From Clostridia bacterium (GTDB taxonomy: Bacteria; Bacillota; Clostridia; Oscillospirales; SIG627), in contig JAFUKG010000030.1 of NCBI GenBank assembly GCA_017467865.1, forward strand, positions 1 through 64,000: 64,000 bases of DNA, given 5' to 3'. Position numbers and translations under genes: made by a program. Positions 1-64,000 of the stretch are shown piece after piece. The first letter of the stretch is position 1; every line of letters starts with the position of its first letter. The notes beneath the pieces are model-generated. The model did no database searches. It was not told where the DNA came from and worked only from the letters and a program-made list of their open reading frames with translations.

Positions 1-618
1 ACATATCCGGAAATCGCTGTTATGCAGACAAAGGCAGTTATCCGCGCAGCTATCAACGTACAGAAGGCTCACGCTGACTGGACAGTTAAGCCCGAAATCA
101 TGATTCCTCTTACAGGCGAAGTTAAGGAATTCAAGTTCGTTAAGGATATCGTTGTAGCAACTGCTGACGCTGAAATCGCAGCTGCAGGCGTTAAGATCGA
201 CTACGAAGTTGGTACTATGATCGAAATACCCAGAGCTTGTCTCACAGCAGACGAGATTGCTAAGGAAGCAGACTTCTTCTGCTTCGGTACAAACGACCTT
301 ACTCAGATGACATTCGGCTTCAGCCGTGATGACGCAGGTAAGTTCCTTTCCGCTTACTACGAAACCAAGATTTACGAAAACGATCCTTTCGCAAAGCTTG
401 ACCAGAACGGCGTAGGTAAGCTCATGGATATGACCATCTCACTTGGTAAGCCCGTAAATCCCGCACTTCACTGCGGTATCTGTGGCGAGCACGGCGGAGA
501 CCCCTCTTCCGTTGAATTCTGCCACAAGATTGGTCTTGACTACGTATCCTGCTCACCCTTTAGAGTACCGATTGCAAGACTTGCTGCTGCTCAGGCTGCT
601 ATTGCAGAAATGAAATAA
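1..618 (+). CDS. ppdK: Pyruvate, phosphate dikinase, C-terminal part (5' end outside window)
   Basis: The reading frame is open from base 1, so this is the last ~205 residues of a protein of roughly 870. It is the PEP-binding TIM barrel of pyruvate, phosphate dikinase, which interconverts pyruvate + ATP + Pi with PEP + AMP + PPi in the cytoplasm. Visible motifs are GTNDLTQMT, and the CGICGEHGGDP block that contains the catalytic Cys of the pyruvate site; the ending (CSPFRVPIARLAAAQAAI) is typical of the family. In Clostridia this PPi-dependent enzyme often works in glycolysis. A hairpin terminator follows. PEP synthase is less likely because it lacks this exact CGICGEHGGDP context. Recognition is very secure. 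Confidence 0.96.
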   Translation, partial: TYPEIAVMQTKAVIRAAINVQKAHADWTVKPEIMIPLTGEVKEFKFVKDIVVATADAEIAAAGVKIDYEVGTMIEIPRACLTADEIAKEADFFCFGTNDLTQMTFGFSRDDAGKFLSAYYETKIYENDPFAKLDQNGVGKLMDMTISLGKPVNPALHCGICGEHGGDPSSVEFCHKIGLDYVSCSPFRVPIARLAAAQAAIAEMK

Positions 619-735
619 GATAATTCCTTAGAAATTTCGCGCAATACTTTGTTGACTGCAAAACCCCCGTCGTCGCCTTACGGAAAGTAAGGCTTCCTCG
701 GGGGTTTCTTGTCGCCTCGTCTTGCACAAAATTTC
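619..735. repeat. Intergenic framed-hairpin element, copy 1
   Basis: The block GCAATACTTTGTTG (near 646) ... inner hairpin CCTTAC/GTAAGG ... CGTCTTGCACAAAAT (to ~732) has the same outer frame as a second element at 26450-26560, while the enclosed outer stem differs: here AAACCCCCG/CGGGGGTTT, there AAAAAGCA/TGCTTTTT. The outer ends are imperfect inverted repeats (GCAATAC... against ...GTCTTGC). It lies directly behind ppdK and contains its probable terminator. This looks like a small non-coding dispersed element that doubles as a terminator. Confidence 0.6.
661..707 (+). terminator. Terminator-like hairpin after ppdK
   Basis: AAACCCCCG (661-669) pairs with CGGGGGTTT (699-707), with a second hairpin GCCTTAC/GTAAGGC (675-681/686-692) inside. 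The T-tract is short (TTTCTT). It is the only strong hairpin between ppdK and the next plus-strand gene. Confidence 0.6.
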
Positions 736-789
736 GTCGGAATTGTGGAGCTTAGATATTTTGGCTAAAATAGTTTCATAAAAAGAGAT

Positions 790-819
790 AAAGTGTAGTC
801 TTTGATTAGACTACACTTT
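790..819. terminator. Bidirectional hairpin terminator at the end of the XRE gene
   Basis: A 12-bp perfect stem, AAAGTGTAGTCT (790-801) with AGACTACACTTT (808-819). On the minus strand it is followed by an AT-rich tract after the XRE gene; on the plus strand TTTT follows. Confidence 0.6.
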
Positions 820-842
820 GTTTTAGTATATCAAAAAGAACC

Positions 843-1091
843 TTACTTCATAGTTGATAGTAAGGTTAATTTAATTTCTTTGGAGTATGGATTTTTTATG
901 TTAGTCCGACACAAAATATAGTCAACGCTCACGCCGTAAAAATCTGCTAATTTATCTGCATATTCTAAAGGGAAATCTCTTTCTCCTCTTTCATATTTTG
1001 AATACAGTGATTGATTACACATCAAATAATCAGCTATCTGTTTTTGTTTTAAATCATTATCTTCTCTAAGATCACGAATTCTTAGTTTCAT
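843..1091 (-). CDS. Small XRE-family helix-turn-helix repressor
   Basis: An 82-residue protein that is essentially one Cro/CI-type HTH (LRIRDLREDNDLKQKQIADYL, then SLYSKYERGER, residues ~3-45) and a short tail. The family binds palindromic operators, usually repressing its own and a neighbouring promoter. GTG and ATG codons exist 2-3 codons upstream (to 1100), but GGTGAT at 1102-1097 is a suitable Shine-Dalgarno for the ATG at 1091, and MKLRIRDL is the usual start of this subfamily. It is divergent from an AbrB-type gene; between them lies a perfect 7-5-7 inverted repeat that is its likely operator. The native target is inferred from position only. Confidence 0.85.
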   Translation of the reverse strand: MKLRIRDLREDNDLKQKQIADYLMCNQSLYSKYERGERDFPLEYADKLADFYGVSVDYILCRTNIKNPYSKEIKLTLLSTMK

Positions 1092-1133
1092 TAGCATCAC
1101 CCATATTAATATACAACAACACTAATCTTTATG

Positions 1134-1162
1134 TTGGCAAATAGGACTATATGTCCTATAAT
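1134..1162 (+). promoter_or_regulatory. Sigma-A promoter with operator filling the spacer
   Basis: TTGGCA (1134-1139), 17-bp spacer, TATAAT (1157-1162), reading toward the AbrB-type gene. The spacer and the first -10 bases contain a perfect inverted repeat, ATAGGAC (1141-1147) / GTCCTAT (1153-1159), with 5 bp between arms. A protein bound here would block RNA polymerase. The divergent XRE gene is the obvious candidate regulator. Confidence 0.75.
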
Positions 1163-1194
1163 TTGGTATATTAAAGTTTTGTGAGGTGAAATTT

Positions 1195-1401
1195 ATGAGA
1201 AAATACAGATTTAATAATAAATCTATAGGGGTGATAAAGGAGTTTGACAATTTATGGAGACTTGTAATACCCAAAGAAATGAGAGATTTATATAAATTCG
1301 GTAAAGAGGTAGAAATACTTACAACACCTGAAGGCGTACTTATACGAAATCCCGAGTATCACTTGGTAAAGGTGAAAAATCCAACAGAAGAATCAAGATA
1401 A
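1195..1401 (+). CDS. AbrB/SpoVT-type swapped-hairpin DNA-binding protein
   Basis: A 68-residue protein with one AbrB/MazE-like domain at residues ~10-50: the segment NLWRLVIPKEMRDLYKF followed by EVEILTTPEGVLIRNP matches the looped-hinge hairpin fold (R.xIPKE..R). Such dimers bind DNA, either as transition-state regulators or as antitoxins. No toxin-like partner follows directly; the next gene starts 170 bp later. Start: AGGTGA at 1184-1189 fits the ATG at 1195 better than the GTG at 1186. Promoter and operator at 1134-1162 indicate control by the divergent XRE protein. The biological role is unknown. Confidence 0.8.
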   Translation: MRKYRFNNKSIGVIKEFDNLWRLVIPKEMRDLYKFGKEVEILTTPEGVLIRNPEYHLVKVKNPTEESR

Positions 1402-1525
1402 AAGGTAAAATCATTATAGTTTTTGTGAGGGTTTAAGGCGAGGTAACTTTTTCAAAAAGTCTTTTTCATTAATAATTATCCCGTATAAACCTAACATAAA
1501 CGCATAATTAAAAAATTATCAGTTG

Positions 1526-1554
1526 TTGCAAACAATTTTCATTTTTGCTATAAT
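1526..1554 (+). promoter_or_regulatory. Predicted sigma-A promoter for the 1573 gene
   Basis: TTGCAA (1526-1531), 17-bp spacer, TATAAT (1549-1554), then AGAGGTGAT and the GTG start at 1573, so the transcript leader would be very short (about 10-15 nt). Confidence 0.65.
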
Positions 1555-1572
1555 AAAAAAAGAGGTGATTTT

Positions 1573-2304
1573 GTGAAATTTTTAGATCTTTTTAAGAGGA
1601 AAAAGGTACAACAGACGTGTGAAAAGACAGTAGAAACTACCACGTATAAGTTCAGTTTTAATACACAAGGAGGCGATGCTTTAAAATATTTGTGGTATGA
1701 TGGCTTAGAAATTCAATGGCAAGAAGCGTTAAATGCTTATTATTATATGCTTGGTCCTGAACAACGAATAATTGAAGATTACATAAATAACGTAAACGTT
1801 GAAGAAATCCATAGTCTGGATGAAGTTGAATTTTACCAGTTTTTATATGACAAGTACTTTGTTTGGAAGTACACTGCAAAAAATCGATTGGCAACAACAA
1901 GAAAAAGCTTGGAAAAGTACATCAAAAATGACGAATTGTCAATATTGAAAAGTATTAAAGAAAGATTGTTTTCCATGCCAAAGGATAATATTAAAAATTG
2001 TCTAGAGATTGCCTGCGAAATTTACGGTTTAGGAACTGCAGGTGCGAGTGGTCTTTTGGCGATTTTATTCCCCACGAACTTTGGTACTGTTGACCAGTTT
2101 GTTGTTAAACGTTTGCAAGAAATCGACCATCCAATTTATAATTTTGATTTGAAAAATATGAACCCCGAAAACTTGAAGATTAAGGATGGGGTTGTTTTGG
2201 TGGAAATAATGAGAGAAAAAGCCACCGAGCTTAATAATAAATTCAATACAGATTTTTGGACACCAAGAAAGATTGATATGGTATTATGGGCGTTTGGAAG
2301 ATGA
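1573..2304 (+). CDS. Uncharacterised protein, possible helix-hairpin-helix fold
   Basis: A 243-residue soluble protein starting at GTG with AGAGGTGAT just upstream. I do not recognise a named family with certainty. Residues ~150-180 (EIYGLGTAGASGLLAILFPTNF, then GTVDQFVVKRL) resemble the HhH segment of DNA glycosylase-like (OGG-fold) proteins, where a Gly-rich turn is followed by a Pro and an Asp in FGTVDQ. The C-terminus (WTPRKIDMVLWAFGR) also fits proteins of that group. The glycosylase catalytic Lys/Asp pair cannot be assigned. It has its own promoter and strong terminator and sits in a small accessory islet with regulators. Its AT-rich composition is higher than in the housekeeping genes, which may indicate transfer. 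Confidence 0.7.
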   Translation: MKFLDLFKRKKVQQTCEKTVETTTYKFSFNTQGGDALKYLWYDGLEIQWQEALNAYYYMLGPEQRIIEDYINNVNVEEIHSLDEVEFYQFLYDKYFVWKYTAKNRLATTRKSLEKYIKNDELSILKSIKERLFSMPKDNIKNCLEIACEIYGLGTAGASGLLAILFPTNFGTVDQFVVKRLQEIDHPIYNFDLKNMNPENLKIKDGVVLVEIMREKATELNNKFNTDFWTPRKIDMVLWAFGR

Positions 2305-2338
2305 ACATAGTTATAATTAAACAAAAATAATTGTGAAT

Positions 2339-2371
2339 AATAAAGCTGCCCGAAAATCGGGCAGCTTTATT
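2339..2371. terminator. Strong bidirectional terminator
   Basis: A 15-bp perfect stem, AATAAAGCTGCCCGA (2339-2353) with its complement at 2357-2371 and a 3-base loop, flanked by A- and T-rich ends. It separates the converging genes ending at 2304 and 2370. Confidence 0.88.
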
Positions 2372-2690
2372 ACTCATCTTCTTCAAAAGTAGTATAAGTT
2401 TTTCCGAAAAATCCGGGGCGGCTTTTTCCGATACGCTTTCCGTTTGATGAATGTACGTCGCCGAGGTAACTTGGGCGGGTGGATATCCGTTTTCCCGTTC
2501 TTACGTCAGTTGTAACCTTTTTTGCAAAAAAGCCTGGTCGCGTAGTCGCTGTGTGGTTATTATTGGCGTCATAATGCACTTGCGTATCTCCGAAAAGACC
2601 GGGGCGGGATTTTCCAAGATAGTTTCCACATTCGTCATAGTGATAGGTAACTCCGAAAAGACCGGGTTTAGATATGATTTTTTTACTCAT
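2370..2690 (-). CDS. Short protein made of five RPGxFG repeats
   Basis: A 106-residue protein with AGGAG upstream of ATG at 2690. It consists almost entirely of five ~20-residue repeats opening with (S/T)(R/K)PGxFG: SKPGLFG, SRPGLFG, TRPGFFA, TRPSYLG, SRPGFFG, each followed by an aromatic/Asp-Asn-rich strand (such as HYDECGNYLGK). There is no signal peptide or membrane segment and the C-terminus is acidic (FEEDE). The layout suggests a repeating beta-hairpin, as in WG- or MORN-type repeats, but I do not recognise the family and give no function. The gene is alone, with its terminator at 2339-2371. Confidence 0.75.
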   Translation of the reverse strand: MSKKIISKPGLFGVTYHYDECGNYLGKSRPGLFGDTQVHYDANNNHTATTRPGFFAKKVTTDVRTGKRISTRPSYLGDVHSSNGKRIGKSRPGFFGKTYTTFEEDE

Positions 2691-2763
2691 GTTAGCACTC
2701 CTTTGCTTTTTTTACATTTTAACAGATGACGTATACAATAAAACGGACTTTGGCTTTTGAGTA

Positions 2764-2792
2764 TTGACAAAAAAGGTAAAAACTTGTATTAT
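2764..2792 (+). promoter_or_regulatory. Predicted sigma-A promoter
   Basis: TTGACA (2764-2769), 17-bp spacer, TATTAT (2787-2792), ahead of the small membrane protein gene at 2828. Confidence 0.8.
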
Positions 2793-2827
2793 AATAATAT
2801 AAAACTTTATACATAAAGGAGAACATT

Positions 2828-3064
2828 ATGGAAGCTTTGAAAAAGTTTTTCCCTCACGCGTTCAAGGCAAATGACGTGAAGGCTCTTATTATTTCCCTTA
2901 TAATCTACGTTATCATCGACGTGGTTTGCGGATTTGTTATCGGTCTTCTTGCAAAAATTCCTCTTATCGGAATTATCTTTTCCATTTTAGGAACACTTGT
3001 AGGTCTTTACGCTCTTGTGGGAATAATCCTTTCAATTCTTGTGTTTGTAAAGGTTATTAAGTAA
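2828..3064 (+). CDS. Small two-helix membrane protein
   Basis: A 78-residue protein. A short basic N-terminus (MEALKKFFPHAFKANDVK) precedes two hydrophobic helices, residues ~20-42 and ~46-75, with little else. The start is fixed by AAAGGAGAA seven bases upstream. It stands alone with its own promoter (2764-2792) and terminator (3073-3105). Similar short proteins occur in many Clostridia with no assigned role. Probably an integral cytoplasmic membrane protein; function unknown. Confidence 0.75.
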   Translation: MEALKKFFPHAFKANDVKALIISLIIYVIIDVVCGFVIGLLAKIPLIGIIFSILGTLVGLYALVGIILSILVFVKVIK

Positions 3065-3072
3065 TAGCGAAC

Positions 3073-3105
3073 AAAAAGTCTCTCGGTTTTTCCGAGAGAC
3101 TTTTT
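3073..3105. terminator. Bidirectional terminator
   Basis: AAAAAGTCTCTCGG (3073-3086) pairs with CCGAGAGACTTTTT (3092-3105). It serves the small membrane protein gene and the converging HAD hydrolase gene. Confidence 0.88.
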
Positions 3106-3927
3106 TCACTTAATAATGTTTTCAAGGATATATTTTACCACGTGCTCGTCATTGGAGCAGACCACCTTATCGGCGAGTTTTTTCAACTCGTCAGAGGCGT
3201 TTTTCATTGCGAGTCCAAGACCTGCGAGAGTGATGGAGTTTTCATCGTTTTTACTGTCGCCCACAGCAATAGTTTCGCTCCTGTCGATGCCAAGCTTCTC
3301 GGCAAGCTTTAAAAGGGCAACACCTTTTCCCGATGTGCTATCAAGACATTCTATGTTGTAGGGCTCAGAGGATACTACCTGAAAAAGTCCTGTTTTTTCA
3401 AAAAACTCACGGCACTCGTCCTGCTCTTCTTGATACTTAAAATATGTGCAGGTTGCCTCAACGGGGGAGACAGAATAAGAAAACTCCTTGAAGTTATCTA
3501 TGGCGTTATTCGTTGTAAAGAGAAAGCGGCGGCAGTTTTCAGAAAGTCTGTGCTCTACGTAGCACTCCTCATTGTGAGTTTCTTTGTTTACGTAGGATTT
3601 GCCGTCATAACGAACTACTGTAAAGGTGTGGTACTCAGCCACCTTATTTAAAACTATATCGCATTTTTCTCTTGTCATACACATTTCAATGCGTTCGCCC
3701 GTTTTCTTATCGTAAACAACCGCCCCGCCCGAGTGAATAAAGTATCTCACGCCGGGAAGCTCTCTTATTTCCTCGGGTACCTCGGCATAGGTTCTGCCCG
3801 TACATGGAACGAAGATAACCCCTCTTTCACCAAGCTCCTTTATGGCTTGGAGGTTTTCTTTTGTTACTTCCATTTTTGAATTGAGAAGTGTGCCGTCAAG
3901 GTCACACGCTATAATTTTGTAATTCAT
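3106..3927 (-). CDS. Cof-type HAD-superfamily sugar-phosphatase-like hydrolase
   Basis: 273 residues, the usual length of the Cof/YidA group. Motif I is IIACDLDGTLLNS (nucleophile and acid Asp, residues 8 and 10), motif II is in FVPCTGR, and motif IV is GDSKNDENSI near residue 220; the type IIB cap lies between II and III. These enzymes dephosphorylate sugar phosphates or similar small metabolites; the substrate cannot be read from sequence. It lies one base behind the DeoR-family regulator, so the two form an operon. The regulator suggests that expression responds to a sugar phosphate. Confidence 0.93.
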   Translation of the reverse strand: MNYKIIACDLDGTLLNSKMEVTKENLQAIKELGERGVIFVPCTGRTYAEVPEEIRELPGVRYFIHSGGAVVYDKKTGERIEMCMTREKCDIVLNKVAEYHTFTVVRYDGKSYVNKETHNEECYVEHRLSENCRRFLFTTNNAIDNFKEFSYSVSPVEATCTYFKYQEEQDECREFFEKTGLFQVVSSEPYNIECLDSTSGKGVALLKLAEKLGIDRSETIAVGDSKNDENSITLAGLGLAMKNASDELKKLADKVVCSNDEHVVKYILENIIK

Positions 3928-3928
3928 T

Positions 3929-4678
3929 TTATTTCCTCGCTATTATAAATTCTGTGTTTTTGCAGTCTTTTTTAATTATTTCCTTTAAGTCAACGTCGGA
4001 TATGACAAAGTCTACGTCATCAATATCGCAAAGGCAGTTTATTCCCTCGGGATTGATTTTCCCCTTATCTACAAGAAAGAAGCTTTTGTCAGCGTTTTCA
4101 AGCATTGTTAGTATAAGAAGGTAATAGTCCTCCGAGCATACTATCTTTCCATTGTCAAGAATTCCCGCCGTTGAAAAGAACACCTTGTCGGCGTGTAGCT
4201 TCCTTGCGTTTTCTACTGTCTGAACACCCGAGAGCATATAAGGGGACTCTACGATTTTTCCACCGAGACAAATGACTTCTATACCGATATCGCTAAGATA
4301 GGTGGCAAGCGCCATATTGTTCGTAATGACCGTAACGCCCTTTTTGTTCTCTACGTACTGACCGATATACTGCGTTGTGGTGGTAGCGTCAATGAAGATA
4401 GTATCTCCGTCCTCAATAAACTCTGCCGCAGTGCGAGCAATTTTCATTTTTGCGTTTTTCATCTTGTGATAGCGAAAAACGAGAGGTATGCTTTTACTAT
4501 GGTCAAGCTCCACCCCGCCGTAGCTTCGTTTCACAAGCTTTTTTGACTCGAGAATAGTTAAGTCTCTGTTTATTGTAGCATTGGAATAGCATAGAACTTC
4601 GGTAAGATATTTTACCGTTGTATATCCGTTTTTTTCAAGTATATCAAGAATTTTGTCAAGTCTCTCGCTTTGATACAT
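3929..4678 (-). CDS. DeoR/GlpR-family transcriptional regulator
   Basis: 249 residues. Residues 1-58 form a winged HTH (RLDKILDILEKNGYTTVKYLTEV...SNATINRDLTILE...RSYGGV), and the remainder is the sugar-isomerase-like sensor domain, including IFIDATTTTQYIG and VITNNMALA, which binds a phosphorylated sugar. Such proteins repress nearby sugar genes until the effector accumulates. It is first in an operon with the HAD phosphatase and divergent from the MATE exporter gene. A palindrome TGATAA-A-TTATCA at 4702-4714 in the shared upstream region is a plausible operator. Confidence 0.92.
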   Translation of the reverse strand: MYQSERLDKILDILEKNGYTTVKYLTEVLCYSNATINRDLTILESKKLVKRSYGGVELDHSKSIPLVFRYHKMKNAKMKIARTAAEFIEDGDTIFIDATTTTQYIGQYVENKKGVTVITNNMALATYLSDIGIEVICLGGKIVESPYMLSGVQTVENARKLHADKVFFSTAGILDNGKIVCSEDYYLLILTMLENADKSFFLVDKGKINPEGINCLCDIDDVDFVISDVDLKEIIKKDCKNTEFIIARK

Positions 4679-4701
4679 AAGCTCTCCTTTGTGACAAAAG
4701 A

Positions 4702-4714
4702 TGATAAATTATCA
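4702..4714. promoter_or_regulatory. Palindrome in the DeoR/MATE divergent region
   Basis: TGATAA-A-TTATCA is a perfect 13-base palindrome 24 bp upstream of the DeoR start. It is a candidate operator for that regulator, inferred from position and symmetry only. Confidence 0.4.
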
Positions 4715-4730
4715 AAATTTTAAACACATA

Positions 4731-4758
4731 TTGCAAAAATTCTAAAAGGGATTATAAT
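4731..4758 (+). promoter_or_regulatory. Predicted sigma-A promoter for the MATE gene
   Basis: TTGCAA (4731-4736), 16-bp spacer, TATAAT (4753-4758), then AGGAGG at 4790-4795. Confidence 0.7.
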
Positions 4759-4799
4759 GATTATAGCTTAGCGAAACATTTTTGTCAACAGGAGGAAGC

Positions 4800-6146
4800 A
4801 TGAAAGATTTAACGTCGGGTAACATATATAAAAACTTTATTTTATTTGCAATCCCTATGGTATTTGCAGGGCTTTTGTCTCAGATGTATGCCACCATTGA
4901 TACGGTTATAGCAGGAAAGTATCTTGGTGAGGTAGGACTTGCGGCAATCGGTGCAACTGCACCCTTGATATCTTTTGTGTCTTCTGCTTTTTGGGGTCTT
5001 AGCTCAGGCTTCTCTATTTATATTGCCAACCTTTTTGGTGCCAAGGAGTACCGACTTATTAAGAATACTGTTTTTACAGGCGTTACTGTTTTTTGCAGTG
5101 TTATTTTTACTATTTCTCTGTTTCTGGTTATATTTCAAGAACCGCTTTTTGAGTTTCTCAACGTAGATAAATCTATTGTCAAAGAGGCAAGTGCTTATTT
5201 TACAGTTTACGTTCTGGGACTTTTCCTTATAATGATGAATACCACCGGACTTCTTATGATAAACTCCTTTGGTATCGGCACTTTCCCTTTTGTAATGTCC
5301 GTTTTGTCGGCAGTTTTGAACGTTTCGGGAAATATTTTCAGCATAATCGTGCTCCATTGGGGCGTTTTCGGCGTGGCTCTTTCCTCGGTAGTTGCCGCAG
5401 GTATAGTAGACGTTTGTTACATATTGAAGTTCCGCTCCTGTTATAAGGAAATGGGAATAAGCGGCCACAAAGCCAGATTCAGTATATCTTCCTTTCTTTC
5501 TTCGGCAAGCTATGCTCTTCCCAATATGATTCAACAGATGATAATGTACGGAGCGGGCTTTATGGTTTCTCCTCTCGTTAACTCTATCGGCAAGAGCGCC
5601 ACAGCTTCATATACGGTTTGCCAAAGAGTGTTTGACATAAATGCGGCAGTTTATCAGAATTCATCCAAAACTCTTGCAAACTATATCGCTCAGGCAAACG
5701 GCGGCAAAAAAGAACATCTTTTTTCAAAAGGTGTCAAGGTAGGATTTATACAAGGATTTATTTTCACTTTTCCATTCATTCTTATTTGTGCTCTCTTCCC
5801 CGAGCATATTACGTCATTGTTCTTCAAAGACAAGACTGATACTGTGGCTCTTGTTTATGCAGTTCAGTTTTTGACCTACTTTATTCCTCTTATTTCTATT
5901 AACGTTGTAGCTAATCTTTTCCACGCCTTTTTCAGAGGGCTTGGTTCAAAATCACCTCTTATGGTGTCAACCGCTTTTGGAACAGTGGCAAGGATAGGTG
6001 TTTCCTACGTGCTTATTTCAAAAATGGGTATGACGGGTATGTTCATCGGCTGGTCGGCAAGCTGGGGTGCCGACGCCTTAGTAGGTTTAATATATTACGT
6101 ATTGTTCATCTTGAAGAGTAAAAAAGAAAAGGGCAAATTGGTGTAA
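4800..6146 (+). CDS. MATE-family multidrug/Na+ antiporter
   Basis: 448 residues with about 12 hydrophobic helices, the standard MATE topology. The N-terminus (LTSGNIYKNFILFAIPMVFAGLL, then YATIDTVIAGKYLGEVGLAAIGA) is characteristic of the DinF/NorM-like branch. The protein exports organic cations or other small molecules in exchange for Na+ or H+ across the cytoplasmic membrane; the substrate is not predictable. The frame is open to a TTG at 4782, but AGGAGG at 4790-4795 sets the start at the ATG at 4800. Divergent from the DeoR regulator, which may control it. Confidence 0.93.
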   Translation: MKDLTSGNIYKNFILFAIPMVFAGLLSQMYATIDTVIAGKYLGEVGLAAIGATAPLISFVSSAFWGLSSGFSIYIANLFGAKEYRLIKNTVFTGVTVFCSVIFTISLFLVIFQEPLFEFLNVDKSIVKEASAYFTVYVLGLFLIMMNTTGLLMINSFGIGTFPFVMSVLSAVLNVSGNIFSIIVLHWGVFGVALSSVVAAGIVDVCYILKFRSCYKEMGISGHKARFSISSFLSSASYALPNMIQQMIMYGAGFMVSPLVNSIGKSATASYTVCQRVFDINAAVYQNSSKTLANYIAQANGGKKEHLFSKGVKVGFIQGFIFTFPFILICALFPEHITSLFFKDKTDTVALVYAVQFLTYFIPLISINVVANLFHAFFRGLGSKSPLMVSTAFGTVARIGVSYVLISKMGMTGMFIGWSASWGADALVGLIYYVLFILKSKKEKGKLV

Positions 6147-6170
6147 AGTCACCATTTTTTGCTCTTTTTT
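6131..6170 (+). terminator. Terminator overlapping the MATE stop
   Basis: GGGCAAA (6131-6137) and GGTG (6140-6143) pair with CACC (6150-6153) and TTTGCTC (6158-6164), followed by six T. The stem starts inside the last codons of the MATE gene. Confidence 0.65.
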
Positions 6171-6180
6171 AAGTCTTCTA

Positions 6181-6209
6181 TTGACTTTTTCCACCATGGT
6201 ATTTAGAAT
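6181..6209 (+). promoter_or_regulatory. Predicted sigma-A promoter for the GH39-like gene
   Basis: TTGACT (6181-6186), 17-bp spacer, TAGAAT (6204-6209), about 40 bp ahead of the start codon. Confidence 0.65.
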
Positions 6210-6251
6210 GAACTTGAACTAAGGAAATATGCTTTATTAAGGAGAAAAATC

Positions 6252-7601
6252 ATGGAACGTATCTCTCTTGACCTGAGGAAAACGGGCGGTAAAATCAAGT
6301 ACATGAACGCCGTCAATAACGGACCTACTGCACTTAACGTAAGAAAGGCTCCTACTAATTTCGATTTGTATAAGGAGGCGGAGTTTTCCTTCGCACGTCT
6401 TCATGACTCAGCCTTCTTTACGGGCTATGGCGGAGAGTTTTCGGTTGACGTACACAGAATTTTCAGAAACTTCGATGCCGACGTAAATGACCCTGCTTCC
6501 TATATTTTTGAGCCTACCGATAAATACATTAAGAACATAATTGACTCAGGAACCAAGGTTTTTTACCGTCTTGGTGCCTCTATCGAGCACGGATATAAAT
6601 TCGGTACGCTTCCTCCAAAGGATTTCAAGAAGTGGTCGGAGATTTGCGAGCATATTATTATGCACTATAACGAGGGTTGGGCAAACGGCTTCCATTATGA
6701 CATAGAATATTGGGAAATATGGAACGAGCCCGATACGGGCTACAAGCAGGGCAACAGTCCTACCTGGGGCGGTACCATGGATGAGTTCTTTGAATTCTTC
6801 GAGACAGTACTCTATCACTTGAAGGAAAGATTTCCTAACCTTAAAATTGGCGGGCCTGCTCTTTGCTCGGTAACAGACAGCATTGATATATTCGAGGATA
6901 TGTTTACCTATCTCACAAGAGAGGGCAAGCACGCCCCGCTCGACTTCTTCTCTTGGCATATGTACGGCGAGGACGTAAACGAATTCCCCAGAAAAATTCA
7001 GCTTGTAGACAAGGTGCTCACTAAGTACGGCTACGGCGATATCGAAACCAGCCTTAACGAATGGAACTACGTCAAGGGCTGGACGGGTGACGTGTATCAG
7101 TATTCTCTAAGGGCACAGAAGGAGCTCAAGGGCTCATCTTTTGTTGCAGGCGCTATGTGCACAGGTCAGTCTGAAAAGCTTGATACACTTATGTACTACG
7201 ATGCAAGACCCTGCGGATTCAACGGAATTTTTGAAGCGGGTACGTATAAGCCTTTTAAGACTTATTTTGTATATCTTATGTTCAGAGATTTATTGCACCT
7301 TGGTACGCAAGTCCCCACCGAATACGCAGTAGACAGTACCTACAACTGCGTTGCAACCGACGGCAAGGGCAACTACGGTATGATGATTACCTACTTTGAC
7401 GCCGAGGACGAAGCCGAGGATAAGAATATTTGTATCGACGTCTTAAATCCCGAGGGCAAGGTTGAGGTTGAATACTATCTACTTGACGAAAATCACGACA
7501 GAGAGCTTGTCCGCTCCGAGATTTTCACCGCCGATAACTTCAAGATTTATCTTAAAATGTCAAACTATTCTACTTACTATATCAGCATAAAGAAGATATA
7601 A
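6252..7601 (+). CDS. GH39-like beta-xylosidase family glycoside hydrolase
   Basis: 449 residues with no signal peptide, so a cytoplasmic enzyme. Residues ~20-340 form the clan-A TIM barrel. IEYWEIWNEPD holds the acid/base Glu (E159) and TSLNEWNYV holds the nucleophile Glu (E270); FARLHDS near residue 48 is also typical of GH39. The C-terminal ~100 residues form the beta-sandwich usual in this family. These enzymes release xylose or related sugars from short oligosaccharides with retention of configuration. It is flanked by its own promoter and terminator. The exact substrate (xylose, arabinose or iduronic acid glycosides) cannot be decided. Confidence 0.88.
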   Translation: MERISLDLRKTGGKIKYMNAVNNGPTALNVRKAPTNFDLYKEAEFSFARLHDSAFFTGYGGEFSVDVHRIFRNFDADVNDPASYIFEPTDKYIKNIIDSGTKVFYRLGASIEHGYKFGTLPPKDFKKWSEICEHIIMHYNEGWANGFHYDIEYWEIWNEPDTGYKQGNSPTWGGTMDEFFEFFETVLYHLKERFPNLKIGGPALCSVTDSIDIFEDMFTYLTREGKHAPLDFFSWHMYGEDVNEFPRKIQLVDKVLTKYGYGDIETSLNEWNYVKGWTGDVYQYSLRAQKELKGSSFVAGAMCTGQSEKLDTLMYYDARPCGFNGIFEAGTYKPFKTYFVYLMFRDLLHLGTQVPTEYAVDSTYNCVATDGKGNYGMMITYFDAEDEAEDKNICIDVLNPEGKVEVEYYLLDENHDRELVRSEIFTADNFKIYLKMSNYSTYYISIKKI

Positions 7602-7603
7602 CA

Positions 7604-7631
7604 AAAAAGCGGCTGGAAACAGCCGCTTTTT
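7604..7631 (+). terminator. Terminator after the GH39-like gene
   Basis: AAAAAGCGGCTG (7604-7615), loop GAAA, CAGCCGCTTTTT (7620-7631): a textbook GNRA-loop intrinsic terminator. Confidence 0.9.
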
Positions 7632-7633
7632 GA

Positions 7634-7740
7634 GTGCAGAATTAAGAATGCAGAATGCTGAATTGTGGACAATTTCGGCATAGCCGAAATTTACGATTAA
7701 ATACTAATTTGCCATTAGCAAATTTACTTTTATTTTGCAT
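7634..7740. repeat. Dispersed intergenic element: GCAGAAT-rich lead plus hairpins
   Basis: A lead of short GCAGAAT/AAGAAT/TGAATTGTGGA units is followed by hairpins AATTTCGGC-ATA-GCCGAAATT and AATTTGC-CATTA-GCAAATT. The lead closely matches 32482-32520, and related pieces occur at 9362, 38110, 38575, 39706 and 40970. Non-coding; function unknown. Confidence 0.6.
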
Positions 7741-7741
7741 T

Positions 7742-7769
7742 AAAAAATCACCCCGAGGGGTGATTTTTT
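7742..7769 (-). terminator. Terminator of the ASRT/M24/M81 operon
   Basis: AAAAAATCACCCC (7742-7754) against GGGGTGATTTTTT (7757-7769), just past the stop codon at 7772. Confidence 0.85.
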
Positions 7770-7771
7770 TA

Positions 7772-8143
7772 CTATATAGCGCAAAAGCCTGTGGAATAGT
7801 AACCAAGGTTATGTCTGCGATCAAGACGTCCAAAGGAGGCGCAGATGGGAACGTCTGAGTCAAGCTCCACCGAATACTGACCGAAGGGGATTTCAAACTT
7901 TTCTTCGCAGAAGGGAAGGTCCATTCTGATGCAGATTACTCTTTCTGCAGGGATAACGAGATGCAGGTCTCTCACGGGCTCTTTATCCTCAAAGTAAAGA
8001 GTTACGTTTATGTGAGCATCTGTCTTATTTTTATTAGTTATCATCATAGCCTCGTGTCCCGGAAGTGACATATCGTCTCCGTTTCCGGGCAGGTCACCGT
8101 CGATGAACATATAGTGCTTATAGCCAAGTACTGCTTCTGACAT
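7772..8143 (-). CDS. ASRT-family (sensory rhodopsin transducer-like) small beta protein
   Basis: 123 residues, the full length of the family founded by the Anabaena sensory rhodopsin transducer. Recognisable signatures are a central NKNKTDAHINVTLYFEDKEPV, VIPAERVICIRMDLP, and the SDVPICASFGRLD motif near the end. The family forms soluble tetramers and has been proposed to bind small molecules; most members, like this one, have no rhodopsin nearby. GGAGG precedes the ATG. It is the last gene of a probable operon behind an M81 and an M24 protein, so a ligand-sensing or carrier role in that catabolic pathway is an inference. Confidence 0.85.
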   Translation of the reverse strand: MSEAVLGYKHYMFIDGDLPGNGDDMSLPGHEAMMITNKNKTDAHINVTLYFEDKEPVRDLHLVIPAERVICIRMDLPFCEEKFEIPFGQYSVELDSDVPICASFGRLDRRHNLGYYSTGFCAI

Positions 8144-8153
8144 AGCTACCTCC

Positions 8154-9326
8154 TTATAAGTCCTTCATAAAGTAGTCGAACATCTTGGGAGAGAGGGGCT
8201 TTGAGCCGTTTTCGGTGATGATGAAGCCCGTTTCAATTCTACCGCCGTGAAGGTCGGGGTGACCGAAGAAGCTTACGTCAACCATTACTGCCATACCGGG
8301 AACGAGAACGAAGTCGCCGTTAGGGCCGAAGAAGGGAGACTCAGCCTCCATAAGACCGATAGAGTGAGCGAAGGGACAAACGAGATAGTCGATAAGTCCG
8401 TGCTTTTCATAGTAGAGTCTGCCGGGAACGTCGATTTCACGACCCGACATACCGGGCTTCAGCATTTCGTGAGTGAGACGGAAGGTCTCTCTCATATGGT
8501 TTAAAAGGTCCTTCTGCTTATGTGTGTAAACGCCGTTTACGGGAATTGTATCACCAAAGGTGCCTGCATATCCGTTGAAGCGGGGAGCAATACCAATCAT
8601 TACAAGCTCGCCGTCCTGCATAGCCTTGTTGGTAGCGGTGGGAACAACTGCCTTTGCACGCTCACCTGAGCCTACGATGGTGGAGTAAGCGAAGCTTGTA
8701 GCACCGTTCTTACGGCAATATGCTTCACCTGCGGCTGCAACTTCAAATTCAAACGCACCGGGCTTTATAGCTTCCATCATCTTGTCTCTTGCTACGTCGC
8801 AAAGCTCTGTTGCCTTCTGAATCTGATCGCCTTCCCAAGCCGACTTGTATGCTCTGAGAGTTTCGTATTCGTCGGTGATATCCACCATTTCAACTCCCTC
8901 AAAGCCTGCCATAAAGTCGCAGTATACCTGATGGGGAATTGTGGAAGTGCCTACAAAGCCGATGCGGCGGAGCACTGTGCCTTCGCTCTTAAGCTCGTCG
9001 TTGAGCTCTTTGAAGTTCATAATGGTAGCGTTGGGATACTCTTCGTCGGGCACCATAAACACGGGGAAGCAACGAACCTTTGTAATAGCCGAGTTCATCT
9101 TTGCGAAAGGCTCTGATTCGGGACCTCCAAGAAGTATGGGTTCACCTTCTACGGGAACGAGCACAGAGCCCTTTTCAAACTGACCGCACCAACCGGTGAG
9201 ATACCAGCCGTTTGCAACGTTCAGCTCATCGAAGTAGATAAGAGCGGCGTCCAGGTTCTTAGCTCTCAGAATTTCTTTTATTTTTTCAAGTCTTTTTTCT
9301 GTTTCTGCCATGTTGTAATATGCCAT
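8154..9326 (-). CDS. M24-family (creatinase/Xaa-Pro peptidase fold) protein lacking two metal ligands
   Basis: 390 residues: a creatinase N-terminal domain (~1-155) and a pita-bread domain (~165-390). Gapless alignment with the metal-site segment of aminopeptidase P puts Gly245 and Thr256 where the two metal-binding Asp belong (segment VMIGIAPRF then NGYAGTFGD). His321 (FAHSIGL) and Glu365 (GRIETG) are kept, and Asp350 replaces a Glu. It is therefore probably a metal-free creatinase-like hydrolase rather than a true aminopeptidase. Start: AAGGAG lies 8 bp before the ATG at 9326; the frame stays open to 9443 but that extension is AT-rich and unlike the family. The operon with M81 and ASRT genes suggests breakdown of an amide or peptide-like compound. 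Confidence 0.9.
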   Translation of the reverse strand: MAYYNMAETEKRLEKIKEILRAKNLDAALIYFDELNVANGWYLTGWCGQFEKGSVLVPVEGEPILLGGPESEPFAKMNSAITKVRCFPVFMVPDEEYPNATIMNFKELNDELKSEGTVLRRIGFVGTSTIPHQVYCDFMAGFEGVEMVDITDEYETLRAYKSAWEGDQIQKATELCDVARDKMMEAIKPGAFEFEVAAAGEAYCRKNGATSFAYSTIVGSGERAKAVVPTATNKAMQDGELVMIGIAPRFNGYAGTFGDTIPVNGVYTHKQKDLLNHMRETFRLTHEMLKPGMSGREIDVPGRLYYEKHGLIDYLVCPFAHSIGLMEAESPFFGPNGDFVLVPGMAVMVDVSFFGHPDLHGGRIETGFIITENGSKPLSPKMFDYFMKDL

Positions 9327-9361
9327 AATATATTCTCCTTTTCTTGCCGTAAACGGCTTAT

Positions 9362-9452
9362 AATTTGTGAATGAATATTGAATATTGAAGAATGAATAAT
9401 TTCGGACAATTTCGCAAAAGACGAAATTAACATTAATTTTCATTTAACCCCA
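9362..9452. repeat. Dispersed intergenic element between the M24 and M81 genes
   Basis: GAATGAATATTGAATATTGAAGAATGAATAATTT-type lead followed by the hairpin AATTTCG-CAAAAGA-CGAAATT. Same design as the element at 7634. It fills most of the gap inside the operon and is unlikely to encode anything. Confidence 0.5.
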
Positions 9453-9472
9453 AAATTATTTATGAATGTTTG

Positions 9473-10882
9473 TCATATAAAATTATCGTCGAGAGGGAAC
9501 ATGGGTCGCCTTATGTTTTTCATATGCATATCCTCAAGACGCTCTGTTGATGCTCCCGGTGTGAAGGCGAGTATTGCGCGGGGTGCGATTTTGGCAAGCT
9601 CGGGGAAAAGATATCCAAGCTTTACCACAATTATTTTATAATCGTTTATATCAATATCCACCGACTCAAATATATCGGGTCGGCACATTGACGCTCTGTT
9701 TTTTGTTATAACAACGGTAAAGTTACCGCAGTCCAAAGTTGCCGAGTGACCCTCGTTTCCTCCCGTGTAGGAAAGGATGTCACCCTTGTGAATGAGCACT
9801 CCTTTTATTTTTGCCTTTTCGCTATTTTTGTCCAGTGTACCGCCTACTGTTATTTCCACAGTATCGCCGATTTGGGCACTGTAGCATATATCGCAGGCGG
9901 GAGCATCGGCTATTCCCGCAACAAGAACGTTTTTAGCGCCTGCTTTTATCACACGGTTGAGCATAAAGGCGTTGTCACCCGACGCTCCTGCCGTGGTGTT
10001 GTCTCCCGAATCGGAGATAAACACCTGCCCCTTGTCTGCCATTGCAAGCTCAATTGCCTTTTCGGGCTCGGCGGTTTCTACAAGAAATTTAAAATCATAT
10101 CTTGCGTCATAGAATTTTTTTGCAAGGATGTCGGCGTATTTTTGTGCGGTTTCAGGGTCGCTTTTGTGAGTTACCACAAAATTCGGTCCCATATAAGGCT
10201 CATCTACCCAAGGCTGACCGTTGAAAACCTGCACAGACATCATATCGGGCACGGTTCTCTCGATTTCCTCGGCGTATTCCATAATGCTTTTTAAAGGTTC
10301 AAGAGAGGTTTGCACCGCATCTCCGGGGATTACAACGTTTGCACGGGCAATTGCGGGGGTAGGCAGTATTTTCTCTTCTATACATTCAAAAAGAAGCTTC
10401 ATCGCCCGCTCCTGCGTTTCCTTGTGGTCGGTGTGAGGTGCCGTGCGGAAAGCGGTGATAACGTTTGCCATTTCAACTATTTCGTCGGTGTTGTCTGCGT
10501 GAAAGTCCATGGCAAGGGATATGGGAATATTGTAGCCCACCTTGTCACGAATGAGCTTCAGGAGATAAGTATCTCCCGAGCCGATTTCTTCAACACAAAG
10601 TGCACCGTGAAGATAGAGCCATATTCCGTCAACGTCGGTGGGGATGCCGTCTGCAATATCATGAGCAAGCTTTAAAAAATCCTCTTTGCTTACGGCTCCG
10701 CCGGGGAGAGCATGGGCGTAAAGGGTGGGTATTACAACGACATTTTTCTCGCGAAGTAAATCCATAACCTTGATTTTTTCATACATTGCCTCACCTTTCG
10801 CGTAGTCAAAGTCGGAAAGGCGGGTAGGAACAGGAGAAAGACTGTTTCCCTCGCATTGTAATGAGCCTATGGCTATTTTCAT
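9473..10882 (-). CDS. M81-family metallopeptidase (MlrC-like)
   Basis: 469 residues, close to the family length of ~480-500. N-terminal domain signatures: SLQCEGNSLSP (E11, N13), LYLHGALC, MDFHADNTD and FRTAPHTDHKET, which carry the His/Asp zinc ligands of MlrC. The C-terminal domain has SDSGDNTTAGASGDN. MlrC is known from degradation of the peptide toxin microcystin; most homologues are unstudied and probably cut small peptides or amides. GGGGTG five bases before the ATG at 10882 decides the start over the GTG at 10888. It is first in the minus-strand operon with the M24 and ASRT genes. Confidence 0.92.
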   Translation of the reverse strand: MKIAIGSLQCEGNSLSPVPTRLSDFDYAKGEAMYEKIKVMDLLREKNVVVIPTLYAHALPGGAVSKEDFLKLAHDIADGIPTDVDGIWLYLHGALCVEEIGSGDTYLLKLIRDKVGYNIPISLAMDFHADNTDEIVEMANVITAFRTAPHTDHKETQERAMKLLFECIEEKILPTPAIARANVVIPGDAVQTSLEPLKSIMEYAEEIERTVPDMMSVQVFNGQPWVDEPYMGPNFVVTHKSDPETAQKYADILAKKFYDARYDFKFLVETAEPEKAIELAMADKGQVFISDSGDNTTAGASGDNAFMLNRVIKAGAKNVLVAGIADAPACDICYSAQIGDTVEITVGGTLDKNSEKAKIKGVLIHKGDILSYTGGNEGHSATLDCGNFTVVITKNRASMCRPDIFESVDIDINDYKIIVVKLGYLFPELAKIAPRAILAFTPGASTERLEDMHMKNIRRPMFPLDDNFI

Positions 10883-11018
10883 GGTCACACCCCATTTTCT
10901 CTTTATCTTAATTTGATTATAATTGAAACAAAAATTAAATTAAATACAATAATGTCAATAAAACATATCTTTTTGTAAAGAGGCGATATTGATTTAAATA
11001 CAATTTACTTACAAATAG

Positions 11019-11052
11019 AAATACTCCCGAAAATTACTTTTCGGGAGTATTT
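11019..11052 (-). terminator. Terminator containing the AraC stop codon in its loop
   Basis: A 15-bp stem, 11019-11033 with 11038-11052 (core ATACTCCCG/CGGGAGTAT). The stop codon TAA of the AraC gene sits at the loop (11034-11036). On the minus strand a T-rich tract follows. Confidence 0.75.
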
Positions 11053-11909
11053 TTAAACTCACTTGGAGAAACACCTGTTATTCTTTTAAAGACTCTTGAA
11101 AAATATAGGGGATTTGAAAAGCCGAGCATATCTGAAATTTGGGAAAAATTGTAGGTTTTCAGAAGTATGAGGCTTTTTGCCTCCTCTATTTTTAATTTTG
11201 TGATGTATTCATTCATAGTGCATCCGCACTCTTTGAGGAAGGCTTTAGAAAGATACGCCCTTGAATAATTCATCTCACGGCAAATTTCTTCAACGCTTAT
11301 CCTGCTGTAAAGGTGAAGAAAAATCTTATTTTTTATTGCCGATACAAGCTTTTCTTCCTTGGTTTCGCTCATGGGGGAGGGGGTGTTTTTTACGTTGTGG
11401 GTCTGTCTTAAAATGAGAATGATGAACTGCTCAAGATAGGTTCTTATCATTTGCTGACCGCCCAGCATTGCGTTTTCGGACACCTTCAGCCTTTGATTGT
11501 CGGGGGTATTGAAGGGAAAATCAAAAACGCGACTTGCCTCTTCAAGAATACTTACAATGAAGCCTCTCAGCTTTGGCGAAAGCCTGAAGTGCTTGTCTCT
11601 GAAAGTCTGCATATGGGGAGAATTACAGATGAAGCCTATAACGTAGTAGCTTGCTCCCGTGGGGGAGAGAGGTTTGTGCAGGTGGTATTCTCCGGGCTTA
11701 TGGAATACGCATTCTCCTTCCTTTAAATCAAAACTGTCGTTTTCGGTGTTGACCGATAACACTCCGCGGTCCACGTACACAAACTCCCAAAAGCTGTGCT
11801 TTTCGCCCTTCATTGAAAATTGCTCTTTGAATTCAAAGAAGTTTACAATGGCTATCTTGTGGATATTTATAATATTGGATATTTGATGCTTTATATATTC
11901 GTCGCTCAT
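11034..11909 (-). CDS. AraC-family transcriptional regulator
   Basis: 291 residues. The N-terminal half is a cupin-like sugar-sensing domain (SFWEFVYVDRGVLSV, then FDLKEGECVFHKPGEYHLH). The C-terminal ~100 residues hold the two AraC HTH motifs (ISVEEICREMNYSRAYLSKAFLKECG and FSQISDMLGFSNPLYFSRVFKRITGVSPSEF). It starts directly after the stop codon of the putative glycosidase (TAA-ATG), so the two are translationally coupled. It is the third gene of an AraC-glycosidase-AraC operon and probably activates carbohydrate genes in response to a sugar. Confidence 0.93.
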   Translation of the reverse strand: MSDEYIKHQISNIINIHKIAIVNFFEFKEQFSMKGEKHSFWEFVYVDRGVLSVNTENDSFDLKEGECVFHKPGEYHLHKPLSPTGASYYVIGFICNSPHMQTFRDKHFRLSPKLRGFIVSILEEASRVFDFPFNTPDNQRLKVSENAMLGGQQMIRTYLEQFIILILRQTHNVKNTPSPMSETKEEKLVSAIKNKIFLHLYSRISVEEICREMNYSRAYLSKAFLKECGCTMNEYITKLKIEEAKSLILLKTYNFSQISDMLGFSNPLYFSRVFKRITGVSPSEFKNTPEK

Positions 11910-14051
11910 TTAAGAAAGCCTTCCGTTTTCAAATGCCTTTATGACGGCATTTTTGTTTAATGAGGTTGAGAAATAGCGTTTCTTTGACAGAGGAAGCGTC
12001 AGAGTCGAGCCCGACCTTTTAAAGGGCGTGCCGGTACCGCCAAGTTCATCCTCATAGACAGCATCGCCGTCAAGGGCTATGGTGAGATTTCCTTCTCCCG
12101 TCTTGTGCCAGCATACGACAAAGCTCTTTCCCTTTCTTTCAAAGTAGAAGGCAGAAAGGTCCTCTTCCTTGGTCTTTATCTCATAGTAAGGGGTAAGCTC
12201 ATACTCTCCCTCTTCGTTTATAAGGAGAGTGTACTCGGTATTGGGGTCTCGGAGGGCTATTTTCTGCTCTTTGGTGAGCCAATTTTTGCGCCTTACGTCC
12301 TCCCATCGTGAAATTACTTCAAAGATATCGTCTGTTCTTGGATTTGACTTAAATCTGTCAACGTTAGACTGCATAGTTACGGGGCAGTCCCATGATGCCG
12401 CCTTTGACGTGCCATATTCGTATATGTCGGGCTGAGTATCGTTGTAGTATGCCCACCAGCCAAAATTCAGCCTTGTGAAATCGCACGCCATTCTGGGTGC
12501 TTGTTCTAAGGGGAATTCTACAATTTTCTCTTTAAAGATATTCATAGGGAAGATATCGAAGGCGTTACCTCCGCTGAGAAAGTGCCAGCTGAAATGCGCC
12601 TTTGCCGCCCCCTCGGTAAAGAGAGGCTTGGTTTTAAGCTTTTCATATATCTTGTACTGCGCAAGAGGTATGTATATTTCAAATGGAGGATTAGTTCCCT
12701 CCGAGCCGTCGTAGTAGATGAACTCAAAGCCTGCGTCATAAGCCTTTGCAAGCTTTTCACCCACCTCGTCCTGAAGGCTTGTCCTTTGGTTAATATAAAC
12801 ACTTGTTGCGCCGAATTCACTAAGGTCAAGTATACCGCCGATTTCGCCTAAATCGTGGTTTTTGATAACCGTGTCGAAATGTCCTCTCTTACACCCCGTA
12901 AAGGCGTAAGGCTGCTCGGTTGTATAACTCTCATAGGAGATAAGCTCTGTTCCGAACTTTAACACTCGGCATTTCGGATGCATAACTGTTCCCTCGGGAT
13001 TTTCTTCAACGTATAGGGTGGTGTCATCCTCGCCAAGGGGCTTTGCGAGAGTGAAGTATCTTGTAAGATTAAGTCTGTGGTCGGCGTAGGGGGAGACGTA
13101 ACGGCTCTTTATGCCGATATGCGTCTGAAGGAAATGTATACCGGGGTGAATGCCCTCGGCTTTTATCTTGTCAAGCATTGCCCTGAGGTCCTTTTCACCG
13201 TTTGGAAAATGCTCGTTATAATCAAAGTCTCCCGAATATCTGTATCCGTTCTCTTCCTTAAAGAAAGAGGAATAATAAAGGAGCATCATGGAAAATCCGC
13301 CCTTTTTGGCATAAGAAAGGTGCTCGTCAAGGGTTGCGGGATTAACGTCCCACGCCCAATAAATTGAAGCATTCAGCTCCTTTCGTCTTCGGCTTTCTAC
13401 ACCTCTGGGCAGGTCGAAATCGTGCTCCAAGGTGTCGATGCAATCAAGAAGCTCGTCGGGGGAAGAAACGATAAGTGCGGCAGAGCATCCCTTCATCTTT
13501 ATATCTCTCAAGGCATCGGCGTACATAATACGGCAGTTTTCTCTTTTTTTGCTGTCGATTTTGGTGTAAGGCATAGTTGCAAGAACGTTTACCGCCGCTT
13601 TTTCGTCAAAGGTAACGTTGAGCCACTCACCGAAGCTCTCGCGCTTCTTTACGGGAAGCTGAATGAGTCTGAACTCATATACGGGCGGGGGAGTCATAGC
13701 AAGTCTTTCAAAGTCTGCCTCCGAGATGATAAAGTCGTCAAGGGTAAAAGCAATATAGTCATCGGATTTTTTCACACTCACCGCCGCCTTGAAGCCTACA
13801 AGCTCAAAGCCAACGATAAGGCGGTCTTTTTCGAGGATAAGGGAGTTTGCCTGAAAGGTGGTTTTTTTATTGGGGTGTGAGAGCTTTATTTCGTTGTTGA
13901 AGGGTCTTTCCTCCGTAAGTGAAAAGAGAGAAAGGCTCTCGCTCTTATCAAGACATTCCTCGCCGTTTTCTTTTAAGATAAGGCTCTTCGTCTTGGCGTC
14001 GCTTCCCACAGTAAGTATAAATCGTTTATTTTCAATAATGATGTTTTCCAT
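11910..14051 (-). CDS. Putative glycoside hydrolase with TIM-barrel core (family not assigned)
   Basis: 713 residues, no signal peptide. Layout: N-terminal beta-rich domain (~1-215), a barrel-like region (~225-560) with ASIYWAWDVNPATLDEHLSYAKKGGF-type strand-helix steps and FEFIYYDGSEG, whose Asp resembles a barrel catalytic residue, and a C-terminal beta domain (~640-713). The general build recalls GH36/GH97-type enzymes, but no family signature is certain. Two AraC regulators flank it in one operon (15 bp upstream; 0 bp downstream), which strongly suggests an intracellular sugar-releasing role. A carbohydrate-binding protein without catalysis cannot be excluded. Confidence 0.7.
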   Translation of the reverse strand: MENIIIENKRFILTVGSDAKTKSLILKENGEECLDKSESLSLFSLTEERPFNNEIKLSHPNKKTTFQANSLILEKDRLIVGFELVGFKAAVSVKKSDDYIAFTLDDFIISEADFERLAMTPPPVYEFRLIQLPVKKRESFGEWLNVTFDEKAAVNVLATMPYTKIDSKKRENCRIMYADALRDIKMKGCSAALIVSSPDELLDCIDTLEHDFDLPRGVESRRRKELNASIYWAWDVNPATLDEHLSYAKKGGFSMMLLYYSSFFKEENGYRYSGDFDYNEHFPNGEKDLRAMLDKIKAEGIHPGIHFLQTHIGIKSRYVSPYADHRLNLTRYFTLAKPLGEDDTTLYVEENPEGTVMHPKCRVLKFGTELISYESYTTEQPYAFTGCKRGHFDTVIKNHDLGEIGGILDLSEFGATSVYINQRTSLQDEVGEKLAKAYDAGFEFIYYDGSEGTNPPFEIYIPLAQYKIYEKLKTKPLFTEGAAKAHFSWHFLSGGNAFDIFPMNIFKEKIVEFPLEQAPRMACDFTRLNFGWWAYYNDTQPDIYEYGTSKAASWDCPVTMQSNVDRFKSNPRTDDIFEVISRWEDVRRKNWLTKEQKIALRDPNTEYTLLINEEGEYELTPYYEIKTKEEDLSAFYFERKGKSFVVCWHKTGEGNLTIALDGDAVYEDELGGTGTPFKRSGSTLTLPLSKKRYFSTSLNKNAVIKAFENGRLS

Positions 14052-14066
14052 AAAAGCTCCTTACAG

Positions 14067-14912
14067 TTAGTTTGTTTCCTTTGATTTCTTTCGGTATTCG
14101 CCCGGAGTTATTCCAAGATGACTCTTGAAAACTCTTTGGAAATACAGTCTGTCGCTGTAGCCTGCCTGAATGGCGGTCTCTTCAATGGATAGGTTTCCTT
14201 CGTCAAGAAGGTCGCACGCTTGTCTCAGTCTGACAAGGGTTATATATTCACTTGGCGAATGGCCCGTAACCTTTTTGAAAACCTCTCTGTATCGGCTTGG
14301 ACTCAAAAATTCCATGGCGGAAAGCTCTTCTACCGACAAGGGAGAGGAAAGGTGGGTATGTATGTAGCGTATTGACAAGTCAAGCTTTCTGTCCTCTTTC
14401 TTGTTTTCCCTTCTTGAACGTCCGATTTTGAAAAGAATATATCTTAAAATGATAGCCGCCGTTTTATCGCTGTCGGCACTGCCGTTTCTGAATTCATAGA
14501 ACAGCTCCTCAAAGAGAGAAAGCACGCTCTCTTTTATGTCTACTCTTATAGGGGTGTTGAGAGGTATGTGGCAGGCGGATAAAATTGCCTCCGCTTCGCT
14601 TCCCGTGAAGTGAATCCAGCTGTAATTCACATATTCGGAGGACTCGGGAGAATTTTTGTAATTGTAGTGGGTGTTAGGGGAAACACAGATAACGTTGCCT
14701 CTTTCAAGAACAGTTTTTTCGCCTTTACAAACAGCGTCGATTTTTCCTCCCAAGATATACATAAGATAAAAATCGTGTCTTTTTCTTTTTGTTAAAAAGC
14801 TTTCCTTCAAAACGGTTTCACCGCAGGAATTTACCAAAAGAGGGACACTTCTGTCGGCAAGATTGTCTATTCTGAAGTAAGCTTGATCGGTGTGCTTTAT
14901 ACTTTCAGCCAT
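14067..14912 (-). CDS. AraC-family transcriptional regulator
   Basis: 281 residues. N-terminal cupin sensor (FYLMYILGGKIDAVCKGEKTVLERGNVICVSPNTHYNYK) and C-terminal double HTH (LSVEELSAMEFLSPSRYREVFKKVTGHSPSEYI and LSIEETAIQAGYSDRLYFQRVFKSHLGITPGEYRK). It heads the operon with the putative glycosidase and a second AraC regulator, and is divergent from the Gfo/Idh/MocA dehydrogenase gene. Its sensor domain differs from that of the second AraC, so the pair may read different ligands. Confidence 0.93.
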   Translation of the reverse strand: MAESIKHTDQAYFRIDNLADRSVPLLVNSCGETVLKESFLTKRKRHDFYLMYILGGKIDAVCKGEKTVLERGNVICVSPNTHYNYKNSPESSEYVNYSWIHFTGSEAEAILSACHIPLNTPIRVDIKESVLSLFEELFYEFRNGSADSDKTAAIILRYILFKIGRSRRENKKEDRKLDLSIRYIHTHLSSPLSVEELSAMEFLSPSRYREVFKKVTGHSPSEYITLVRLRQACDLLDEGNLSIEETAIQAGYSDRLYFQRVFKSHLGITPGEYRKKSKETN

Positions 14913-15064
14913 TTTTCTTTTTCCTTTTACAAAAATAAACTGTTGATTTGTCCATAAAAATCGTCGGTTTAGTCATTGCGTTTCTTCAAGAATTGGTATA
15001 CTATAAACTTAGATAAAAGTCAAGAGTTTTTGACTTATTTTTAAAAATAATTTAAAGGCGGTAA

Positions 15065-16090
15065 ATGAATATGTTAAAAATGGGACTTGTAGGTCTCGGT
15101 TCAATGGGCCGTGGCCACCTCAGCGTTCTTGAACAGCTTATGGCGGACGGCGTTGATATCAAGCTTGTTGCTCTCTGTGATATCGACCCTAAGGCTTTCG
15201 GTAAGGTTGACGCTACTCTCAACCTTGAAGGTATGGAAAAGGCTGACTATGACTTTTCTAAGTATCACCTCTACTCCACAGTTGAGGATATGCTTGAAAA
15301 CGAAGAGCTTGACCTTGTAAACGTAGTTGTTCCTACCTACGAGCACAGCACAGTTGCTTGTAAGGTTATGAACAAGGGTATCCACTGTCTCTCCGAGAAG
15401 CCTATGGCTCTTTCTCTTGCTCAGTGTCAGCTTATGATCGACACCGCTAAGAAGAACAACGTTCGTCTTATGATCGGTCAGTGTCTGAGATTCTGGGGCG
15501 AGTGGGCTCTCCTTAAGGAATTCTTCACAACAGGTAAGCTTGGTGCACCCGTGGGCGGTTTCTATTACAGAAATGGCGGTACACCTACAAAGGATTGGTT
15601 CCTTTGCCGTGAAAAGGGCGGTGGAGGTCTCTTTGACCAGCATATTCACGACGTAGATATGGTTAACTACCTCTACGGTATGCCTAAGGCAGTTTCCACC
15701 GTTGGTAAGATTTGTATCCCCGGCTCAGGCTACGATACTTGTGCTACAAACTACATCTATGACGAGAATTACTGCATACATACAGAGAATATCTGGGTAA
15801 ACTATGAGGGCGGATTCCGTCACGGCTTCAGAGCAGACTTTGAAGAGGGTACAGTAGTATTCGACGGTACAAAGATCAGAGCGTATAAGAAGGATTACTC
15901 CGAGATAGTTCTTCCCGACGTTCCTCAGCTCGGCGGCCACTACCCCGAAATTAAGTACTTTGTTGACATCATTCAGAGCGGTGCAGCAAATACAATCAAT
16001 CCCCCCGAATCTTCTATGGATACTATTAGAATTGCTCTTGCAGAGATGCAGTCAGCAGATCTTGGCGGACAGATAGTAGAAATCAAGTAA
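15065..16090 (+). CDS. Gfo/Idh/MocA-family NAD(P)-dependent sugar/cyclitol dehydrogenase
   Basis: 341 residues. Rossmann domain with GLVGLGSMGRGH at residues 7-18; the family EKP motif is in HCLSEKPMAL near residue 114 (the Lys takes part in catalysis); the C-terminal alpha/beta domain has GGGGLFDQHIHDVDMVNYLYG with the conserved Asp and His. Members oxidise or reduce sugars, inositols or amino sugars; the substrate is not clear. Divergent from the AraC-glycosidase operon, so it may act on the released sugar. Followed by a good terminator. The second in-frame ATG (15071) is possible, but GGCGGT fits the first. Confidence 0.92.
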   Translation: MNMLKMGLVGLGSMGRGHLSVLEQLMADGVDIKLVALCDIDPKAFGKVDATLNLEGMEKADYDFSKYHLYSTVEDMLENEELDLVNVVVPTYEHSTVACKVMNKGIHCLSEKPMALSLAQCQLMIDTAKKNNVRLMIGQCLRFWGEWALLKEFFTTGKLGAPVGGFYYRNGGTPTKDWFLCREKGGGGLFDQHIHDVDMVNYLYGMPKAVSTVGKICIPGSGYDTCATNYIYDENYCIHTENIWVNYEGGFRHGFRADFEEGTVVFDGTKIRAYKKDYSEIVLPDVPQLGGHYPEIKYFVDIIQSGAANTINPPESSMDTIRIALAEMQSADLGGQIVEIK

Positions 16091-16098
16091 TTTTGATA

Positions 16099-16138
16099 AA
16101 TAGGAACCGTAATTTACTTGCGGTTCCTATTGATTTTT
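16099..16138 (+). terminator. Terminator after the dehydrogenase gene
   Basis: AATAGGAACCG (16099-16109) pairs with CGGTTCCTATT (16121-16131), followed by a run of T. Confidence 0.85.
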
Positions 16139-16191
16139 TTGTTGAATTAGTGTATAATAACAACGAAATTTAATACTAAGGAGAAATAAAT

Positions 16192-17055
16192 ATGTTGGTA
16201 TCAGCAAAAGAGATGCTTCAAAAAGCAAAAAAAGGCCACTATGCAGTAGGTCAGTTCAATATTAATAACCTTGAATGGACAAAGGCTATCCTTCTCACCG
16301 CAGAAGAGATGAAGTCTCCCGTTATTCTCGGCGTTTCCGAAGGCGCAGGCAAATATATGTGCGGCTTCAAGACTGTTGTTAATATGGTAGAGGGCATGAT
16401 TGAAGGACTTGGAATTACAGTTCCCGTTGCTATCCACCTTGACCACGGAACCTACGAGGGTGCATATAAGTGCATTGAAGCAGGATTTTCTTCGGTTATG
16501 TTCGACGGCTCTCACTATCCTATTGAGGAGAATATCGCAAAAACTCAGGAGCTTATCAACGTTTGTAACGCAAAGGGTCTGTCTCTTGAAGCAGAGGTAG
16601 GCGCTATCGGCGGTGAAGAAGACGGCGTTGTAGGCGGCGGTGAGGTTGCTGACCCTAACGAATGTAAGATGATTGCAGACCTTGGCGTTACAATGCTTGC
16701 AGCAGGTATCGGTAACATCCACGGTAAGTATCCCGAAAATTGGGCAGGACTTCGTTTTGACACTCTTGCCGCTATTAACGAAAAGGTTGGCGATATGCCC
16801 CTCGTTCTTCACGGCGGTACAGGTATCCCTGCCGACATGATTAAGAAGGCTATCGACCTTGGCGTTTCTAAGATTAACGTTAACACCGAGTGCCAGCTTG
16901 CATTTGCTGCTGCTACACGTAAATATATCGAAGCAGGTAAAGACCTTCAGGGCAAGGGCTTTGACCCCAGAAAGCTCCTGGCAGACGGCGTAGAAGCAAT
17001 CAAGGCTACCGTTCGTGAAAAGATGGAGCTTTTCGGTTCAGTTAATAAAGCTTAG
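16192..17055 (+). CDS. fba: Class II fructose-1,6-bisphosphate aldolase
   Basis: 287 residues, as in the Bacillus FbaA type. It cleaves fructose-1,6-bisphosphate to DHAP and glyceraldehyde-3-phosphate in glycolysis, with Zn2+. Visible zinc-site and catalytic motifs: HLDHGTYEGA (near residue 83), SVMFDGSHYPIEENI, EAEVGAIGGEEDG, GNIHGKYPE and VLHGGTGIP. The strict conservation and the FbaA-like start (KEMLQKAKKGHYAVGQFNINNLEW) favour glycolytic aldolase over tagatose or IolJ-type enzymes. TATAAT at 16153-16158 is its probable -10 box. It stands between terminators as a single gene. Confidence 0.95.
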   Translation: MLVSAKEMLQKAKKGHYAVGQFNINNLEWTKAILLTAEEMKSPVILGVSEGAGKYMCGFKTVVNMVEGMIEGLGITVPVAIHLDHGTYEGAYKCIEAGFSSVMFDGSHYPIEENIAKTQELINVCNAKGLSLEAEVGAIGGEEDGVVGGGEVADPNECKMIADLGVTMLAAGIGNIHGKYPENWAGLRFDTLAAINEKVGDMPLVLHGGTGIPADMIKKAIDLGVSKINVNTECQLAFAAATRKYIEAGKDLQGKGFDPRKLLADGVEAIKATVREKMELFGSVNKA

Positions 17056-17134
17056 TTTGCATTGAAAAACTTCGCATTACTTCGGTTTTACTATTTGTTT
17101 TTAACTATTCATTATTAATCATTTAACAAAAGGA

Positions 17135-17158
17135 AAGGAGAGGGAACCCCCTCTCCTT
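17135..17158 (+). promoter_or_regulatory. Perfect hairpin just upstream of the ylmH start
   Basis: AAGGAGAGGG (17135-17144) pairs with CCCTCTCCTT (17149-17158) with loop AACC, ending 9 bases before the ATG at 17168. The only Shine-Dalgarno-like sequence (AAGGAG) is inside the left arm and no T-run follows, so this looks like a translation-controlling hairpin rather than a terminator. Confidence 0.5.
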
Positions 17159-17167
17159 AACATTATT

Positions 17168-17965
17168 ATGGATAAAAATGCACTTATAAACCGCTTTGCG
17201 GAAAACGACGGCGAAAAGATAAAATTCGCCCATATTATTGACCTTGCCCAGCGGTGCGAGAAAAGAAATATTGCTACCTCAACCGCCTTTCTTACCGAAG
17301 GGGAAAGGGCGAGAGTTGAAATGCTCCTTGGAGGGCTTGGCTTTCTTAACTTTGCCTTTTGGGGCGGCTATGAGGATGCCGAGCGTACCACTGCAGTTTT
17401 CTTGCCCGAATATATAGATAAAGCCGACAATGACACGGCGGATATTACCTTTGTGGGCGTTGAGGTAGATAAGTTCAATAAAAACGATGCGGAGTTTTCC
17501 CACCGCGATATCCTTGGCTCTCTTATGGGGCTTGGCATTGAACGTGAGGCGGTAGGTGATATCGTGGCAAAGGGCGGAGAAGGACACTTCGTTCTTCGCA
17601 AAAGCGTTTTGCCCTTTGTTCTTGAAAGCCTTGAAAAAATAGGACGATATCCTGTAAAGGTAAAAGAACGTCCCCATATGACCTTTGAAAGAAAGGACGA
17701 CTTTGAAGAAAAAAGCGACACCGTGGCGTCTATGAGACTTGACGGTATCGTGGCAAGTGTTTTTTCTTTATCCCGAAGCACTGCTTGTGAGAAAATCTCG
17801 GCAGGTCTGGTTCAGGTAAACGGTATCGTGTTAAAGAAAACCGATTCAGACGTAAAAGAAGGAGACAAAATCTCCCTAAAAGGACAGGGAAAAGCACTTC
17901 TCCTTAAAACCGACGGTTTTTCGCGAAAGGGAAGAATAAGAATAGTGTATAGGAAAAATAAGTGA
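17168..17965 (+). CDS. ylmH: YlmH-family RNA-binding protein with S4 domain
   Basis: 265 residues. The N-terminal ~170 residues are the YlmH-specific domain (QRCEKRNIATSTAFLTEGERARVEMLL, GGYEDAERTTAVFLPEYID), and residues ~180-245 are the S4 RNA-binding fold (RLDGIVASVFSLSRSTACEKISAGLVQVNGIVLKK). In other Gram-positives it sits next to division genes and binds ribosomal RNA or stalled ribosomes; here it stands alone. No ordinary ribosome site is close to the ATG; instead a perfect hairpin holds the AAGGAG. The start is supported by the match of MDKNALINRFAE to the family. Confidence 0.92.
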   Translation: MDKNALINRFAENDGEKIKFAHIIDLAQRCEKRNIATSTAFLTEGERARVEMLLGGLGFLNFAFWGGYEDAERTTAVFLPEYIDKADNDTADITFVGVEVDKFNKNDAEFSHRDILGSLMGLGIEREAVGDIVAKGGEGHFVLRKSVLPFVLESLEKIGRYPVKVKERPHMTFERKDDFEEKSDTVASMRLDGIVASVFSLSRSTACEKISAGLVQVNGIVLKKTDSDVKEGDKISLKGQGKALLLKTDGFSRKGRIRIVYRKNK

Positions 17966-18107
17966 AGCTTTTGGGGAGAACTTTTTGGCTTTGAGAGATT
18001 AATTGTTCTATTCGTGAAATAAGGTCTGAAAACATTTTATTATTTTACGCTAAAATCAAGAATTCTTTTATCATAAGTGTTATCTTGAGTGTTATCATAA
18101 GTATTAA

Positions 18108-18140
18108 AAAAGTGCTTGCGTTATGCAAGCACTTTTGTTT
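18108..18140 (+). terminator. Terminator after ylmH
   Basis: AAAAGTGCTTGC (18108-18119) with GCAAGCACTTTT (18125-18136), then GTTTT. It lies 140 bp past the ylmH stop; the stretch between holds an AT-rich direct repeat TTATCATAAGT (near 18069 and 18093) and no gene. Confidence 0.75.
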
Positions 18141-18142
18141 TA

Positions 18143-18182
18143 AAATTTTTGAAGGTCAAGGGAACTTTTTATAAAAAGTTCC
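18143..18182. repeat. GGGAACTTTTT palindromic intergenic repeat
   Basis: TTTTTGAAGGTCAAGGGAAC-type sequence with the palindrome GGAACTTTTT-ATA-AAAAAGTTCC. The same design recurs at 19537-19600 and, diverged, at 26779-26832. It lies just beyond the obg stop and may end its transcripts. Confidence 0.5.
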
Positions 18183-18191
18183 TTTGAAACA

Positions 18192-19463
18192 CTACTTAAC
18201 GTAGTCGAACTCGAAACCGTAGATAGAAATTGTGTCTCCGTCCTGAACGCCCTTTTCTTCAAGCTGTTCAAAGACCTTTGTTTTCTTGAGTACCTTGTGG
18301 AACCAGGCAAGGGACTCTCTGTCGTCGAAGTTTACGTTAGTCATCAGCCGTTCAAGCCATTCACCCTCAACTACCCAGACACCGCCCTTTGAAAGAGTGG
18401 CTTCAATGGTGTTGTCTCCCGTGGGCTCTATGGTCTCTTCTACGTATTCTGCCTCGTAGCGCTTAAGCTCAGGAAGGGTGGATAGAAGCCGTACCGTCTC
18501 GCGGAGCATTTCGTCAATGCCCGAGCGGGTTGCCGCCGAAACGTAGACAAGCTTCATATCGTGCTCTTTGGCATATTCTTCAAGTCTTGCCTTTGTTTCG
18601 TCCTCTACTCCTACGTCACATTTGTTTGCAACAAGTATCTGAGGGCGGGTCGCCATTTCGGGATTGTAGCGTTCAAGCTCTTCGTTTATCTTTTCGATAT
18701 CGTCGATGGGGTCACGTCCCTCGGTAGACGCCGCATCAACAACGTGAAGAAGCAGTCTGCAGCGGTCAACGTGACGCAAGAACTCGTGTCCAAGTCCTGC
18801 TCCATCGCTTGCTCCCTCTATAAGTCCGGGGATATCTGCCATAACGAAGCTGGCGGTGTCAACCTTAACAACTCCAAGCATGGGGGAGAGGGTTGTGAAA
18901 TGGTAGTTTGCGATTTTGGGACGGGCAGCCGATACCATAGAGAGAATGGTCGATTTTCCAACGTTGGGAAATCCTACAAGTCCCACGTCTGCAAGCATTT
19001 TGAGCTCTAATACAAGGGTGCGTTCTTCACCGGGGGTTCCGCCCTTTGCAAAGCGGGGAATTTGACGGGTGGGGGTAGCAAAATGAGTATTACCAAAACC
19101 GCCTCTGCCGCCCTTAGCCGCAACAAAGCGCCCGTCAAGACCCATATCGTACATTATCTTACCGCTTTCGGCGTCCTTGATAAGTGTACCTTGAGGAACC
19201 TTGATGATAAGGTCCTCGGCGGTTTTGCCGTGGAACTTTTCACCCTTTCCGTCCTCGCCGTTACCTGCAACGAATTTTCTTCTGTATCTGAAGGGCAAAA
19301 GTGTATTTTCACCTGTGTCTACTTCAAAAACAATATTTCCGCCGTGACCGCCGTCACCGCCCGAGGGGCCTCCCACAGCAACGTACTTTTCACGGTGGAA
19401 CGCAACGGCACCGTTACCGCCGTTGCCTGCTTTTACGTAAATTTCTACTTTATCTATAAACAT
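18192..19463 (-). CDS. obg: Obg-family GTPase
   Basis: 423 residues from ATG at 19463. Obg domain (~1-158) is glycine rich (VKAGNGGNGAVAFHREKYVAVGGPSGGDGGHGG); G domain (~159-330) with G1 GFPNVGKST, G3 DIPGLIEGA and G4 NKCD; C-terminal OCT domain (~345-423). Obg binds the large ribosomal subunit and is essential for ribosome assembly and stress signalling. The frame continues to 19508, but MFIDKVEIYVKAG is the invariant family start; no strong ribosome site is visible before it. The gene follows rplU-prp-rpmA in the same direction, the usual Firmicutes order, but a terminator and repeat lie between. Confidence 0.96.
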   Translation of the reverse strand: MFIDKVEIYVKAGNGGNGAVAFHREKYVAVGGPSGGDGGHGGNIVFEVDTGENTLLPFRYRRKFVAGNGEDGKGEKFHGKTAEDLIIKVPQGTLIKDAESGKIMYDMGLDGRFVAAKGGRGGFGNTHFATPTRQIPRFAKGGTPGEERTLVLELKMLADVGLVGFPNVGKSTILSMVSAARPKIANYHFTTLSPMLGVVKVDTASFVMADIPGLIEGASDGAGLGHEFLRHVDRCRLLLHVVDAASTEGRDPIDDIEKINEELERYNPEMATRPQILVANKCDVGVEDETKARLEEYAKEHDMKLVYVSAATRSGIDEMLRETVRLLSTLPELKRYEAEYVEETIEPTGDNTIEATLSKGGVWVVEGEWLERLMTNVNFDDRESLAWFHKVLKKTKVFEQLEEKGVQDGDTISIYGFEFDYVK

Positions 19464-19536
19464 TATTTTTATCTTGAGGAAATGCTTTTTAAAAAAGCAC
19501 TCCCTCAAACTCCCACGAAAATTAATTTAAAAAACA

Positions 19537-19600
19537 TTAAAGTTTTTGAGGGGCAAGGGAACTTTTTTCAAAAAGTTCTCTTGTGGGTGTTAGGGCAAAG
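19537..19600. repeat. GGGAACTTTTT palindromic intergenic repeat, copy 2
   Basis: AAAGTTTTTGAGGGGCAAGG then GGGAACTTTTTTCAAAAAGTTC. Compared with the copy at 18143 the core palindrome is kept and the flanks vary. It lies in the rpmA-obg gap. Confidence 0.5.
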
Positions 19601-19623
19601 CCCTTAAGTGAAGTTTCAAAATA

Positions 19624-19650
19624 AAAGGAGTTGCTTTCGGCAACTCCTTT
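19624..19650 (-). terminator. Terminator after rpmA
   Basis: AAAGGAGTTGC (19624-19634) with GCAACTCCTTT (19640-19650), followed on the minus strand by TTATTTT. Confidence 0.85.
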
Positions 19651-19657
19651 CAGGTTC

Positions 19658-19930
19658 TTATCTAACGCTGACTTTCTTTCTTCCACCAGCCATAGGCTCG
19701 AACTTAACGATACCGTCGGTAAGTGCGAAAAGAGTGTCGTCAGATCCTCTTCCAACGTTTTCGCCGGGATGGATATGAGTTCCTCTCTGACGAACGAGGA
19801 TATTACCTGCTACACATGCCTGACCGTCAGCCTTCTTTGCGCCAAGTCTCTTGGACTCGGAATCACGTCCGTTCTTTGTAGAACCAACACCTTTTTTATG
19901 TGCAAAAAACTGTAAGCTTAATCTTAACAT
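19658..19930 (-). CDS. rpmA: Ribosomal protein bL27 with cleavable N-terminal extension
   Basis: 90 residues. The mature protein begins at [21 protein letters not shown], a part of the large subunit that reaches the peptidyl-transferase centre. It is preceded by MLRLSLQFF, the nine-residue Firmicutes extension that Prp protease removes between Phe and Ala. The gene for Prp lies immediately upstream in the same operon, which agrees with this. Gene order rplU-prp-rpmA is the classic one. Confidence 0.97.
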
Positions 19931-19959
19931 GACTCTTAATTTCCTTTCGTGATATTTTG

Positions 19960-20286
19960 TTACTTAAAGGTAACTCTTAGATTCTCGGGGTATTGCTCTT
20001 CTAAATCCTGAAGCTGTAGCATAAAGCCCTTGATAACGCCGTTCACCGAATTTTCAGTGCCCGGAATTACGTTCTCTACCGTTGCTTCTATCTTCGCCTC
20101 GTCTCCGTCAACAACGGTGGCAAGGTCGCACTTGAAAACCTCGGTAAGAGTATTGAGTACAAGGTTTGTCATTCCGCTGACTGCCGCACATACCACGTCG
20201 GGACCGTCAAGTTCAAACATGGCGTGGCCTGTCAGAGAAAAACCTTTAAACGACTCATCGGCTTTATAAAAAACTGCTTTAATCAT
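19960..20286 (-). CDS. prp: Ribosome-processing cysteine protease Prp
   Basis: 108 residues, full length for the family. The catalytic pair is His21 (LTGHAMFE) and Cys33 ([10 protein letters not shown]). Prp removes the N-terminal extension of L27 so that it can function in the ribosome. The start overlaps the rplU stop by one base (TAATG), and rpmA follows 29 bp later. Confidence 0.95.
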
Positions 20287-20597
20287 TATTTTGCAATCTT
20301 CTGAATCTGTACCTTTGTATAGGGCTGTCTGTGACCGATCTTCTTCTTGGAGTCCTTCTTGGGCTTATACTTCAAGATGTGGATCTTCTTGCCCTTACCG
20401 TTCTTAACAACGGTAGCGGTAACTGTGCATCCTGCAACAGTAGGAGTACCGGCAACAAAATTGTCACCATCGGAGAGCGCAAGCACGTTATCGAATGTAA
20501 CTTCAGCACCTGCTTCAACATCAAGCTTTTCAATAAAGATGATGTCGCCTTCCTGAACCTTGTACTGCTTTCCGCCTGTCTTGATTACTGCAAACAC
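20286..20597 (-). CDS. rplU: Ribosomal protein bL21
   Basis: 103 residues: [25 protein letters not shown] at the start and the [19 protein letters not shown] tail that contacts 23S rRNA. The likely start is GTG at 20597, 7 bp after GAGGTG (20610-20605); the GTG at 20606 lies inside that ribosome site and is rejected. First gene of rplU-prp-rpmA, with a leader of about 75 nt that may carry autoregulation. Confidence 0.95.
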
Positions 20598-20706
20598 GAA
20601 AAGCACCTCGCTTTCTATTAACGTCTCGCTACGGTAGGTTACTTAAAAAGTATTATACCCACAATATGCGGCATATTATTCTAACACTCCTCGGATGTTT
20701 TGTCAA
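20598..20706 (-). promoter_or_regulatory. Promoter and possible L21 leader of rplU-prp-rpmA
   Basis: On the minus strand TTGACA (20706-20701), 17-bp spacer, TAGAAT (20683-20678). The ~75-nt 5' leader that follows includes a short palindrome near ATATGCCGCATAT and the segment ACCTACCGTAGCGAGACG before GAGGTG. Bacillota carry L21 leaders in this position; whether this one folds like them cannot be settled here. Confidence 0.55.
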
Positions 20707-20723
20707 GTGTTTTTTTGAAATTA

Positions 20724-21869
20724 TTACTTTGCTGTCATAAATGAATGCAGGTAGTAAGAATTATCCGCTTTATATACTAAAGCTGTAAAGTAGTAGGGGT
20801 CGGGCTCATAATTGGGATAAGGTGAGTGATTTGGCTCTGTGGGCTCATACTGATAAATTTCCATTGTTATGCGATAATACTCTGTTGCGGTAACGTCGAA
20901 ATTATATCCATAAAGCTTTTTTGCACTTTCAAAGGAATCGTTGAGCTTTTCAACGTCGCTGTCGGGTAATTTTTCATATCCCAATACCTTGTATGCAACA
21001 AAAGGATTTTCTGTTGTTGAAGTATCCGATGCTCCCTTAGTGTTTGGATAATGAAGCTTTGCCATAGAGTCTCCGTCTTGGTTTTTGTATGCATTAAAGG
21101 CACTAACCGCAACTATAAGAGGCTCTTCTGTGCCTGTAAGGCTATCTGCCGTGTTAATCTTGCTTTTGTTAAGATTGTGCAGTGTAAAGTCGTTTCTGTC
21201 AGATTGCCTTTCGAGTCTTAATCCGCTGTAATCTCCCGTCGTATCCAAGGAAACCTTAGTGCTTGACGGAGTGCTTACTGATGGCTTTGTATTGACGTTA
21301 ACGTTCGTGTTTGTATTAACGTTAGGCTTAGATGTTGTGTTATTGTTAGTATTGGCATTAGTGTTAGTATTAGTGTTGGTGTTAGTGCTTGGTGCAGAGG
21401 GCTTTACCGTGGGCGCCATAGGTACAGAGGGCGTTGTGCTTGCGGAATTATCTGTTTTATCGTTGCCTATCTGAACTATGGTTACTCCGCTTTCCTTTTT
21501 ATCGTTGCTTGAAGTGTTACTGCTTGAAGTATTAAAGCGGTTACCCCCTGCGGAGGTGCTACCTGTATTACTTTGGGAGGAATCCGAGCTTCCTGCATTT
21601 ATATCGTTCATAAGACTGTCAAACTTATCTTTGGCACTCTCAATACCGCTTGTCTGATTGTTCTGGTCGGTGTATCCCGCTGCGTTGTCCGAAGAGTTGT
21701 CTTCGTAATAGCCGCTATTTGGGTCGTTGTAGACGTAATCATTGGTATTCTGGCTGTCAGTCACCTGATTGTCAGCAGGCAGGGAATTTTCCTCAATTTT
21801 CCCAAGAATACCGCCGACTAAACCCACAACTAAAACCGTTCCGAGTATAAGCTTTGTTTTACTATTCAT
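20724..21869 (-). CDS. Membrane-anchored secreted protein with long Asn/Thr/Ser linker
   Basis: 381 residues. An N-terminal hydrophobic helix (~6-24, LILGTVLVVGLVGGILG) is a signal anchor without lipobox. Residues ~30-215 are low complexity: Asp/Asn/Ser/Gln-rich, then a run of Asn-Thr dipeptides and Lys-Pro linkers. A compact C-terminal domain (~225-381) holds the Tyr-rich segment YYRITMEIYQYEP and ends FTALVYKADNSYYLHSF; I do not recognise it. The protein is likely exposed outside the membrane with the linker spanning the wall. It lies 15 bp behind galE, so the two are probably cotranscribed, perhaps linking it to cell-surface sugar synthesis. Confidence 0.75.
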   Translation of the reverse strand: MNSKTKLILGTVLVVGLVGGILGKIEENSLPADNQVTDSQNTNDYVYNDPNSGYYEDNSSDNAAGYTDQNNQTSGIESAKDKFDSLMNDINAGSSDSSQSNTGSTSAGGNRFNTSSSNTSSNDKKESGVTIVQIGNDKTDNSASTTPSVPMAPTVKPSAPSTNTNTNTNTNANTNNNTTSKPNVNTNTNVNVNTKPSVSTPSSTKVSLDTTGDYSGLRLERQSDRNDFTLHNLNKSKINTADSLTGTEEPLIVAVSAFNAYKNQDGDSMAKLHYPNTKGASDTSTTENPFVAYKVLGYEKLPDSDVEKLNDSFESAKKLYGYNFDVTATEYYRITMEIYQYEPTEPNHSPYPNYEPDPYYFTALVYKADNSYYLHSFMTAK

Positions 21870-21884
21870 TGTAGTAGTACCTCT

Positions 21885-22886
21885 TTACTTCTTCAGCTTG
21901 TTCACAGCATATCCCCAAGCCGAACGGCACATATCTTCAAGCCCAAGCTTTGTTTCCCAGCCAAGCTCGCTCTTTGCCTTGTCGGGGTTGGCGTAGCACA
22001 TAGGAATATCACCGGGACGGCGGGCGGTTATAACGTAGGGCACCTTAACGCCGTTTACCTTTTCAAAGGCGTTTACTATTTCAAGAACGCTGTATCCCTT
22101 GCCTGTTCCAAGATTGAAAATGTGAACGCCGGGCTCGGTCATTTTTTCGATAGATGCAACGTGACCGAGAGCAAGGTCGGTTACGTGGATGTAGTCTCTC
22201 ACACCCGTTCCGTCGGGAGTGGGGTAGTCGTTTCCGAATACGCTGAGCTGATAAAGCTCGCCTGCCGCTACCTTAACTATGTAGGGCATAAGGTTGTTGG
22301 GAATACCGTTGGGGTTTTCGCCGATAAGACCACTCTTGTGAGCCCCGATGGGGTTGAAGTAACGAAGGAGAGTTATGTTCCATTCCTTGTCAGAGGTGGC
22401 AAGGTCGGTATAAATCTTCTCTATCATAAGCTTTGTTGTGCCATAGGGATTGGTTGTGGAAAGAGGGAAATCCTCGGAAATGGGCACAGACTTGGGCTCG
22501 CCGTAAACTGTTGCCGAAGAAGAGAATATGAGCTTTTTACAGCCGTGCTCTGCCATAACCTCGGCAAGCACAACCGAGCTTGTAATGTTGTTGCGGTAGT
22601 AAAGGGCGGGCTTTTGCCACGATTCACCTACGGCTTTAAGTCCTGCAAAGTGAATTACGGCATCAATTTTGTTTTCTTCAAATATTTTTTCGGTGGGCTC
22701 TCTTTCTGTCAAATCAATAAGATAAAACTTGGGCTTCACTCCCGTGATTTCCTCAATTCTGTCAAGAACCGACTCAGAGGAGTTTGAAAGGTTGTCGGCA
22801 ATAATAACCTCATAACCTCTCTCGATAAGCTCAACAGCAGTATGTGAGCCGATATATCCTGTTCCGCCTGTAACCAGTATAGTCAT
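21885..22886 (-). CDS. galE: UDP-glucose 4-epimerase
   Basis: 333 residues, the normal length. NAD-binding GGTGYIGSH at residues 8-16; the catalytic Tyr-x3-Lys is in NPYGTTKLMIEK; DGTGVRDYIHVTDLALGH and the C-terminal RRPGDIPMCYANPDKAKSELGW are typical of GalE. It interconverts UDP-glucose and UDP-galactose for galactose use or surface polysaccharides. The frame runs to 22958, but AAAGGA precedes the ATG at 22886 and MTILVTGGTGYIGSH is the family start. Confidence 0.96.
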   Translation of the reverse strand: MTILVTGGTGYIGSHTAVELIERGYEVIIADNLSNSSESVLDRIEEITGVKPKFYLIDLTEREPTEKIFEENKIDAVIHFAGLKAVGESWQKPALYYRNNITSSVVLAEVMAEHGCKKLIFSSSATVYGEPKSVPISEDFPLSTTNPYGTTKLMIEKIYTDLATSDKEWNITLLRYFNPIGAHKSGLIGENPNGIPNNLMPYIVKVAAGELYQLSVFGNDYPTPDGTGVRDYIHVTDLALGHVASIEKMTEPGVHIFNLGTGKGYSVLEIVNAFEKVNGVKVPYVITARRPGDIPMCYANPDKAKSELGWETKLGLEDMCRSAWGYAVNKLKK

Positions 22887-22991
22887 ATCTTTATTCCTTT
22901 CTGAAACGAATTTTTCCTTATTTATATTAATGATAGCACACAACCCTTTCTTTTTCAAGAGAAAAAACGATTGTATGAGGGGATATTTTTG

Positions 22992-23020
22992 TTGACAAAT
23001 CGTGAATAATTTAATATAAT
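22992..23020 (+). promoter_or_regulatory. Sigma-A promoter for the zinc-ribbon cluster
   Basis: TTGACA (22992-22997), 17-bp spacer, TATAAT (23015-23020), a near-consensus promoter. Confidence 0.88.
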
Positions 23021-23062
23021 ATCATTAACGTAGTATATTATTTTTCTTGAAAGGAGAAAAAC

Positions 23063-23431
23063 ATGGCTTTTTTTGAAGATTTAGGTAAGAAGATTTCAAA
23101 GGCAAGTCAGAGCGTTGTTGATAAGGGCAAAGAGCTTGCTGATATAACGAAGATAAATCTTTCTATTTCCGACGAGGAAAGAAAGATAGACGAATGCTAC
23201 AAGAAGATAGGTAAGCTTTTCGTCGAAAAGATTGGAGACAGAGCAGAGGGGGAATTCTACGAGCTTGTTTCCGAGGTGCTCGGTGCAGAGAAGAAAATCA
23301 GCGAGTACAAACAGCAGATAAAGGACATTAAGGGCATCACGGTTTGCCCCAAATGTGCAAAAGAGCTTCAGGCTGATGCGGTTTTCTGCAACCATTGCGG
23401 AGCAAAGCTTGACGGCACCGAAGAACAGTAA
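23063..23431 (+). CDS. Coiled-coil protein with C-terminal zinc ribbon
   Basis: 122 residues. Residues 1-92 are helical and charged (EDLGKKISKASQSVVDKGKEL... EKKISEYKQQIKDIK), a likely coiled coil, followed by a zinc ribbon with CPKCAKEL...CNHCGAKL, two Cys pairs 16 apart. Such proteins are widespread in Clostridia and unnamed. It begins a three-gene plus-strand run of small proteins under a near-consensus promoter (22992-23020); the third gene also has a zinc ribbon. Function unknown. Confidence 0.8.
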   Translation: MAFFEDLGKKISKASQSVVDKGKELADITKINLSISDEERKIDECYKKIGKLFVEKIGDRAEGEFYELVSEVLGAEKKISEYKQQIKDIKGITVCPKCAKELQADAVFCNHCGAKLDGTEEQ

Positions 23432-23458
23432 ATATTTTAATTTAAGGAGATAAAAACT

Positions 23459-23878
23459 ATGAAAACAAAACTTGGCATTTCTATTGGACTTCTCGCTGCT
23501 CTTACTTATTTTGCAGCACTTTTCTCAGGCTTTGGCTTGGCTCTCATTTTCCTTGCAGGCTACATACTTCTTGTTGAAAGCGACGAATGGCTCAAGCGTA
23601 TGGCTGTTAAAGCGGTTGTATTTACCGTTACAATGACAGTTCTTTATTGGATCGTAAGCATCATCCCCGGTCTTTTCGGCGTGATTAACGATTTTATCGC
23701 TCTCTTCAACGGCGAATATTTCAGCATTGAGTGGATTTCAGATATCGTTGATATCCTTCACTCCGTTATTTCCTTTGTTGAGAATATCGTTCTTATCCTT
23801 CTTGGTATCAAAGCTCTTTCCAAGTCTACTATCTATATCCCCGTTATTGACGGAATGGTAAACAAATTCTTAGGATAA
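23459..23878 (+). CDS. Small membrane protein (3-4 helices)
   Basis: 139 residues with hydrophobic segments at ~6-38, ~50-72 and ~95-118, and a C-terminal YIPVIDGMVNKFLG tail. AAGGAG upstream of ATG. It sits between two zinc-ribbon protein genes (27 and 13 bp away), so these are almost certainly one operon. Not assigned to a family; a possible partner of the DUF4234 protein in the membrane. Confidence 0.75.
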   Translation: MKTKLGISIGLLAALTYFAALFSGFGLALIFLAGYILLVESDEWLKRMAVKAVVFTVTMTVLYWIVSIIPGLFGVINDFIALFNGEYFSIEWISDIVDILHSVISFVENIVLILLGIKALSKSTIYIPVIDGMVNKFLG

Positions 23879-23891
23879 TCAGGAGAATAAT

Positions 23892-24635
23892 ATGTTTTGT
23901 ACAAATTGCGGCAACCAGCTTGCCGATGACGCTCTTTTCTGTACCAATTGCGGACAGAAAATAGAAAAAGAAGAAGCCCCCGAGGTTGTTAACGAAGTAG
24001 TAGAAGAGGCCCCCAAGGCTGAGGAGACTCCTGTGGTAGAAGAAGCTCCCTTTGTCGAGGAAGCTCCCGCGGCTCCTGAAACTCCCGCGATTCCCGAAGA
24101 GCCTAAGGCTGAGGAGAAAAAGGAAACGCCCGCTGTTGTCAACGCTGTAAATAACACCGCAGACACACAGACACCTCCTACACGTCCCGTGAACACTTCA
24201 CACGCTACCTTCAACGAGGGTTACATAAAGACAGCTCCCGCACTTCAGCTTCCCACAAAGAGAGGCTTCCTTAAGTGCTTCTTCCTCGGACTTATAACAC
24301 TTGGCATTTACAATTTTGTAGTAAACGTAAAGATTTCCGAGGAAATCAACATTACTGCCAGCCGTTACGACGGACAGAGAACTATGCATTACGTGTTCGT
24401 GCTCCTTCTTTCGGGAATTACCCTTGGTATTTACCCTATCGTATGGCAGCACAAGCTTTGCAACAGACTTGGCAGAGAGGTTGCAAGAAGAGGCTATAAC
24501 TACAACTTCAGCGCATCTACTATGTGGCTGTGGGGAGTGCTCGGTTCTCTTATCATCATCGGTCCTATGATTTATATTCATAAGCTGATGAAGACAGTAA
24601 ACCTCATCAACACAAGCTATAATTATTACGGATAA
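23892..24635 (+). CDS. Zinc-ribbon plus DUF4234-type membrane protein
   Basis: 247 residues. The N-terminus is a zinc ribbon (FCTNCGNQL...FCTNCGQKI, residues 2-24), then an acidic Pro/Glu/Ala linker (~27-105) and a DUF4234-like membrane domain (~125-240) with LGLITLGIYNFV and SGITLGIYPIVWQHKLCNRLGRE, repeated IY helices typical of that family. Role unknown in the literature known to me. Third gene of the small operon; a hairpin terminator follows at 24642. Confidence 0.85.
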   Translation: MFCTNCGNQLADDALFCTNCGQKIEKEEAPEVVNEVVEEAPKAEETPVVEEAPFVEEAPAAPETPAIPEEPKAEEKKETPAVVNAVNNTADTQTPPTRPVNTSHATFNEGYIKTAPALQLPTKRGFLKCFFLGLITLGIYNFVVNVKISEEINITASRYDGQRTMHYVFVLLLSGITLGIYPIVWQHKLCNRLGREVARRGYNYNFSASTMWLWGVLGSLIIIGPMIYIHKLMKTVNLINTSYNYYG

Positions 24636-24641
24636 AATAAA

Positions 24642-24676
24642 GGGCGACGGTTCGCGCTGTCGCCCGCTTTTTTTAT
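24642..24676 (+). terminator. Terminator after the zinc-ribbon cluster
   Basis: GGGCGAC (24642-24648) with GTCGCCC (24659-24665), then GCTTTTTTT. Confidence 0.85.
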
Positions 24677-24799
24677 TACGTAGGAAATTGCATCGCAATT
24701 GCTTGTAAAAAATAAAGTCTACATATAAAATCCGCGAGCGTAGGCGAACTTTACAATCAGTTGCCGAAGGCGACTTTTTTATTTTGAAAGGACAAACAA

Positions 24800-26440
24800 A
24801 TGGACAGTAATACACTTCAGGTACTTATCGCCATGGTCATTTACATGGCGGCAGTTATCGTTATAGGATTTGTGTTTGCCAAGAAAGCAAACGCAAACTC
24901 CGAAAACTATTTCCTCGGGGGAAGAAGTCTCGGTCCTTGGGTAACTGCCATGAGCGCAGAAGCTTCAGACATGAGCGGATGGCTCCTTATGGGTCTCCCC
25001 GGTGTCGCTTATTGGTGCGGTGTAGCCGATGCCGCTTGGACCGCAATAGGACTTGCGGTAGGAACGTATTTTAACTGGCTTATAGTTTCAAAGAGACTTC
25101 GCCGTTACAGTATCAAGGCGGGCAACGCAATTACACTTCCCGATTTCTTCTCTAACAGATTTAAAGAAAAGAAAAAGGTTATTATGACTCTCGCCGCTCT
25201 CTTTATCCTTATTTTCTTCACAGTTTATGCGGCAAGCTGTTTCGTTACCTGTGGTAAGCTCTTCTCCACACTTTTCGGCGCTTCCTATCAGAGCATGGTT
25301 GTGGTTGGCGCAATCTTTGTGCTTCTTTATACTATTCTCGGCGGCTTCCTTGCTGAAAGTGCCTCCGACTTTATGCAGAGTATAGTTATGATTGTAGCTC
25401 TTGTGTCGGTTGTTGCTATCGGTGTTGTTAACGCAGGCGGTTTCGCTGCCGTTATTGACAACGCAGGCTCTATCCCCGGTTTCCTTGACTTCTTCGGACT
25501 TGCAGACCCTGTCAATGCTAACGGACAGGCAATCGCAGATGTAACGGCAAAGGCTCTCGAGGCTGATAGCAGTTTGGCTATTCAGGCGGTGAGCGAAAAC
25601 GGTGTAGCTATTTTTGGAGCTAAGGCGCGTCCTTACGGAATTTTAACTGTATTCTCTATGCTTGCATGGGGACTTGGATACTTCGGTATGCCTCAGGTGC
25701 TCCTCAGATTTATGGCTATCAGAGAAGAAGGCGAGCTTAAACGTTCAAGAAGAATTGCTATGATTTGGGTTATCATCTCCCTTGCCGTTGCAGTGTTTAT
25801 CGGTATCGTAGGAAGAGTTATTGCAATGACCAACCCCGAAGCCCTTGAAGGCGGCTTGCTTCTTACAAATTCAGATGCTGAAAACATCTTCATTCAGCTT
25901 TCCACAAGCTTCTTACCTCCTATCATTGCAGGCTTCGTTATGGCAGGTATCCTTGCCGCTACTATTTCTTCTTCCGACTCTTATCTTCTTATTGCGGCGT
26001 CAGCCGTTGCTAAGAACATCTATCAGGGCGTAGCTAAGAAGAACGCATCCGATAAGTCGGTTATGACCGTTTCGAGAATTACTCTTCTTGTTATCGCTCT
26101 TATCGCTATGTTCCTCGCCTTTGACGAAAATAGCGTTATATTCCAAATCGTGTCCTTCGCTTGGGCGGGCTTTGGTGCTACCTTCGGTCCTCTCATGCTT
26201 TTCTCCCTCTTCTGGAAGAGAACTACCCGTGCAGGCGCTATCGCAGGTATGGTAGGCGGTGCAGGAATGGTATTCCTTTGGAAGCTTGTTATCAGCACTC
26301 TCGGCGGTGTATTCGCTATCTACGAGCTTCTTCCCGCATTCATCTTCTCTTCAATCTGTATCGTAGTCATATCGCTTCTCACAAAGAAGCCTTCTGAAGA
26401 GATTGAGGAAGAGTTTGAGGCTGTTAAGTTAGGCAAATAA
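24800..26440 (+). CDS. putP: Sodium/proline symporter (SSF family)
   Basis: 546 residues with about 13 hydrophobic helices. SSF signatures: ENYFLGGRSLGPWVTAMSAEASDMSGWLLMGLPG (helix 2 region, sodium site residues), RRYSIKAGNAITLPDFFSNRF, and AGILAATISSSDSYLL, the helix 8 Na+ ligands (Ser-Ser). Closest in character to PutP, which imports proline with Na+. An unusual feature is the ~50-residue loop around residues 235-285 (FFGLADPVNANGQAIADVT... ) that exceeds the common length. The gene is alone, followed by a framed-hairpin repeat. Confidence 0.9.
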   Translation: MDSNTLQVLIAMVIYMAAVIVIGFVFAKKANANSENYFLGGRSLGPWVTAMSAEASDMSGWLLMGLPGVAYWCGVADAAWTAIGLAVGTYFNWLIVSKRLRRYSIKAGNAITLPDFFSNRFKEKKKVIMTLAALFILIFFTVYAASCFVTCGKLFSTLFGASYQSMVVVGAIFVLLYTILGGFLAESASDFMQSIVMIVALVSVVAIGVVNAGGFAAVIDNAGSIPGFLDFFGLADPVNANGQAIADVTAKALEADSSLAIQAVSENGVAIFGAKARPYGILTVFSMLAWGLGYFGMPQVLLRFMAIREEGELKRSRRIAMIWVIISLAVAVFIGIVGRVIAMTNPEALEGGLLLTNSDAENIFIQLSTSFLPPIIAGFVMAGILAATISSSDSYLLIAASAVAKNIYQGVAKKNASDKSVMTVSRITLLVIALIAMFLAFDENSVIFQIVSFAWAGFGATFGPLMLFSLFWKRTTRAGAIAGMVGGAGMVFLWKLVISTLGGVFAIYELLPAFIFSSICIVVISLLTKKPSEEIEEEFEAVKLGK

Positions 26441-26449
26441 AATTTCTTC

Positions 26450-26560
26450 GTCTTTTTTCGCAATACTGCGTTGCTTCATAAAAAGCAGCTCGACTTACGT
26501 TAAGTAAGCCATCGCTTTGCTTTTTACTTGCGCCTTGTCTTGCAAAAAATACTTTGAAAT
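26450..26560. repeat. Intergenic framed-hairpin element, copy 2
   Basis: GCAATACTGCGTTG ... AAAAAGCA / CTTAC-GTTAA-GTAAG / TGCTTTTT ... GCGCCTTGTCTTGC. The outer sequence matches the element behind ppdK (619-735) while the enclosed outer stem is different but still paired. Lies directly after putP and may act as its terminator. Confidence 0.6.
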
Positions 26561-26577
26561 TGGATTTAAAGATGTAT

Positions 26578-26610
26578 GAAAATCCCCCAACTTCCTTGGG
26601 GGATTTTTGT
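26578..26610 (+). terminator. Second hairpin in the putP-epimerase gap
   Basis: AAAATCCCCCA (26578-26588 approx.) with TGGGGGATTTT (to ~26607) and a T-run. The rest of the gap (26611-26778) has no believable gene: it is a diverged repeat with its end (ACAAAAATTTCGTCG, ~26726) matching the sequence that follows copy 1 near 727. Confidence 0.65.
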
Positions 26611-26778
26611 TGCCTTTGTGCGGGGCTTTTTTGCGGCGAAGCGAATTAGCGTAGCCTGCAAAAATGCAAGCCATACAGGGAACGAAGGTGGAGCAGTGTG
26701 CGACACCGAAGTGAGTCGTAGTGCTGACAAAAATTTCGTCGAAATTGAAATCTTTGTATTTTTTAATAGTCTCATTTA

Positions 26779-26832
26779 AGGTTTTTGAAAGGGAGTTTGA
26801 GGGAAAACTTTTTTTAAAAAATTTTCCCTCAA
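26779..26832. repeat. Diverged GGGAA..TTTTT palindromic repeat
   Basis: GTTTGAGGGAAAACTTTTT pairs with AAAAATTTTCCCTCAAA. Located just past the stop of the minus-strand epimerase gene, where it probably ends transcription; related in design to 18143 and 19537. Confidence 0.5.
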
Positions 26833-26839
26833 AAATATT

Positions 26840-27691
26840 TTATCTCACTATTTCTATACTGTGTGTGAATTCATCGGAAGAAGAGGGGGAGAGCGCCTTT
26901 ATGCCGAGCTTTGTCTTGAGATTTTTGTCGGTGTCCTTGTGGTCGGAAAGCCCGTTCCACGCTTCGATGCAGATGAATTTGGCACCCATTACCGTCCATA
27001 GCATAAGGTGGTCGAAGTCGGGGAAGGATACCTTAATTTCCCTTGAGCCGTCCTTTTTGCGAAGCCTTACGCTTTTCACGGGTATATCACGGAAAATAAG
27101 AGTATCCGCCTCAAAATACTCGGTTTTCAAGGGAAGCGTGTTACTGTCCTCAATCACAAGAGTCGCGGTGTCACCCAGCAAAGCCCCCTCAAGGTCGTTA
27201 GAGTAAAGGGTCACCTTTTCGGGGAAAACGATATCGTATTCTTCAAGCCCCTCGGGGGTGGAATAACCCTCGTGAGAGCCAACGGAGTAGTACATAACGT
27301 CATTAGAAAGATTTTTAACCCCGTAGGTTACGCGAATGCTCTTTTTTTCAAGAGCGAACTTTACTCTGAACTCAAAATTAAAGGGGTAAATTTCAAGAGT
27401 TTTCTCCGAGCTCCTTAAAAGAAAACTGGCAGACGTGTCCGTCACTTCTTCAAGTTCAAAAATACAGTCTCTTGCAAAACCGTGCCTCGGTAATTTGTAA
27501 ACCTTGCCGTCGATGACAGCCTCTTCGTCCTTGATACCTCCGCAGACGGGAAAAAGAATGGGGCAGGATTTTCCCCAAAATTCGGGGTCTGCTTGCCATA
27601 CGTATTCCTTGCCGAGAACGCTAAGACTCCTCAGCTCGGCACCTTTTTCGGATATTTCTGCTCTTATAAATTCATTCTTTATTGTTATCAT
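26840..27691 (-). CDS. Aldose 1-epimerase family protein (LacX-like)
   Basis: 283 residues. Galactose-mutarotase beta-sandwich signatures: KGAELRSLSVLGKEYVWQADPEFW near the start, FPVCGGIKD, LPRHGFARD with the conserved His, and YYSVGSHEGYSTPEGLEEY with the second His. Such enzymes interconvert alpha and beta anomers of hexoses. The LacX-like subgroup may act on other sugars or on hexose-6-phosphates. Its promoter is embedded in a 13-21-13 inverted repeat (27731-27777) identical in layout to the one ahead of the fic gene, so both are likely controlled by one regulator. Confidence 0.9.
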   Translation of the reverse strand: MITIKNEFIRAEISEKGAELRSLSVLGKEYVWQADPEFWGKSCPILFPVCGGIKDEEAVIDGKVYKLPRHGFARDCIFELEEVTDTSASFLLRSSEKTLEIYPFNFEFRVKFALEKKSIRVTYGVKNLSNDVMYYSVGSHEGYSTPEGLEEYDIVFPEKVTLYSNDLEGALLGDTATLVIEDSNTLPLKTEYFEADTLIFRDIPVKSVRLRKKDGSREIKVSFPDFDHLMLWTVMGAKFICIEAWNGLSDHKDTDKNLKTKLGIKALSPSSSDEFTHSIEIVR

Positions 27692-27730
27692 AATTCTTTC
27701 CTCATTTATATTATCTTTATTTATATTATC

Positions 27731-27777
27731 TTTTAGGGAACAAACTTTAGTTTTATCATAGCGATTGTTCCCTAAAA
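27731..27777 (-). promoter_or_regulatory. Operator around the -10 box of the epimerase gene
   Basis: Perfect 13-bp arms TTTTAGGGAACAA (27731-27743) and TTGTTCCCTAAAA (27765-27777), 21 bp apart. On the minus strand a -10-like TATGAT (27760-27755) lies between the arms at exactly the offset of TATAAT in the fic copy. The right arm overlaps the fic stop codon (27772-27774). Confidence 0.75.
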
Positions 27778-28710
27778 AGATTTTACACAGTATTCCTTAA
27801 GAAAGCTCTTGATTTTTTTCTCATCGTGTCCTTCGTAATAGGATACGAGAAGGCCTTTAAATTCCGATACTTTGCTTTCGGGAATTACAAGAATGCCCCC
27901 TGCTTTTGATATAAGAAAGTGGTTTGCAAAAATAACCGCTGTTCTTTTGTTTCCGTCGTTAAAAATTTGTGTTTTCATACAATAAAGACAAAGCTCAATT
28001 GCTTTTTCAACGTTAGAAAGATTTTTATCTTCTGTAATTCGCAATATGCTTTCAATAACCACCGTCTCTATGGGAAGCGGCGGAAGATATGAAGTGCCTC
28101 CAATGGTTACGGGCACCCCTCTTATTTTTCCCCCATCATTGAAAAATCCCTCATTTACAAGCTTTGCAATGTGACAAAGAATGGAATAATCACTTTTTAC
28201 TTGCAGAACGTCTTTGTCTAAAATAAATTCCCATGCGTGTTTCAGGTTCAGGATTTTTTGTACGTCTGAGGCTCTTACTCCGTTTACTATGCCGTTGTCT
28301 ATAATGTCCTCGGTTTGAGGAAAGGTGGTTGCCACTCCCTCAAGAACCGCTTGGTCGTATATGGAGCTTTTCATATTTATTCTTGCAAAATCAAGATTGA
28401 GCATTACCTCTCGCGGCAGTTCTCCTTCATTGAAGCCCATAACAGCAAGCTCTTTATCTATTTTTCTGATAGCTTTTTTCAGCTCTTTAGCCTCTGCGTT
28501 GTTTTTTAAAAGCAATTGATAAAGAGTGTCTGAATAAACGTCAACGTAGGTTGAACTAATTCTGCTTCCTACTCTCTTTCGGATATATAAATATTTTCCG
28601 CTTTCGTTCTCTTTTATCTCAGGGGTGCCGTCATAAGGCAATAATTTGAGCCGAGCGTATAAATCTGCTCTCTCTTTGAGAAGCTCTTGTATCAAGGCTG
28701 AGCTGTTCAT
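27772..28710 (-). CDS. Fic-family protein with altered active-site motif
   Basis: 312 residues from ATG at 28710, set by AGGAGA seven bases upstream (the frame stays open to 28758). The Fic core is at ~150-290. The signature HxFx(D/E)GN(G/K)R reads QIFNDGNKR at residues 248-256, so the catalytic His is Gln. The helix that carries the inhibitory (S/T)xxxE(G/N) motif in related proteins reads QAVLEGV (~120-126), also without the Ser/Thr. Active Fic proteins AMPylate or otherwise modify target proteins; this one is probably catalytically altered or inactive. No winged-helix domain is visible. It has its own promoter inside a shared operator. Confidence 0.88.
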   Translation of the reverse strand: MNSSALIQELLKERADLYARLKLLPYDGTPEIKENESGKYLYIRKRVGSRISSTYVDVYSDTLYQLLLKNNAEAKELKKAIRKIDKELAVMGFNEGELPREVMLNLDFARINMKSSIYDQAVLEGVATTFPQTEDIIDNGIVNGVRASDVQKILNLKHAWEFILDKDVLQVKSDYSILCHIAKLVNEGFFNDGGKIRGVPVTIGGTSYLPPLPIETVVIESILRITEDKNLSNVEKAIELCLYCMKTQIFNDGNKRTAVIFANHFLISKAGGILVIPESKVSEFKGLLVSYYEGHDEKKIKSFLKEYCVKSF

Positions 28711-28745
28711 GGCCGATTCTCCTTGCAAAATTAATTTCAACAATA

Positions 28746-28792
28746 TTTTAGGGAACAAATCATAAAAATATTATAACAATTGTTCCCTAAAA
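28746..28792 (-). promoter_or_regulatory. Promoter and operator of the fic gene
   Basis: Arms TTTTAGGGAACAA (28746-28758) and TTGTTCCCTAAAA (28780-28792), 21 bp apart. On the minus strand a TTGCTT -35, 17-bp spacer and TATAAT (28775-28770) are interleaved with the arms: one half-site fills the spacer and the other follows the -10. Same geometry as 27731-27777. Confidence 0.8.
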
Positions 28793-28910
28793 AAGCAAGA
28801 GGTTTTTTGAATTAGTAATGAGAAATTAGGAATTAGGAATTAGAAATCAGGGTAAAAACCCCTCTTTTTTGAAGTAAAAAACAAGTGCGCATATTTGGCT
28901 ATTTTGACTA

Positions 28911-28939
28911 TTGAACGCCCTCTTTTTTTGTGCTACAAT
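28911..28939 (+). promoter_or_regulatory. Predicted promoter of the large surface-protein gene
   Basis: TTGAAC (28911-28916), 17-bp spacer, TACAAT (28934-28939). Upstream (28800-28870) lies an AT-rich run of GAATTAGGAATTAG-type units and a small GGGT/ACCC hairpin, with no gene. Confidence 0.6.
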
Positions 28940-29004
28940 TATAGCGTGATAAATTGTAATAATAGTCCAAAAAAAGAAAAAATTTATACTTTTAGGAGGA
29001 AATT

Positions 29005-32000
29005 ATGGCAAATAACAAAATTATGCGTTTTGTTGTGACCGCAGTAGTTCTCGTGGCTCTCATGACCCTTACTGCATTTGCTGCCGATATCACGGGCGGC
29101 TTCGGTGCAATAGGCGGAGTTGACGATACTTACTATGCCGCTCCCGCAACACTCAACGCAGCAGGTAACGGACTCGATCTTGGTGAAGCTATTCAGCTCA
29201 CAACAGCAAATAACACAGGTCTGGCAGGTCTTTACGCCGTGTCAACAGACAGCACCTTCGCAGGCGATTACGAAATCGTTTATGTGTATGGTGCAATGGC
29301 TGACAGAAAAGACTTTCTTGAAAGAAATACTTGGACAACATCAGGTAATAAAACCGGTAAGGACGCGGATGCAAACGGTTTTGACGATACCTATACAAGC
29401 AACGCAATTAAAACCGTAGGCACTAAAACATACGTAGTTGGTACGGATGAAGATGGCGACGGCTTTGATGATAACAACCCAACAATAAGAGTTGTTTGGT
29501 CTGCAAATAACGGCGACGGCTTTTATTACCTTGCAAATTATCAGGGACTTCGTATGGATGCGAAGAACTCTACCACTTATAGCTTTGCACCCGGATATAT
29601 CACAGGTAAGGGCGTAAATGCAAGTTTCTGGGGCACTTGGGGAACCTACTACACCGGTGTAACCGGATCGTGGACAAACTCCCGTAACATTTCTACTGCT
29701 TTGCTTTCGGGCTTCAAAAACGCAACAGATGATACTAAGGAAGCGGCTTTTGATGCAATCGTAGAATATGTAGATGAGTTTAATTATTCCTACGCACTTA
29801 CAGAGAAAGAAATAATTCCTGTTTCCGAAGTAAATTCATATACTTATAAGCTTGTAGTATTCAAGGATGATAACGGTTTTACAAACTCTGACCATGAAGT
29901 AAAGTTTGAAGCGTATGTTGCTGATAAAGAAGGAAAGATAACTGTTTATACTTACGTTCACAGTGCTATTGAACTTAGCAAAACAGCGTCAACGCTTGTA
30001 GTGGATTTTGGCGAGGGAACCAACGGTAAATGGGAAAACAATAAAGTACCCACAGAAGGTTATTTTGTAGGCTTTAAAATTTGGCCCTTCTATGGTCTTA
30101 CCGATTATACTAAGTTTACAGTTCCTACCGCTGCAGCGACTAACGTAGGACACGTTCACGTTGTTAACGGTTACTCCATTGATACCCCCAAGGCATCTAA
30201 GCCCACAGGTCTTGGAATAGGTGCAAACGGTGCTATTACAGGTACTATTGCAGGTATGACATATGAGTATGCAGCAGTTTCTTCTGCAGATATGCTTAAT
30301 GGTACGGCACTCACTTATACAACAGTAGATGACACTACTGCTCTTACAGACGCAGGTCTTTATGCAGTAAGAGTTGTGGGTGTTGACGGTGAGTATGATG
30401 CTTCTGATTTTGCTATACTTTATATAGCAGGTACAACTGAGCAGAAGGTTACTCTTCCTAATAAAAATGAAGATGATAGAGCAGTTTTCTCTGCAACTTC
30501 TTCTTGGGTTGACGGTACGATGACCGAGGGAAACAACAGTGCGATGTTTGGAAGTCCTTACCAGGTATTCCAGGGTAGCTATGATACAGGCTTCACAACC
30601 TCAAATTATTATCTTACTTCTCATAAGCACATTGATGCAAGTTACGTAACAGCTGTTGAAAACGCAACAGAGGAAACAAAGGCTGATGCTCTTGAGAATA
30701 TAGCTAAATTGGCTAAGGCTATCAGCTACAAGTACGCCTACGACCCCGAAGAGATCATCGAGGTTAAAGAGTTCTCAAGCTTGTCTTACAAGCTCTTTAT
30801 AAGACAGGGTTACAGATACGTTCTTCCCGACAGAACAAAGTCCGAGGTTCGTCTCTACGTAATGGACGAGGCAGGAACAGTAAAACCTTACTCTGCTAAG
30901 CCTACCGTTGACATTGCTAAGCTTTATACTTGGATGGGTTACTCTATCCCTGTTTCTGCTACAGATTTTGTAAACCTTCCCACAACAGGCTACGTAATCG
31001 GATTTGAGATTATTCCTTACGCAGAGTTTGATGCTCAGGCGGCAACAATCAATACAGAGGAAGACAACAATAACATTTGTTATGGTTTCTGTATGGATTA
31101 TGACAACGACATGTATTCAATTAAAACTGCTCAGACAACACCCGTGCTTGCGGTTGAAACGGGTGCCAACAAGACACTTGCAGAGCTTACAATAAGTAAC
31201 TTTGTAACAGGCACAACCTACGCTTATTCTACAGATGAGGGTGCAACTTGGACAGAGTTTACAACTGCTACTCTGAAGTTTACAGAGGCGAATAAATATT
31301 ACTGGGTTAAGGCTCTTGGAGATGCTACTCACTTTGACAGTGAAATAGCAGTTCCCACATATCCTTCTGCAGCAGTTATATACAAGGGTGCAAGCCTTGT
31401 TCTTGACGGACAAATAGGTATCAGAATTTATTTTGACGTAGATAAGGCAGCTCTCGGCTACACAATGATTAAGCACACGATTGCTAACGGTGTTGATTCT
31501 GTTGAGTATGCCAAGGACATAAAGGCTGTAAACTATGAGGCAGACGGAAGAACTGCTTATGTTACCGCTTACGTCGCTCCTAAGGATTTCGACAATGCAA
31601 CAATTACTGTAAATCAGTTGCTTGTTAATAACTCCATTGTAGGCATATCAGGCTCAATAATTAATTCTATACCCGTTCACACAGTTTCTGACTACATCAC
31701 AGTATTCTACAAGCAGGTAGAGGCAGGCAATGAAGAGTGCATTGCCGCAAATGACCTTGTATTGGCTCTTGAAGCTTACTGTAAGAACGCTGACGCTTAC
31801 TTCAACACAGATGCAGAGGCTCTTGATACAGTTGCAGCAGATACAACCGCTATCAGCACGATTGCAGATCCCACTAAGGCAGGTAAGTTTACTTACAACG
31901 GCAATACAATTCTTGAGCATTACTCAACGTCTCTTATCCTTGAAGAAAACGTTACTATAAGACATTACTTCAAGGCAACTGCAGTCACAGGACAGCCTAC

Positions 32001-32307
32001 CTTTACCACAGAAACTGTTACTGCAACAGAAGCGAGCGGTAAGGCAGTAGCATTTAATCCTGAGAATTATTTAGCTTCTGCTGTTGACGGTCAGGGATAT
32101 TACTACGTTGATATAACAGGTATCGACGCTAAGAACCTTGACACCCAGTACGAGCTTACTTTGACTCTTGGTGAAGAGTCAATCGTAGTTAAGTACTCAG
32201 CACTTAACTACGTAAAACAGGCTTACAGCGATGCAGATGATAAGCTTGCAAATCTTGTAAAGGCTATTTACAACTATTCGGTAGAAGCAGAAGAATACGC
32301 TAACTAA
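29005..32307 (+). CDS. Large secreted surface protein with repeated domains
   Basis: 1100 residues. Signal peptide at 1-26 (RFVVTAVVLVALMTLTAFA then ADI). Two Asp-rich loops, DADANGFDD and DEDGDGFDD (~115-155), resemble calcium-binding thrombospondin-type or EF-like loops. Two long related segments, ~245-390 and ~555-710, share a layout (ATDDTKEAAFD / ATEETKADALE, then YSYALTEKEII / YKYAYDPEEII), so they are an internal duplication. The last ~300 residues (VLDGQIGIRIYFDVDK ... LAKAIYNYS-like ending) match a C-terminal domain common in Clostridia surface proteins. No catalytic motif or wall anchor is evident. A 40-residue peptide gene follows 20 bp downstream. Confidence 0.85.
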   Translation: MANNKIMRFVVTAVVLVALMTLTAFAADITGGFGAIGGVDDTYYAAPATLNAAGNGLDLGEAIQLTTANNTGLAGLYAVSTDSTFAGDYEIVYVYGAMADRKDFLERNTWTTSGNKTGKDADANGFDDTYTSNAIKTVGTKTYVVGTDEDGDGFDDNNPTIRVVWSANNGDGFYYLANYQGLRMDAKNSTTYSFAPGYITGKGVNASFWGTWGTYYTGVTGSWTNSRNISTALLSGFKNATDDTKEAAFDAIVEYVDEFNYSYALTEKEIIPVSEVNSYTYKLVVFKDDNGFTNSDHEVKFEAYVADKEGKITVYTYVHSAIELSKTASTLVVDFGEGTNGKWENNKVPTEGYFVGFKIWPFYGLTDYTKFTVPTAAATNVGHVHVVNGYSIDTPKASKPTGLGIGANGAITGTIAGMTYEYAAVSSADMLNGTALTYTTVDDTTALTDAGLYAVRVVGVDGEYDASDFAILYIAGTTEQKVTLPNKNEDDRAVFSATSSWVDGTMTEGNNSAMFGSPYQVFQGSYDTGFTTSNYYLTSHKHIDASYVTAVENATEETKADALENIAKLAKAISYKYAYDPEEIIEVKEFSSLSYKLFIRQGYRYVLPDRTKSEVRLYVMDEAGTVKPYSAKPTVDIAKLYTWMGYSIPVSATDFVNLPTTGYVIGFEIIPYAEFDAQAATINTEEDNNNICYGFCMDYDNDMYSIKTAQTTPVLAVETGANKTLAELTISNFVTGTTYAYSTDEGATWTEFTTATLKFTEANKYYWVKALGDATHFDSEIAVPTYPSAAVIYKGASLVLDGQIGIRIYFDVDKAALGYTMIKHTIANGVDSVEYAKDIKAVNYEADGRTAYVTAYVAPKDFDNATITVNQLLVNNSIVGISGSIINSIPVHTVSDYITVFYKQVEAGNEECIAANDLVLALEAYCKNADAYFNTDAEALDTVAADTTAISTIADPTKAGKFTYNGNTILEHYSTSLILEENVTIRHYFKATAVTGQPTFTTETVTATEASGKAVAFNPENYLASAVDGQGYYYVDITGIDAKNLDTQYELTLTLGEESIVVKYSALNYVKQAYSDADDKLANLVKAIYNYSVEAEEYAN

Positions 32308-32327
32308 TTTAAGGAGGATGAGATATA

Positions 32328-32450
32328 ATGGTTAAAGAGATATACGAATCCCCCGAAATGGAAGCAGTACTTTTTGATAGCGATGACATTGTAACAGTAA
32401 GCTTTACTGACAATGACGATGATGCACTTCCCCCTGCAATTTGGGGATAA
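32328..32450 (+). CDS. Short acidic peptide with YExPEME motif, copy 1
   Basis: 40 codons plus stop, with AAGGAGG (32311-32317) ten bases before the ATG and an intrinsic terminator right after the stop, so it is clearly built as a gene. The N-terminal half (MVKEIYESPEMEAVLFDSDD) then IVTVSFTDND... and the end ALPPAIWG. A second peptide at 50125 shares YExPEME, F.xDDIVTxSF.D and a terminal IW, while the spacing near the C-terminus differs. No signal peptide, no Cys. It follows a secreted-protein gene in both cases. The pattern (conserved N-terminus, variable C-terminus) recalls ribosomal peptide precursors, but no modifying enzyme is nearby. Function unknown. Confidence 0.82.
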   Translation: MVKEIYESPEMEAVLFDSDDIVTVSFTDNDDDALPPAIWG

Positions 32451-32451
32451 T

Positions 32452-32481
32452 AAAAAAGCCTCCCTAAAGGGAGGCTTTTTT
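32452..32481 (+). terminator. Terminator of the surface protein-peptide operon
   Basis: AAAAAAGCCTCCCT (32452-32465) with AGGGAGGCTTTTTT (32468-32481), beginning two bases after the peptide stop. Confidence 0.9.
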
Positions 32482-32634
32482 AATGCAGAATGATGAATGC
32501 AGAATGATGAATTGTGGAAGATTTCGCTTGTGCGAAATCTTCCTTAACTTTCACCCATAGGTGAAAATATAACTTGCTACGGGCAAATATAACTTCCTAA
32601 GGAAATATAACTTGTGCAAAGCACAAATATAATT
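32482..32634. repeat. Element with lead sequence and tandem covarying hairpins
   Basis: A lead of GCAGAATGATGAAT units (32483-32515), a 12-bp perfect hairpin GGAAGATTTCGC-TTGT-GCGAAATCTTCC (32516-32543), then four ~20-bp units framed by AACTT ... AAATAT: TTTCACC/GGTGAAA, TTGC/GCAA, TTCCT/AGGAA, TTGTGC/GCACAA. The frame is constant while the arms change in step. No gene. Confidence 0.75.
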
Positions 32635-32636
32635 TT

Positions 32637-32661
32637 AAAAATGGGCTTTTCAGCCCATTTT
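32637..32661 (-). terminator. Terminator of polC
   Basis: AAAATGGGCT (32637-32646) with AGCCCATTTT (32652-32661), abutting the polC stop codon; minus-strand T-run beyond. Confidence 0.85.
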
Positions 32662-35600
32662 TTAAAAGAACGTAATTTGGTTTGTTTCAGGCAGATTATC
32701 AAGGACACCGAATTCTCTTAGAGTATCAATGACAGTTTTAGAAATGCCCGAGCTTGTTCTCAGGTCCTCAACTGAGAGGATAGGCTCGCTCTGATGCATT
32801 GCGTTATAGATACTTTCCGCCGCCGTTTCACCTACTCCGCCAAGGGTAGAAAAAGGCAGTCTTATCTTATCGCCCTCGGGAAGGAAGTCGCTGTAGTGGG
32901 ACTTTTCAAGGTCGATAGGAAGGAACTCAATTCCTCTTGCCATACACTCGTTGGCAAGCTGAAGAGTGGGGATGAGAGAGGTTTCCTTTTGGGTAGCCTC
33001 GTGACCCTTAGCACGGATATCCGCAATAGTGCGCACCACGTTTGCTCTGCCCTTTAACACAATTCCCGCATCAAATCCGCCGGGAGCGGCGGTAAAAAAG
33101 CCTGCGTAAAAGGCGGTAGGCATATATATCTTATACCATCCGATACGTATAGCACTCATTACGTAGGCAGCGGCATGGGCTTTAGGGAACATATACTTAA
33201 TTTTCTTACACGACGTAATGTACCAATCGGGTACGTTCTTTTCTCGCATTGCCGCCTCGTGCTCGGGTGAAAGACCCTTACCCTTACGTACCTTTTCCAT
33301 AATATCAAAGGAGGTTTTATTTTCAAGACCGTAGTTGATAAGGTCAAGCATAATACCGTCACGGGTGCCGATAACCTTGGAAATATCGCAGACGCCTTCC
33401 TTGATAAGCTCTTCGGCGTTACCAAGCCATACGTCGGTTCCGTGAGTAAGTCCCGAAACCTGCAATAGGTCGGCGAAATTCTTAGGCTTTGCGTCGATTA
33501 AAACCTGTTGTACGAAGCTTGTGGAAAGCTCGGGGAGTCCCAACGTGCCAAGCTCACATCCGATATCCTCGGGGGTAACACCCAAAGGCGCGGTAGACTG
33601 AAAGAGCTCATAAACCTTGGGGTCGTTCATGGGAACGTCCATAACCGAGGTATTGGAATAGCGCTCAATCATTTTATACTTGGTGGGAATATCATGGCCA
33701 AGCTCGTCAAGCTTTAAGATAGTATCGTGGAGATAAGAGAAAGCAAAGTGGGTTGTTACTATATCGGAGTTGGGGTCGTCGGCAGGGTGTTGAACGGGAG
33801 TGAATTCGTAAACCGAATTTTCCCGGGGCACAACTATAATTCCGCCGGGGTGCTGACCCGTTGTACGCTTAACACCTACGCATCCTGTTGAAAGTCTGTT
33901 TATTTCGGCTTTATTCATGGTGATGCCGTGGGCTTCAAGATATTTTAAAACAAAGCCGTAGGCGGTTTTTTCGGCAAGGGTGCCCAGTGTTCCTGCACGG
34001 AACACGTTTTCCGAGCCGAAGAGCTCTTCTGTGTATTTATGCACCTTACCTTGCACCATACCCGAGAAGTTTAAGTCAATATCGGGAGATTTATCACCGT
34101 AGAAGCCAAGGAAGGTTTCAAAGGGGATATCGTGGCCGTCGCCTTTAAGGTCGGCTCCGCACTTGGGACATTTCTTGTCGGGAAGGTCAAAGCCTGAGCC
34201 GTAGGAATTGTCGGTTATAAATTCGCTGTACTGACACTTGGGGCAGTAATAGTGAGGGGGAAGGGGATTAACCTCCGAGATACTCGCCATTGAAGCAACG
34301 AAGGAAGAGCCGACAGAGCCTCTTGAGCCTACGAGGTAGCCTTGGCTTTCACTATAATTTACCAGCTTTTGCGCAATGATATAGAGCACCGCATAGCCGT
34401 TGGAGATAATAGAAGTAAGCTCTTTGTCAAGGCGCTTATATACTATTTCGGGAAGAGGGTCGCCGTAAATGCTCTTCGCCTTTTCCCAGCACATTCTCTG
34501 CAGGTCCTCTTCTGCACCCTCGAGATTGGGAGTAAAGGTGCCTTTGGGAATGGGGCGTATGCCCTCCTCTACCATGTCTGCAATAAGATTGGGGTTAGTA
34601 ATAACCACCTTTTTTGCTTCTTCATCCGAGAGATATTTGAACTCGCCGAGCATTTCCTCAGTCGTTCTGAAGTAAAGAGGGTTGGGACGGTCTGCGTCGG
34701 TGAATTTCGCCGATACCAGAATACGGCGGTAAATTTCGTCTTGCTTATTGAGAAAGTGGGCATCGCAGGTTGCCACAACGGGCTTCGAGAGCTTTTCGCC
34801 CAGCTTTATGATAGTGCGGTTAATTTCGATAAGCTTGTTTTCATCGGGCACTGTGCCGTTTTCAATCATAAAGGAGTTGTTTGAAAGAGGCTGGATTTCC
34901 AAATAGTCGTAAAAGGAGCCTATTTTCATCAAGTCTCCGAAGCTTTTACCCGACAAAATCGCCTGATAAAGCTCACCTGCTTCACAAGCAGAGCCTATAA
35001 TAAGCCCGTCACGGTAGCGCTCGAGAAGGGTTTTAGGAATTCTCGGCTGACGGTTAAAATAAGTAAGATAAGACTCTGAGACAAGGCGGTAAAGGTTCAT
35101 CATACCCGCCTGACTCTTGACAAGTATTATCATATGGTAGGGTCGGAGCCTCTTAGGGTCGGTCTTTTCGGACATTGAAAGAAGCATATCCGAGATATTG
35201 CGGATACCTTCCTTCTTCAATTTCTGACACATACAAGCGAAGATTTTCGCAAGCATTTCGGCATCGTCGCAGGCTCTGTGGTGATTAAAGGCTTCAAGGC
35301 CGTAATACTCCTGAAGAGTGTCAAGCTTGTGCTTTTTAAGGTCTGTGTTGATATGCCTTGACAAAGCAAGCGTGTCAAGATAAGGATTTTTAAAGGGGAT
35401 ATTGTGGTCCTCTGCCGCCTTCTTGATAAAGCCTGTATCGAAGTTGGCGTTGTGGGCAACAAGAATATCGTCACCGCAGAAGTCGAGAAAGCTCTGTACC
35501 GCAGTTTTAGTGTCGGGGGCATCCTTTACCATATCGTCGGTAATGCCCGTAAGCGACAAAATGTTTTCGGGAATAGGCATTCCCGGATTTACAAAGGTAG

Positions 35601-37011
35601 AAAAGCGGTCAAGGACTTTACCGTCCCTGTATCGTACCGCTCCTATTTCGGTAATTTTGCAGGTAAGGGGGGAAAGACCCGTTGTTTCAATATCAAATAT
35701 AATGAAGCTGTCTTTTTCAAAGTCAGCAACCGACTCGCCGTAAACCGCTCTTGCAGTATCGTCAACAAAGTAAGCTTCAAGTCCGTAAAGAACCTTCATT
35801 CCAAGCTTGTCGGCTGCCAGCATTGCATCGGGGAAGCCCTGAACGTTTCCGTGGTCGGTGATTGCGACGGCGCGGTGACCCCAACGGTGGGCGGTTTCTA
35901 CTATATCGGTGGGTGAAATAACTGCGTCCATAGCAGAGAGGGTGGAGTGTATGTGAAGCTCCACTCTTTTTTCTTCGGCATCGTCCGTTCTCTTTTTTTG
36001 GGAGATTTTATAGACCGAAGAGGGCTTTATTACAGTTTCGTTTTCGTATTTGTCAAAGTCGCACTGACCTACCACAAAAATTGATGAGCCGGGCTTCATG
36101 GCGCCCTTTGCCTCATTCCACTTTTCAACAGGGCAGAAGAACTTGACCGAAACAGAGGCGCTTTCGTCGGTTATCTGCACGGTGGCAATAGTTTTATCTC
36201 CCGAACGGGTTTCGCGGCTATCAACGAAGAACACCTTACCGCAAACGGCAACAAGCTTGCCGGGGGTAGAGGTATAAACGTCTTTTATGGCTTTTATATC
36301 GCACTCTTTTTTTCTGTCTCTGCCGTAAATAAGGCTCTTTTCAGAAAGGTCAAAACGTAAAAATCCCGAGGAAAACTCGTTCTCCTCTTCGCTTTCGGGT
36401 ATCTCTTCCTCGTTTTCAAAAATCGAGACTACCTTTTCGACTTGTGGTTCTTCCTTTTTTTCGAGAACGTGAATAACGGGCATTGCGCGTTCACTTTCAG
36501 CAATATATGCATCGAAGTCAAAGGCTTCGGTGTCTACTATATCCACTTCGTAAATAACGTCGAATTCATTTTTGATAATATCCGAGAGAATTCTTCTGCA
36601 CTCGGAGTCGGAGGGAAGCTTACCAAGTCCGTGATTGAGCTTGAAGGTAACCTTTTTATCCTCAATCTCCATTTTTCCGTCGTTGAAAAATCCGTTGGCA
36701 AGGGCGGTGTTACGTCTGAGCTCGGTTATAAGCTCAGAGTAATAGGATGGAGTAAAAAGAGATGTGGGATAGTGAGGCACAATAAAGCAGGAGGACAGCT
36801 CGTATGCCTCCTTGATGCCTGCCTCAATCTCATAAAGAAGAGACTTTTGTATCAGCTTTTCAAGGGAAATATGTATTATAATGGAACGGTTTTCTTTGTT
36901 AATTCCATATTTGTAACAATACACCGACGACAAAAAACTTTCTTTTATTCCGTCGGGCTTATATTTGGATAATTTTTCAAGCAGACTTATACTATTCTTT
37001 TCAAATTCCAA
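32662..37011 (-). CDS. polC: DNA polymerase III alpha subunit, Gram-positive PolC type
   Basis: 1449 residues, normal for PolC, the main replicative polymerase of Bacillota. N-terminal domain ~1-230; OB fold ~250-335 (KLVAVCGKVFFVDSRETRSGD); PHP domain split around the exonuclease (ELHIHSTLSAMDA from 351, AITDHGNVQGFPDA); DEDDh proofreading exonuclease ~436-600 (FIIFDIETTGLSP, LVAHNANFDTGFI, HHRACDDAEML); polymerase core with PDIDLNFSG; a zinc-binding CPKC...CPKCGAD between palm parts. The start is TTG at 37011 with GAGGAA eight bases before it, four bases after the ispG stop. Last gene of the long minus-strand block. Confidence 0.97.
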   Translation of the reverse strand: MEFEKNSISLLEKLSKYKPDGIKESFLSSVYCYKYGINKENRSIIIHISLEKLIQKSLLYEIEAGIKEAYELSSCFIVPHYPTSLFTPSYYSELITELRRNTALANGFFNDGKMEIEDKKVTFKLNHGLGKLPSDSECRRILSDIIKNEFDVIYEVDIVDTEAFDFDAYIAESERAMPVIHVLEKKEEPQVEKVVSIFENEEEIPESEEENEFSSGFLRFDLSEKSLIYGRDRKKECDIKAIKDVYTSTPGKLVAVCGKVFFVDSRETRSGDKTIATVQITDESASVSVKFFCPVEKWNEAKGAMKPGSSIFVVGQCDFDKYENETVIKPSSVYKISQKKRTDDAEEKRVELHIHSTLSAMDAVISPTDIVETAHRWGHRAVAITDHGNVQGFPDAMLAADKLGMKVLYGLEAYFVDDTARAVYGESVADFEKDSFIIFDIETTGLSPLTCKITEIGAVRYRDGKVLDRFSTFVNPGMPIPENILSLTGITDDMVKDAPDTKTAVQSFLDFCGDDILVAHNANFDTGFIKKAAEDHNIPFKNPYLDTLALSRHINTDLKKHKLDTLQEYYGLEAFNHHRACDDAEMLAKIFACMCQKLKKEGIRNISDMLLSMSEKTDPKRLRPYHMIILVKSQAGMMNLYRLVSESYLTYFNRQPRIPKTLLERYRDGLIIGSACEAGELYQAILSGKSFGDLMKIGSFYDYLEIQPLSNNSFMIENGTVPDENKLIEINRTIIKLGEKLSKPVVATCDAHFLNKQDEIYRRILVSAKFTDADRPNPLYFRTTEEMLGEFKYLSDEEAKKVVITNPNLIADMVEEGIRPIPKGTFTPNLEGAEEDLQRMCWEKAKSIYGDPLPEIVYKRLDKELTSIISNGYAVLYIIAQKLVNYSESQGYLVGSRGSVGSSFVASMASISEVNPLPPHYYCPKCQYSEFITDNSYGSGFDLPDKKCPKCGADLKGDGHDIPFETFLGFYGDKSPDIDLNFSGMVQGKVHKYTEELFGSENVFRAGTLGTLAEKTAYGFVLKYLEAHGITMNKAEINRLSTGCVGVKRTTGQHPGGIIVVPRENSVYEFTPVQHPADDPNSDIVTTHFAFSYLHDTILKLDELGHDIPTKYKMIERYSNTSVMDVPMNDPKVYELFQSTAPLGVTPEDIGCELGTLGLPELSTSFVQQVLIDAKPKNFADLLQVSGLTHGTDVWLGNAEELIKEGVCDISKVIGTRDGIMLDLINYGLENKTSFDIMEKVRKGKGLSPEHEAAMREKNVPDWYITSCKKIKYMFPKAHAAAYVMSAIRIGWYKIYMPTAFYAGFFTAAPGGFDAGIVLKGRANVVRTIADIRAKGHEATQKETSLIPTLQLANECMARGIEFLPIDLEKSHYSDFLPEGDKIRLPFSTLGGVGETAAESIYNAMHQSEPILSVEDLRTSSGISKTVIDTLREFGVLDNLPETNQITFF

Positions 37012-37013
37012 CT

Positions 37014-38090
37014 TCAGTTCCTCATTTTTTCTATTTCTTCTATAAGTACTTCTACGATTTTTTTCTCGGGTATTTTCATGATGCTTTCCCCTTTCTTGAA
37101 GAGGAGTGCTTCACCGATACCTCCAGCAATTCCTATATCCGCCTCTCTTGCCTCTCCCGGGCCGTTGACAACACAGCCCATAACTGCAACCTTTATCTTG
37201 CGGTTTTCAATGGGCAGAATTTTTTCAAGAGCTTCTTCTACCTCACGGGCAATCTTCACCAGGTCAATTTTAGTTCTTCCGCAGGTGGGACAGGAGGTTA
37301 AGTCAAAGGAGCCTTTTTTATAAAGACCGAGGGAAGAAAGGATTTCTCTTCCTGCAATGACCTCTTCCACAACGTCATCGGTGATGGATACTCTGATGGT
37401 ATCACCTATGCCCTCTGAAAGAAGGGTACCTATACCCACCGAGGATTTAACAAGGCTCTTTTTCAGAGTTCCTGCCTCGGTAACTCCGAGATGGAGAGGG
37501 CAGTCGGTTTTCTCTGACAGCTTGCGGTAGGCGTCTATCATAGTTTTGACATCCGAGGACTTAACGGACACTGCAATATCCTCAAATCCGAATTCTTCAA
37601 GAGCGCTGATTTCAATCAGGGCGCTTTCCACAAGGGCATCTGAGGTGGGGGCGCCGTACTTTGCAAGAAGCCCCTTTTCAAGCGAGCCCGAGTTTACTCC
37701 TATTCTTATGGGAATATTTCTTTCTTTGCATACTTCCGCCACCGCCTTCACACGGGACTTTTCTCCGATATTGCCGGGGTTTATGCGGATTTTGTCTATT
37801 CCAAGCTCTGCCGCTTTGAGAGCAAGTCTGTAATCAAAGTGTATATCGGCAACGAGAGCGATTTTTCTACCCGAAACGCTCTTTTTGTAGTAGGGTATAT
37901 TTTCACAGGCCTCCATGTCGGGGAGTGTAAAGCGCACGATATCACAGCCTGCATCGGCAAGCCGCAATATTTCGCTCTTGCATTTTTCTCTGTCATGGGG
38001 GTCTGTTGTTATCATAGACTGCACGGATATGGGTGCATCACCGCCGATGAGTATTTCACCGGCTTTGATTTGACGTGTTGGTTTTCTCAT
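37014..38090 (-). CDS. ispG: 4-hydroxy-3-methylbut-2-enyl diphosphate synthase
   Basis: 358 residues. The 4Fe-4S enzyme that makes HMBDP in the MEP isoprenoid pathway. The N-terminal TIM barrel has VQSMITTDPHD and RINPGNIG; the C-terminal iron-sulfur domain carries SCPTCGRTKIDL and VAVMGCVVNGPGEA, the three cluster cysteines and the adjacent Glu. GGAG lies before the ATG. It sits between rseP and polC with dxr in the same block, the common clostridial order, apart from an inserted four-helix gene upstream. Confidence 0.96.
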   Translation of the reverse strand: MRKPTRQIKAGEILIGGDAPISVQSMITTDPHDREKCKSEILRLADAGCDIVRFTLPDMEACENIPYYKKSVSGRKIALVADIHFDYRLALKAAELGIDKIRINPGNIGEKSRVKAVAEVCKERNIPIRIGVNSGSLEKGLLAKYGAPTSDALVESALIEISALEEFGFEDIAVSVKSSDVKTMIDAYRKLSEKTDCPLHLGVTEAGTLKKSLVKSSVGIGTLLSEGIGDTIRVSITDDVVEEVIAGREILSSLGLYKKGSFDLTSCPTCGRTKIDLVKIAREVEEALEKILPIENRKIKVAVMGCVVNGPGEAREADIGIAGGIGEALLFKKGESIMKIPEKKIVEVLIEEIEKMRN

Positions 38091-38109
38091 AAAAGCTCCG
38101 TTTTTTTAT

Positions 38110-38166
38110 AATTGAAAGTTGATAGTTGAAAGTTGAAAATTAAGGTTGATTTGCTTAAGCAAATCT
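38110..38166. repeat. Flanking element, left of the four-helix gene
   Basis: ATTGAAAGTTGATAGTTGAA-type units, AATTAAGG, then the hairpin GATTTGC-TTAA-GCAAATC. An inverted copy with the same build lies at 38575-38644 on the other side of the four-helix-bundle gene. Confidence 0.6.
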
Positions 38167-38212
38167 ATATTAGTGAATGTAAAAAATGTGCGTTACTCAG
38201 TTCTGCTATTTT

Positions 38213-38536
38213 TTACAATACATACAAGCATTTTTCAATTTCAATACAATCGTTTAATATAGATTTACTTTCTTTTTCTGTAATATATTCTGTTTCTCTT
38301 AAAAGGTTAAGCCAATATTTTGTTTCAGCAGTTTCTTTTAATGCTATGTTCATTTTTGAGGTAAAATCAGCACGACTTTGAGCCTGCTCTGCTTCGGCAA
38401 TATTTGCTCCGATGCTTGTCCCACACCGTAAAACTTGATTTGACAAGATATTTTCTTTTTTTACGTTTTTTAAATATTTATATAATTTTACTATTCTTTT
38501 GGCAAAATTAAAGGATTTTACCGATACAGTATCCAC
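38213..38536 (-). CDS. Four-helix-bundle protein (23S rRNA intervening-sequence type)
   Basis: 107 residues, all helical, with SFNFAKRIVKLYKYLKNV, the turn VLRCGTSIGANIAEAEQAQSRADF and MNIALKETAETKYWLNLLRETEYI; these are the signatures of the S23/four-helix-bundle family first seen in insertions in 23S rRNA genes and related to accessory proteins of diversity-generating retroelements. The start appears to be GTG at 38536 with a weak ribosome site. It interrupts the rseP-ispG junction and is flanked by inverted copies of an intergenic repeat, suggesting that gene and flanks moved together. Function unknown. Confidence 0.85.
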   Translation of the reverse strand: MDTVSVKSFNFAKRIVKLYKYLKNVKKENILSNQVLRCGTSIGANIAEAEQAQSRADFTSKMNIALKETAETKYWLNLLRETEYITEKESKSILNDCIEIEKCLYVL

Positions 38537-38574
38537 TTTAACTACATCTTTTTAATTTTATACACTAATGGTAT

Positions 38575-38644
38575 CAATTAACGTGAATTTCGCATCAGCG
38601 AAATTGTCATTAACTTTCCACTTTCCACTTTCAATTTGCCACTT
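38575..38644. repeat. Flanking element, right of the four-helix gene (inverted)
   Basis: GAATTTCGC-ATCA-GCGAAATT hairpin, then AACTTTCCACTTTCCACTTTC. Read on the minus strand it is AATTGAAAGTGGAAAGTGGA then AAGTTAA then the hairpin, the same order as the left element. Confidence 0.6.
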
Positions 38645-38646
38645 AT

Positions 38647-39687
38647 TCAAAAGATTTTTGAAACATCGCTTACCACTACCACTGCCATAAGAACAAGGAG
38701 AAGTATCATGCCGATAGCGTGGACGATGCCTTCTTTTTCGGGGGGTATGGGCTTTCTTCTTATAGCTTCTATAATTACGAATACAAGTCTTCCGCCGTCA
38801 AGTGCGGGTATTGGAAGAAGGTTGAAAATACCAAGGTTCATGCTGATGAACACGTAAAGATACATAAGGGAATATATACCTTGTGATGCCGTTTCGGCTA
38901 TTACCTCCACCGTTCCAACGGGTCCAGACACCGCCTCTATTCCATATCTGCCCGTAAGAAGGTCTATAATAGAGGAGTATATCATCTTAACCGTTGAGAA
39001 TGACTGATAAAAGGCTTCGTAAACAAGAGTCTTAAAGGAGCGCTTAACGTAAAGGGGGGCGAAATCCACCACACCTGTCAGAAGTCCGTCTACCGTTTCG
39101 GTTTTGAACTGCACGTCCTCAAGAATTATTTCCTTGCCGTCACGCTCAATGGTAATGTCAAGGGGCTCTATGCCGTCTATCATAATTTTATAGGAAATAT
39201 CCTGCCAGACCTTCATTTTCTTACCGTCAATGGCAACTATCTTGTCCTTGTCCTGCACGCCGTATTCGCCGAGAACAGAGTCCTCTATAACCGAATACCC
39301 TTCTCTGTCTGCGATATAAGTAGAGGGATAGTAAGACGTTAACGACAGAAGTATAAACATTACCACAACGGCAGTAACAATATTCATAAAAGAGCCTGCC
39401 GACAGTATGATAAAGCGTTGCCACCAAGGCTTTTTCGACAGCGAATTTTCGTTTTCTACCTCCTCGTCCTCTCCTACAAGACTGACAAATCCGCCGATGG
39501 GGAAGAGACGGATAGAGTATGCGGTTCCCGACTTCTTACTTACTCTTGAAAGAAGCTTGGGACCCATACCCACAGAAAATTCATTTACGCCCACCTTGAA
39601 AATTCGGGCAGTTATAAAGTGACCGAATTCGTGGGAGATTATCATAAAACTGAAGAAAAGAAGTGCCAGGATTATTTTCCAGAACAT
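38647..39687 (-). CDS. rseP: Site-2-protease family RIP metalloprotease
   Basis: 346 residues. The zinc motif HEFGH (H19-H23) lies in the first membrane helix; a PDZ domain (~115-190) includes LGEYGVQDKDKIVAIDGK; the third zinc ligand is in NLGIFNLLPIPALDGGRLVF; C-terminal helices complete the protease. It cuts membrane-embedded anti-sigma factors or leftover signal peptides. AGGAG precedes the ATG. It lies between dxr and ispG in the standard Firmicutes order uppS-cdsA-dxr-rseP. Confidence 0.95.
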   Translation of the reverse strand: MFWKIILALLFFSFMIISHEFGHFITARIFKVGVNEFSVGMGPKLLSRVSKKSGTAYSIRLFPIGGFVSLVGEDEEVENENSLSKKPWWQRFIILSAGSFMNIVTAVVVMFILLSLTSYYPSTYIADREGYSVIEDSVLGEYGVQDKDKIVAIDGKKMKVWQDISYKIMIDGIEPLDITIERDGKEIILEDVQFKTETVDGLLTGVVDFAPLYVKRSFKTLVYEAFYQSFSTVKMIYSSIIDLLTGRYGIEAVSGPVGTVEVIAETASQGIYSLMYLYVFISMNLGIFNLLPIPALDGGRLVFVIIEAIRRKPIPPEKEGIVHAIGMILLLVLMAVVVVSDVSKIF

Positions 39688-39705
39688 AGTTACTCCTAAA
39701 AACAG

Positions 39706-39770
39706 TGAATATTGAATAATGAATAATGGAAAATTAAGGTAAATTTCGGCTTTGCCTAAATTGTTTTATT
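39706..39770. repeat. Dispersed intergenic element in the dxr-rseP gap
   Basis: GTGAATATTGAATAATGAAT units, then AATTAAGG and an imperfect hairpin AATTTCGGC-TTT-GCCTAAATT. Same class as 9362 and 38110; it lies inside the transcribed operon. Confidence 0.5.
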
Positions 39771-39802
39771 CATCGCTTATATTTTATGCGTATATTTCTC
39801 GG

Positions 39803-40954
39803 TTATGCTCTAACGTGCTCTCTTACAAATTCACGTGCCAGCTTGTCGTCCTCTTCAAGGCTGTCGAGGGTGACCTTTTCCATATGAGGTAAAGAGTTTA
39901 CTGCGTCTTCAACGAGAGTGAAGATATCCACAAAGCGGATTTTCTCCTTTAAGAAAAGGGCTACCGCTTCTTCATTGGCGCTGTTCATGACAGCGGGTGC
40001 GTTACCTCCCCACGTTACGGCACGGCGTGCCAAGGGAAGAAGAGTAAAGGTATTCTCATCAGGCTTATCAAAGGTAAGTGAAAAGGATTTCGTAAAGTCG
40101 AGAGGAGTACAAAGAGAGGGCTGTCTCTCGGGGTAGGTGAGAGCGAAAGCAATACAATGCTTCATATTGGGGTTACCCATCTGTGCAAGAATTGAAGAGT
40201 CCACAAACTCTACCATAGAATGAACGATGCTCTGTCGGTGGACGGTCACTTCAATTTTGTCTGCCGGCACTCCGAAAAGCCTTACCGCCTCTATAACCTC
40301 AAGCCCTTTATTCATAAGAGATGCCGAGTCAACGGTAATCTTCTGTCCCATAGACCAAGTTGGGTGACACAAGGCATCTGCAAGAGTAACCTTTTCAAGC
40401 TCTTCTTTTGTTTTTCCGAAGAAGGGACCTCCCGATGCTGTAATGATGAGTCTTTTTATGAATTTTTTTGAGTTATGAGTATTGTCAAGGCATTGGAATA
40501 TAGCCGAGTGTTCGCTGTCTACTGGGAGAAGTCTGACTCCCGCTTTTTTTACCTCGTCGAGAATAATATCACCTGCCGCAACAAGGGGCTCCTTGTTTGC
40601 CATAGCAATGTCCTTGCCAGACCTTATAGCCTCAACGGTAGGTCTGATACCGCATCTGCCCATAAGGGAGTTAAGAAGGATTTCTGCCTTCGATTCTGTG
40701 GCAACGGCTGTTACCGCCTCTTCCCCTATGAGTACCTTTGTATCGGTATCGGATACTCTTATTTTCAGCTCACGTCCTGCTTTTTCATCCACAACTGCAC
40801 AGAGAGAGGGCTTGAATTCCCTGATTTGTTCCTCTAAAAGCGTGACGTTGGAAAAGGCCGCAAGGGCATCAATTTTTATATTCTTTTCACGGGCAACCTC
40901 AACGGTCTGTTTACCGATAGAGCCCGTTGACCCAAGTAGTGCAAGTGTTTTCAT
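39803..40954 (-). CDS. dxr: 1-deoxy-D-xylulose 5-phosphate reductoisomerase
   Basis: 383 residues, standard length. Converts DXP to MEP with NADPH, the first committed step of the isoprenoid pathway. NADPH site LLGSTGSIGKQTVEV at 5-19; MANKEPLVAAG; metal/substrate motifs LPVDSEHSAIFQCL and ASGGPFFG; PTWSMGQKITVDSASLMNKGLE. GGAG before the ATG. With ispG in the same block this gives two MEP genes, consistent with this pathway supplying undecaprenyl phosphate through UppS next door. Confidence 0.97.
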   Translation of the reverse strand: MKTLALLGSTGSIGKQTVEVAREKNIKIDALAAFSNVTLLEEQIREFKPSLCAVVDEKAGRELKIRVSDTDTKVLIGEEAVTAVATESKAEILLNSLMGRCGIRPTVEAIRSGKDIAMANKEPLVAAGDIILDEVKKAGVRLLPVDSEHSAIFQCLDNTHNSKKFIKRLIITASGGPFFGKTKEELEKVTLADALCHPTWSMGQKITVDSASLMNKGLEVIEAVRLFGVPADKIEVTVHRQSIVHSMVEFVDSSILAQMGNPNMKHCIAFALTYPERQPSLCTPLDFTKSFSLTFDKPDENTFTLLPLARRAVTWGGNAPAVMNSANEEAVALFLKEKIRFVDIFTLVEDAVNSLPHMEKVTLDSLEEDDKLAREFVREHVRA

Positions 40955-40969
40955 AAAAACTCCGTTTTA

Positions 40970-41006
40970 ATGCAGAATTAAGGTGAATTTTGCTTGGCAA
41001 AATCTT
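40970..41006. repeat. Short dispersed element in the cdsA-dxr gap
   Basis: TGCAGAATTAAGGTGAATTT then the hairpin ATTTTGC-TTG-GCAAAAT. A minimal version of the element at 7634. Confidence 0.45.
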
Positions 41007-41011
41007 CTTTT

Positions 41012-41812
41012 TTATAAGTTGACAAATAAAGATACAACGTAAAGGAATGCCGAGACGGCAAGGATTGAGTCAAAGCGGTCAAGAACACCACCGTGACCGG
41101 GGAAAAGCTTTCCGTAGTCTTTGATACCGTAGTGTCTCTTAATAAGGGAGGCTGAAAGGTCTCCGAACTGGGAGATAATGCTTGCGAAAAGGCCTACAAC
41201 GGCGAGGATAACTATGTTTTTTATAGAATAACCGTAGATAATACCTACAACGGCATAGCCTATCATGGCGAAAAGTGTACCACCCACGGCACCCTCGATT
41301 GTTTTCTTAGGGCTGACAGAGGGAATAAGCTTGTGCTTGCCAAAGAAAAATCCCGTAAAATAAGCAAAGGTATCCGTAACCCAAGCGCCAACAAAAACAA
41401 GGGGGAAGAACACTGAGCTCTTAGTAAAGAGCACTGTCAGCGCTCCAAAGGAAGCAGTAACGTAAAAGGCGAGAGAAAAGGCTGTAAGAATTTTCTCAGC
41501 CGTAATTTTACTGTTGTTTACAACACCCATAAAGAGCAGATAGAAAAGAAGTATGATAAAGACGGGTGTATATGTGTCAAGGTGAGCGGACGTGAGAAGG
41601 GGAAGGGCAAAGGCTGACACGTAAAGAGGTGAGAAGAAAAGATTTTTTTCTTCTCCTATACACTTGATTGCCTCCGATACGCCAACCGCTGACAAAACCG
41701 CCATAGCAAGGCTGAAAAGGGTTATATTTCCTACAATAGTAAGGTCACCGAACACCAACACGGGAATGAATATGAGAAGGGCAACAACTGCCGTTATAAT
41801 TCTTGTTTTCAT
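41012..41812 (-). CDS. cdsA: Phosphatidate cytidylyltransferase
   Basis: 266 residues, about eight membrane helices. Makes CDP-diacylglycerol from phosphatidate and CTP for phospholipid synthesis. The C-terminal family signature is clear: SQFGDLSASLIKRHYGIKDYGKLFPGHGGVLDRFDSI (near residues 215-250), preceded by VSPKKTIEGAVGG. Overlaps the uppS stop by four bases (ATGA), so it is translationally coupled to it. Confidence 0.96.
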   Translation of the reverse strand: MKTRIITAVVALLIFIPVLVFGDLTIVGNITLFSLAMAVLSAVGVSEAIKCIGEEKNLFFSPLYVSAFALPLLTSAHLDTYTPVFIILLFYLLFMGVVNNSKITAEKILTAFSLAFYVTASFGALTVLFTKSSVFFPLVFVGAWVTDTFAYFTGFFFGKHKLIPSVSPKKTIEGAVGGTLFAMIGYAVVGIIYGYSIKNIVILAVVGLFASIISQFGDLSASLIKRHYGIKDYGKLFPGHGGVLDRFDSILAVSAFLYVVSLFVNL

Positions 41813-42552
41813 TTGGCTTTCCTTTCTTCTTTTACGTCACCGAAACGGCGTTTTCTGGATTTGAAAAATTCCACCGCCTCGTCAACGTCCTTTTCCTTCA
41901 TATCGGGCCAAAGCTTTTTGGTAAAGTAAAGCTCGGAATAAGTAGACTGCCAGGTGAGGAAATTTGAAAGGCGCCACTCTCCTCCCGTTCTAACGATCAG
42001 GTCGGGGTCGGGCTGATGGTGAGTGTAAAGAGCATTTGAGATATCCTCTTCGGTAACTTCGGTTTTTCCCTCTTTGATAAGGGTATTTACCGCTTGGACA
42101 ATATCGTCTCTGCCACCGTAGTTTATGGCAATGTTAAGGTCATAAGGGAAGTGGGCGGTTTTTTCTACAACCTCGTCCATAAGAGCTTGAATTTCGGGCG
42201 AAAAGCGAGACTTGTCACCTAAGAAACGCACTCTCATATTTTTTTTACGCTTATTTGTAAGACCGTCCTCAAGATATTCAACGAAAAGCTTCATTATGCC
42301 GTCTACCTCGCTTTGGGGACGCTTCCAGTTTTCGGTAGAAAAGGCATAAACGGTAACAAGCTTTATGTCAAGGTCGATGCAGTATTCAACAACACGGATG
42401 AAGGCTTTAGCACCCTCGCTGTGCCCGAACTCTCTGGGGAGTCCTCTTTTTTTCGCCCATCTGCCGTTTCCGTCCATAATGAAGGCTATATGGCGAAGCG
42501 GCGGTGTTGTTACGCCGCCGCTTTCTTTTTTCAAACGCTTGAAAAAGCCCAT
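41809..42552 (-). CDS. uppS: Isoprenyl (undecaprenyl) diphosphate synthase
   Basis: 247 residues. Builds the C55 lipid carrier of cell-wall synthesis. HIAFIMDGNGRWAKKRGLPREFGHSEGAKA (residues ~22-50) carries the catalytic Asp and diphosphate-binding residues; AFSTENWKRPQSEV and DLIVRTGGEWRLSNFLTWQSTYSELYF are cis-prenyltransferase hallmarks. It overlaps frr by one base upstream and cdsA by four downstream. Confidence 0.97.
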   Translation of the reverse strand: MGFFKRLKKESGGVTTPPLRHIAFIMDGNGRWAKKRGLPREFGHSEGAKAFIRVVEYCIDLDIKLVTVYAFSTENWKRPQSEVDGIMKLFVEYLEDGLTNKRKKNMRVRFLGDKSRFSPEIQALMDEVVEKTAHFPYDLNIAINYGGRDDIVQAVNTLIKEGKTEVTEEDISNALYTHHQPDPDLIVRTGGEWRLSNFLTWQSTYSELYFTKKLWPDMKEKDVDEAVEFFKSRKRRFGDVKEERKAK

Positions 42553-43106
42553 TATATTTCCATTACCTCTTTTGTCTTTGCGGCAACGAGAGCATCAATG
42601 TTCTTGATGTACTTATCGGTGAGATCCTGCGCGTCCTTTTCACCTGATTTTACGTCGTCCTCTGTAAGATTGCCTGCTTTCTTTTCGTTCTTGAGGAAGT
42701 CGTTAGCATCACGGCGGATATTACGAACTGCTACCTTTGCATCCTCTCCGCACTTTGATACCTGCTTGGAAACTTCCTTTCTTCTTTCCTCTGTGAGAGA
42801 GGGGAAGGTGAGACGGATAACCTTACCGTCGTTCTGAGGAGTAATGCCAAGGTCGGAGGCAAGGATAGCCTTTTCTATTTCCTTAACCGTAGATGCATCC
42901 CAAGGAGTGATAACAAGAGTTCTCGCATCTGAGGTGGAAATAGCCGCAATTTGATTTATTGGAGTAGCCGAGCCGTAGTAATCAACGCTTATCTTGTCAA
43001 GAACCGCTGCCGACGCTCTTCCTACTCTTATTCCTTTAAGCTCTGTTTCAAGAGCGGTGCAGGATTTTTGCATTTTAGCTTCAAAATCTTTAAGGTTTGC
43101 TTTCAT
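42552..43106 (-). CDS. frr: Ribosome recycling factor
   Basis: 184 residues, normal length. Splits post-termination ribosomes with EF-G. Typical motifs: ALETELKGIRVGRASAAVLDKISVDYYGSATPINQIA and RRDANDFLKNEKKAGNLTEDD. Shares one base with uppS (stop/start overlap) and follows pyrH by 17 bp, the conserved pyrH-frr-uppS-cdsA arrangement. Confidence 0.97.
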   Translation of the reverse strand: MKANLKDFEAKMQKSCTALETELKGIRVGRASAAVLDKISVDYYGSATPINQIAAISTSDARTLVITPWDASTVKEIEKAILASDLGITPQNDGKVIRLTFPSLTEERRKEVSKQVSKCGEDAKVAVRNIRRDANDFLKNEKKAGNLTEDDVKSGEKDAQDLTDKYIKNIDALVAAKTKEVMEI

Positions 43107-43123
43107 ATCTTTATTCCTTTCGG

Positions 43124-43891
43124 TTAGTTTAATTTTTCAACGGTTGTGCCTGTCTTTCCGCCCGTTATGGCTGTGTAGATGTTTTCGGGATTGTCAAGTC
43201 CGAAAAGAAGGAGTGGCATATTGTTCTCCATAGCATAAGCGGTAGCGGTTGCATCTATAACTTTAAGTCCCTTTGCAAGGATTTCACTATAATCAATCTG
43301 GGGGATGCGCTGTGCGTTAGGGTCAATTCTGGGGTCGGCGGTATATATTGCGTCAATGTTTTTTGCAAGCATTACCACGTCTGCGTCTATCTCTACTCCG
43401 CGAAGCACCGAGGTGGTGTCGGTTGTCATGTGGGAAATACCCGTACCGCCTGCAAAAATAACAACTCTCTTCTTTTCAAGATATCTTACGGCTCTTGCCT
43501 TTATGTATGGCTCGCAGAACTGAGGCATATCAACCGAGGACATAACTCTCGTTCTTACTCCCACGTGCTCCAGGGTTTCGGAAAGTGCAATGGAATTTAT
43601 AACCGTTGCAAGCATTCCCATATGGTCGGCACGGGTGCGGTCAAAGCCCTCACCGAGTCTGCCTCCGCGCCAGATGTTACCGCCGCCAAACACGATACCA
43701 ACCTCTACGCCAAGGTCTACAACTTTTTTGATTTCACGGCATATTCTGTCAAGCTTTGCTCTGTCTATAACAGGTACGCTCTTTACTTTTCCGTCGGCAT
43801 CATATTCGGCAATATCGTTTCCGTATACCGCTTCTCCCGACAGCTTAATTAAAACTCTTTTGTATTTAATATCCATACTTTCCCCGTCCAT
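43124..43891 (-). CDS. pyrH: UMP kinase
   Basis: 255 residues from the ATG at 43891, or 250 from the ATG at 43876; both have purine-rich upstream sequence and the choice is open. Phosphorylates UMP to UDP. Amino-acid-kinase-fold motifs: KRVLIKLSGEAVYG, GIVFGGGNIWRGG, RADHMGMLATVINSIAL, FAGGTGISHMTTDT. First gene of the minus-strand block. The usual upstream partners rpsB and tsf are not in the window; the region 43892-44099 holds only the divergent regulatory sequence between pyrH and the secreted phosphatase gene. Confidence 0.96.
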   Translation of the reverse strand: MDGESMDIKYKRVLIKLSGEAVYGNDIAEYDADGKVKSVPVIDRAKLDRICREIKKVVDLGVEVGIVFGGGNIWRGGRLGEGFDRTRADHMGMLATVINSIALSETLEHVGVRTRVMSSVDMPQFCEPYIKARAVRYLEKKRVVIFAGGTGISHMTTDTTSVLRGVEIDADVVMLAKNIDAIYTADPRIDPNAQRIPQIDYSEILAKGLKVIDATATAYAMENNMPLLLFGLDNPENIYTAITGGKTGTTVEKLN

Positions 43892-44099
43892 TCTTCCTTA
43901 CTCTATTATATTGTAACCCAAAAACGCCGATTTGTAAAGAGGAAGTATAAAAAAACTTGAGCCTTTTACATTTTTACCGCCATGCAATAATATTACAAAT
44001 TTAGGCAATGATTTCACAAAAGAATACACGACAAAAAGTCTATAAAATGTGGTATAGTAAAAGCAGTAAGCTTCGGATTATACAAGAAGGAGTTATAAT

Positions 44100-45743
44100 A
44101 TGAGAAAATTATGTAATTTAACAGCAATTCTGTTTGCTATGATGTTTTGTGTTTTTCTTGCATTGACAGCTTTTGCAGACAGTACACCGCTGTTAAAGAT
44201 GAGCGGAGTTTCGGTAAAGGTTCCCGACGTCACGGGAAAAAGCGGAATACGCTTTAAGATAACGGTTGACAAAACCGCTCTCACAGATGTGGAAATCGTA
44301 GAAGAAGGCGCAATTCTTATAGCGCTTGAAGCCTTGGAGGATAAGCCTTTTACTCTTGATACAATGGGCGTACAGAAGATAGGTGCTGGGAATGAGTATT
44401 ACAGCGAAACGGAGAGCTGTTATGAGTACATAGCATTAATGAATCATGTTCCCGTATATAAATTCAAGACTCCCATATGTGCAAGAGGCTATATAAGATA
44501 TAGCACAAACAGAGGGGAGATAAAAACCGTTTACTCCAATACTGTTACCGAAACTATATATTCAATTGCAGGAAAAGTTCTTTTGAGCGGAGAGGAAAAA
44601 GAAGAAACGAAAATGGCAGTTAAAACCTTTATCACAGATGCATATGACAGCTATATGACAAGAGAAGAAAATAACCCCGAGAAACTTCTCACTATTACCT
44701 CCCCCAAGGCGGGTGAGACAGTCTACCCTTATATCTACCACGCAAAGAAGTACTTAGAGCACCTTGAAGAGGGTAAGGACAAGGGCGTGCTTTACTATCT
44801 TCAGATGGCGGGCTACCCCAAGCACTACTACGAGGGAATAGAAGTGAAATGGGAAAACGGATACGAAAACACCGTTTCTTACACGGTGACGTACGCCACA
44901 AAGCCCGACTTTTCGGACGCTTTGAGTGTTAATACCGCCGACACCTCGGTATCTCTCTACAATCTTTATAAAGCGACGGATTATTACGTGAAGGTCACCG
45001 CAAACCTTTCCGACGGCACATCCTTCACTGCCCTTTCGAGCTTTAAGACCACAGAACTGGGACCCCGCACCATAAGGCTTGACGGAGCGTACAACGTCCG
45101 TGACATCGGCGGTTATATGACACCGAACGGCAGGACAATGCAAGGGCTTATCTACCGAGGAGGTCAGCTTAACGGAACTTACAATAACGGAACGGTGTAT
45201 AACATCGAGCTTACAGAGTCGGGTAAATATGTGGCAGAAAAGTTACTTAAAATAAAGACCGATATGGACCATCGCTCAAAGAGTGAGAACAGCGTGGGGG
45301 GGATTACCGAAAGCCCCATACCCGGTGCCGAGCTTAAGTTTATTCCTACAGGGGCTTATAATATTTCGGGAAATCCCGAGAATTACAGAAAGGTATTTTC
45401 TGCCCTTGCTGATATTAATAACTATCCCATATACTTCCATTGTCAGGGGGGTGCCGACAGAACGGGCACTGTCGCATATCTACTGAACGCTCTTCTCGGG
45501 GTCGGCGAAACAGACCTGAGAAGGGATTATGAGTTTACATCTTTCTCCCTTTACGGTTGGCGTGCCATTGACTCTCAGAGCTATATCGCAAAGGAAGATT
45601 ATCATTTCTTTGACACCCTCAATTCTCAAAAGGGCGACACTCTCGCCGAAAAAACAGAAAATTGGCTCCTTTCTATCGGTGTTACCGAAGAGGAAATTAA
45701 AAATATCAAGTCTATAATGCTTACCGGTAAGGAAGCAGAGTAA
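44100..45743 (+). CDS. Secreted tyrosine phosphatase with FN3 domain
   Basis: 547 residues. Signal peptide ~1-24 (LTAILFAMMFCVFLALTAFA). N-terminal domain ~28-170 (KSGIRFKITVDK ... VPVYKFKTPICARGYIRY) is common in clostridial surface proteins; a fibronectin-III-like domain lies at ~240-320 (IEVKWENGYENTVSYTVTYA); the phosphatase domain is ~320-545, with NVRDIGGY, YRGGQLNG and the loop HCQGGADRTGT (Cys ~448), a perfect CX5R of the Y_phosphatase3 type. It removes phosphate from proteins or lipids/sugars outside the cell. AAGGAG precedes the ATG. Its paralogue begins 24 bp downstream. Confidence 0.9.
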   Translation: MRKLCNLTAILFAMMFCVFLALTAFADSTPLLKMSGVSVKVPDVTGKSGIRFKITVDKTALTDVEIVEEGAILIALEALEDKPFTLDTMGVQKIGAGNEYYSETESCYEYIALMNHVPVYKFKTPICARGYIRYSTNRGEIKTVYSNTVTETIYSIAGKVLLSGEEKEETKMAVKTFITDAYDSYMTREENNPEKLLTITSPKAGETVYPYIYHAKKYLEHLEEGKDKGVLYYLQMAGYPKHYYEGIEVKWENGYENTVSYTVTYATKPDFSDALSVNTADTSVSLYNLYKATDYYVKVTANLSDGTSFTALSSFKTTELGPRTIRLDGAYNVRDIGGYMTPNGRTMQGLIYRGGQLNGTYNNGTVYNIELTESGKYVAEKLLKIKTDMDHRSKSENSVGGITESPIPGAELKFIPTGAYNISGNPENYRKVFSALADINNYPIYFHCQGGADRTGTVAYLLNALLGVGETDLRRDYEFTSFSLYGWRAIDSQSYIAKEDYHFFDTLNSQKGDTLAEKTENWLLSIGVTEEEIKNIKSIMLTGKEAE

Positions 45744-45767
45744 ATAAATATTATTAAGGAGAACACA

Positions 45768-48700
45768 ATGAAAAGAACAAGAATTTCAGTACTTTTGGTT
45801 TTGGCTTTTATTCTCTCTCTTTTCTTTACATTCTCGGCAATCGCTGACAGTGCACCCAGTATCACGTCAAGCGGTGTTTCGCTGAGAATACCGGAAGAGG
45901 GAATAAAGGGCGGACTCCGATTTAAGATGACGGTTGAAAAGCCTCTTCCCGAGGGGGTTGAGATAACGGAACAGGGAACTATAATCGCTCCCCTCTACGT
46001 TATCGGAAATCAGTCGGGCTCAGGCAAAACAGCATGGAAAGCTGACCTTACTCTTGACAGCGAAAAAATACTTAAAGTAGTTAAGACAGAAAACAGATAT
46101 TACGAATATGAAAACTCATTTTATTCGTATACCGCAGTTCTGACCGACATACCTGTCTTTAACTATAAAACACCTATGGTTGCAAGAGGATATGTTACAT
46201 ACACCGTTGACGGCGCAGACGCCCGGACAGTTTACAGCGATGCCATAATATACGATGTTTATTCATTGGCGAAAAAGGTCAATACATCTGCTGTTGAAGA
46301 ATATATCACCGACTTTGACGCTTATTTATCAAAGGAAGACGACGCCGACTCACTCATTACTATCACCGCTCCCGCCGAAAACGAAGTGGTTTATCCCTAT
46401 ATCAGCGCTGCAAAGAATTATCTCGAATTTCTTGAAAACTACACAGGTGACGCCGAGACAGGTAAGGAAGTGGGAGACCTTGATTCAAGCGGTACTGCAC
46501 ACTATTATCTTGTACAGTCAAATTGGTCAAGGCAGTTTTATAAGGCTATTGATATTAAGTGGACAAGCTCTTACGAAAACGTGCGTTCCTTTACTGTGGT
46601 ATACGCTACAAAGCCAGACTTCTCGGATGCTAAATATGCATATGCCGAGGCAGGAGCAACATCGGTATCCCTTTATAATTTATTTAAAGGCACTACCTAC
46701 TACGTAAAGGTTATTGCCAATATTACTGACGGCACGTCACACTCTGCAATCTCCACATTTAAGACAACAGACCTCGGTCCCCGCCCCATAAAGATTGACG
46801 GCGGTTATAACGGACGTGATATCGGCGGTTATGAGACCCCCGAAGGAACAACACTTCAGGGGCTTATCTACCGAGGCGGTCAGCTCAACGGAACCTATAA
46901 TTACGGCTCAACCACAATTAACGTAGATATCACCGACTATGGCAAGTATACCGCAAAAAATGAGCTTGGTATCAAGCTCGACATCGACCTTCGTTCCGAG
47001 ACCGAGGATAGTGTCATGGGCATTACCGAAAGCCCCATACCAGGTGCAAGGCTTGAATTTATGCCAACAGGAGCTTACTCGCTCCCCACAGCCTCTGAAA
47101 GCTATAAAAAGATTTTTAAGGCGTTTTCAAATATAAATAACTACCCCATCTATTTCCACTGTCAGGGCGGTGCCGACAGAACAGGTACTCTTGCCTATCT
47201 TTTGAACGCACTTTTAGGTGTTGATGAGATGGATTTGAGAAGAGATTATGAATTTACTACATTTTCTCTCTATGGCTGGCGTGCGATAGACCATACAAGC
47301 TATTTTGCAAAGAAAGACAACGCCCTTCTTACCGCCCTTAATTCTTATGAAGGCGATACCCTTTCAGCGAAAGTGGAAACCTGGCTTACTACAAAGATTG
47401 GCATAACGGACGAAGAAATTGCAAATATCAAATCTATTATGCTGACAGGCGCACCCAAGACCGAAAACGTTACCTTCCCCACAGAGGTGAAATACTCAGA
47501 GGTTTATTCTCTTGATATTATTTCAACAAAGCTTTTGTCGGAACTGAGAGCAGTTTACGTAGGCGGTAAAGAAGTGCCTTACGAAATCAGCGGGGGCACA
47601 GTTTCTGTTGCTATCAAGGACTTCCCCGAGAGTGTCATAGACGGCGAGGTTACAGCAAAGCTCGTCTTTGAAGATGAGGAATTTGAGGGCACCTTCACCT
47701 ATGACTCCACAAGAACCATTACCGCCCCCGAGCTTGTTTCAGCCGCTTTTGACAGTGAAGTTAAGGTGACAGTAAATGCAGTTGTAAGCGACGTTACCGC
47801 TCTTTATTTCAATGACATAAAGGTGGACTTCACTTCAGGAGATACCTACGTTACAGTAACAAGTATCCCCGCAAGCCTTGCTTCGGGAACAGTAACAGTC
47901 AAAGCAGTGCTTCAGGATGGCACAGAGCTTACAGACACCTTCACCTATGACTCCACAAGAACCATTACCGCCCCCGAGCTTGTTTCAGCCGCTTTTGACA
48001 GTGAAGTTAAGGTGACGGTAAATGCAGTTGTAAGCGACGTTACCGCTCTTTATTTCAATGACATAAAGGTGGACTTCACTTCAGGCGATACCTACGTTAC
48101 AGTAACAAGTATCCCCGCAAGCCTTGCTTCGGGAACAGTAACAGTCAAAGCAGTGCTTCAGGATGGCACAGAGCTTACAGACACCTTCATTTATGACAGC
48201 AGTACAGAGGTAACCGACGTTGCAGATTATCTCAATTATAATGGTGAGACGACAATAACTCTTGACGCAGATAATACTAAGGTTTCCTCATCTGCTATCG
48301 GCTACGGCAAATGGGTTAAGATTCACATGGAAGCGGTTAACGCTACTAACGGCGACATCAGAGTGGCATATGGAAGCTACGGCACAATACTCAGAAGCAA
48401 CGAAACACGTTATGCAAGACTTTCGGCAAGCGGAACTTCAATCGGCGAATATAAGCGAAACTTAGGTCATTCGCAAATTCAGAAGAGCGACTTTGACACA
48501 GGCGACCCCTATGACTATTACATCAGAGTTGACCTTGCAAGCAGTACAGAAGCGCTTGTTTCTACCAAGAAGATAAACCGCACTACAAGCACTGTTGCAG
48601 GACAGCATTCCTATGTAATTACAAGGCTTACATCAGATGAAATAACAAGTGAAAATGCGGGAATTACGTTCCAAATAGGCAACGTATCCACAGACGGAAC

Positions 48701-49496
48701 GTCATCTCTTACTATCTACGGCGGAAAGGCAGTGCCCGCAAGCGCAACCTTCCCCGCAACACTCTCACAGAGCCTTGACAAGTCTCTTGAAATTACAGCC
48801 ACAGGTGAAGTTACAGCAGTTTATCTCGGCGACACCTCTGTTCCATTTACTGCAACCGACACAGGTGTCAGCGTTGCCCTGTCGGATATTCCCGAAAGCC
48901 TTGCATCGGGTACTGTTGCAGGTAAGGTAGTATTCGAGAGCGGAGAAGAAATTGAGGGAACCTTTGAATATGACGCAACTCCTCTCGTTATGATAGCAGA
49001 TATCCTCGACTTCGGTGACAGCGATACCATTACACTTAATGCTACATTAGGAAACACCGTTCAGTCCACACAGTCCGTCGGTTACGGTAAGTGGATAAGA
49101 ATGCATATGGTTGCAGTTAATGGCAGCAGCGGTGATATAAAAGTGTTTGTAGGCAGCTATGGTGTACAGCTTAGGGGAGGAGCTACACGTTATTATACAC
49201 TAAATACAAGCGGTACTGCTTCCGAAAAAGCAAGACCCAGCGGTCAAACAGGAATATCTCAAGGACATTATGTTGCAAGTCAACCTTGGTATTTTGATAT
49301 TAAAGTAGACCTTATTAACGATACTCAGGCTACTGTAACCGTAAGAAGAGTTGTGCGTGAAACTCTTGGGTTGGTAGCCGAACAGTCATATACTGTTACA
49401 AGACTTACGTCGGGAGAATATGGTGAGCCCAACGCACCCCTTACGATAAAAATAGGTACAAGCGATACCACAAGCCTTGTACTCTATAAGGATTAA
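45768..49496 (+). CDS. Very long secreted tyrosine phosphatase paralogue with tandem repeats
   Basis: 1242 residues. Signal peptide ~1-27 (LVLAFILSLFFTFSAIA). Same order as its neighbour: N-terminal domain, FN3-like domain (~250-340), phosphatase (~345-560) with HCQGGADRTGT (Cys ~464). Then unique extensions: two 82-residue repeats (~641-804) whose DNA is nearly identical, and two larger related modules (~820-985 and ~1080-1240), each with YGKW(V/I)(K/R)(I/M)HM and GDI(R/K)V.xGSYG. These may bind wall or glycans. It is cotranscribed with the 44100 gene (24 bp gap) and an SLH protein gene (3 bp gap), so the products probably act together at the cell surface. Confidence 0.9.
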   Translation: MKRTRISVLLVLAFILSLFFTFSAIADSAPSITSSGVSLRIPEEGIKGGLRFKMTVEKPLPEGVEITEQGTIIAPLYVIGNQSGSGKTAWKADLTLDSEKILKVVKTENRYYEYENSFYSYTAVLTDIPVFNYKTPMVARGYVTYTVDGADARTVYSDAIIYDVYSLAKKVNTSAVEEYITDFDAYLSKEDDADSLITITAPAENEVVYPYISAAKNYLEFLENYTGDAETGKEVGDLDSSGTAHYYLVQSNWSRQFYKAIDIKWTSSYENVRSFTVVYATKPDFSDAKYAYAEAGATSVSLYNLFKGTTYYVKVIANITDGTSHSAISTFKTTDLGPRPIKIDGGYNGRDIGGYETPEGTTLQGLIYRGGQLNGTYNYGSTTINVDITDYGKYTAKNELGIKLDIDLRSETEDSVMGITESPIPGARLEFMPTGAYSLPTASESYKKIFKAFSNINNYPIYFHCQGGADRTGTLAYLLNALLGVDEMDLRRDYEFTTFSLYGWRAIDHTSYFAKKDNALLTALNSYEGDTLSAKVETWLTTKIGITDEEIANIKSIMLTGAPKTENVTFPTEVKYSEVYSLDIISTKLLSELRAVYVGGKEVPYEISGGTVSVAIKDFPESVIDGEVTAKLVFEDEEFEGTFTYDSTRTITAPELVSAAFDSEVKVTVNAVVSDVTALYFNDIKVDFTSGDTYVTVTSIPASLASGTVTVKAVLQDGTELTDTFTYDSTRTITAPELVSAAFDSEVKVTVNAVVSDVTALYFNDIKVDFTSGDTYVTVTSIPASLASGTVTVKAVLQDGTELTDTFIYDSSTEVTDVADYLNYNGETTITLDADNTKVSSSAIGYGKWVKIHMEAVNATNGDIRVAYGSYGTILRSNETRYARLSASGTSIGEYKRNLGHSQIQKSDFDTGDPYDYYIRVDLASSTEALVSTKKINRTTSTVAGQHSYVITRLTSDEITSENAGITFQIGNVSTDGTSSLTIYGGKAVPASATFPATLSQSLDKSLEITATGEVTAVYLGDTSVPFTATDTGVSVALSDIPESLASGTVAGKVVFESGEEIEGTFEYDATPLVMIADILDFGDSDTITLNATLGNTVQSTQSVGYGKWIRMHMVAVNGSSGDIKVFVGSYGVQLRGGATRYYTLNTSGTASEKARPSGQTGISQGHYVASQPWYFDIKVDLINDTQATVTVRRVVRETLGLVAEQSYTVTRLTSGEYGEPNAPLTIKIGTSDTTSLVLYKD
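47691..48182 (+). repeat. 246-bp tandem direct repeat, two copies
   Basis: Copies at 47691-47936 and 47937-48182 differ, as far as I can see, at only two bases (GTGACA/GTGACG and GGAGAT/GGCGAT). The period is 82 codons, so the frame is kept. This is a recent duplication within the long phosphatase gene. Confidence 0.92.
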
Positions 49497-49499
49497 ACT

Positions 49500-50114
49500 A
49501 TGAAGAAGCTTTTAGCATTAATAATCACAGCAATTTTGCTCAGTCCTACGGTTCTGGCGGGATTTATTGATATGCCCGACAACTGGTCGACAGCCGCACT
49601 TCAGAGTGCGGCTGACAGAGGGCTTATGAACGGGTCAAACGGATATATCTACCCCGATAAAAGCCTTACACGTGCCGAGCTTGCCACAATTCTCAACAGA
49701 GCACTTGGCAACACCGCTGAGGGCGATATTTCCCATTTCTCTGACGTAAATGAGGGAGATTGGTTTTATCACGAAATGGCAAAGGCATATAAGGCGGGGC
49801 TTTTCCTTGGTGATGGTAAAAGCCTCAACCCGAGCAAAGCTATAACAAGAGAAGAGGCAATGACAGTTATGGCAAGGGCATATTCTCTGTCCTCGAAAAC
49901 AGACGCCCTGTCAGCCTTCAAGGATAAAGACGACGTTTCTTCATGGGCAAAGGAGTCTGTCAACGCTTTGGTATCGGCGGGCATTATAAATGGCTCAAAC
50001 GGCAGACTTAACCCTAAAAATACAATTACAAGAGCCGAGTTTGCTCAGGTGTTGTATAATCTTGATAAGATAATTTCTGATGACGAGGGCAACTGGTCGG
50101 AGTGGTATGAATAA
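49500..50114 (+). CDS. Secreted protein of three SLH domains
   Basis: 204 residues. Signal peptide ~1-20 (LLALIITAILLSPTVLA), then three S-layer-homology repeats at ~22-75, ~80-135 and ~138-190, each with a WxxxAlxxaxxxGlxxG core and an (I/L)TR(A/E)E segment (LTRAELATIL, ITREEAMTVM, ITRAEFAQVL). SLH triplets bind pyruvylated wall polymers and hold proteins or whole layers on the surface. It has no other domain, so it may be an anchoring partner for the preceding secreted phosphatases, whose genes run into it. It is followed 10 bp later by a short peptide gene. Confidence 0.93.
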   Translation: MKKLLALIITAILLSPTVLAGFIDMPDNWSTAALQSAADRGLMNGSNGYIYPDKSLTRAELATILNRALGNTAEGDISHFSDVNEGDWFYHEMAKAYKAGLFLGDGKSLNPSKAITREEAMTVMARAYSLSSKTDALSAFKDKDDVSSWAKESVNALVSAGIINGSNGRLNPKNTITRAEFAQVLYNLDKIISDDEGNWSEWYE

Positions 50115-50124
50115 GGAGAAAGCT

Positions 50125-50241
50125 ATGGAAACAAAAGAAAACTACGAAGTCCCCGAAATGGAAATAACCATTTTCGAGGGAGATGATATTGTCACAACAA
50201 GCTTTGGCGATGACGAGGCTGTGTGGTTGAATATTTGGTAA
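50125..50241 (+). CDS. Short acidic peptide with YExPEME motif, copy 2
   Basis: 38 codons plus stop, with AAGGAGA before the ATG and a strong terminator directly behind. Sequence: METKENYEVPEMEITIFEGD followed by DIVTTSFGDDEAVWLNIW. Aligned with the 32328 peptide, YE.PEME, F..DDIVT.SF.D and a terminal IW are shared, while residues ~28-36 differ. No Cys, no signal peptide, strongly acidic. It closes an operon of secreted phosphatases and an SLH protein; the other copy closes the operon of a secreted protein. That repeated context argues for a role at or toward the cell surface; the actual role is unknown. Confidence 0.82.
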   Translation: METKENYEVPEMEITIFEGDDIVTTSFGDDEAVWLNIW

Positions 50242-50244
50242 TAG

Positions 50245-50280
50245 AAAAAAGGAACAGACAGCGTCTGTTCCTTTTTCTAT
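50245..50280. terminator. Bidirectional terminator between peptide gene and ClC gene
   Basis: AGGAACAGAC (50250-50259) pairs with GTCTGTTCCT (50263-50272), extended by A- and T-rich arms; the ClC stop (50277-50279) lies in the outer arm. Confidence 0.88.
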
Positions 50281-51515
50281 TTCATGTGTTCTATCACTCT
50301 GTCATAAAAGCTCTTTTGTCCCAAAAGTTCGGTTATAAGGCTTGTGGTAAAGATAACCGTTACAACGTACGTAAGAGACGTAAACTGTCCCGTCAGTTCA
50401 ATAAAGAGCACTGCCGCCATAACGGGGGAGCGCATCATTCCTCCCATAAAGGCGCAGGTGCCAAGGAGGGTGACGGTATCGAAAAGATAATCGGGCAATC
50501 CTATTCCGATAAGCATTTGAGCGGTAATGGCACTGACCAGCGCTCCGATAGCGAGACTTGGGATAAATATACCGCCGGTAACACCGCTGTCGCAGACTAA
50601 AATGAGCATAGCCATTCTCACAGCAAGTATTCCGATAAGCAACCAAACCGGATGGCTTTTATCTAAAATGTGCTCTATTACGTGGTGTCCGCTATAAACC
50701 GAGTCGGTAAAATATAAGGCTAAAAATCCCGTAAGTACAAATACCAGAATAAGCTTGAGAACAGACGCTCCCTTTTTCTTTTTCAGATGTGATAAAAAGG
50801 ATACTGAAAAGTCAAAAAGTGCTACAAAGAGGGCTGTTGCAATTCCCAAAAGAACTATATATCCTATGTGGGAAAGGGTGGGAGATGGGAGTGGCGCTAT
50901 TTCAAAAAGGGAAGGGCTTGTTCCAAAGGTAAGACAGAGGGCTTCGTTTACCACAGACGAGGTCATAACGGCTACGCAAACGCTCATAACAAGCAGAGCG
51001 TCAAAGCGTTTATGTACCTCTTCCAATGCAAAAACAATAGCTGAAAGAGGGGCACCCGTTGCCGCTGCAAAGCCCGCTGAGGCACCGCCCGTTAATATAT
51101 TTGTGTCATTGTGAGGCAGAATTTTACTTATACTTGTGCCTATGAGCACCGAGGGACCCTCGCTTCCTACACCAACGCCTGCAAAAAAGCTTATTATACT
51201 GCCCATAAATGTGGCAAGAAGAGTTCTTACGGGTCTGAAAGAAATAAGCCCTCGGAGAATACCTTCGCTTCGGGGAATACCCCCTCCCTTTGCCTCGGGG
51301 ACGAGACGGTGCAAAAGATGCATTATAAAAGCAAGCACGGTAAGTGCCACAAAGGCTATGCATATACCCCACACGTTTTCTTTTGCAACGCTGTAAAGAT
51401 ATCTTGATATTACTTCGGCTTTCTGTGCAAGGAGCTTGAAAATAAAAACTACCGCTCCTGTAAGTCCGCCCGTCAGTGCCGAATAAAAAAGACAGCTCAA
51501 AATGTTGTTTTTCAA
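50277..51515 (-). CDS. ClC-family chloride channel/antiporter
   Basis: 412 residues, about ten membrane helices and no CBS domain, so a short bacterial ClC. The ion-pathway motifs are visible: VGVGSEGPSVLIG (the gating Glu region), ATGAPLSAIVFALEE, and CDSGVTGGIFIPSLAIGA. These proteins carry Cl- or F-, often exchanged for H+. The gene lies four bases behind the DUF4091/GH123-like gene and is likely cotranscribed, though the two roles have no clear link. Confidence 0.94.
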   Translation of the reverse strand: MKNNILSCLFYSALTGGLTGAVVFIFKLLAQKAEVISRYLYSVAKENVWGICIAFVALTVLAFIMHLLHRLVPEAKGGGIPRSEGILRGLISFRPVRTLLATFMGSIISFFAGVGVGSEGPSVLIGTSISKILPHNDTNILTGGASAGFAAATGAPLSAIVFALEEVHKRFDALLVMSVCVAVMTSSVVNEALCLTFGTSPSLFEIAPLPSPTLSHIGYIVLLGIATALFVALFDFSVSFLSHLKKKKGASVLKLILVFVLTGFLALYFTDSVYSGHHVIEHILDKSHPVWLLIGILAVRMAMLILVCDSGVTGGIFIPSLAIGALVSAITAQMLIGIGLPDYLFDTVTLLGTCAFMGGMMRSPVMAAVLFIELTGQFTSLTYVVTVIFTTSLITELLGQKSFYDRVIEHMK

Positions 51516-51519
51516 TTTT

Positions 51520-53172
51520 TTACTCCTCGATAAGTCTTATCATTTCACGTCTCAGATTTTCAAGGAAAGCGCCATTTTTAGGATATACGGGGAAGCGGAA
51601 CTCTCCGCCTGCCGCATTGTCTATCATTTCAACTACCTTTTCTCTGCCTATCTTCTTTTCAAGAAGAGTGGCTATTCTCATATCCTCTATTGCCTGATAG
51701 GTAACCTCTCCACGGATGGAGCCGTAAACGCTATTATAACCCGGATAAACTATAAAGCCGTCTCCCGATGGGAATGAGCCGTCAGCCGAGGTGTTGATAT
51801 AAGGGTTCAGAGGGTATTTGGAGCGCTCTGCATTATAGTAGTTGAAGCCCCAATGCAAAAAGCCCTTTATGTTGAACTTATAAAGCAAAAATCCAAGAAC
51901 CTGCACTCTGTAAGAAGGCATAGCAAGAAGACTGTTTGTGTGTAATACCTGAGGTCCGCAGCAGTAGTACGCCCAAAGATTTTCTATGTTGTGAGGAATA
52001 AAGTGATGAAGCTCGCTGACAATGGTAACGGGGCATTCCACAAGTCCCGTTTCATAAAACTCATAGTGCGAAAGAGCATCAAGAGTCTTGCACTTGCCTA
52101 TGTAAGGCTTGATTAAATTCATTGCGGTTTTGTACTTTTCTATCTGCTCAAGTCTGGGCTCGTCGGAAACGTGGAAGTAGGTGTTTTCGTCAATACCCAG
52201 CTTTTCAAACTCTTCTCTGAGAGCAGGAACGTACTGACCGAGGAAGCTTATATATTCCCTCGAGTCGGATGTAGTATGCCAGCCGAACATATGTTCCAAT
52301 CTTCCATTGACGGTCACGTAAATATTAGGAGTCTTTTCCGCACCCCACTGAGAGAACATATGTGCTATCTCAAAGTATTTGATGCCGTGCTTCTGAGCGA
52401 GTGTCACAAATCTTTCAAGCTTGTCAAATCCGAAAACGTACCTGTTATCCTTCTTTTCTATGTCTACAAGCTGAACGTTGGGGCGGGCGGTATCTATTTC
52501 TGTGTCAAGGGGAGGGGTGTGCACAGGGGTCAAAATCATATTTATACCCACCTCTGTTGCGGCGGCAATATACTTTTCAATAAATTCCCAATGCTTTTCG
52601 CTGTACACCTCTACGTTGTGATATACTGCAATACAATCGGCGTAAAACCATCTTGTGTAAATGGGAGCACCGCCGTCAAGAACGGCACTTCCTACGTCAA
52701 GGGTCATAACCGCTGTTTCAAAAACCTCGGGCTTGGAGCGAAGAACGATTGACGCTCCCTCAAAATTTACCTTAATTTCATGCTTTCCGCTTTCGGCGTT
52801 TTCGGGTACGTTCACCTTCACGAAAAGAGTTACGCTGTCCCTATCCTTAACTGTGACAAATCCGTTTTGCTCCTCTAAGGGGATGAGCACGTCGGGTATC
52901 ATTCCCGGCTCGTTTATGATGTAGCCGTCCTTGTCTGCTCCCGGCTGAGTAAAAGGGGTATCTGCAAAAACGTCTCTTACGCAATAAAGGCTTACGGGAA
53001 GGTCGCTTTCAACGTGAGCCTTCACGTGAAGATATTTGTCGGACGACAAAACTATCTGATAGCAAACCCTCTGATTTTTGAGGGCATCTATTTCATTAAT
53101 TTCAGGGTATTCCTCGGGTGATGATATTCTCACCTTTTCAAGATAAGATATCTGTTTTACGCGAAGCTCCAT
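51520..53172 (-). CDS. DUF4091/GH123-like putative glycosidase
   Basis: 550 residues from ATG at 53172, chosen because GGAGG lies 7 bp upstream (the frame stays open to 53238). N-terminal beta domain ~1-175 and a C-terminal TIM-barrel-like domain ~180-550. The segment ENTYFHVSDEPRLEQIEKYK carries the adjacent Asp-Glu pair used by GH123 enzymes, in which the Glu is the acid and the Asp helps a substrate-assisted mechanism on N-acetyl-galactosamine; whether this protein cleaves GalNAc is only an inference. There is no signal peptide, so it is intracellular. Confidence 0.82.
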   Translation of the reverse strand: MELRVKQISYLEKVRISSPEEYPEINEIDALKNQRVCYQIVLSSDKYLHVKAHVESDLPVSLYCVRDVFADTPFTQPGADKDGYIINEPGMIPDVLIPLEEQNGFVTVKDRDSVTLFVKVNVPENAESGKHEIKVNFEGASIVLRSKPEVFETAVMTLDVGSAVLDGGAPIYTRWFYADCIAVYHNVEVYSEKHWEFIEKYIAAATEVGINMILTPVHTPPLDTEIDTARPNVQLVDIEKKDNRYVFGFDKLERFVTLAQKHGIKYFEIAHMFSQWGAEKTPNIYVTVNGRLEHMFGWHTTSDSREYISFLGQYVPALREEFEKLGIDENTYFHVSDEPRLEQIEKYKTAMNLIKPYIGKCKTLDALSHYEFYETGLVECPVTIVSELHHFIPHNIENLWAYYCCGPQVLHTNSLLAMPSYRVQVLGFLLYKFNIKGFLHWGFNYYNAERSKYPLNPYINTSADGSFPSGDGFIVYPGYNSVYGSIRGEVTYQAIEDMRIATLLEKKIGREKVVEMIDNAAGGEFRFPVYPKNGAFLENLRREMIRLIEE

Positions 53173-53251
53173 AATTATCCTCCAGGTTGAGTGATTTAAT
53201 TCCCAAAAGATTATAGAGCAAAAGCATTTCAAAGTCAATAGAGCAAAAGCA

Positions 53252-53282
53252 AAAAAGACCTTTTTAAAAAAGGCCTTTTTTT
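53252..53282 (-). terminator. Terminator of the cohesin-dockerin gene
   Basis: AAAAAAGACCTTTTT (53252-53265) against AAAAAGGCCTTTTTT (to 53282), with one A/C mismatch; followed on the minus strand by T-rich sequence. Confidence 0.7.
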
Positions 53283-53288
53283 ATACAG

Positions 53289-55892
53289 TTAATTCAATTC
53301 TACTCCGTATCCTCCTACAATATAACGTCGTAGGGTGATAACGTCTTTAAGATCAACTATTCCGTCAGAATTTGTGTCCAAGGCTGCTTCATTGACCTCT
53401 ATGTCATATCCGCCAACCAAGTAACGGCGAATAACGATTACGTCTTTAAGGTCTACCTCTCCATCGTCATTGGCATCACCAAGAGCAAAGCTTCTGACAG
53501 AAATTGTACCTTCAGTGTCTAACACTTCAACCACGTTTATGTCATCGTCAAGTGCCATAGCGACGTCAACTGTTATTTTATAGTTGCCCACCTCTAAATC
53601 TTCTTTTGCTTTGAAGGTTAAGACAACTATTTCTCCGTTTGATGTGTCAGCATCGGCTCCATCCCATATAAGCCTTACGGGGTTCGAATCAAGCTTTCCG
53701 CTGACACTAAGCTCCAAAGTACTTAACGCTTCGCCTTGCGTAACGCCTACAAGCTCAAGTCCTTCATCATAACCGATTTCAAGCTGTAATCCCGTCAACC
53801 CTTCGTTACCCGAAATACTGATGGGAACATCCACGGTTTTCCCTTGTTGAACACTTGCGTTTTTCACGGAAAGCGCACCTGAAGGCTTTGTAGGGGTGGC
53901 GGGAATTTCTTCATCATCACTACCGGGGTTGTAGCCACCAAATATTGTACCATTAAGAGAAGAAAGGCTTCCGTCTTCTTTTTCTGTATATATCTCTACA
54001 ATAATCGAAATAACATCCCAAACCAATTTTACTCCCGTTGATTCTTCATAGTTCAATTTTCTTACAAGAATGGCGTTAGCAACTATCGTTTCATCATTAT
54101 TCTTGTTATACTCATCAATGATATTAAGCATATTGGAGAGTTCGTCGAGAGAAAGTGTTACATATTTATTGTTTTTCTCTCCAAGTCCCCATACCTTAAC
54201 ATCGCTTTTCAGTGATACCATTTCTTCGCTATTGTATTCGAGTAAATAGTGGTTGTTGAGAGTAAACATAGAGTTCAGTTTGATTGGCAGAAAGGAATCA
54301 ATACCATATTTCGTATCTATTTTTATATATTTTTCGTTATTTTCGCTCCATGCGTAAAAGCATCCTTCCTCCGTTGCGGTAGCTTTGTCTATAGTTTGTG
54401 TCATATCAACAAAGGGGTCCTTGTTTGTTAAGGTTTCATTATCCATAAAGGAATGCTCATAATAAATATTTTTGTCAGTCGGGTTGAAAATTGCAGAACT
54501 GTCATTATATGCATAATAGATCATACTTCCATCAGTAGTATAGTCAATAACATCCTCAGCAACTTCCTTAATTTCCCCGTTGATCATAGCTGCCATAAGG
54601 GTATATACTTTAGTGCTTTCATTATATATAAGATAAGCGTTACCTAAAATTCCTGCGTCTAAAAACGACTTTTCAGTTATAGTATCCTTTGTATAGTAGC
54701 CCAGATGCTTGAAATCGCCAGTTTTTTCTTCTGTATACGTGTAGTATATACGTGAGTTTTCGTCGAGAATTATTTTATTGTATTCTCCTATTGAGTACAG
54801 CCCCTTTTTTTCATCATAAGAAAGCGCGCCTGTTACCAACGTATCGGTTTCGGGATTGAGGGCTTGATCTATAGTAAGAATATATTCTCCGTTGTCGCTT
54901 TCTGCAAAGGTTGAAACTATGGTGTAGTTGTAGTTTGGAGAACCACCCGGAGTTAAGTCGGTATAGTATACAACATACGCCTCTGCGGCAGTATAAGATT
55001 TTTCTCCTATAACGGCATATCCTTCTGCGGGAAGCTTGATCTTTTTTTCTATGCCATCAATAATAAGAGTTGCAATATATTCAACTTCATACTTCATTGT
55101 AGATGGATTTAAATCTTCATTTTGTTTGACTATTTCTTTAAGTATGGCAAGGTTATATTCTGCAAGTGGTAGTTCTACAAATAGCAGTTTGCCTTCGTAA
55201 ACGTAATATATTAATATGTTATCAGAGCCGAGAAGCTTAGAAACGTTTGTTGTATCAATTACACCGTCCTCATAGGAAACAACACCTATACCTGCAAGTG
55301 TGACTTTGTTGTCTGATGCACTTAACTTTGTAGCATAAGTCTCAATTCCTTCAACTATATCTACGTAGTACGTACCGTCAAGCACGGCTACTACCAATAC
55401 GTCGTTTTTTGCAACGTCAGTGTTCAGTGAGGAATAGGAAACAGTTAAAACATTTGCATTATCGAGTGTGGTAAGCGTAACTGTTTTGCTTGCATCAGAG
55501 CTTATGCTTGTTACTCTATAAGCGGTTTTAGGTACGATTATAAGTGCATCTGCTTTTCCGCTCTTATCTACGTCAACAGAGCTGGCAAGATGACTGCAGT
55601 CGAGCAAGGCAATGATATCTGGGGAGATAACGGTAGTGTAGCCGTTTTTATCTTCTTCGGTAAAAATTTCGCTTTGTATTATAGACTTATCAATAGTCCA
55701 AAGCTTAATGTCATCGTCAGAGGTGTATTCAACGCCGTTAATTGTAAGGGCGGTTTTGGCTTTGTTATACGTTACATCAACGTTGTTGGTGACCGAATAA
55801 TTTTGAAGCAATCCACCGTCGGCAAGTGTGTTAACGCAAAGAGCGAAAAGCATTAAAAGGATAACGAATACAAGAGATGTAAGTTTTTTCAT
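53289..55892 (-). CDS. Secreted protein with cohesin-like and dockerin modules
   Basis: 867 residues. Signal peptide ~1-25 (LVFVILLMLFALCVNTLA). Residues ~30-655 are a large Tyr/Asp-rich region with no module I can name. Then a cohesin-like beta-sandwich at ~670-800 (GALSVKNASVQQGKTVDVPISISGNEGLTGLQLEIGYDE ... NGEIVVLTFKAKED), then a type I dockerin at ~804-867 with two calcium loops, DANDDGEVDLKD and DTNSDGIVDLKD. Cohesin and dockerin bind one another to assemble cellulosome-like complexes, so this may be an adaptor; no catalytic domain is visible. No other dockerin or cohesin gene is in the window. Confidence 0.88.
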   Translation of the reverse strand: MKKLTSLVFVILLMLFALCVNTLADGGLLQNYSVTNNVDVTYNKAKTALTINGVEYTSDDDIKLWTIDKSIIQSEIFTEEDKNGYTTVISPDIIALLDCSHLASSVDVDKSGKADALIIVPKTAYRVTSISSDASKTVTLTTLDNANVLTVSYSSLNTDVAKNDVLVVAVLDGTYYVDIVEGIETYATKLSASDNKVTLAGIGVVSYEDGVIDTTNVSKLLGSDNILIYYVYEGKLLFVELPLAEYNLAILKEIVKQNEDLNPSTMKYEVEYIATLIIDGIEKKIKLPAEGYAVIGEKSYTAAEAYVVYYTDLTPGGSPNYNYTIVSTFAESDNGEYILTIDQALNPETDTLVTGALSYDEKKGLYSIGEYNKIILDENSRIYYTYTEEKTGDFKHLGYYTKDTITEKSFLDAGILGNAYLIYNESTKVYTLMAAMINGEIKEVAEDVIDYTTDGSMIYYAYNDSSAIFNPTDKNIYYEHSFMDNETLTNKDPFVDMTQTIDKATATEEGCFYAWSENNEKYIKIDTKYGIDSFLPIKLNSMFTLNNHYLLEYNSEEMVSLKSDVKVWGLGEKNNKYVTLSLDELSNMLNIIDEYNKNNDETIVANAILVRKLNYEESTGVKLVWDVISIIVEIYTEKEDGSLSSLNGTIFGGYNPGSDDEEIPATPTKPSGALSVKNASVQQGKTVDVPISISGNEGLTGLQLEIGYDEGLELVGVTQGEALSTLELSVSGKLDSNPVRLIWDGADADTSNGEIVVLTFKAKEDLEVGNYKITVDVAMALDDDINVVEVLDTEGTISVRSFALGDANDDGEVDLKDVIVIRRYLVGGYDIEVNEAALDTNSDGIVDLKDVITLRRYIVGGYGVELN

Positions 55893-55964
55893 TTGCTGTC
55901 TCCTAAAATATGATTTGTAAGATTATTATAATTTTTAAAAGCTTAAAAGTCAATAGTGCGAAAT

Positions 55965-55996
55965 AAAAAGTCCTTCCCGTTTGGGAAGGACTTTTT
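55965..55996 (-). terminator. Terminator of rplJ-rplL
   Basis: AAAAAGTCCTTCCC (55965-55978) pairs with GGGAAGGACTTTTT (55983-55996), 20 bp past the rplL stop. Confidence 0.9.
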
Positions 55997-56015
55997 CGTT
56001 GACTTTAAACCTTAA

Positions 56016-56393
56016 TTACTTGATTTCAACAGTTGCGCCTGCAGCGGTAAGAGCATTCTTGATCTCTTCTGCTTCAGCCTTAGCAACGCCGGACTTAACA
56101 GCCTTAGGAGCGCTCTCAACGAGTTCCTTAGCTTCCTTAAGACCAAGACCTGTGATTTCACGAACTGCCTTGATAACTGCGAGCTTGCCGTCGCCTGCTG
56201 CTGTAAGAACAACATCAAACTCGGACTTCTCTTCTGCTGCTGCAGCTTCGCCTGCTGCGGGAGCAGCTGCAACTGCTACGGGAGCAGCTGATACGCCGAA
56301 TTCCTCTTCGAGAGCCTTAACAAGGTCTGCGAGCTCGAGGATTGTGAGTGCTTTGATTTCTTCTAAAATGTTCATTGTCTTTTCTGTAGCCAT
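56016..56393 (-). CDS. rplL: Ribosomal protein bL12
   Basis: 125 residues. N-terminal dimer domain ([28 protein letters not shown]), Ala/Gly/Glu-rich hinge (~42-55), and the C-terminal factor-binding domain ([36 protein letters not shown]). Forms the flexible stalk that recruits elongation factors. GGAGG before the ATG. Follows rplJ by 71 bp. Confidence 0.97.
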
Positions 56394-56464
56394 TTTAATG
56401 TACCTCCGAAAATAATTAGTATTGTGCAGCTATGCTGCATAAGATTTTGGGTAGTGCTTTAAAA

Positions 56465-56989
56465 TTATTCTGCAACAGGGGCTTCCTCTGCTGCGCCGCC
56501 TTCTTTGTCGATCTTGCCTTGTAATACGTAAGCAAGTCCGTAAAGAGGACTCTGGATGCTGCCGAGAAGTTTTGCAATAAGACCTTCCTTGGAAGGAATG
56601 CTTGCAAGGCTCTCAACGCCTGCTGCGTCAACAACGTCACCGTCGATGTAACCAGCCTTGATAGTGTAATCTTCATGTTCCTTAGCGAACTTGGAGAGTA
56701 TCTTGGCGGGAGCAACGGGATCTGTTTCAGACCATGCAATAGCGCTCATACCTTCAAGATGAGCGTTAAGGGCTTCATAACCGAGATTTTCAAAAACGTA
56801 CTTAAGCTGTGTGTTCTTTACAACCTTGTAGGTTACGCCTGCCTTAGTAAGCTCTTTTCTAAGGTTTGTGTCGTCTTCAACAGTTGTCTTGTAGTAGTTT
56901 ACAAGTACGCCTGCCTGAGAAGCCTTAAGCTGTTCTGTGAGCTCTGCTACTGCTGATTTTTTTGCAGCCAGTATCTTTTCACTTGACAT
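56465..56989 (-). CDS. rplJ: Ribosomal protein uL10
   Basis: 174 residues. The N-terminal rRNA-binding domain includes LTEQLKASQAGVLVNYYKTTVEDDTNLRKELTKAGVTYKVVKNT, and the C-terminal helix carries L12 dimers. GGAGGTG lies before the ATG. The transcript starts with an L10 leader (57007-57164) that ends in an attenuator, so L10-L12 probably represses its own operon. rplK and rplA are not adjacent. Confidence 0.96.
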   Translation of the reverse strand: MSSEKILAAKKSAVAELTEQLKASQAGVLVNYYKTTVEDDTNLRKELTKAGVTYKVVKNTQLKYVFENLGYEALNAHLEGMSAIAWSETDPVAPAKILSKFAKEHEDYTIKAGYIDGDVVDAAGVESLASIPSKEGLIAKLLGSIQSPLYGLAYVLQGKIDKEGGAAEEAPVAE

Positions 56990-57006
56990 TCGTGTTTCAC
57001 CTCCGG

Positions 57007-57193
57007 GTAAATTTAAATAAAAAAGGTTCTTTCACCACGCCGATGAAAGAACCGTAAATTCTCAAAAAATACACATAAGTATAGCTTTTAAAATTTTAAG
57101 GTTTTCCTCGGCAGGCGAATATTACGGTGCTCAGCACCGCCTGCTATCTTAGGTCAACAAGGGGATTATACACGAAACTCTTTCTTTTGTCAA
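57007..57193 (-). ncRNA. Ribosomal L10 leader with attenuator and promoter
   Basis: Minus-strand promoter TTGACA (57193-57188), 17-bp spacer, TATAAT (57170-57165). The ~150-nt leader begins with the stem GCAGGCGGTGCTGAGCACCG (57145-57126 region), pairs with CGCCTGCCGAGG, and ends in a terminator hairpin GGTTCTTTCA/TGAAAGAACC (57053-57044/57034-57025) plus T-run. Position and layout match the known L10 leader, which is bound by the L10-L12 complex. Confidence 0.88.
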
Positions 57194-57330
57194 GCCTTTT
57201 TTTGAAAAAATAAAATCTTTTGTAAAAAGGCAAAAAAAGAGCGTTTAAAAGATTGACACAAAAACGCAAAAAGGGTATAATGTACATAATATGGGGAACT
57301 TTATTTTAAATGCGGAAAGGAGAGGTTTTT

Positions 57331-58092
57331 ATGCCGTTGAAAATATTACACGGCTCGAAGAAATGCCTGCCTTCGATGAAGGCTTTATGGCGTGATACTT
57401 TCTGTGACAGCGATGAATTTATAGACCTTTTCTTTTCAGAATTTTATAAGCCCCGTAAAGCTTTTCTGCGTTTTGACGGTGATGAGCTTGTAAGTATGCT
57501 CTTTTATATGGACTTGAAGGTTAAGTTTGACGGAAGAAGATTTAAGACCGCTTATCTTTACGGAGTGGCAACGAAGCTTTCAGAGCGCCGTCAAGGGCAC
57601 TTCACCGCCCTTCACAACGCACTTCTTGAAGAGCTTAAAGCGAAGAAATACGACCTTGTTGTCACCATACCTCAAAACGACTCTCTTTTCTCTTTTTATA
57701 AGGATATAGGATACACTCTTCCTCTCAGAAGGTGTGAATACGAGCTTGAGACTCTTGACGTTGAAAGGGCAGATGATTTGTCGCAGGTGTGGGCAAAGAA
57801 GAAGGAGCTACACAAAAAATCAAGACAGGCTATGAGCATTCTTGAAAGTGAGTCGCAGTTTATCGAGAGCAGAAGGGAACACAGGTTCTTCTCTTACGAC
57901 GACGGATATCTTGGCTTTTATCCTACGAAGGACTCCTTCAGACTGTACGATATTATTTCCGACGACCCTCTTCATGCCCCCGTAAAGCTTGTGCATTACG
58001 AAAGAAGCGCTTTGATTATGGATTTAACGAAGCGTCTTGACCCCGAAAGAATAGAAAAAGAAAAGCCCGTTTTGAGCTTTTTACTTAACTAA
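57331..58092 (+). CDS. GNAT-family N-acetyltransferase
   Basis: 253 residues from ATG at 57331, set by AAAGGAGAGG just upstream; the ATG at 57310 would place that ribosome site inside the gene. The N-terminal half is a GNAT fold: DGDELVSMLFYMDLKV, TAYLYGVATKLSERRQGHFTALHNALLEEL (acetyl-CoA site with Arg-Arg-x-Gly), and VTIPQNDSLFSFYKDIGY. The C-terminal ~90 residues are a second domain, as in Eis-like two-domain acetyltransferases. Substrate unknown. First of a run of plus-strand genes. Confidence 0.85.
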   Translation: MPLKILHGSKKCLPSMKALWRDTFCDSDEFIDLFFSEFYKPRKAFLRFDGDELVSMLFYMDLKVKFDGRRFKTAYLYGVATKLSERRQGHFTALHNALLEELKAKKYDLVVTIPQNDSLFSFYKDIGYTLPLRRCEYELETLDVERADDLSQVWAKKKELHKKSRQAMSILESESQFIESRREHRFFSYDDGYLGFYPTKDSFRLYDIISDDPLHAPVKLVHYERSALIMDLTKRLDPERIEKEKPVLSFLLN

Positions 58093-58108
58093 AAAAAGGA
58101 ATTCGACT

Positions 58109-58807
58109 ATGTTTGAAGAATACAAAAACAAAATAGAGCTTCACTGCCATTCATCGGGAGTATCCATGTGCTCGGATATACCTGCCCCCGATATGATACG
58201 CTATTACCGTGAGGAAAAGTATCAGGGTCTCGTTATTACAAACCACTTTTATCCCTGGTTTCCCAAAAACCAGAAGGCGTACGAAAAATACGTTGAGGAT
58301 TATATAGAAGAGTATCACTTTTTGAAAGAGATTGGAGAGGGCGTAGGGATAAAGGTGTACCTTGGCATGGAGATACGCTTTTACGAAAATGAAAACGATT
58401 ATCTTCTTTACGGCATTGACGAGAACTTTGTCAGAGCAATTCCCCGTGACTGTAAAACGCTTGAAGCTTTTATACCCTTTGTGAGACAGTATCAGGACGT
58501 AATTCTCATACAAGCGCATCCCTTCCGTAACGGAATGATACTTAAGGACTCCGAGCTTCTTGACGGAATAGAGGTTTATAATCTCCATCCCAACCATAAT
58601 TCCCGTGTAGGTCTTGCGGCAAAATATGCCGAGATGGAGGATTTTAAAATCTGCACCTGCGGAACAGACTTTCATCATATAGGACAGCACGGGCTCACCG
58701 CTCTTCTTACAAAGGAGCTTCCCGAAAACGAAAGAGAGCTTGTAGAGTGTATAAAGAACGAGCAGGTATATAAGGCAGGAAAAAGCATAGTAGTATTTGA
58801 AAGTTGA
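58109..58807 (+). CDS. PHP-domain metal-dependent hydrolase
   Basis: 232 residues. PHP motif I is IELHCHSSGVSM (residues ~9-20), with further metal-binding residues in VITNHFYPWF, YLGMEIRFY, QAHPFRN and CGTDFHH. Members are phosphoesterases (histidinol phosphatase, nucleotide or oligonucleotide hydrolases). The substrate is not apparent. Starts 16 bp after the GNAT gene. The segment 58800-58843 after it contains a short GAAAGTTGAAAGTTAAG remnant of the dispersed element. Confidence 0.88.
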   Translation: MFEEYKNKIELHCHSSGVSMCSDIPAPDMIRYYREEKYQGLVITNHFYPWFPKNQKAYEKYVEDYIEEYHFLKEIGEGVGIKVYLGMEIRFYENENDYLLYGIDENFVRAIPRDCKTLEAFIPFVRQYQDVILIQAHPFRNGMILKDSELLDGIEVYNLHPNHNSRVGLAAKYAEMEDFKICTCGTDFHHIGQHGLTALLTKELPENERELVECIKNEQVYKAGKSIVVFES

Positions 58808-58854
58808 AAGTTAAGATAAAATTCATTAACTTTTCACCTATACAAGGAGATAAT

Positions 58855-59403
58855 ATGGTATATTTATTTTTAGCAAACGGATTTGAGGAAATAGAGGCTC
58901 TTACTCCCGTTGACGTTCTCAGACGTGTGGGAGTTGAAGTGCTGACAGTAAGCATTAACGAGGGCACGAAAAAGGTTATGGGAGCTCACGGAATAGAAGT
59001 GAGCGCAGACCTTACCCTTGACGAATATAACGAGGACACCGCTGAAATGATTATACTTCCCGGCGGAAGCGAAGGCACGAGGAACCTTGAGGAAAACGGC
59101 AGAGTCAGAGAAATTATTCTTTCGGCGGTAAAGCGTGAGCTTTACGTTGCCGCTATCTGCGCCGCCCCCACAATTCTTGCAAAGCTCGGATTGCTCCGCG
59201 GACTGAAAGCTACTTGTTACCCCAGCCTTGCGGGAGTTCTTATGGACAACGGCGTGAAATATAAGAACGATAAGGTTGTATGCGACAAGCGCTTTATCAC
59301 CTCTATGGGAGCAGGCACAAGCGGAGAGTTTGCATTCAAGCTTGTTGAAAAGCTTTTATCCGTAGGTGAGGCAAGTAATATAAGAATAGCGATGGTATAT
59401 TGA
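58855..59403 (+). CDS. DJ-1/PfpI-family protein
   Basis: 182 residues from ATG at 58855 (AAGGAG at 58844-58849); the reading frame overlaps the PHP gene further upstream but that part is not used. Flavodoxin-like fold with FANGFEEIEALTPVDVLRR-type start, the Glu of GFEE and the nucleophile elbow YVAAICAAPTILAKLG (Cys ~105). Resembles YajL/ThiJ and human DJ-1 proteins, tied to protein or metabolite repair and oxidative stress. Exact activity unknown. Confidence 0.9.
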   Translation: MVYLFLANGFEEIEALTPVDVLRRVGVEVLTVSINEGTKKVMGAHGIEVSADLTLDEYNEDTAEMIILPGGSEGTRNLEENGRVREIILSAVKRELYVAAICAAPTILAKLGLLRGLKATCYPSLAGVLMDNGVKYKNDKVVCDKRFITSMGAGTSGEFAFKLVEKLLSVGEASNIRIAMVY

Positions 59404-59420
59404 TTTTTTGGAGAAGCTAA

Positions 59421-60008
59421 ATGTATAAACCCTTTACAGTCAGAGAGGAAAAAAGAGCGCTGAGACGCAAATTTGCAGCCGAGAGACAGTCCATACCCGA
59501 AAAAGAAAGACTTGAAAAGTCAAGGGTTATTTGCAGTAATTTTCTGTCTTCTATGGCGTACGACCATTCGGATACGGTGCTCCTTTATTATTCTATAAAC
59601 AGCGAGGTAGATACTCAAGACCTTATAGACAGTGTTCTTAAGTCAGGAAAAAGACTCGCTCTTCCTGTCTGCCGTGAAAACAGCGAAATGGTATTCAGAT
59701 ATATAGAAAGCCGAAATGATTTGACGAAGGGCTTCTTTTCCGCCCTTGAGCCTCGTGCGGGTCTTGAAGAGTTCAAGGAAGCTAAACATGCAATATGCGT
59801 AATTCCTGCCATTGCTTTTGATAAAGAGGGTTACCACATCGGCTACGGCAAGGGCTATTATGACAGATATCTCACCGACCCCTCAATTGTAAAGGTAGGC
59901 TTCATATACGACAGTCTTCTTGTGGATAAGCTGCCTCGCGGGCGCTTTGATTTAAACTGTGACCTTGTTGTTACCGAGAGAGGAGTGTTTAACACAGGTG
60001 AAAAATAA
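59421..60008 (+). CDS. 5-formyltetrahydrofolate cyclo-ligase
   Basis: 195 residues. Converts 5-formyl-THF to 5,10-methenyl-THF using ATP. Signatures: EKRALRRKFAAERQSI at the start (REEKR.LR...), YYSINSEVDTQDLI, CVIPAIAFDKEGYHIGYGKGYYDRYL (ATP/Mg site), and VGFIYDSLLVDKLPR. Short gap from the DJ-1 gene and an overlap with the CPBP gene, so one operon. Confidence 0.94.
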   Translation: MYKPFTVREEKRALRRKFAAERQSIPEKERLEKSRVICSNFLSSMAYDHSDTVLLYYSINSEVDTQDLIDSVLKSGKRLALPVCRENSEMVFRYIESRNDLTKGFFSALEPRAGLEEFKEAKHAICVIPAIAFDKEGYHIGYGKGYYDRYLTDPSIVKVGFIYDSLLVDKLPRGRFDLNCDLVVTERGVFNTGEK

Positions 60009-60954
60009 TACCGCCTCTCTTACAGCCCCCCTATTTGTGTCAGTTGTTTTTTTACTTCTTGGTATTTCAAGAAGACTTCTTTCTTATACTTCGGCATCCG
60101 ACTCCGAAAGTATGATTTTGTATGCGGCAATCTTCGAGCTTTTTGTATTTGCAATTCCCGCAGCCTTCTTTTTGAAAATAAAGGATGAGAATTTTCTTGA
60201 ATATTCAAAGATAAAAAAGATTACCTTTTCCGACATGCCCTTTATACTGTCGGCGGCGGCTACCTTTGTTTTCGGCGCAGTAATCATTCTTTATCTTCAA
60301 AGAAATTTCCTCGACGCATCTGCAGACGCAACCTCTCTTATCGCCCCTATTAACGAAGATGTTAGTCTTTTCAGCGTGTTTTTGTATTACGTGCTCATTC
60401 CCGCTCTTTCAGAGGAGCTCTTTTTCAGAAGCATTATCATAAGTGAATATTCCTCTTACACAGGACCTGTGGCAATAACAATTTCGGCTCTGTTTTTCGC
60501 TATGCTTCACTTTTCTTTTGCCGAATTCCCTTTTTACTTTTTTTCGGGAGCAGTGCTTGGCATACTTACCTTCGTTACAGGCTCGGTATTTCCTGCAATA
60601 ATAATACACATATTAAATAATACTGTAACGGTGTTTTTCGGACAGTGGCTTACCTCCTTCCTTTCCGAGTCCTCAAGCTCCGTGATACTTGCCTTTATAC
60701 TCGTCGTACTCTTTCTCGCCTCTCTTTTGTCTCTTCTTTCAACAATGGAGGAAATATATGAAAAGAGAAGCATTATGTATGACAGAGGAATAGTTCCCGG
60801 TAAAAGGCGTGAATCGCTTTTGGGCATGGCGAAGGCAGGAATAGTGGAGAAAAGGGTCAAGGTAAATCAAAAGACACGCACAAACCCCTTTTTATCGCCG
60901 ACACTGTTTATGGCGGTAGTTCTTTACATACTTATAACTTTAAACGTTATCTAA
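59998..60954 (+). CDS. CPBP-family intramembrane glutamic protease
   Basis: About 318 residues from a GTG at 59998 inside the end of the previous gene; the frame is open further up, but residues beyond that are not membrane-like. Eight or so hydrophobic helices. Motif 1 is LSEELFFRSIIISEY (catalytic Glu-Glu and Arg), motif 2 FAMLHFSFAEFP and motif 3 IIIHILNNTV give the His/Asn residues. Related proteins process prenylated or signal peptides and act in immunity to bacteriocins. Overlap with the folate gene indicates translational coupling. Confidence 0.88.
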   Translation: MKNNTASLTAPLFVSVVFLLLGISRRLLSYTSASDSESMILYAAIFELFVFAIPAAFFLKIKDENFLEYSKIKKITFSDMPFILSAAATFVFGAVIILYLQRNFLDASADATSLIAPINEDVSLFSVFLYYVLIPALSEELFFRSIIISEYSSYTGPVAITISALFFAMLHFSFAEFPFYFFSGAVLGILTFVTGSVFPAIIIHILNNTVTVFFGQWLTSFLSESSSSVILAFILVVLFLASLLSLLSTMEEIYEKRSIMYDRGIVPGKRRESLLGMAKAGIVEKRVKVNQKTRTNPFLSPTLFMAVVLYILITLNVI

Positions 60955-60964
60955 GGAGAGAAAT

Positions 60965-62323
60965 ATGACGGAAAACAATAGAAACAACGAAGAAAAAGAC
61001 GTCAAGATTTATGATACCTCAGATATAATTTTTGAAGGCAAGCCCAAGAGAGCCCGCACGGCTCAAAGGGATATAAAGCCTCACGACAACGAAAAAACCA
61101 GAGTGGATATGCCCACAATAACTGAGGAGATAATTCCTCCGAAAAAAGTGGACTCTCCCTATGAAGAAGCACCTCTTCTCGAGGAGGACGAGCCTATGAT
61201 TAAAAGCTATTTTGAAATGTTTGGCAAGGGCATCATATATCTTATTTTCGTGCTTGCCTCTTCAGTTATTATAGCTTACTACGGAATTACCATAGCAAAC
61301 GACGTTTTCGCCTTTGTAAAAAGTGACGATGAGGTTAAAATCGTTATAGAAGAGGGAGACGGAGTAAAGGAAATCGCCAAGGAATTAAAAAAAGCAGGCG
61401 TAATAGAATACCCCGGGGTATTCAAGCTTTACAACTCCTTTAAAAACAGGAACTCTGAGACACCGCAGGAGTTTGTTGCCGATACCTACGTCTTTGAAAA
61501 AAATCTCAACTACGATGAGCTTATTGCTAAATTTGAAAAATCGGCACCCGTCAGAGGCGTTGTGGATATAACCTTCCCTGAGGGCTTGTCGGTGGACGAA
61601 ATGATAGAAATATTCCTTGAAAATGGAATAGGTACAAGAGACGGCTTTGTTGAAGCAGTAAAGAGCAGTCTCATCTACGATATGAAGTATCCCTTCCTTG
61701 TATCGCTTCAGGAAGAAGAAAGGAAAGGCTTTGACGACGGCAGAAAATATGCTCTCGAAGGCTATCTCTATCCCGACACCTATCAGTTTTACTCTGATTC
61801 CTCTGAAATTGACGCCGTTTCCAAGCTTCTCAAAACCTTTAACGTAAGATTTGAAAAGGAATACTATGACAGATGCGAAGAGCTTGGTATGACGGTAGAC
61901 GAAATTGTGAATATTGCTTCTATCGTGCAAAAGGAGACGAAATACAGCAGTGAGTATCCCATTGTTTCCTCTCTTTATCACAACAGATTGAAGAACCCAT
62001 CATCCTTCCCCAGACTTCAATGTGACTCAACCTATCTTTACGCCTTCCCAGATAGAAGAGAAGGACTTACCCTTGATGAAATGAAGGCTTCAGACAGTCC
62101 TTATTCCACCTATTCTCACGACGGGCTTCCCCCTTCTGCCATATGCTCACCCAGCCTTGACGCAATAATAGCTGCCCTTTATCCAAACGCTCAGGATTCA
62201 AGCGGTGTAAATCACACTTATTACTATATGTACGCAAGACCTAACGGATATCACTATTTTGCAAGAACAGATGCCGAGCATCAGGCCAATATAGTAAAAG
62301 CGAATGCGGAAAAGGGTGAATAA
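60965..62323 (+). CDS. mltG: Endolytic transglycosylase MltG
   Basis: 452 residues. An N-terminal charged cytoplasmic region (~1-80), one membrane helix ~88-112 (GIIYLIFVLASSVIIAYYGITIA), a LysM-like segment (DDEVKIVIEEGDGVKEIAKELKKAGVI) and the YceG catalytic domain. The catalytic Glu is in IASIVQKETKYSSEYPIVSSLYHNRL (near residue 325). MltG cuts nascent peptidoglycan strands and helps set their length. AAGGAGA before the ATG. Directly followed by rmuC with no gap. Confidence 0.94.
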   Translation: MTENNRNNEEKDVKIYDTSDIIFEGKPKRARTAQRDIKPHDNEKTRVDMPTITEEIIPPKKVDSPYEEAPLLEEDEPMIKSYFEMFGKGIIYLIFVLASSVIIAYYGITIANDVFAFVKSDDEVKIVIEEGDGVKEIAKELKKAGVIEYPGVFKLYNSFKNRNSETPQEFVADTYVFEKNLNYDELIAKFEKSAPVRGVVDITFPEGLSVDEMIEIFLENGIGTRDGFVEAVKSSLIYDMKYPFLVSLQEEERKGFDDGRKYALEGYLYPDTYQFYSDSSEIDAVSKLLKTFNVRFEKEYYDRCEELGMTVDEIVNIASIVQKETKYSSEYPIVSSLYHNRLKNPSSFPRLQCDSTYLYAFPDRREGLTLDEMKASDSPYSTYSHDGLPPSAICSPSLDAIIAALYPNAQDSSGVNHTYYYMYARPNGYHYFARTDAEHQANIVKANAEKGE

Positions 62324-63574
62324 ATGGAAATAATTATAATTGCTTTAGTTGTAGTTAACGTTTTACTCACGGTTTTCCTTCTGACCTCAAGGAAGAAAGT
62401 AGACTTTACGTCTCTTGAGGACAGTATTGCTAACGTTAAGTCGGGTATAAAAGACATCGGCGAAATGCAGTCGAAGATACTCAAAACCGAGTTTGAGGGC
62501 ACCGAAAAAAGAGACAGAGAAATGAAGGATGCGCTCCTCGACTCAATCAAGGCAAACGACAGACATCTTGTTACCACCCTTGAAATGTACTCTGAAAAGC
62601 TGTCCGAGATAAAGGACACCCTCGAGAAGAGAGTAAAGGCAATGGAGGAGTCAAACTCCAAGAAGCTTGACGAAATGAAAAACGTAGTTGACGAAAAGCT
62701 TCAGACCACCCTTGAAGAAAGGATAAGCCGAAGCTTTAAGGAAGTAAGCGAAAGGCTTGAGCAGGTTTACAAGGGGCTGGGAGAGATGCAGAACATCGCT
62801 ACAAGCGTGGGAGACCTTAAAAAGACTTTATCCAACGTAAAGGCGAGAGGAATTTTAGGCGAAATTCAGTTGGGTGCAATACTCCAGGATATGCTTTCGC
62901 CTGAGCAGTACGAAACGAACGTAGTGACGGTTGAGGGATCGCGGGACCCCGTTGAATTTGCTATTAAGCTTCCGGGCAGTGAGTCAGGCTCCTTCGTGTA
63001 TCTTCCCATTGACTCGAAATTTCCCCTTGATGCATACACAGATTTAAACGACGCTTACGATACGGGGGACGCTGAGGCTATAACTTCGGCAAAGAACGTT
63101 CTTGTAACCCGAATTAAAAAATTTGCAGACGATATTCATAAGAAATACGTTTCACCGCCATCCACTACCGAGTTTGCTATAATGTTTTTACCCACCGAAG
63201 GGCTTTATGCCGAGGTGGTAAGGCTTGGTATGATAGAGACGTTACAGGAAAAATATAAAATCACCATAGCAGGACCTACTACTATGGCGGCACTTCTTAA
63301 CAGCTTGCAGATGGGCTTCAAGACCCTTGCTATACAAAAGCGTTCGGGAGAGGTATGGGATACTCTTTCGGCGGTAAAAACCGAGTTCCAGAATTTTGAA
63401 ACTGTACTCACAGCCGCACAGAAAAAGCTCACCCAAACCTCCAACGACCTTGAAAAGCTCATCGGTACAAGAACCAATGCCATCAACCGCAGACTGCGCA
63501 ACATAACTGCAATGCCCGAGGATATGGCAACAGCGTATTTCCCACTCCCCGACGAAAACGAGTCGGATACATAA
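62324..63574 (+). CDS. rmuC: RmuC-family DNA recombination protein
   Basis: 416 residues. An N-terminal hydrophobic segment ([17 protein letters not shown]), a long coiled coil (~30-160; [26 protein letters not shown]), then the RmuC nuclease-like domain ([51 protein letters not shown]). RmuC is thought to limit rearrangements at inverted repeats. The ATG begins at the base after the mltG stop, so the two are coupled. Confidence 0.94.
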
Positions 63575-63588
63575 AAACAAAAAAACAC

Positions 63589-63614
63589 CGACATATGTAC
63601 GGCAGAATATGTCG
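63589..63614 (+). promoter_or_regulatory. Inverted repeat upstream of guaB
   Basis: CGACATAT (63589-63596) and ATATGTCG (63607-63614), a perfect 8-bp pair with a 10-base loop, in the 76-bp gap ahead of guaB. It could be a weak terminator of rmuC or an operator. No guanine riboswitch core is recognisable in so short a gap. Confidence 0.45.
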
Positions 63615-63650
63615 AAAAAATTACCTTTGCCGAGAAATGGATGTATAATT

Positions 63651-64000
63651 ATGGCTTTTTACTTTGAAGAATGTTCTCACACTTTTAACGAATATCTCCT
63701 TGTTCCCGGATATTCAAGCTCTGAATGTGTACCCTCCAAGGTTTCTCTCAAGACCCCTCTTGTAAAGTTCAAGAAAGGAGAGGAGCCTGCTATCAGCCTC
63801 AATATTCCCATGACCTCTGCTATCATGCAGGCGGTTTCCGACGATAAGCTTGCCGCAGCTCTTGCAAAAGAGGGAGGAATATCCTTTATATACGGCTCTC
63901 AGACCATTGAGGACCAAGCGGCAATGGTATCACGAGTTAAGAATTATAAGGCGGGCTTCGTTGTAAGCGACTCTAACGTTAAGCCCGACGATACACTTGA
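63651..64000 (+). CDS. guaB: Inosine-5'-monophosphate dehydrogenase, N-terminal part (3' end outside window)
   Basis: The first 116 residues and continuing past the window. [66 protein letters not shown]: the IMPDH barrel start, with the first CBS domain about to begin. The enzyme oxidises IMP to XMP in guanine nucleotide synthesis. The start is the only sensible ATG, but no Shine-Dalgarno is visible, and TATAAT ends one base before it (63644-63649). Confidence 0.93.

Follow-up and report, generated by a model that had tools for sequence, protein, structure and literature searches.

The gene considered here lies within a 64,000-nt stretch of DNA (the window) that is part of contig C27 in a draft genome (G000; 1.59 Mb, 81.6% complete). 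As read from the sequence, copy 1 begins with an ATG at 32328, runs for 40 codons, and stops at 32448-32450; its signals and neighbors, and those of a second copy, are collected in Table 1. Folding places a 14-pair hairpin with a U-rich 3′ arm directly after the stop codon (-21.4 kcal/mol, z -5.9); a pattern-based terminator scan made no call for this hairpin, though folding is strong there. The exact coordinates and the hairpin confirm the original prediction of a 40-codon gene with AAGGAGG, ATG, stop, and immediate terminator. Beyond the hairpin, positions 32483-32640 hold intergenic repeats, consisting of atgcagaatgatgaat units and palindromic atataactt units, which recur elsewhere in G000 and near genes in relatives. 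Copy 2 closes a single same-strand run (44100-50241) comprising two tyrosine-phosphatase-like proteins, an SLH protein, and the peptide gene itself; the C-terminus of the SLH protein, SDDEGNWSEWYE, resembles the copy 2 core GDDEAVWLNIW.

Table 1. Features of the two peptide loci in the window
Feature	Position	Strand	Basis
Secreted protein, 1100 residues, directly upstream of copy 1	29005..32307	+	signal peptide; no Pfam match
C-terminal domain (CTD, residues 1030-1100) of the 1100-residue protein	32092..32304	+	common to large proteins adjoining peptide genes
Ribosome-binding site AAGGAGG, 10 nt 5′ of copy 1 ATG	32311..32317	+	read directly
Peptide copy 1, MVKEIYESPEMEAVLFDSDDIVTVSFTDNDDDALPPAIWG, probable LPP-type precursor	32328..32450	+	ORF call, genome search, alignment, codon analysis
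Putative leader M1-T23 of copy 1	32328..32396	+	predicted from alignments and LPP model of PMC13381572
Putative core V24-G40 of copy 1	32397..32447	+	predicted from alignments and LPP model
Intrinsic terminator after copy 1	32451..32482	+	folding
Two Y_phosphatase3-domain proteins upstream of copy 2	44100-45743, 45768-49496	+	domain search
SLH-domain protein, 204 residues, directly upstream of copy 2	49500..50114	+	domain search
Peptide copy 2, METKENYEVPEMEITIFEGDDIVTTSFGDDEAVWLNIW	50125..50241	+	ORF call, genome search
Terminator-like hairpin 3′ of copy 2	50246..50276	+	folding/terminator scan

A single-sequence search of G000 with copy 1 recovered copy 2 at E 1e-6 together with eight more places (ten hits), and the similarity to the gene at 50125, on which the original prediction had relied, is not due to chance. 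Contig C29 accounts for two pairs of hits that are inverted duplicates, located at its ends, which leaves eight distinct copies; its two ends (about 27 kb) seem to repeat each other in inverted orientation, probably through misassembly. Residues K3, Y6, P9, E12, F16, D20, T23, S25, and W39 (copy 1 numbering) are invariant in 8/8 copies. Codon changes among four close paralogues are mostly synonymous and in the third position, with dN/dS of about 0.03-0.13, so the peptide frame is under coding constraint, and by every test applied the gene at 32328-32450 is a conserved coding gene. A family profile built from the eight copies found convincing relatives in 4/6 genomes of the genus, 10/22 of the family, and 59/297 of the order; named relatives (12 loci, consensus query) come from metagenome-assembled Clostridia, including Oscillospiraceae, Ruminococcus, Lachnospiraceae, and Desulfitobacteriaceae, several of them from ruminant gut. 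The original prediction had asked for a homologue search in relatives and for a test of coding conservation, and had named failure of either as its refutation; since relatives were found and the frame is constrained, neither ground for refutation arose.

Seventy distinct peptide sequences were collected, with a mean net charge of -7, a strict YxxP in 58/70, and a Trp among the last six residues in 38/70. Alignments across copies bear out the proposed division into a conserved N-terminal leader half and a variable C-terminal core half, and the family and its cassette-linked relatives (see below) share the leader pattern Y..P.[IML]E...F...DI[IV]T.S. The peptides searched had no above-cut-off family match in Pfam, NCBIfam, or PHROGs. 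A match to the H-type small acid-soluble spore protein (NCBIfam E 0.12, 12.5 bits against a cut-off of 47.9) was dismissed as chance, and a phage origin was rejected on the lack of any PHROGs match.

The leader recalls that of the linear polyphosphorylated peptides (LPPs), a RiPP class described in May 2026 (Popov et al. 2026, Nat Commun, PMC13381572). Published LPP gene sets consist of a kinase (LppK), a recognition protein (LppB), a SipW-like peptidase (LppS), an exporter (LppD), and an NTP transferase (LppN); the clusters sit in capsule loci and contain one to three precursors, each with a YxxP leader and a variable C-terminus, which acquire multiple phosphates on core Ser3 and are cut after Thr-1 (PMC13381572). 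The YxxPx[hydrophobic] pattern expected of an LPP precursor is present as Y6/P9/M11 in copy 1, where it forms the recognition-type motif YESPEM, and as Y7/P10/M12 in copy 2. By analogy, T23 of copy 1 is proposed to be position -1 and Ser25 is a candidate phospho-acceptor; the putative core has an acidic stretch followed by a C-terminal IWG. The original prediction had held the absence of Cys against a leader/core peptide, an objection that falls away since LPP modification needs no Cys. The full published leader consensus, YxxPxVLxHQxIxFETxxS (PMC13381572), is absent from the peptides, whose agreement with it is confined to Y, P, the hydrophobic position, and Thr/Ser: VLxHQ is missing, the Thr-Ser spacing is one shorter, and Ser is at core position 2 as compared with 3 in published LPPs. 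We therefore keep to the term LPP-type, denoting a divergent branch and not membership in the published precursor group. Searched against the PDB, the peptide profile recovered no LppA leader.

In relatives (8-20 kb contexts), the leader adjoins genes for an HprK-like kinase, a PqqD protein, and a SipW-like peptidase, often with an ABC (MsbA-like) exporter and NTP_transf_5. The cassette at L096 has two tandem peptides, an HprK-like kinase, a radical SAM protein, PqqD, a SipW-like peptidase, an ABC exporter, and NTP_transf_5; sets that are similar, not identical, occur at L106, L109, L115, L120, L121, L127, L130, L131, and L161, and a PqqD search without the peptide in the query also reached a peptide gene (L110). 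Cassette and peptides co-occur: the kinase is found in 55/59 peptide-positive and 44/238 peptide-negative genomes (Fisher 1.5e-27), and a strong PqqD in 54/59 and 49/238, respectively, both comparisons being uncorrected for relatedness. The cassette PqqD profile matches solved structures of LppB (9x8z, E 2e-6) and lasso B1. Residues N33 and D70 make LppB Tyr-selective (PMC13381572); the equivalent Asn is present in 14/14 cassette recognition proteins and the equivalent Asp in 11/14, positions at which the paeninodin recognition protein has Gly and Gln. Judged by these residues, the relatives' cassette recognition proteins (RREs) are of the Tyr-selective type, not the paeninodin type. The cassette peptidase retains GxSMxPLL, an HR pair, and GD; archaeal-type signal peptidase I and SipW are among its top NCBIfam matches, below cut-off.

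In G002, of the same genus, the cassette lies on contig C19, apart from the three peptides (on C25, C26, and C8); kinase, RRE, and SipW/archaeal-type peptidase are present in most peptide-bearing relatives, G002 among them. The original remark that no modifying enzyme lies nearby is thus correct for the window but not for most peptide-bearing genomes as a whole, where kinase, recognition protein, and peptidase are encoded elsewhere. G001 has peptides and the kinase, and gave no PqqD match; in G000 (81.6% complete) neither an HprK-like kinase nor a cassette-type PqqD was matched; in a genome this incomplete a cassette may have escaped detection, and one is predicted for this organism too. Two candidates were rejected as proof of one in G000: a PF14907 match, which is weak evidence because it lies in a polysaccharide locus, as PF14907 does elsewhere in the genus, and a PqqD at G000:C29:3726 that represents another subtype, adjoins a transporter gene, and is not recovered with the cassette profile.

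Wzz, CpsB/CapC, and glycosyltransferase genes recur near relatives' cassettes, and a link to surface polysaccharides is common to the published LPPs and the peptides described here. At L106, L130, and L131, LPP-type leaders precede Cys-containing cores (GGC.TWSNQ.GV.C.YGLT) and adjoin a radical SAM/SPASM protein in addition to kinase, PqqD, and SipW-like peptidase; these loci appear to be hybrids between LPP clusters and those for radical-SAM peptides. Found repeatedly next to the kinase gene (L083, L096, L109, L122, L129, and L135) is a small secreted protein or lipoprotein that has a linker of low complexity and a short, distinctive tail at its C-terminus; it may be another component of the cassette. 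In G001, an HprK-like kinase gene (L150, G001:C45, 8177-8824) lies within a run of secreted-protein genes that includes a peptide gene, with PqqD and peptidase not nearby.

Kinase or PqqD genes lie within 4 kb of 20/70 peptides and not of the other 50/70, orphan status being dependent on contig ends. The upstream same-strand neighbor is a predicted secreted protein in 30/46 testable orphan copies against a background of 15.7% (p 5e-14; p 1e-11 without G000; signal peptides called by a simple hydrophobicity rule), substantiating the placement behind surface-protein genes noted in the original prediction. The spacing is typically 4-40 nt, and the secreted neighbors are varied, with cohesin, Ig-like, LRR, SLH, subtilase, and metallophosphatase domains. 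Three peptides of the same genus (L024, L076, and L089), whose cores have a common ELP.-like motif, instead follow genes for what we take to be cytoplasmic enzymes of uronate metabolism or catabolism.

A domain of about 75 residues related to the CTD, usually at the very end of the protein, is found in most large peptide-adjoining proteins of the genus and in several outside it; it is present in the four peptide-bearing genus genomes and absent from the two without peptides. AlphaFold2, run on the secreted protein's C-terminal domain with four sequences, reached pLDDT 47, too low for a fold search. Among 25 genus proteins ending in the domain (a count leaving out a G002:C8 protein in which it is internal), 8 are followed by a peptide gene, 9 carry their own acidic tail (about 20 residues) with Trp at or near its end, 8 have neither (7 of these from G001), and none has both; the chance of zero overlap between tail and peptide is 0.012, or 0.026 with near-identical copies merged, relatedness being otherwise uncorrected. 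Just as genes that occur both fused and split tend to indicate a joint function, the either/or pattern here suggests replacement of a protein's own tail by the core.

Tails and cores also resemble each other in sequence: G002 peptides end in VEDEDETGILPW and a G002 protein in LDEDESEIIPW. An exact DNA-pattern search of the six genus genomes for [DE][DE]x[DE]xxIxxW-stop returned six matches, namely two peptides and four domain-protein tails (two of the four being near-identical copies), and with one mismatch allowed there were 12 matches against 4 for a reversed control; as the pattern was designed after some tails had been seen, what carries weight is the lack of any other exact match in about 11 Mb. 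Outside the genus, peptide and secreted protein at the same locus share a core ending at L129 (EGDNGTGWG), L096 (IELPII), and L075; a scan for core/tail likeness found 4/70 peptides at E<0.05 where 3.5 were expected, so that support comes from the quality of these three cases and not from the count. At L027/L091 (G001:C23), a peptide-family sequence is in frame at the end of a 348-residue secreted SLH-type ORF, possibly a natural fusion.

We consider it likely that the gene encodes an LPP-type (RiPP) precursor matured in trans. According to this scheme, i) the peptide would be transcribed together with the upstream secreted protein; ii) the leader half YESPEM...F...DIVT would be captured in trans by a PqqD-type recognition protein; iii) the HprK-like kinase would phosphorylate the serine after the leader, Ser25 in T-x-S; iv) a SipW/archaeal-type signal-peptidase-like enzyme would cut at or next to the conserved Thr (after T23 by LPP analogy); v) an MsbA-like exporter would carry out the acidic core ending in IWG; and vi) once outside, the core would work at the cell surface alongside the secreted protein of the adjoining gene, a partnership proposed because sister proteins that lack a following peptide bear the same acidic, Trp-ending tail. 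It is conceivable, if rather doubtful, that the pathway supplies the surface protein's C-terminal tail in trans, so that a RiPP-type pathway would decorate, anchor, or regulate adjoining Sec-exported proteins.

A lasso precursor, with its leader bound by lasso B1 and cut by B2 and its core cyclised by the C protein, is suggested by the likeness of the YxxPx[hydrophobic]E...F...T leader to those of rumen Ruminococcus lasso peptides (MTYNKPSFEKISSFKESTM; PMC7533575) and by the lasso B1-like recognition protein; however, no B2 (PF13471) was matched in G000, G001, or G002, and elsewhere the matches are weak and mostly to long generic proteins unlinked to peptides, the SipW-like peptidase occupies the place of B2, and no cyclase is among the 25 families listed as common to cassette neighbors, so that this reading is largely refuted and keeps almost no credence. 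Paeninodin-like lasso peptides do share an HprK-like kinase, an NTP transferase, a discrete B1-type recognition protein, and a [Y/W]xxP leader with the peptides described here, but differ in the B2 peptidase and cyclase, which are absent here, and in the recognition protein, which here is of the Tyr type (Asn/Asp kept).

The gene might alternatively encode an unmodified small protein that serves the upstream secreted protein in the cytoplasm as chaperone or regulator, or couples its expression. This would fit the position of most copies, outside cassettes and closely behind a secreted-protein gene, probably on the same transcript, and the failure to find a cassette in G000. Against this, peptide-bearing genomes across the order tend also to have the kinase and recognition protein, the identical leader type occurs within cassettes, and a chaperone for secreted proteins makes no sense for the L024, L076, and L089 peptides behind cytoplasmic enzyme genes; we regard it as unlikely. 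An aromatic C-terminus is reminiscent of some linear signalling peptides, and the peptides are short and multi-copy, yet a signalling peptide (for quorum sensing or otherwise) outside any RiPP pathway is very improbable given that a hydrophobic secretion segment is absent, no receptor or regulator is among the recurrent neighbors, and large surface proteins themselves carry such tails at their C-termini. The signalling or surface-linked role first proposed therefore divides: signalling is unsupported by any result here, and a surface-linked role gains from the tails common to secreted proteins.

We return to maturation in trans of an LPP-type precursor, for which the closest comparison is with the LPPs themselves. 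Likenesses extend to the N-terminal YxxPx[hydrophobic] leader, the conserved Thr then Ser at the leader/core border, and the variable C-terminus; to HprK-like kinase, discrete recognition protein (Tyr-selective in relatives), archaeal/SipW-type peptidase, MsbA-like exporter, and NTP transferase; and to the lack of a cyclase and the polysaccharide genes nearby. Unlike LPP precursors, most peptides here are encoded at a distance from the cassette and behind secreted-protein genes, with as many as eight in one genome, and have short, acidic cores that often end near Trp and resemble the C-terminal tails of secreted proteins; some clusters here also add a radical SAM enzyme. The SynChlorMet cassette (NCBIfam ScmC/D/E) shows distant similarity to the kinase, PqqD, and one radical SAM protein, with every score far below family cut-offs. 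Many prochlorosin precursors lie apart from the gene for their enzyme, ProcM. The prochlorosins (PMC10783134) are alike in having one promiscuous maturation enzyme for many precursors, and unlike in lanthipeptide chemistry, in leader family and hosts, and in having no known link to secreted-protein genes.

The family, originally described as new-looking, is not wholly new in kind, as relatives sit in LPP-type cassettes. New with respect to the main text of PMC13381572, which mentions neither Clostridia nor orphan or distant precursors, is the position of most precursors, away from the cassette and, as a rule, 4-40 nt after the gene for a large secreted protein that often has the shared C-terminal domain; the supplementary data of that paper may already list some of them.

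We wish to stress that precursors encoded away from their enzymes, and short enough to escape annotation, would mostly be missed here by cluster-based RiPP mining. LPPs were described in 2026 without a known biological role, and a large gut and rumen Clostridia branch linked to secreted proteins provides the class with a concrete, testable partner hypothesis.
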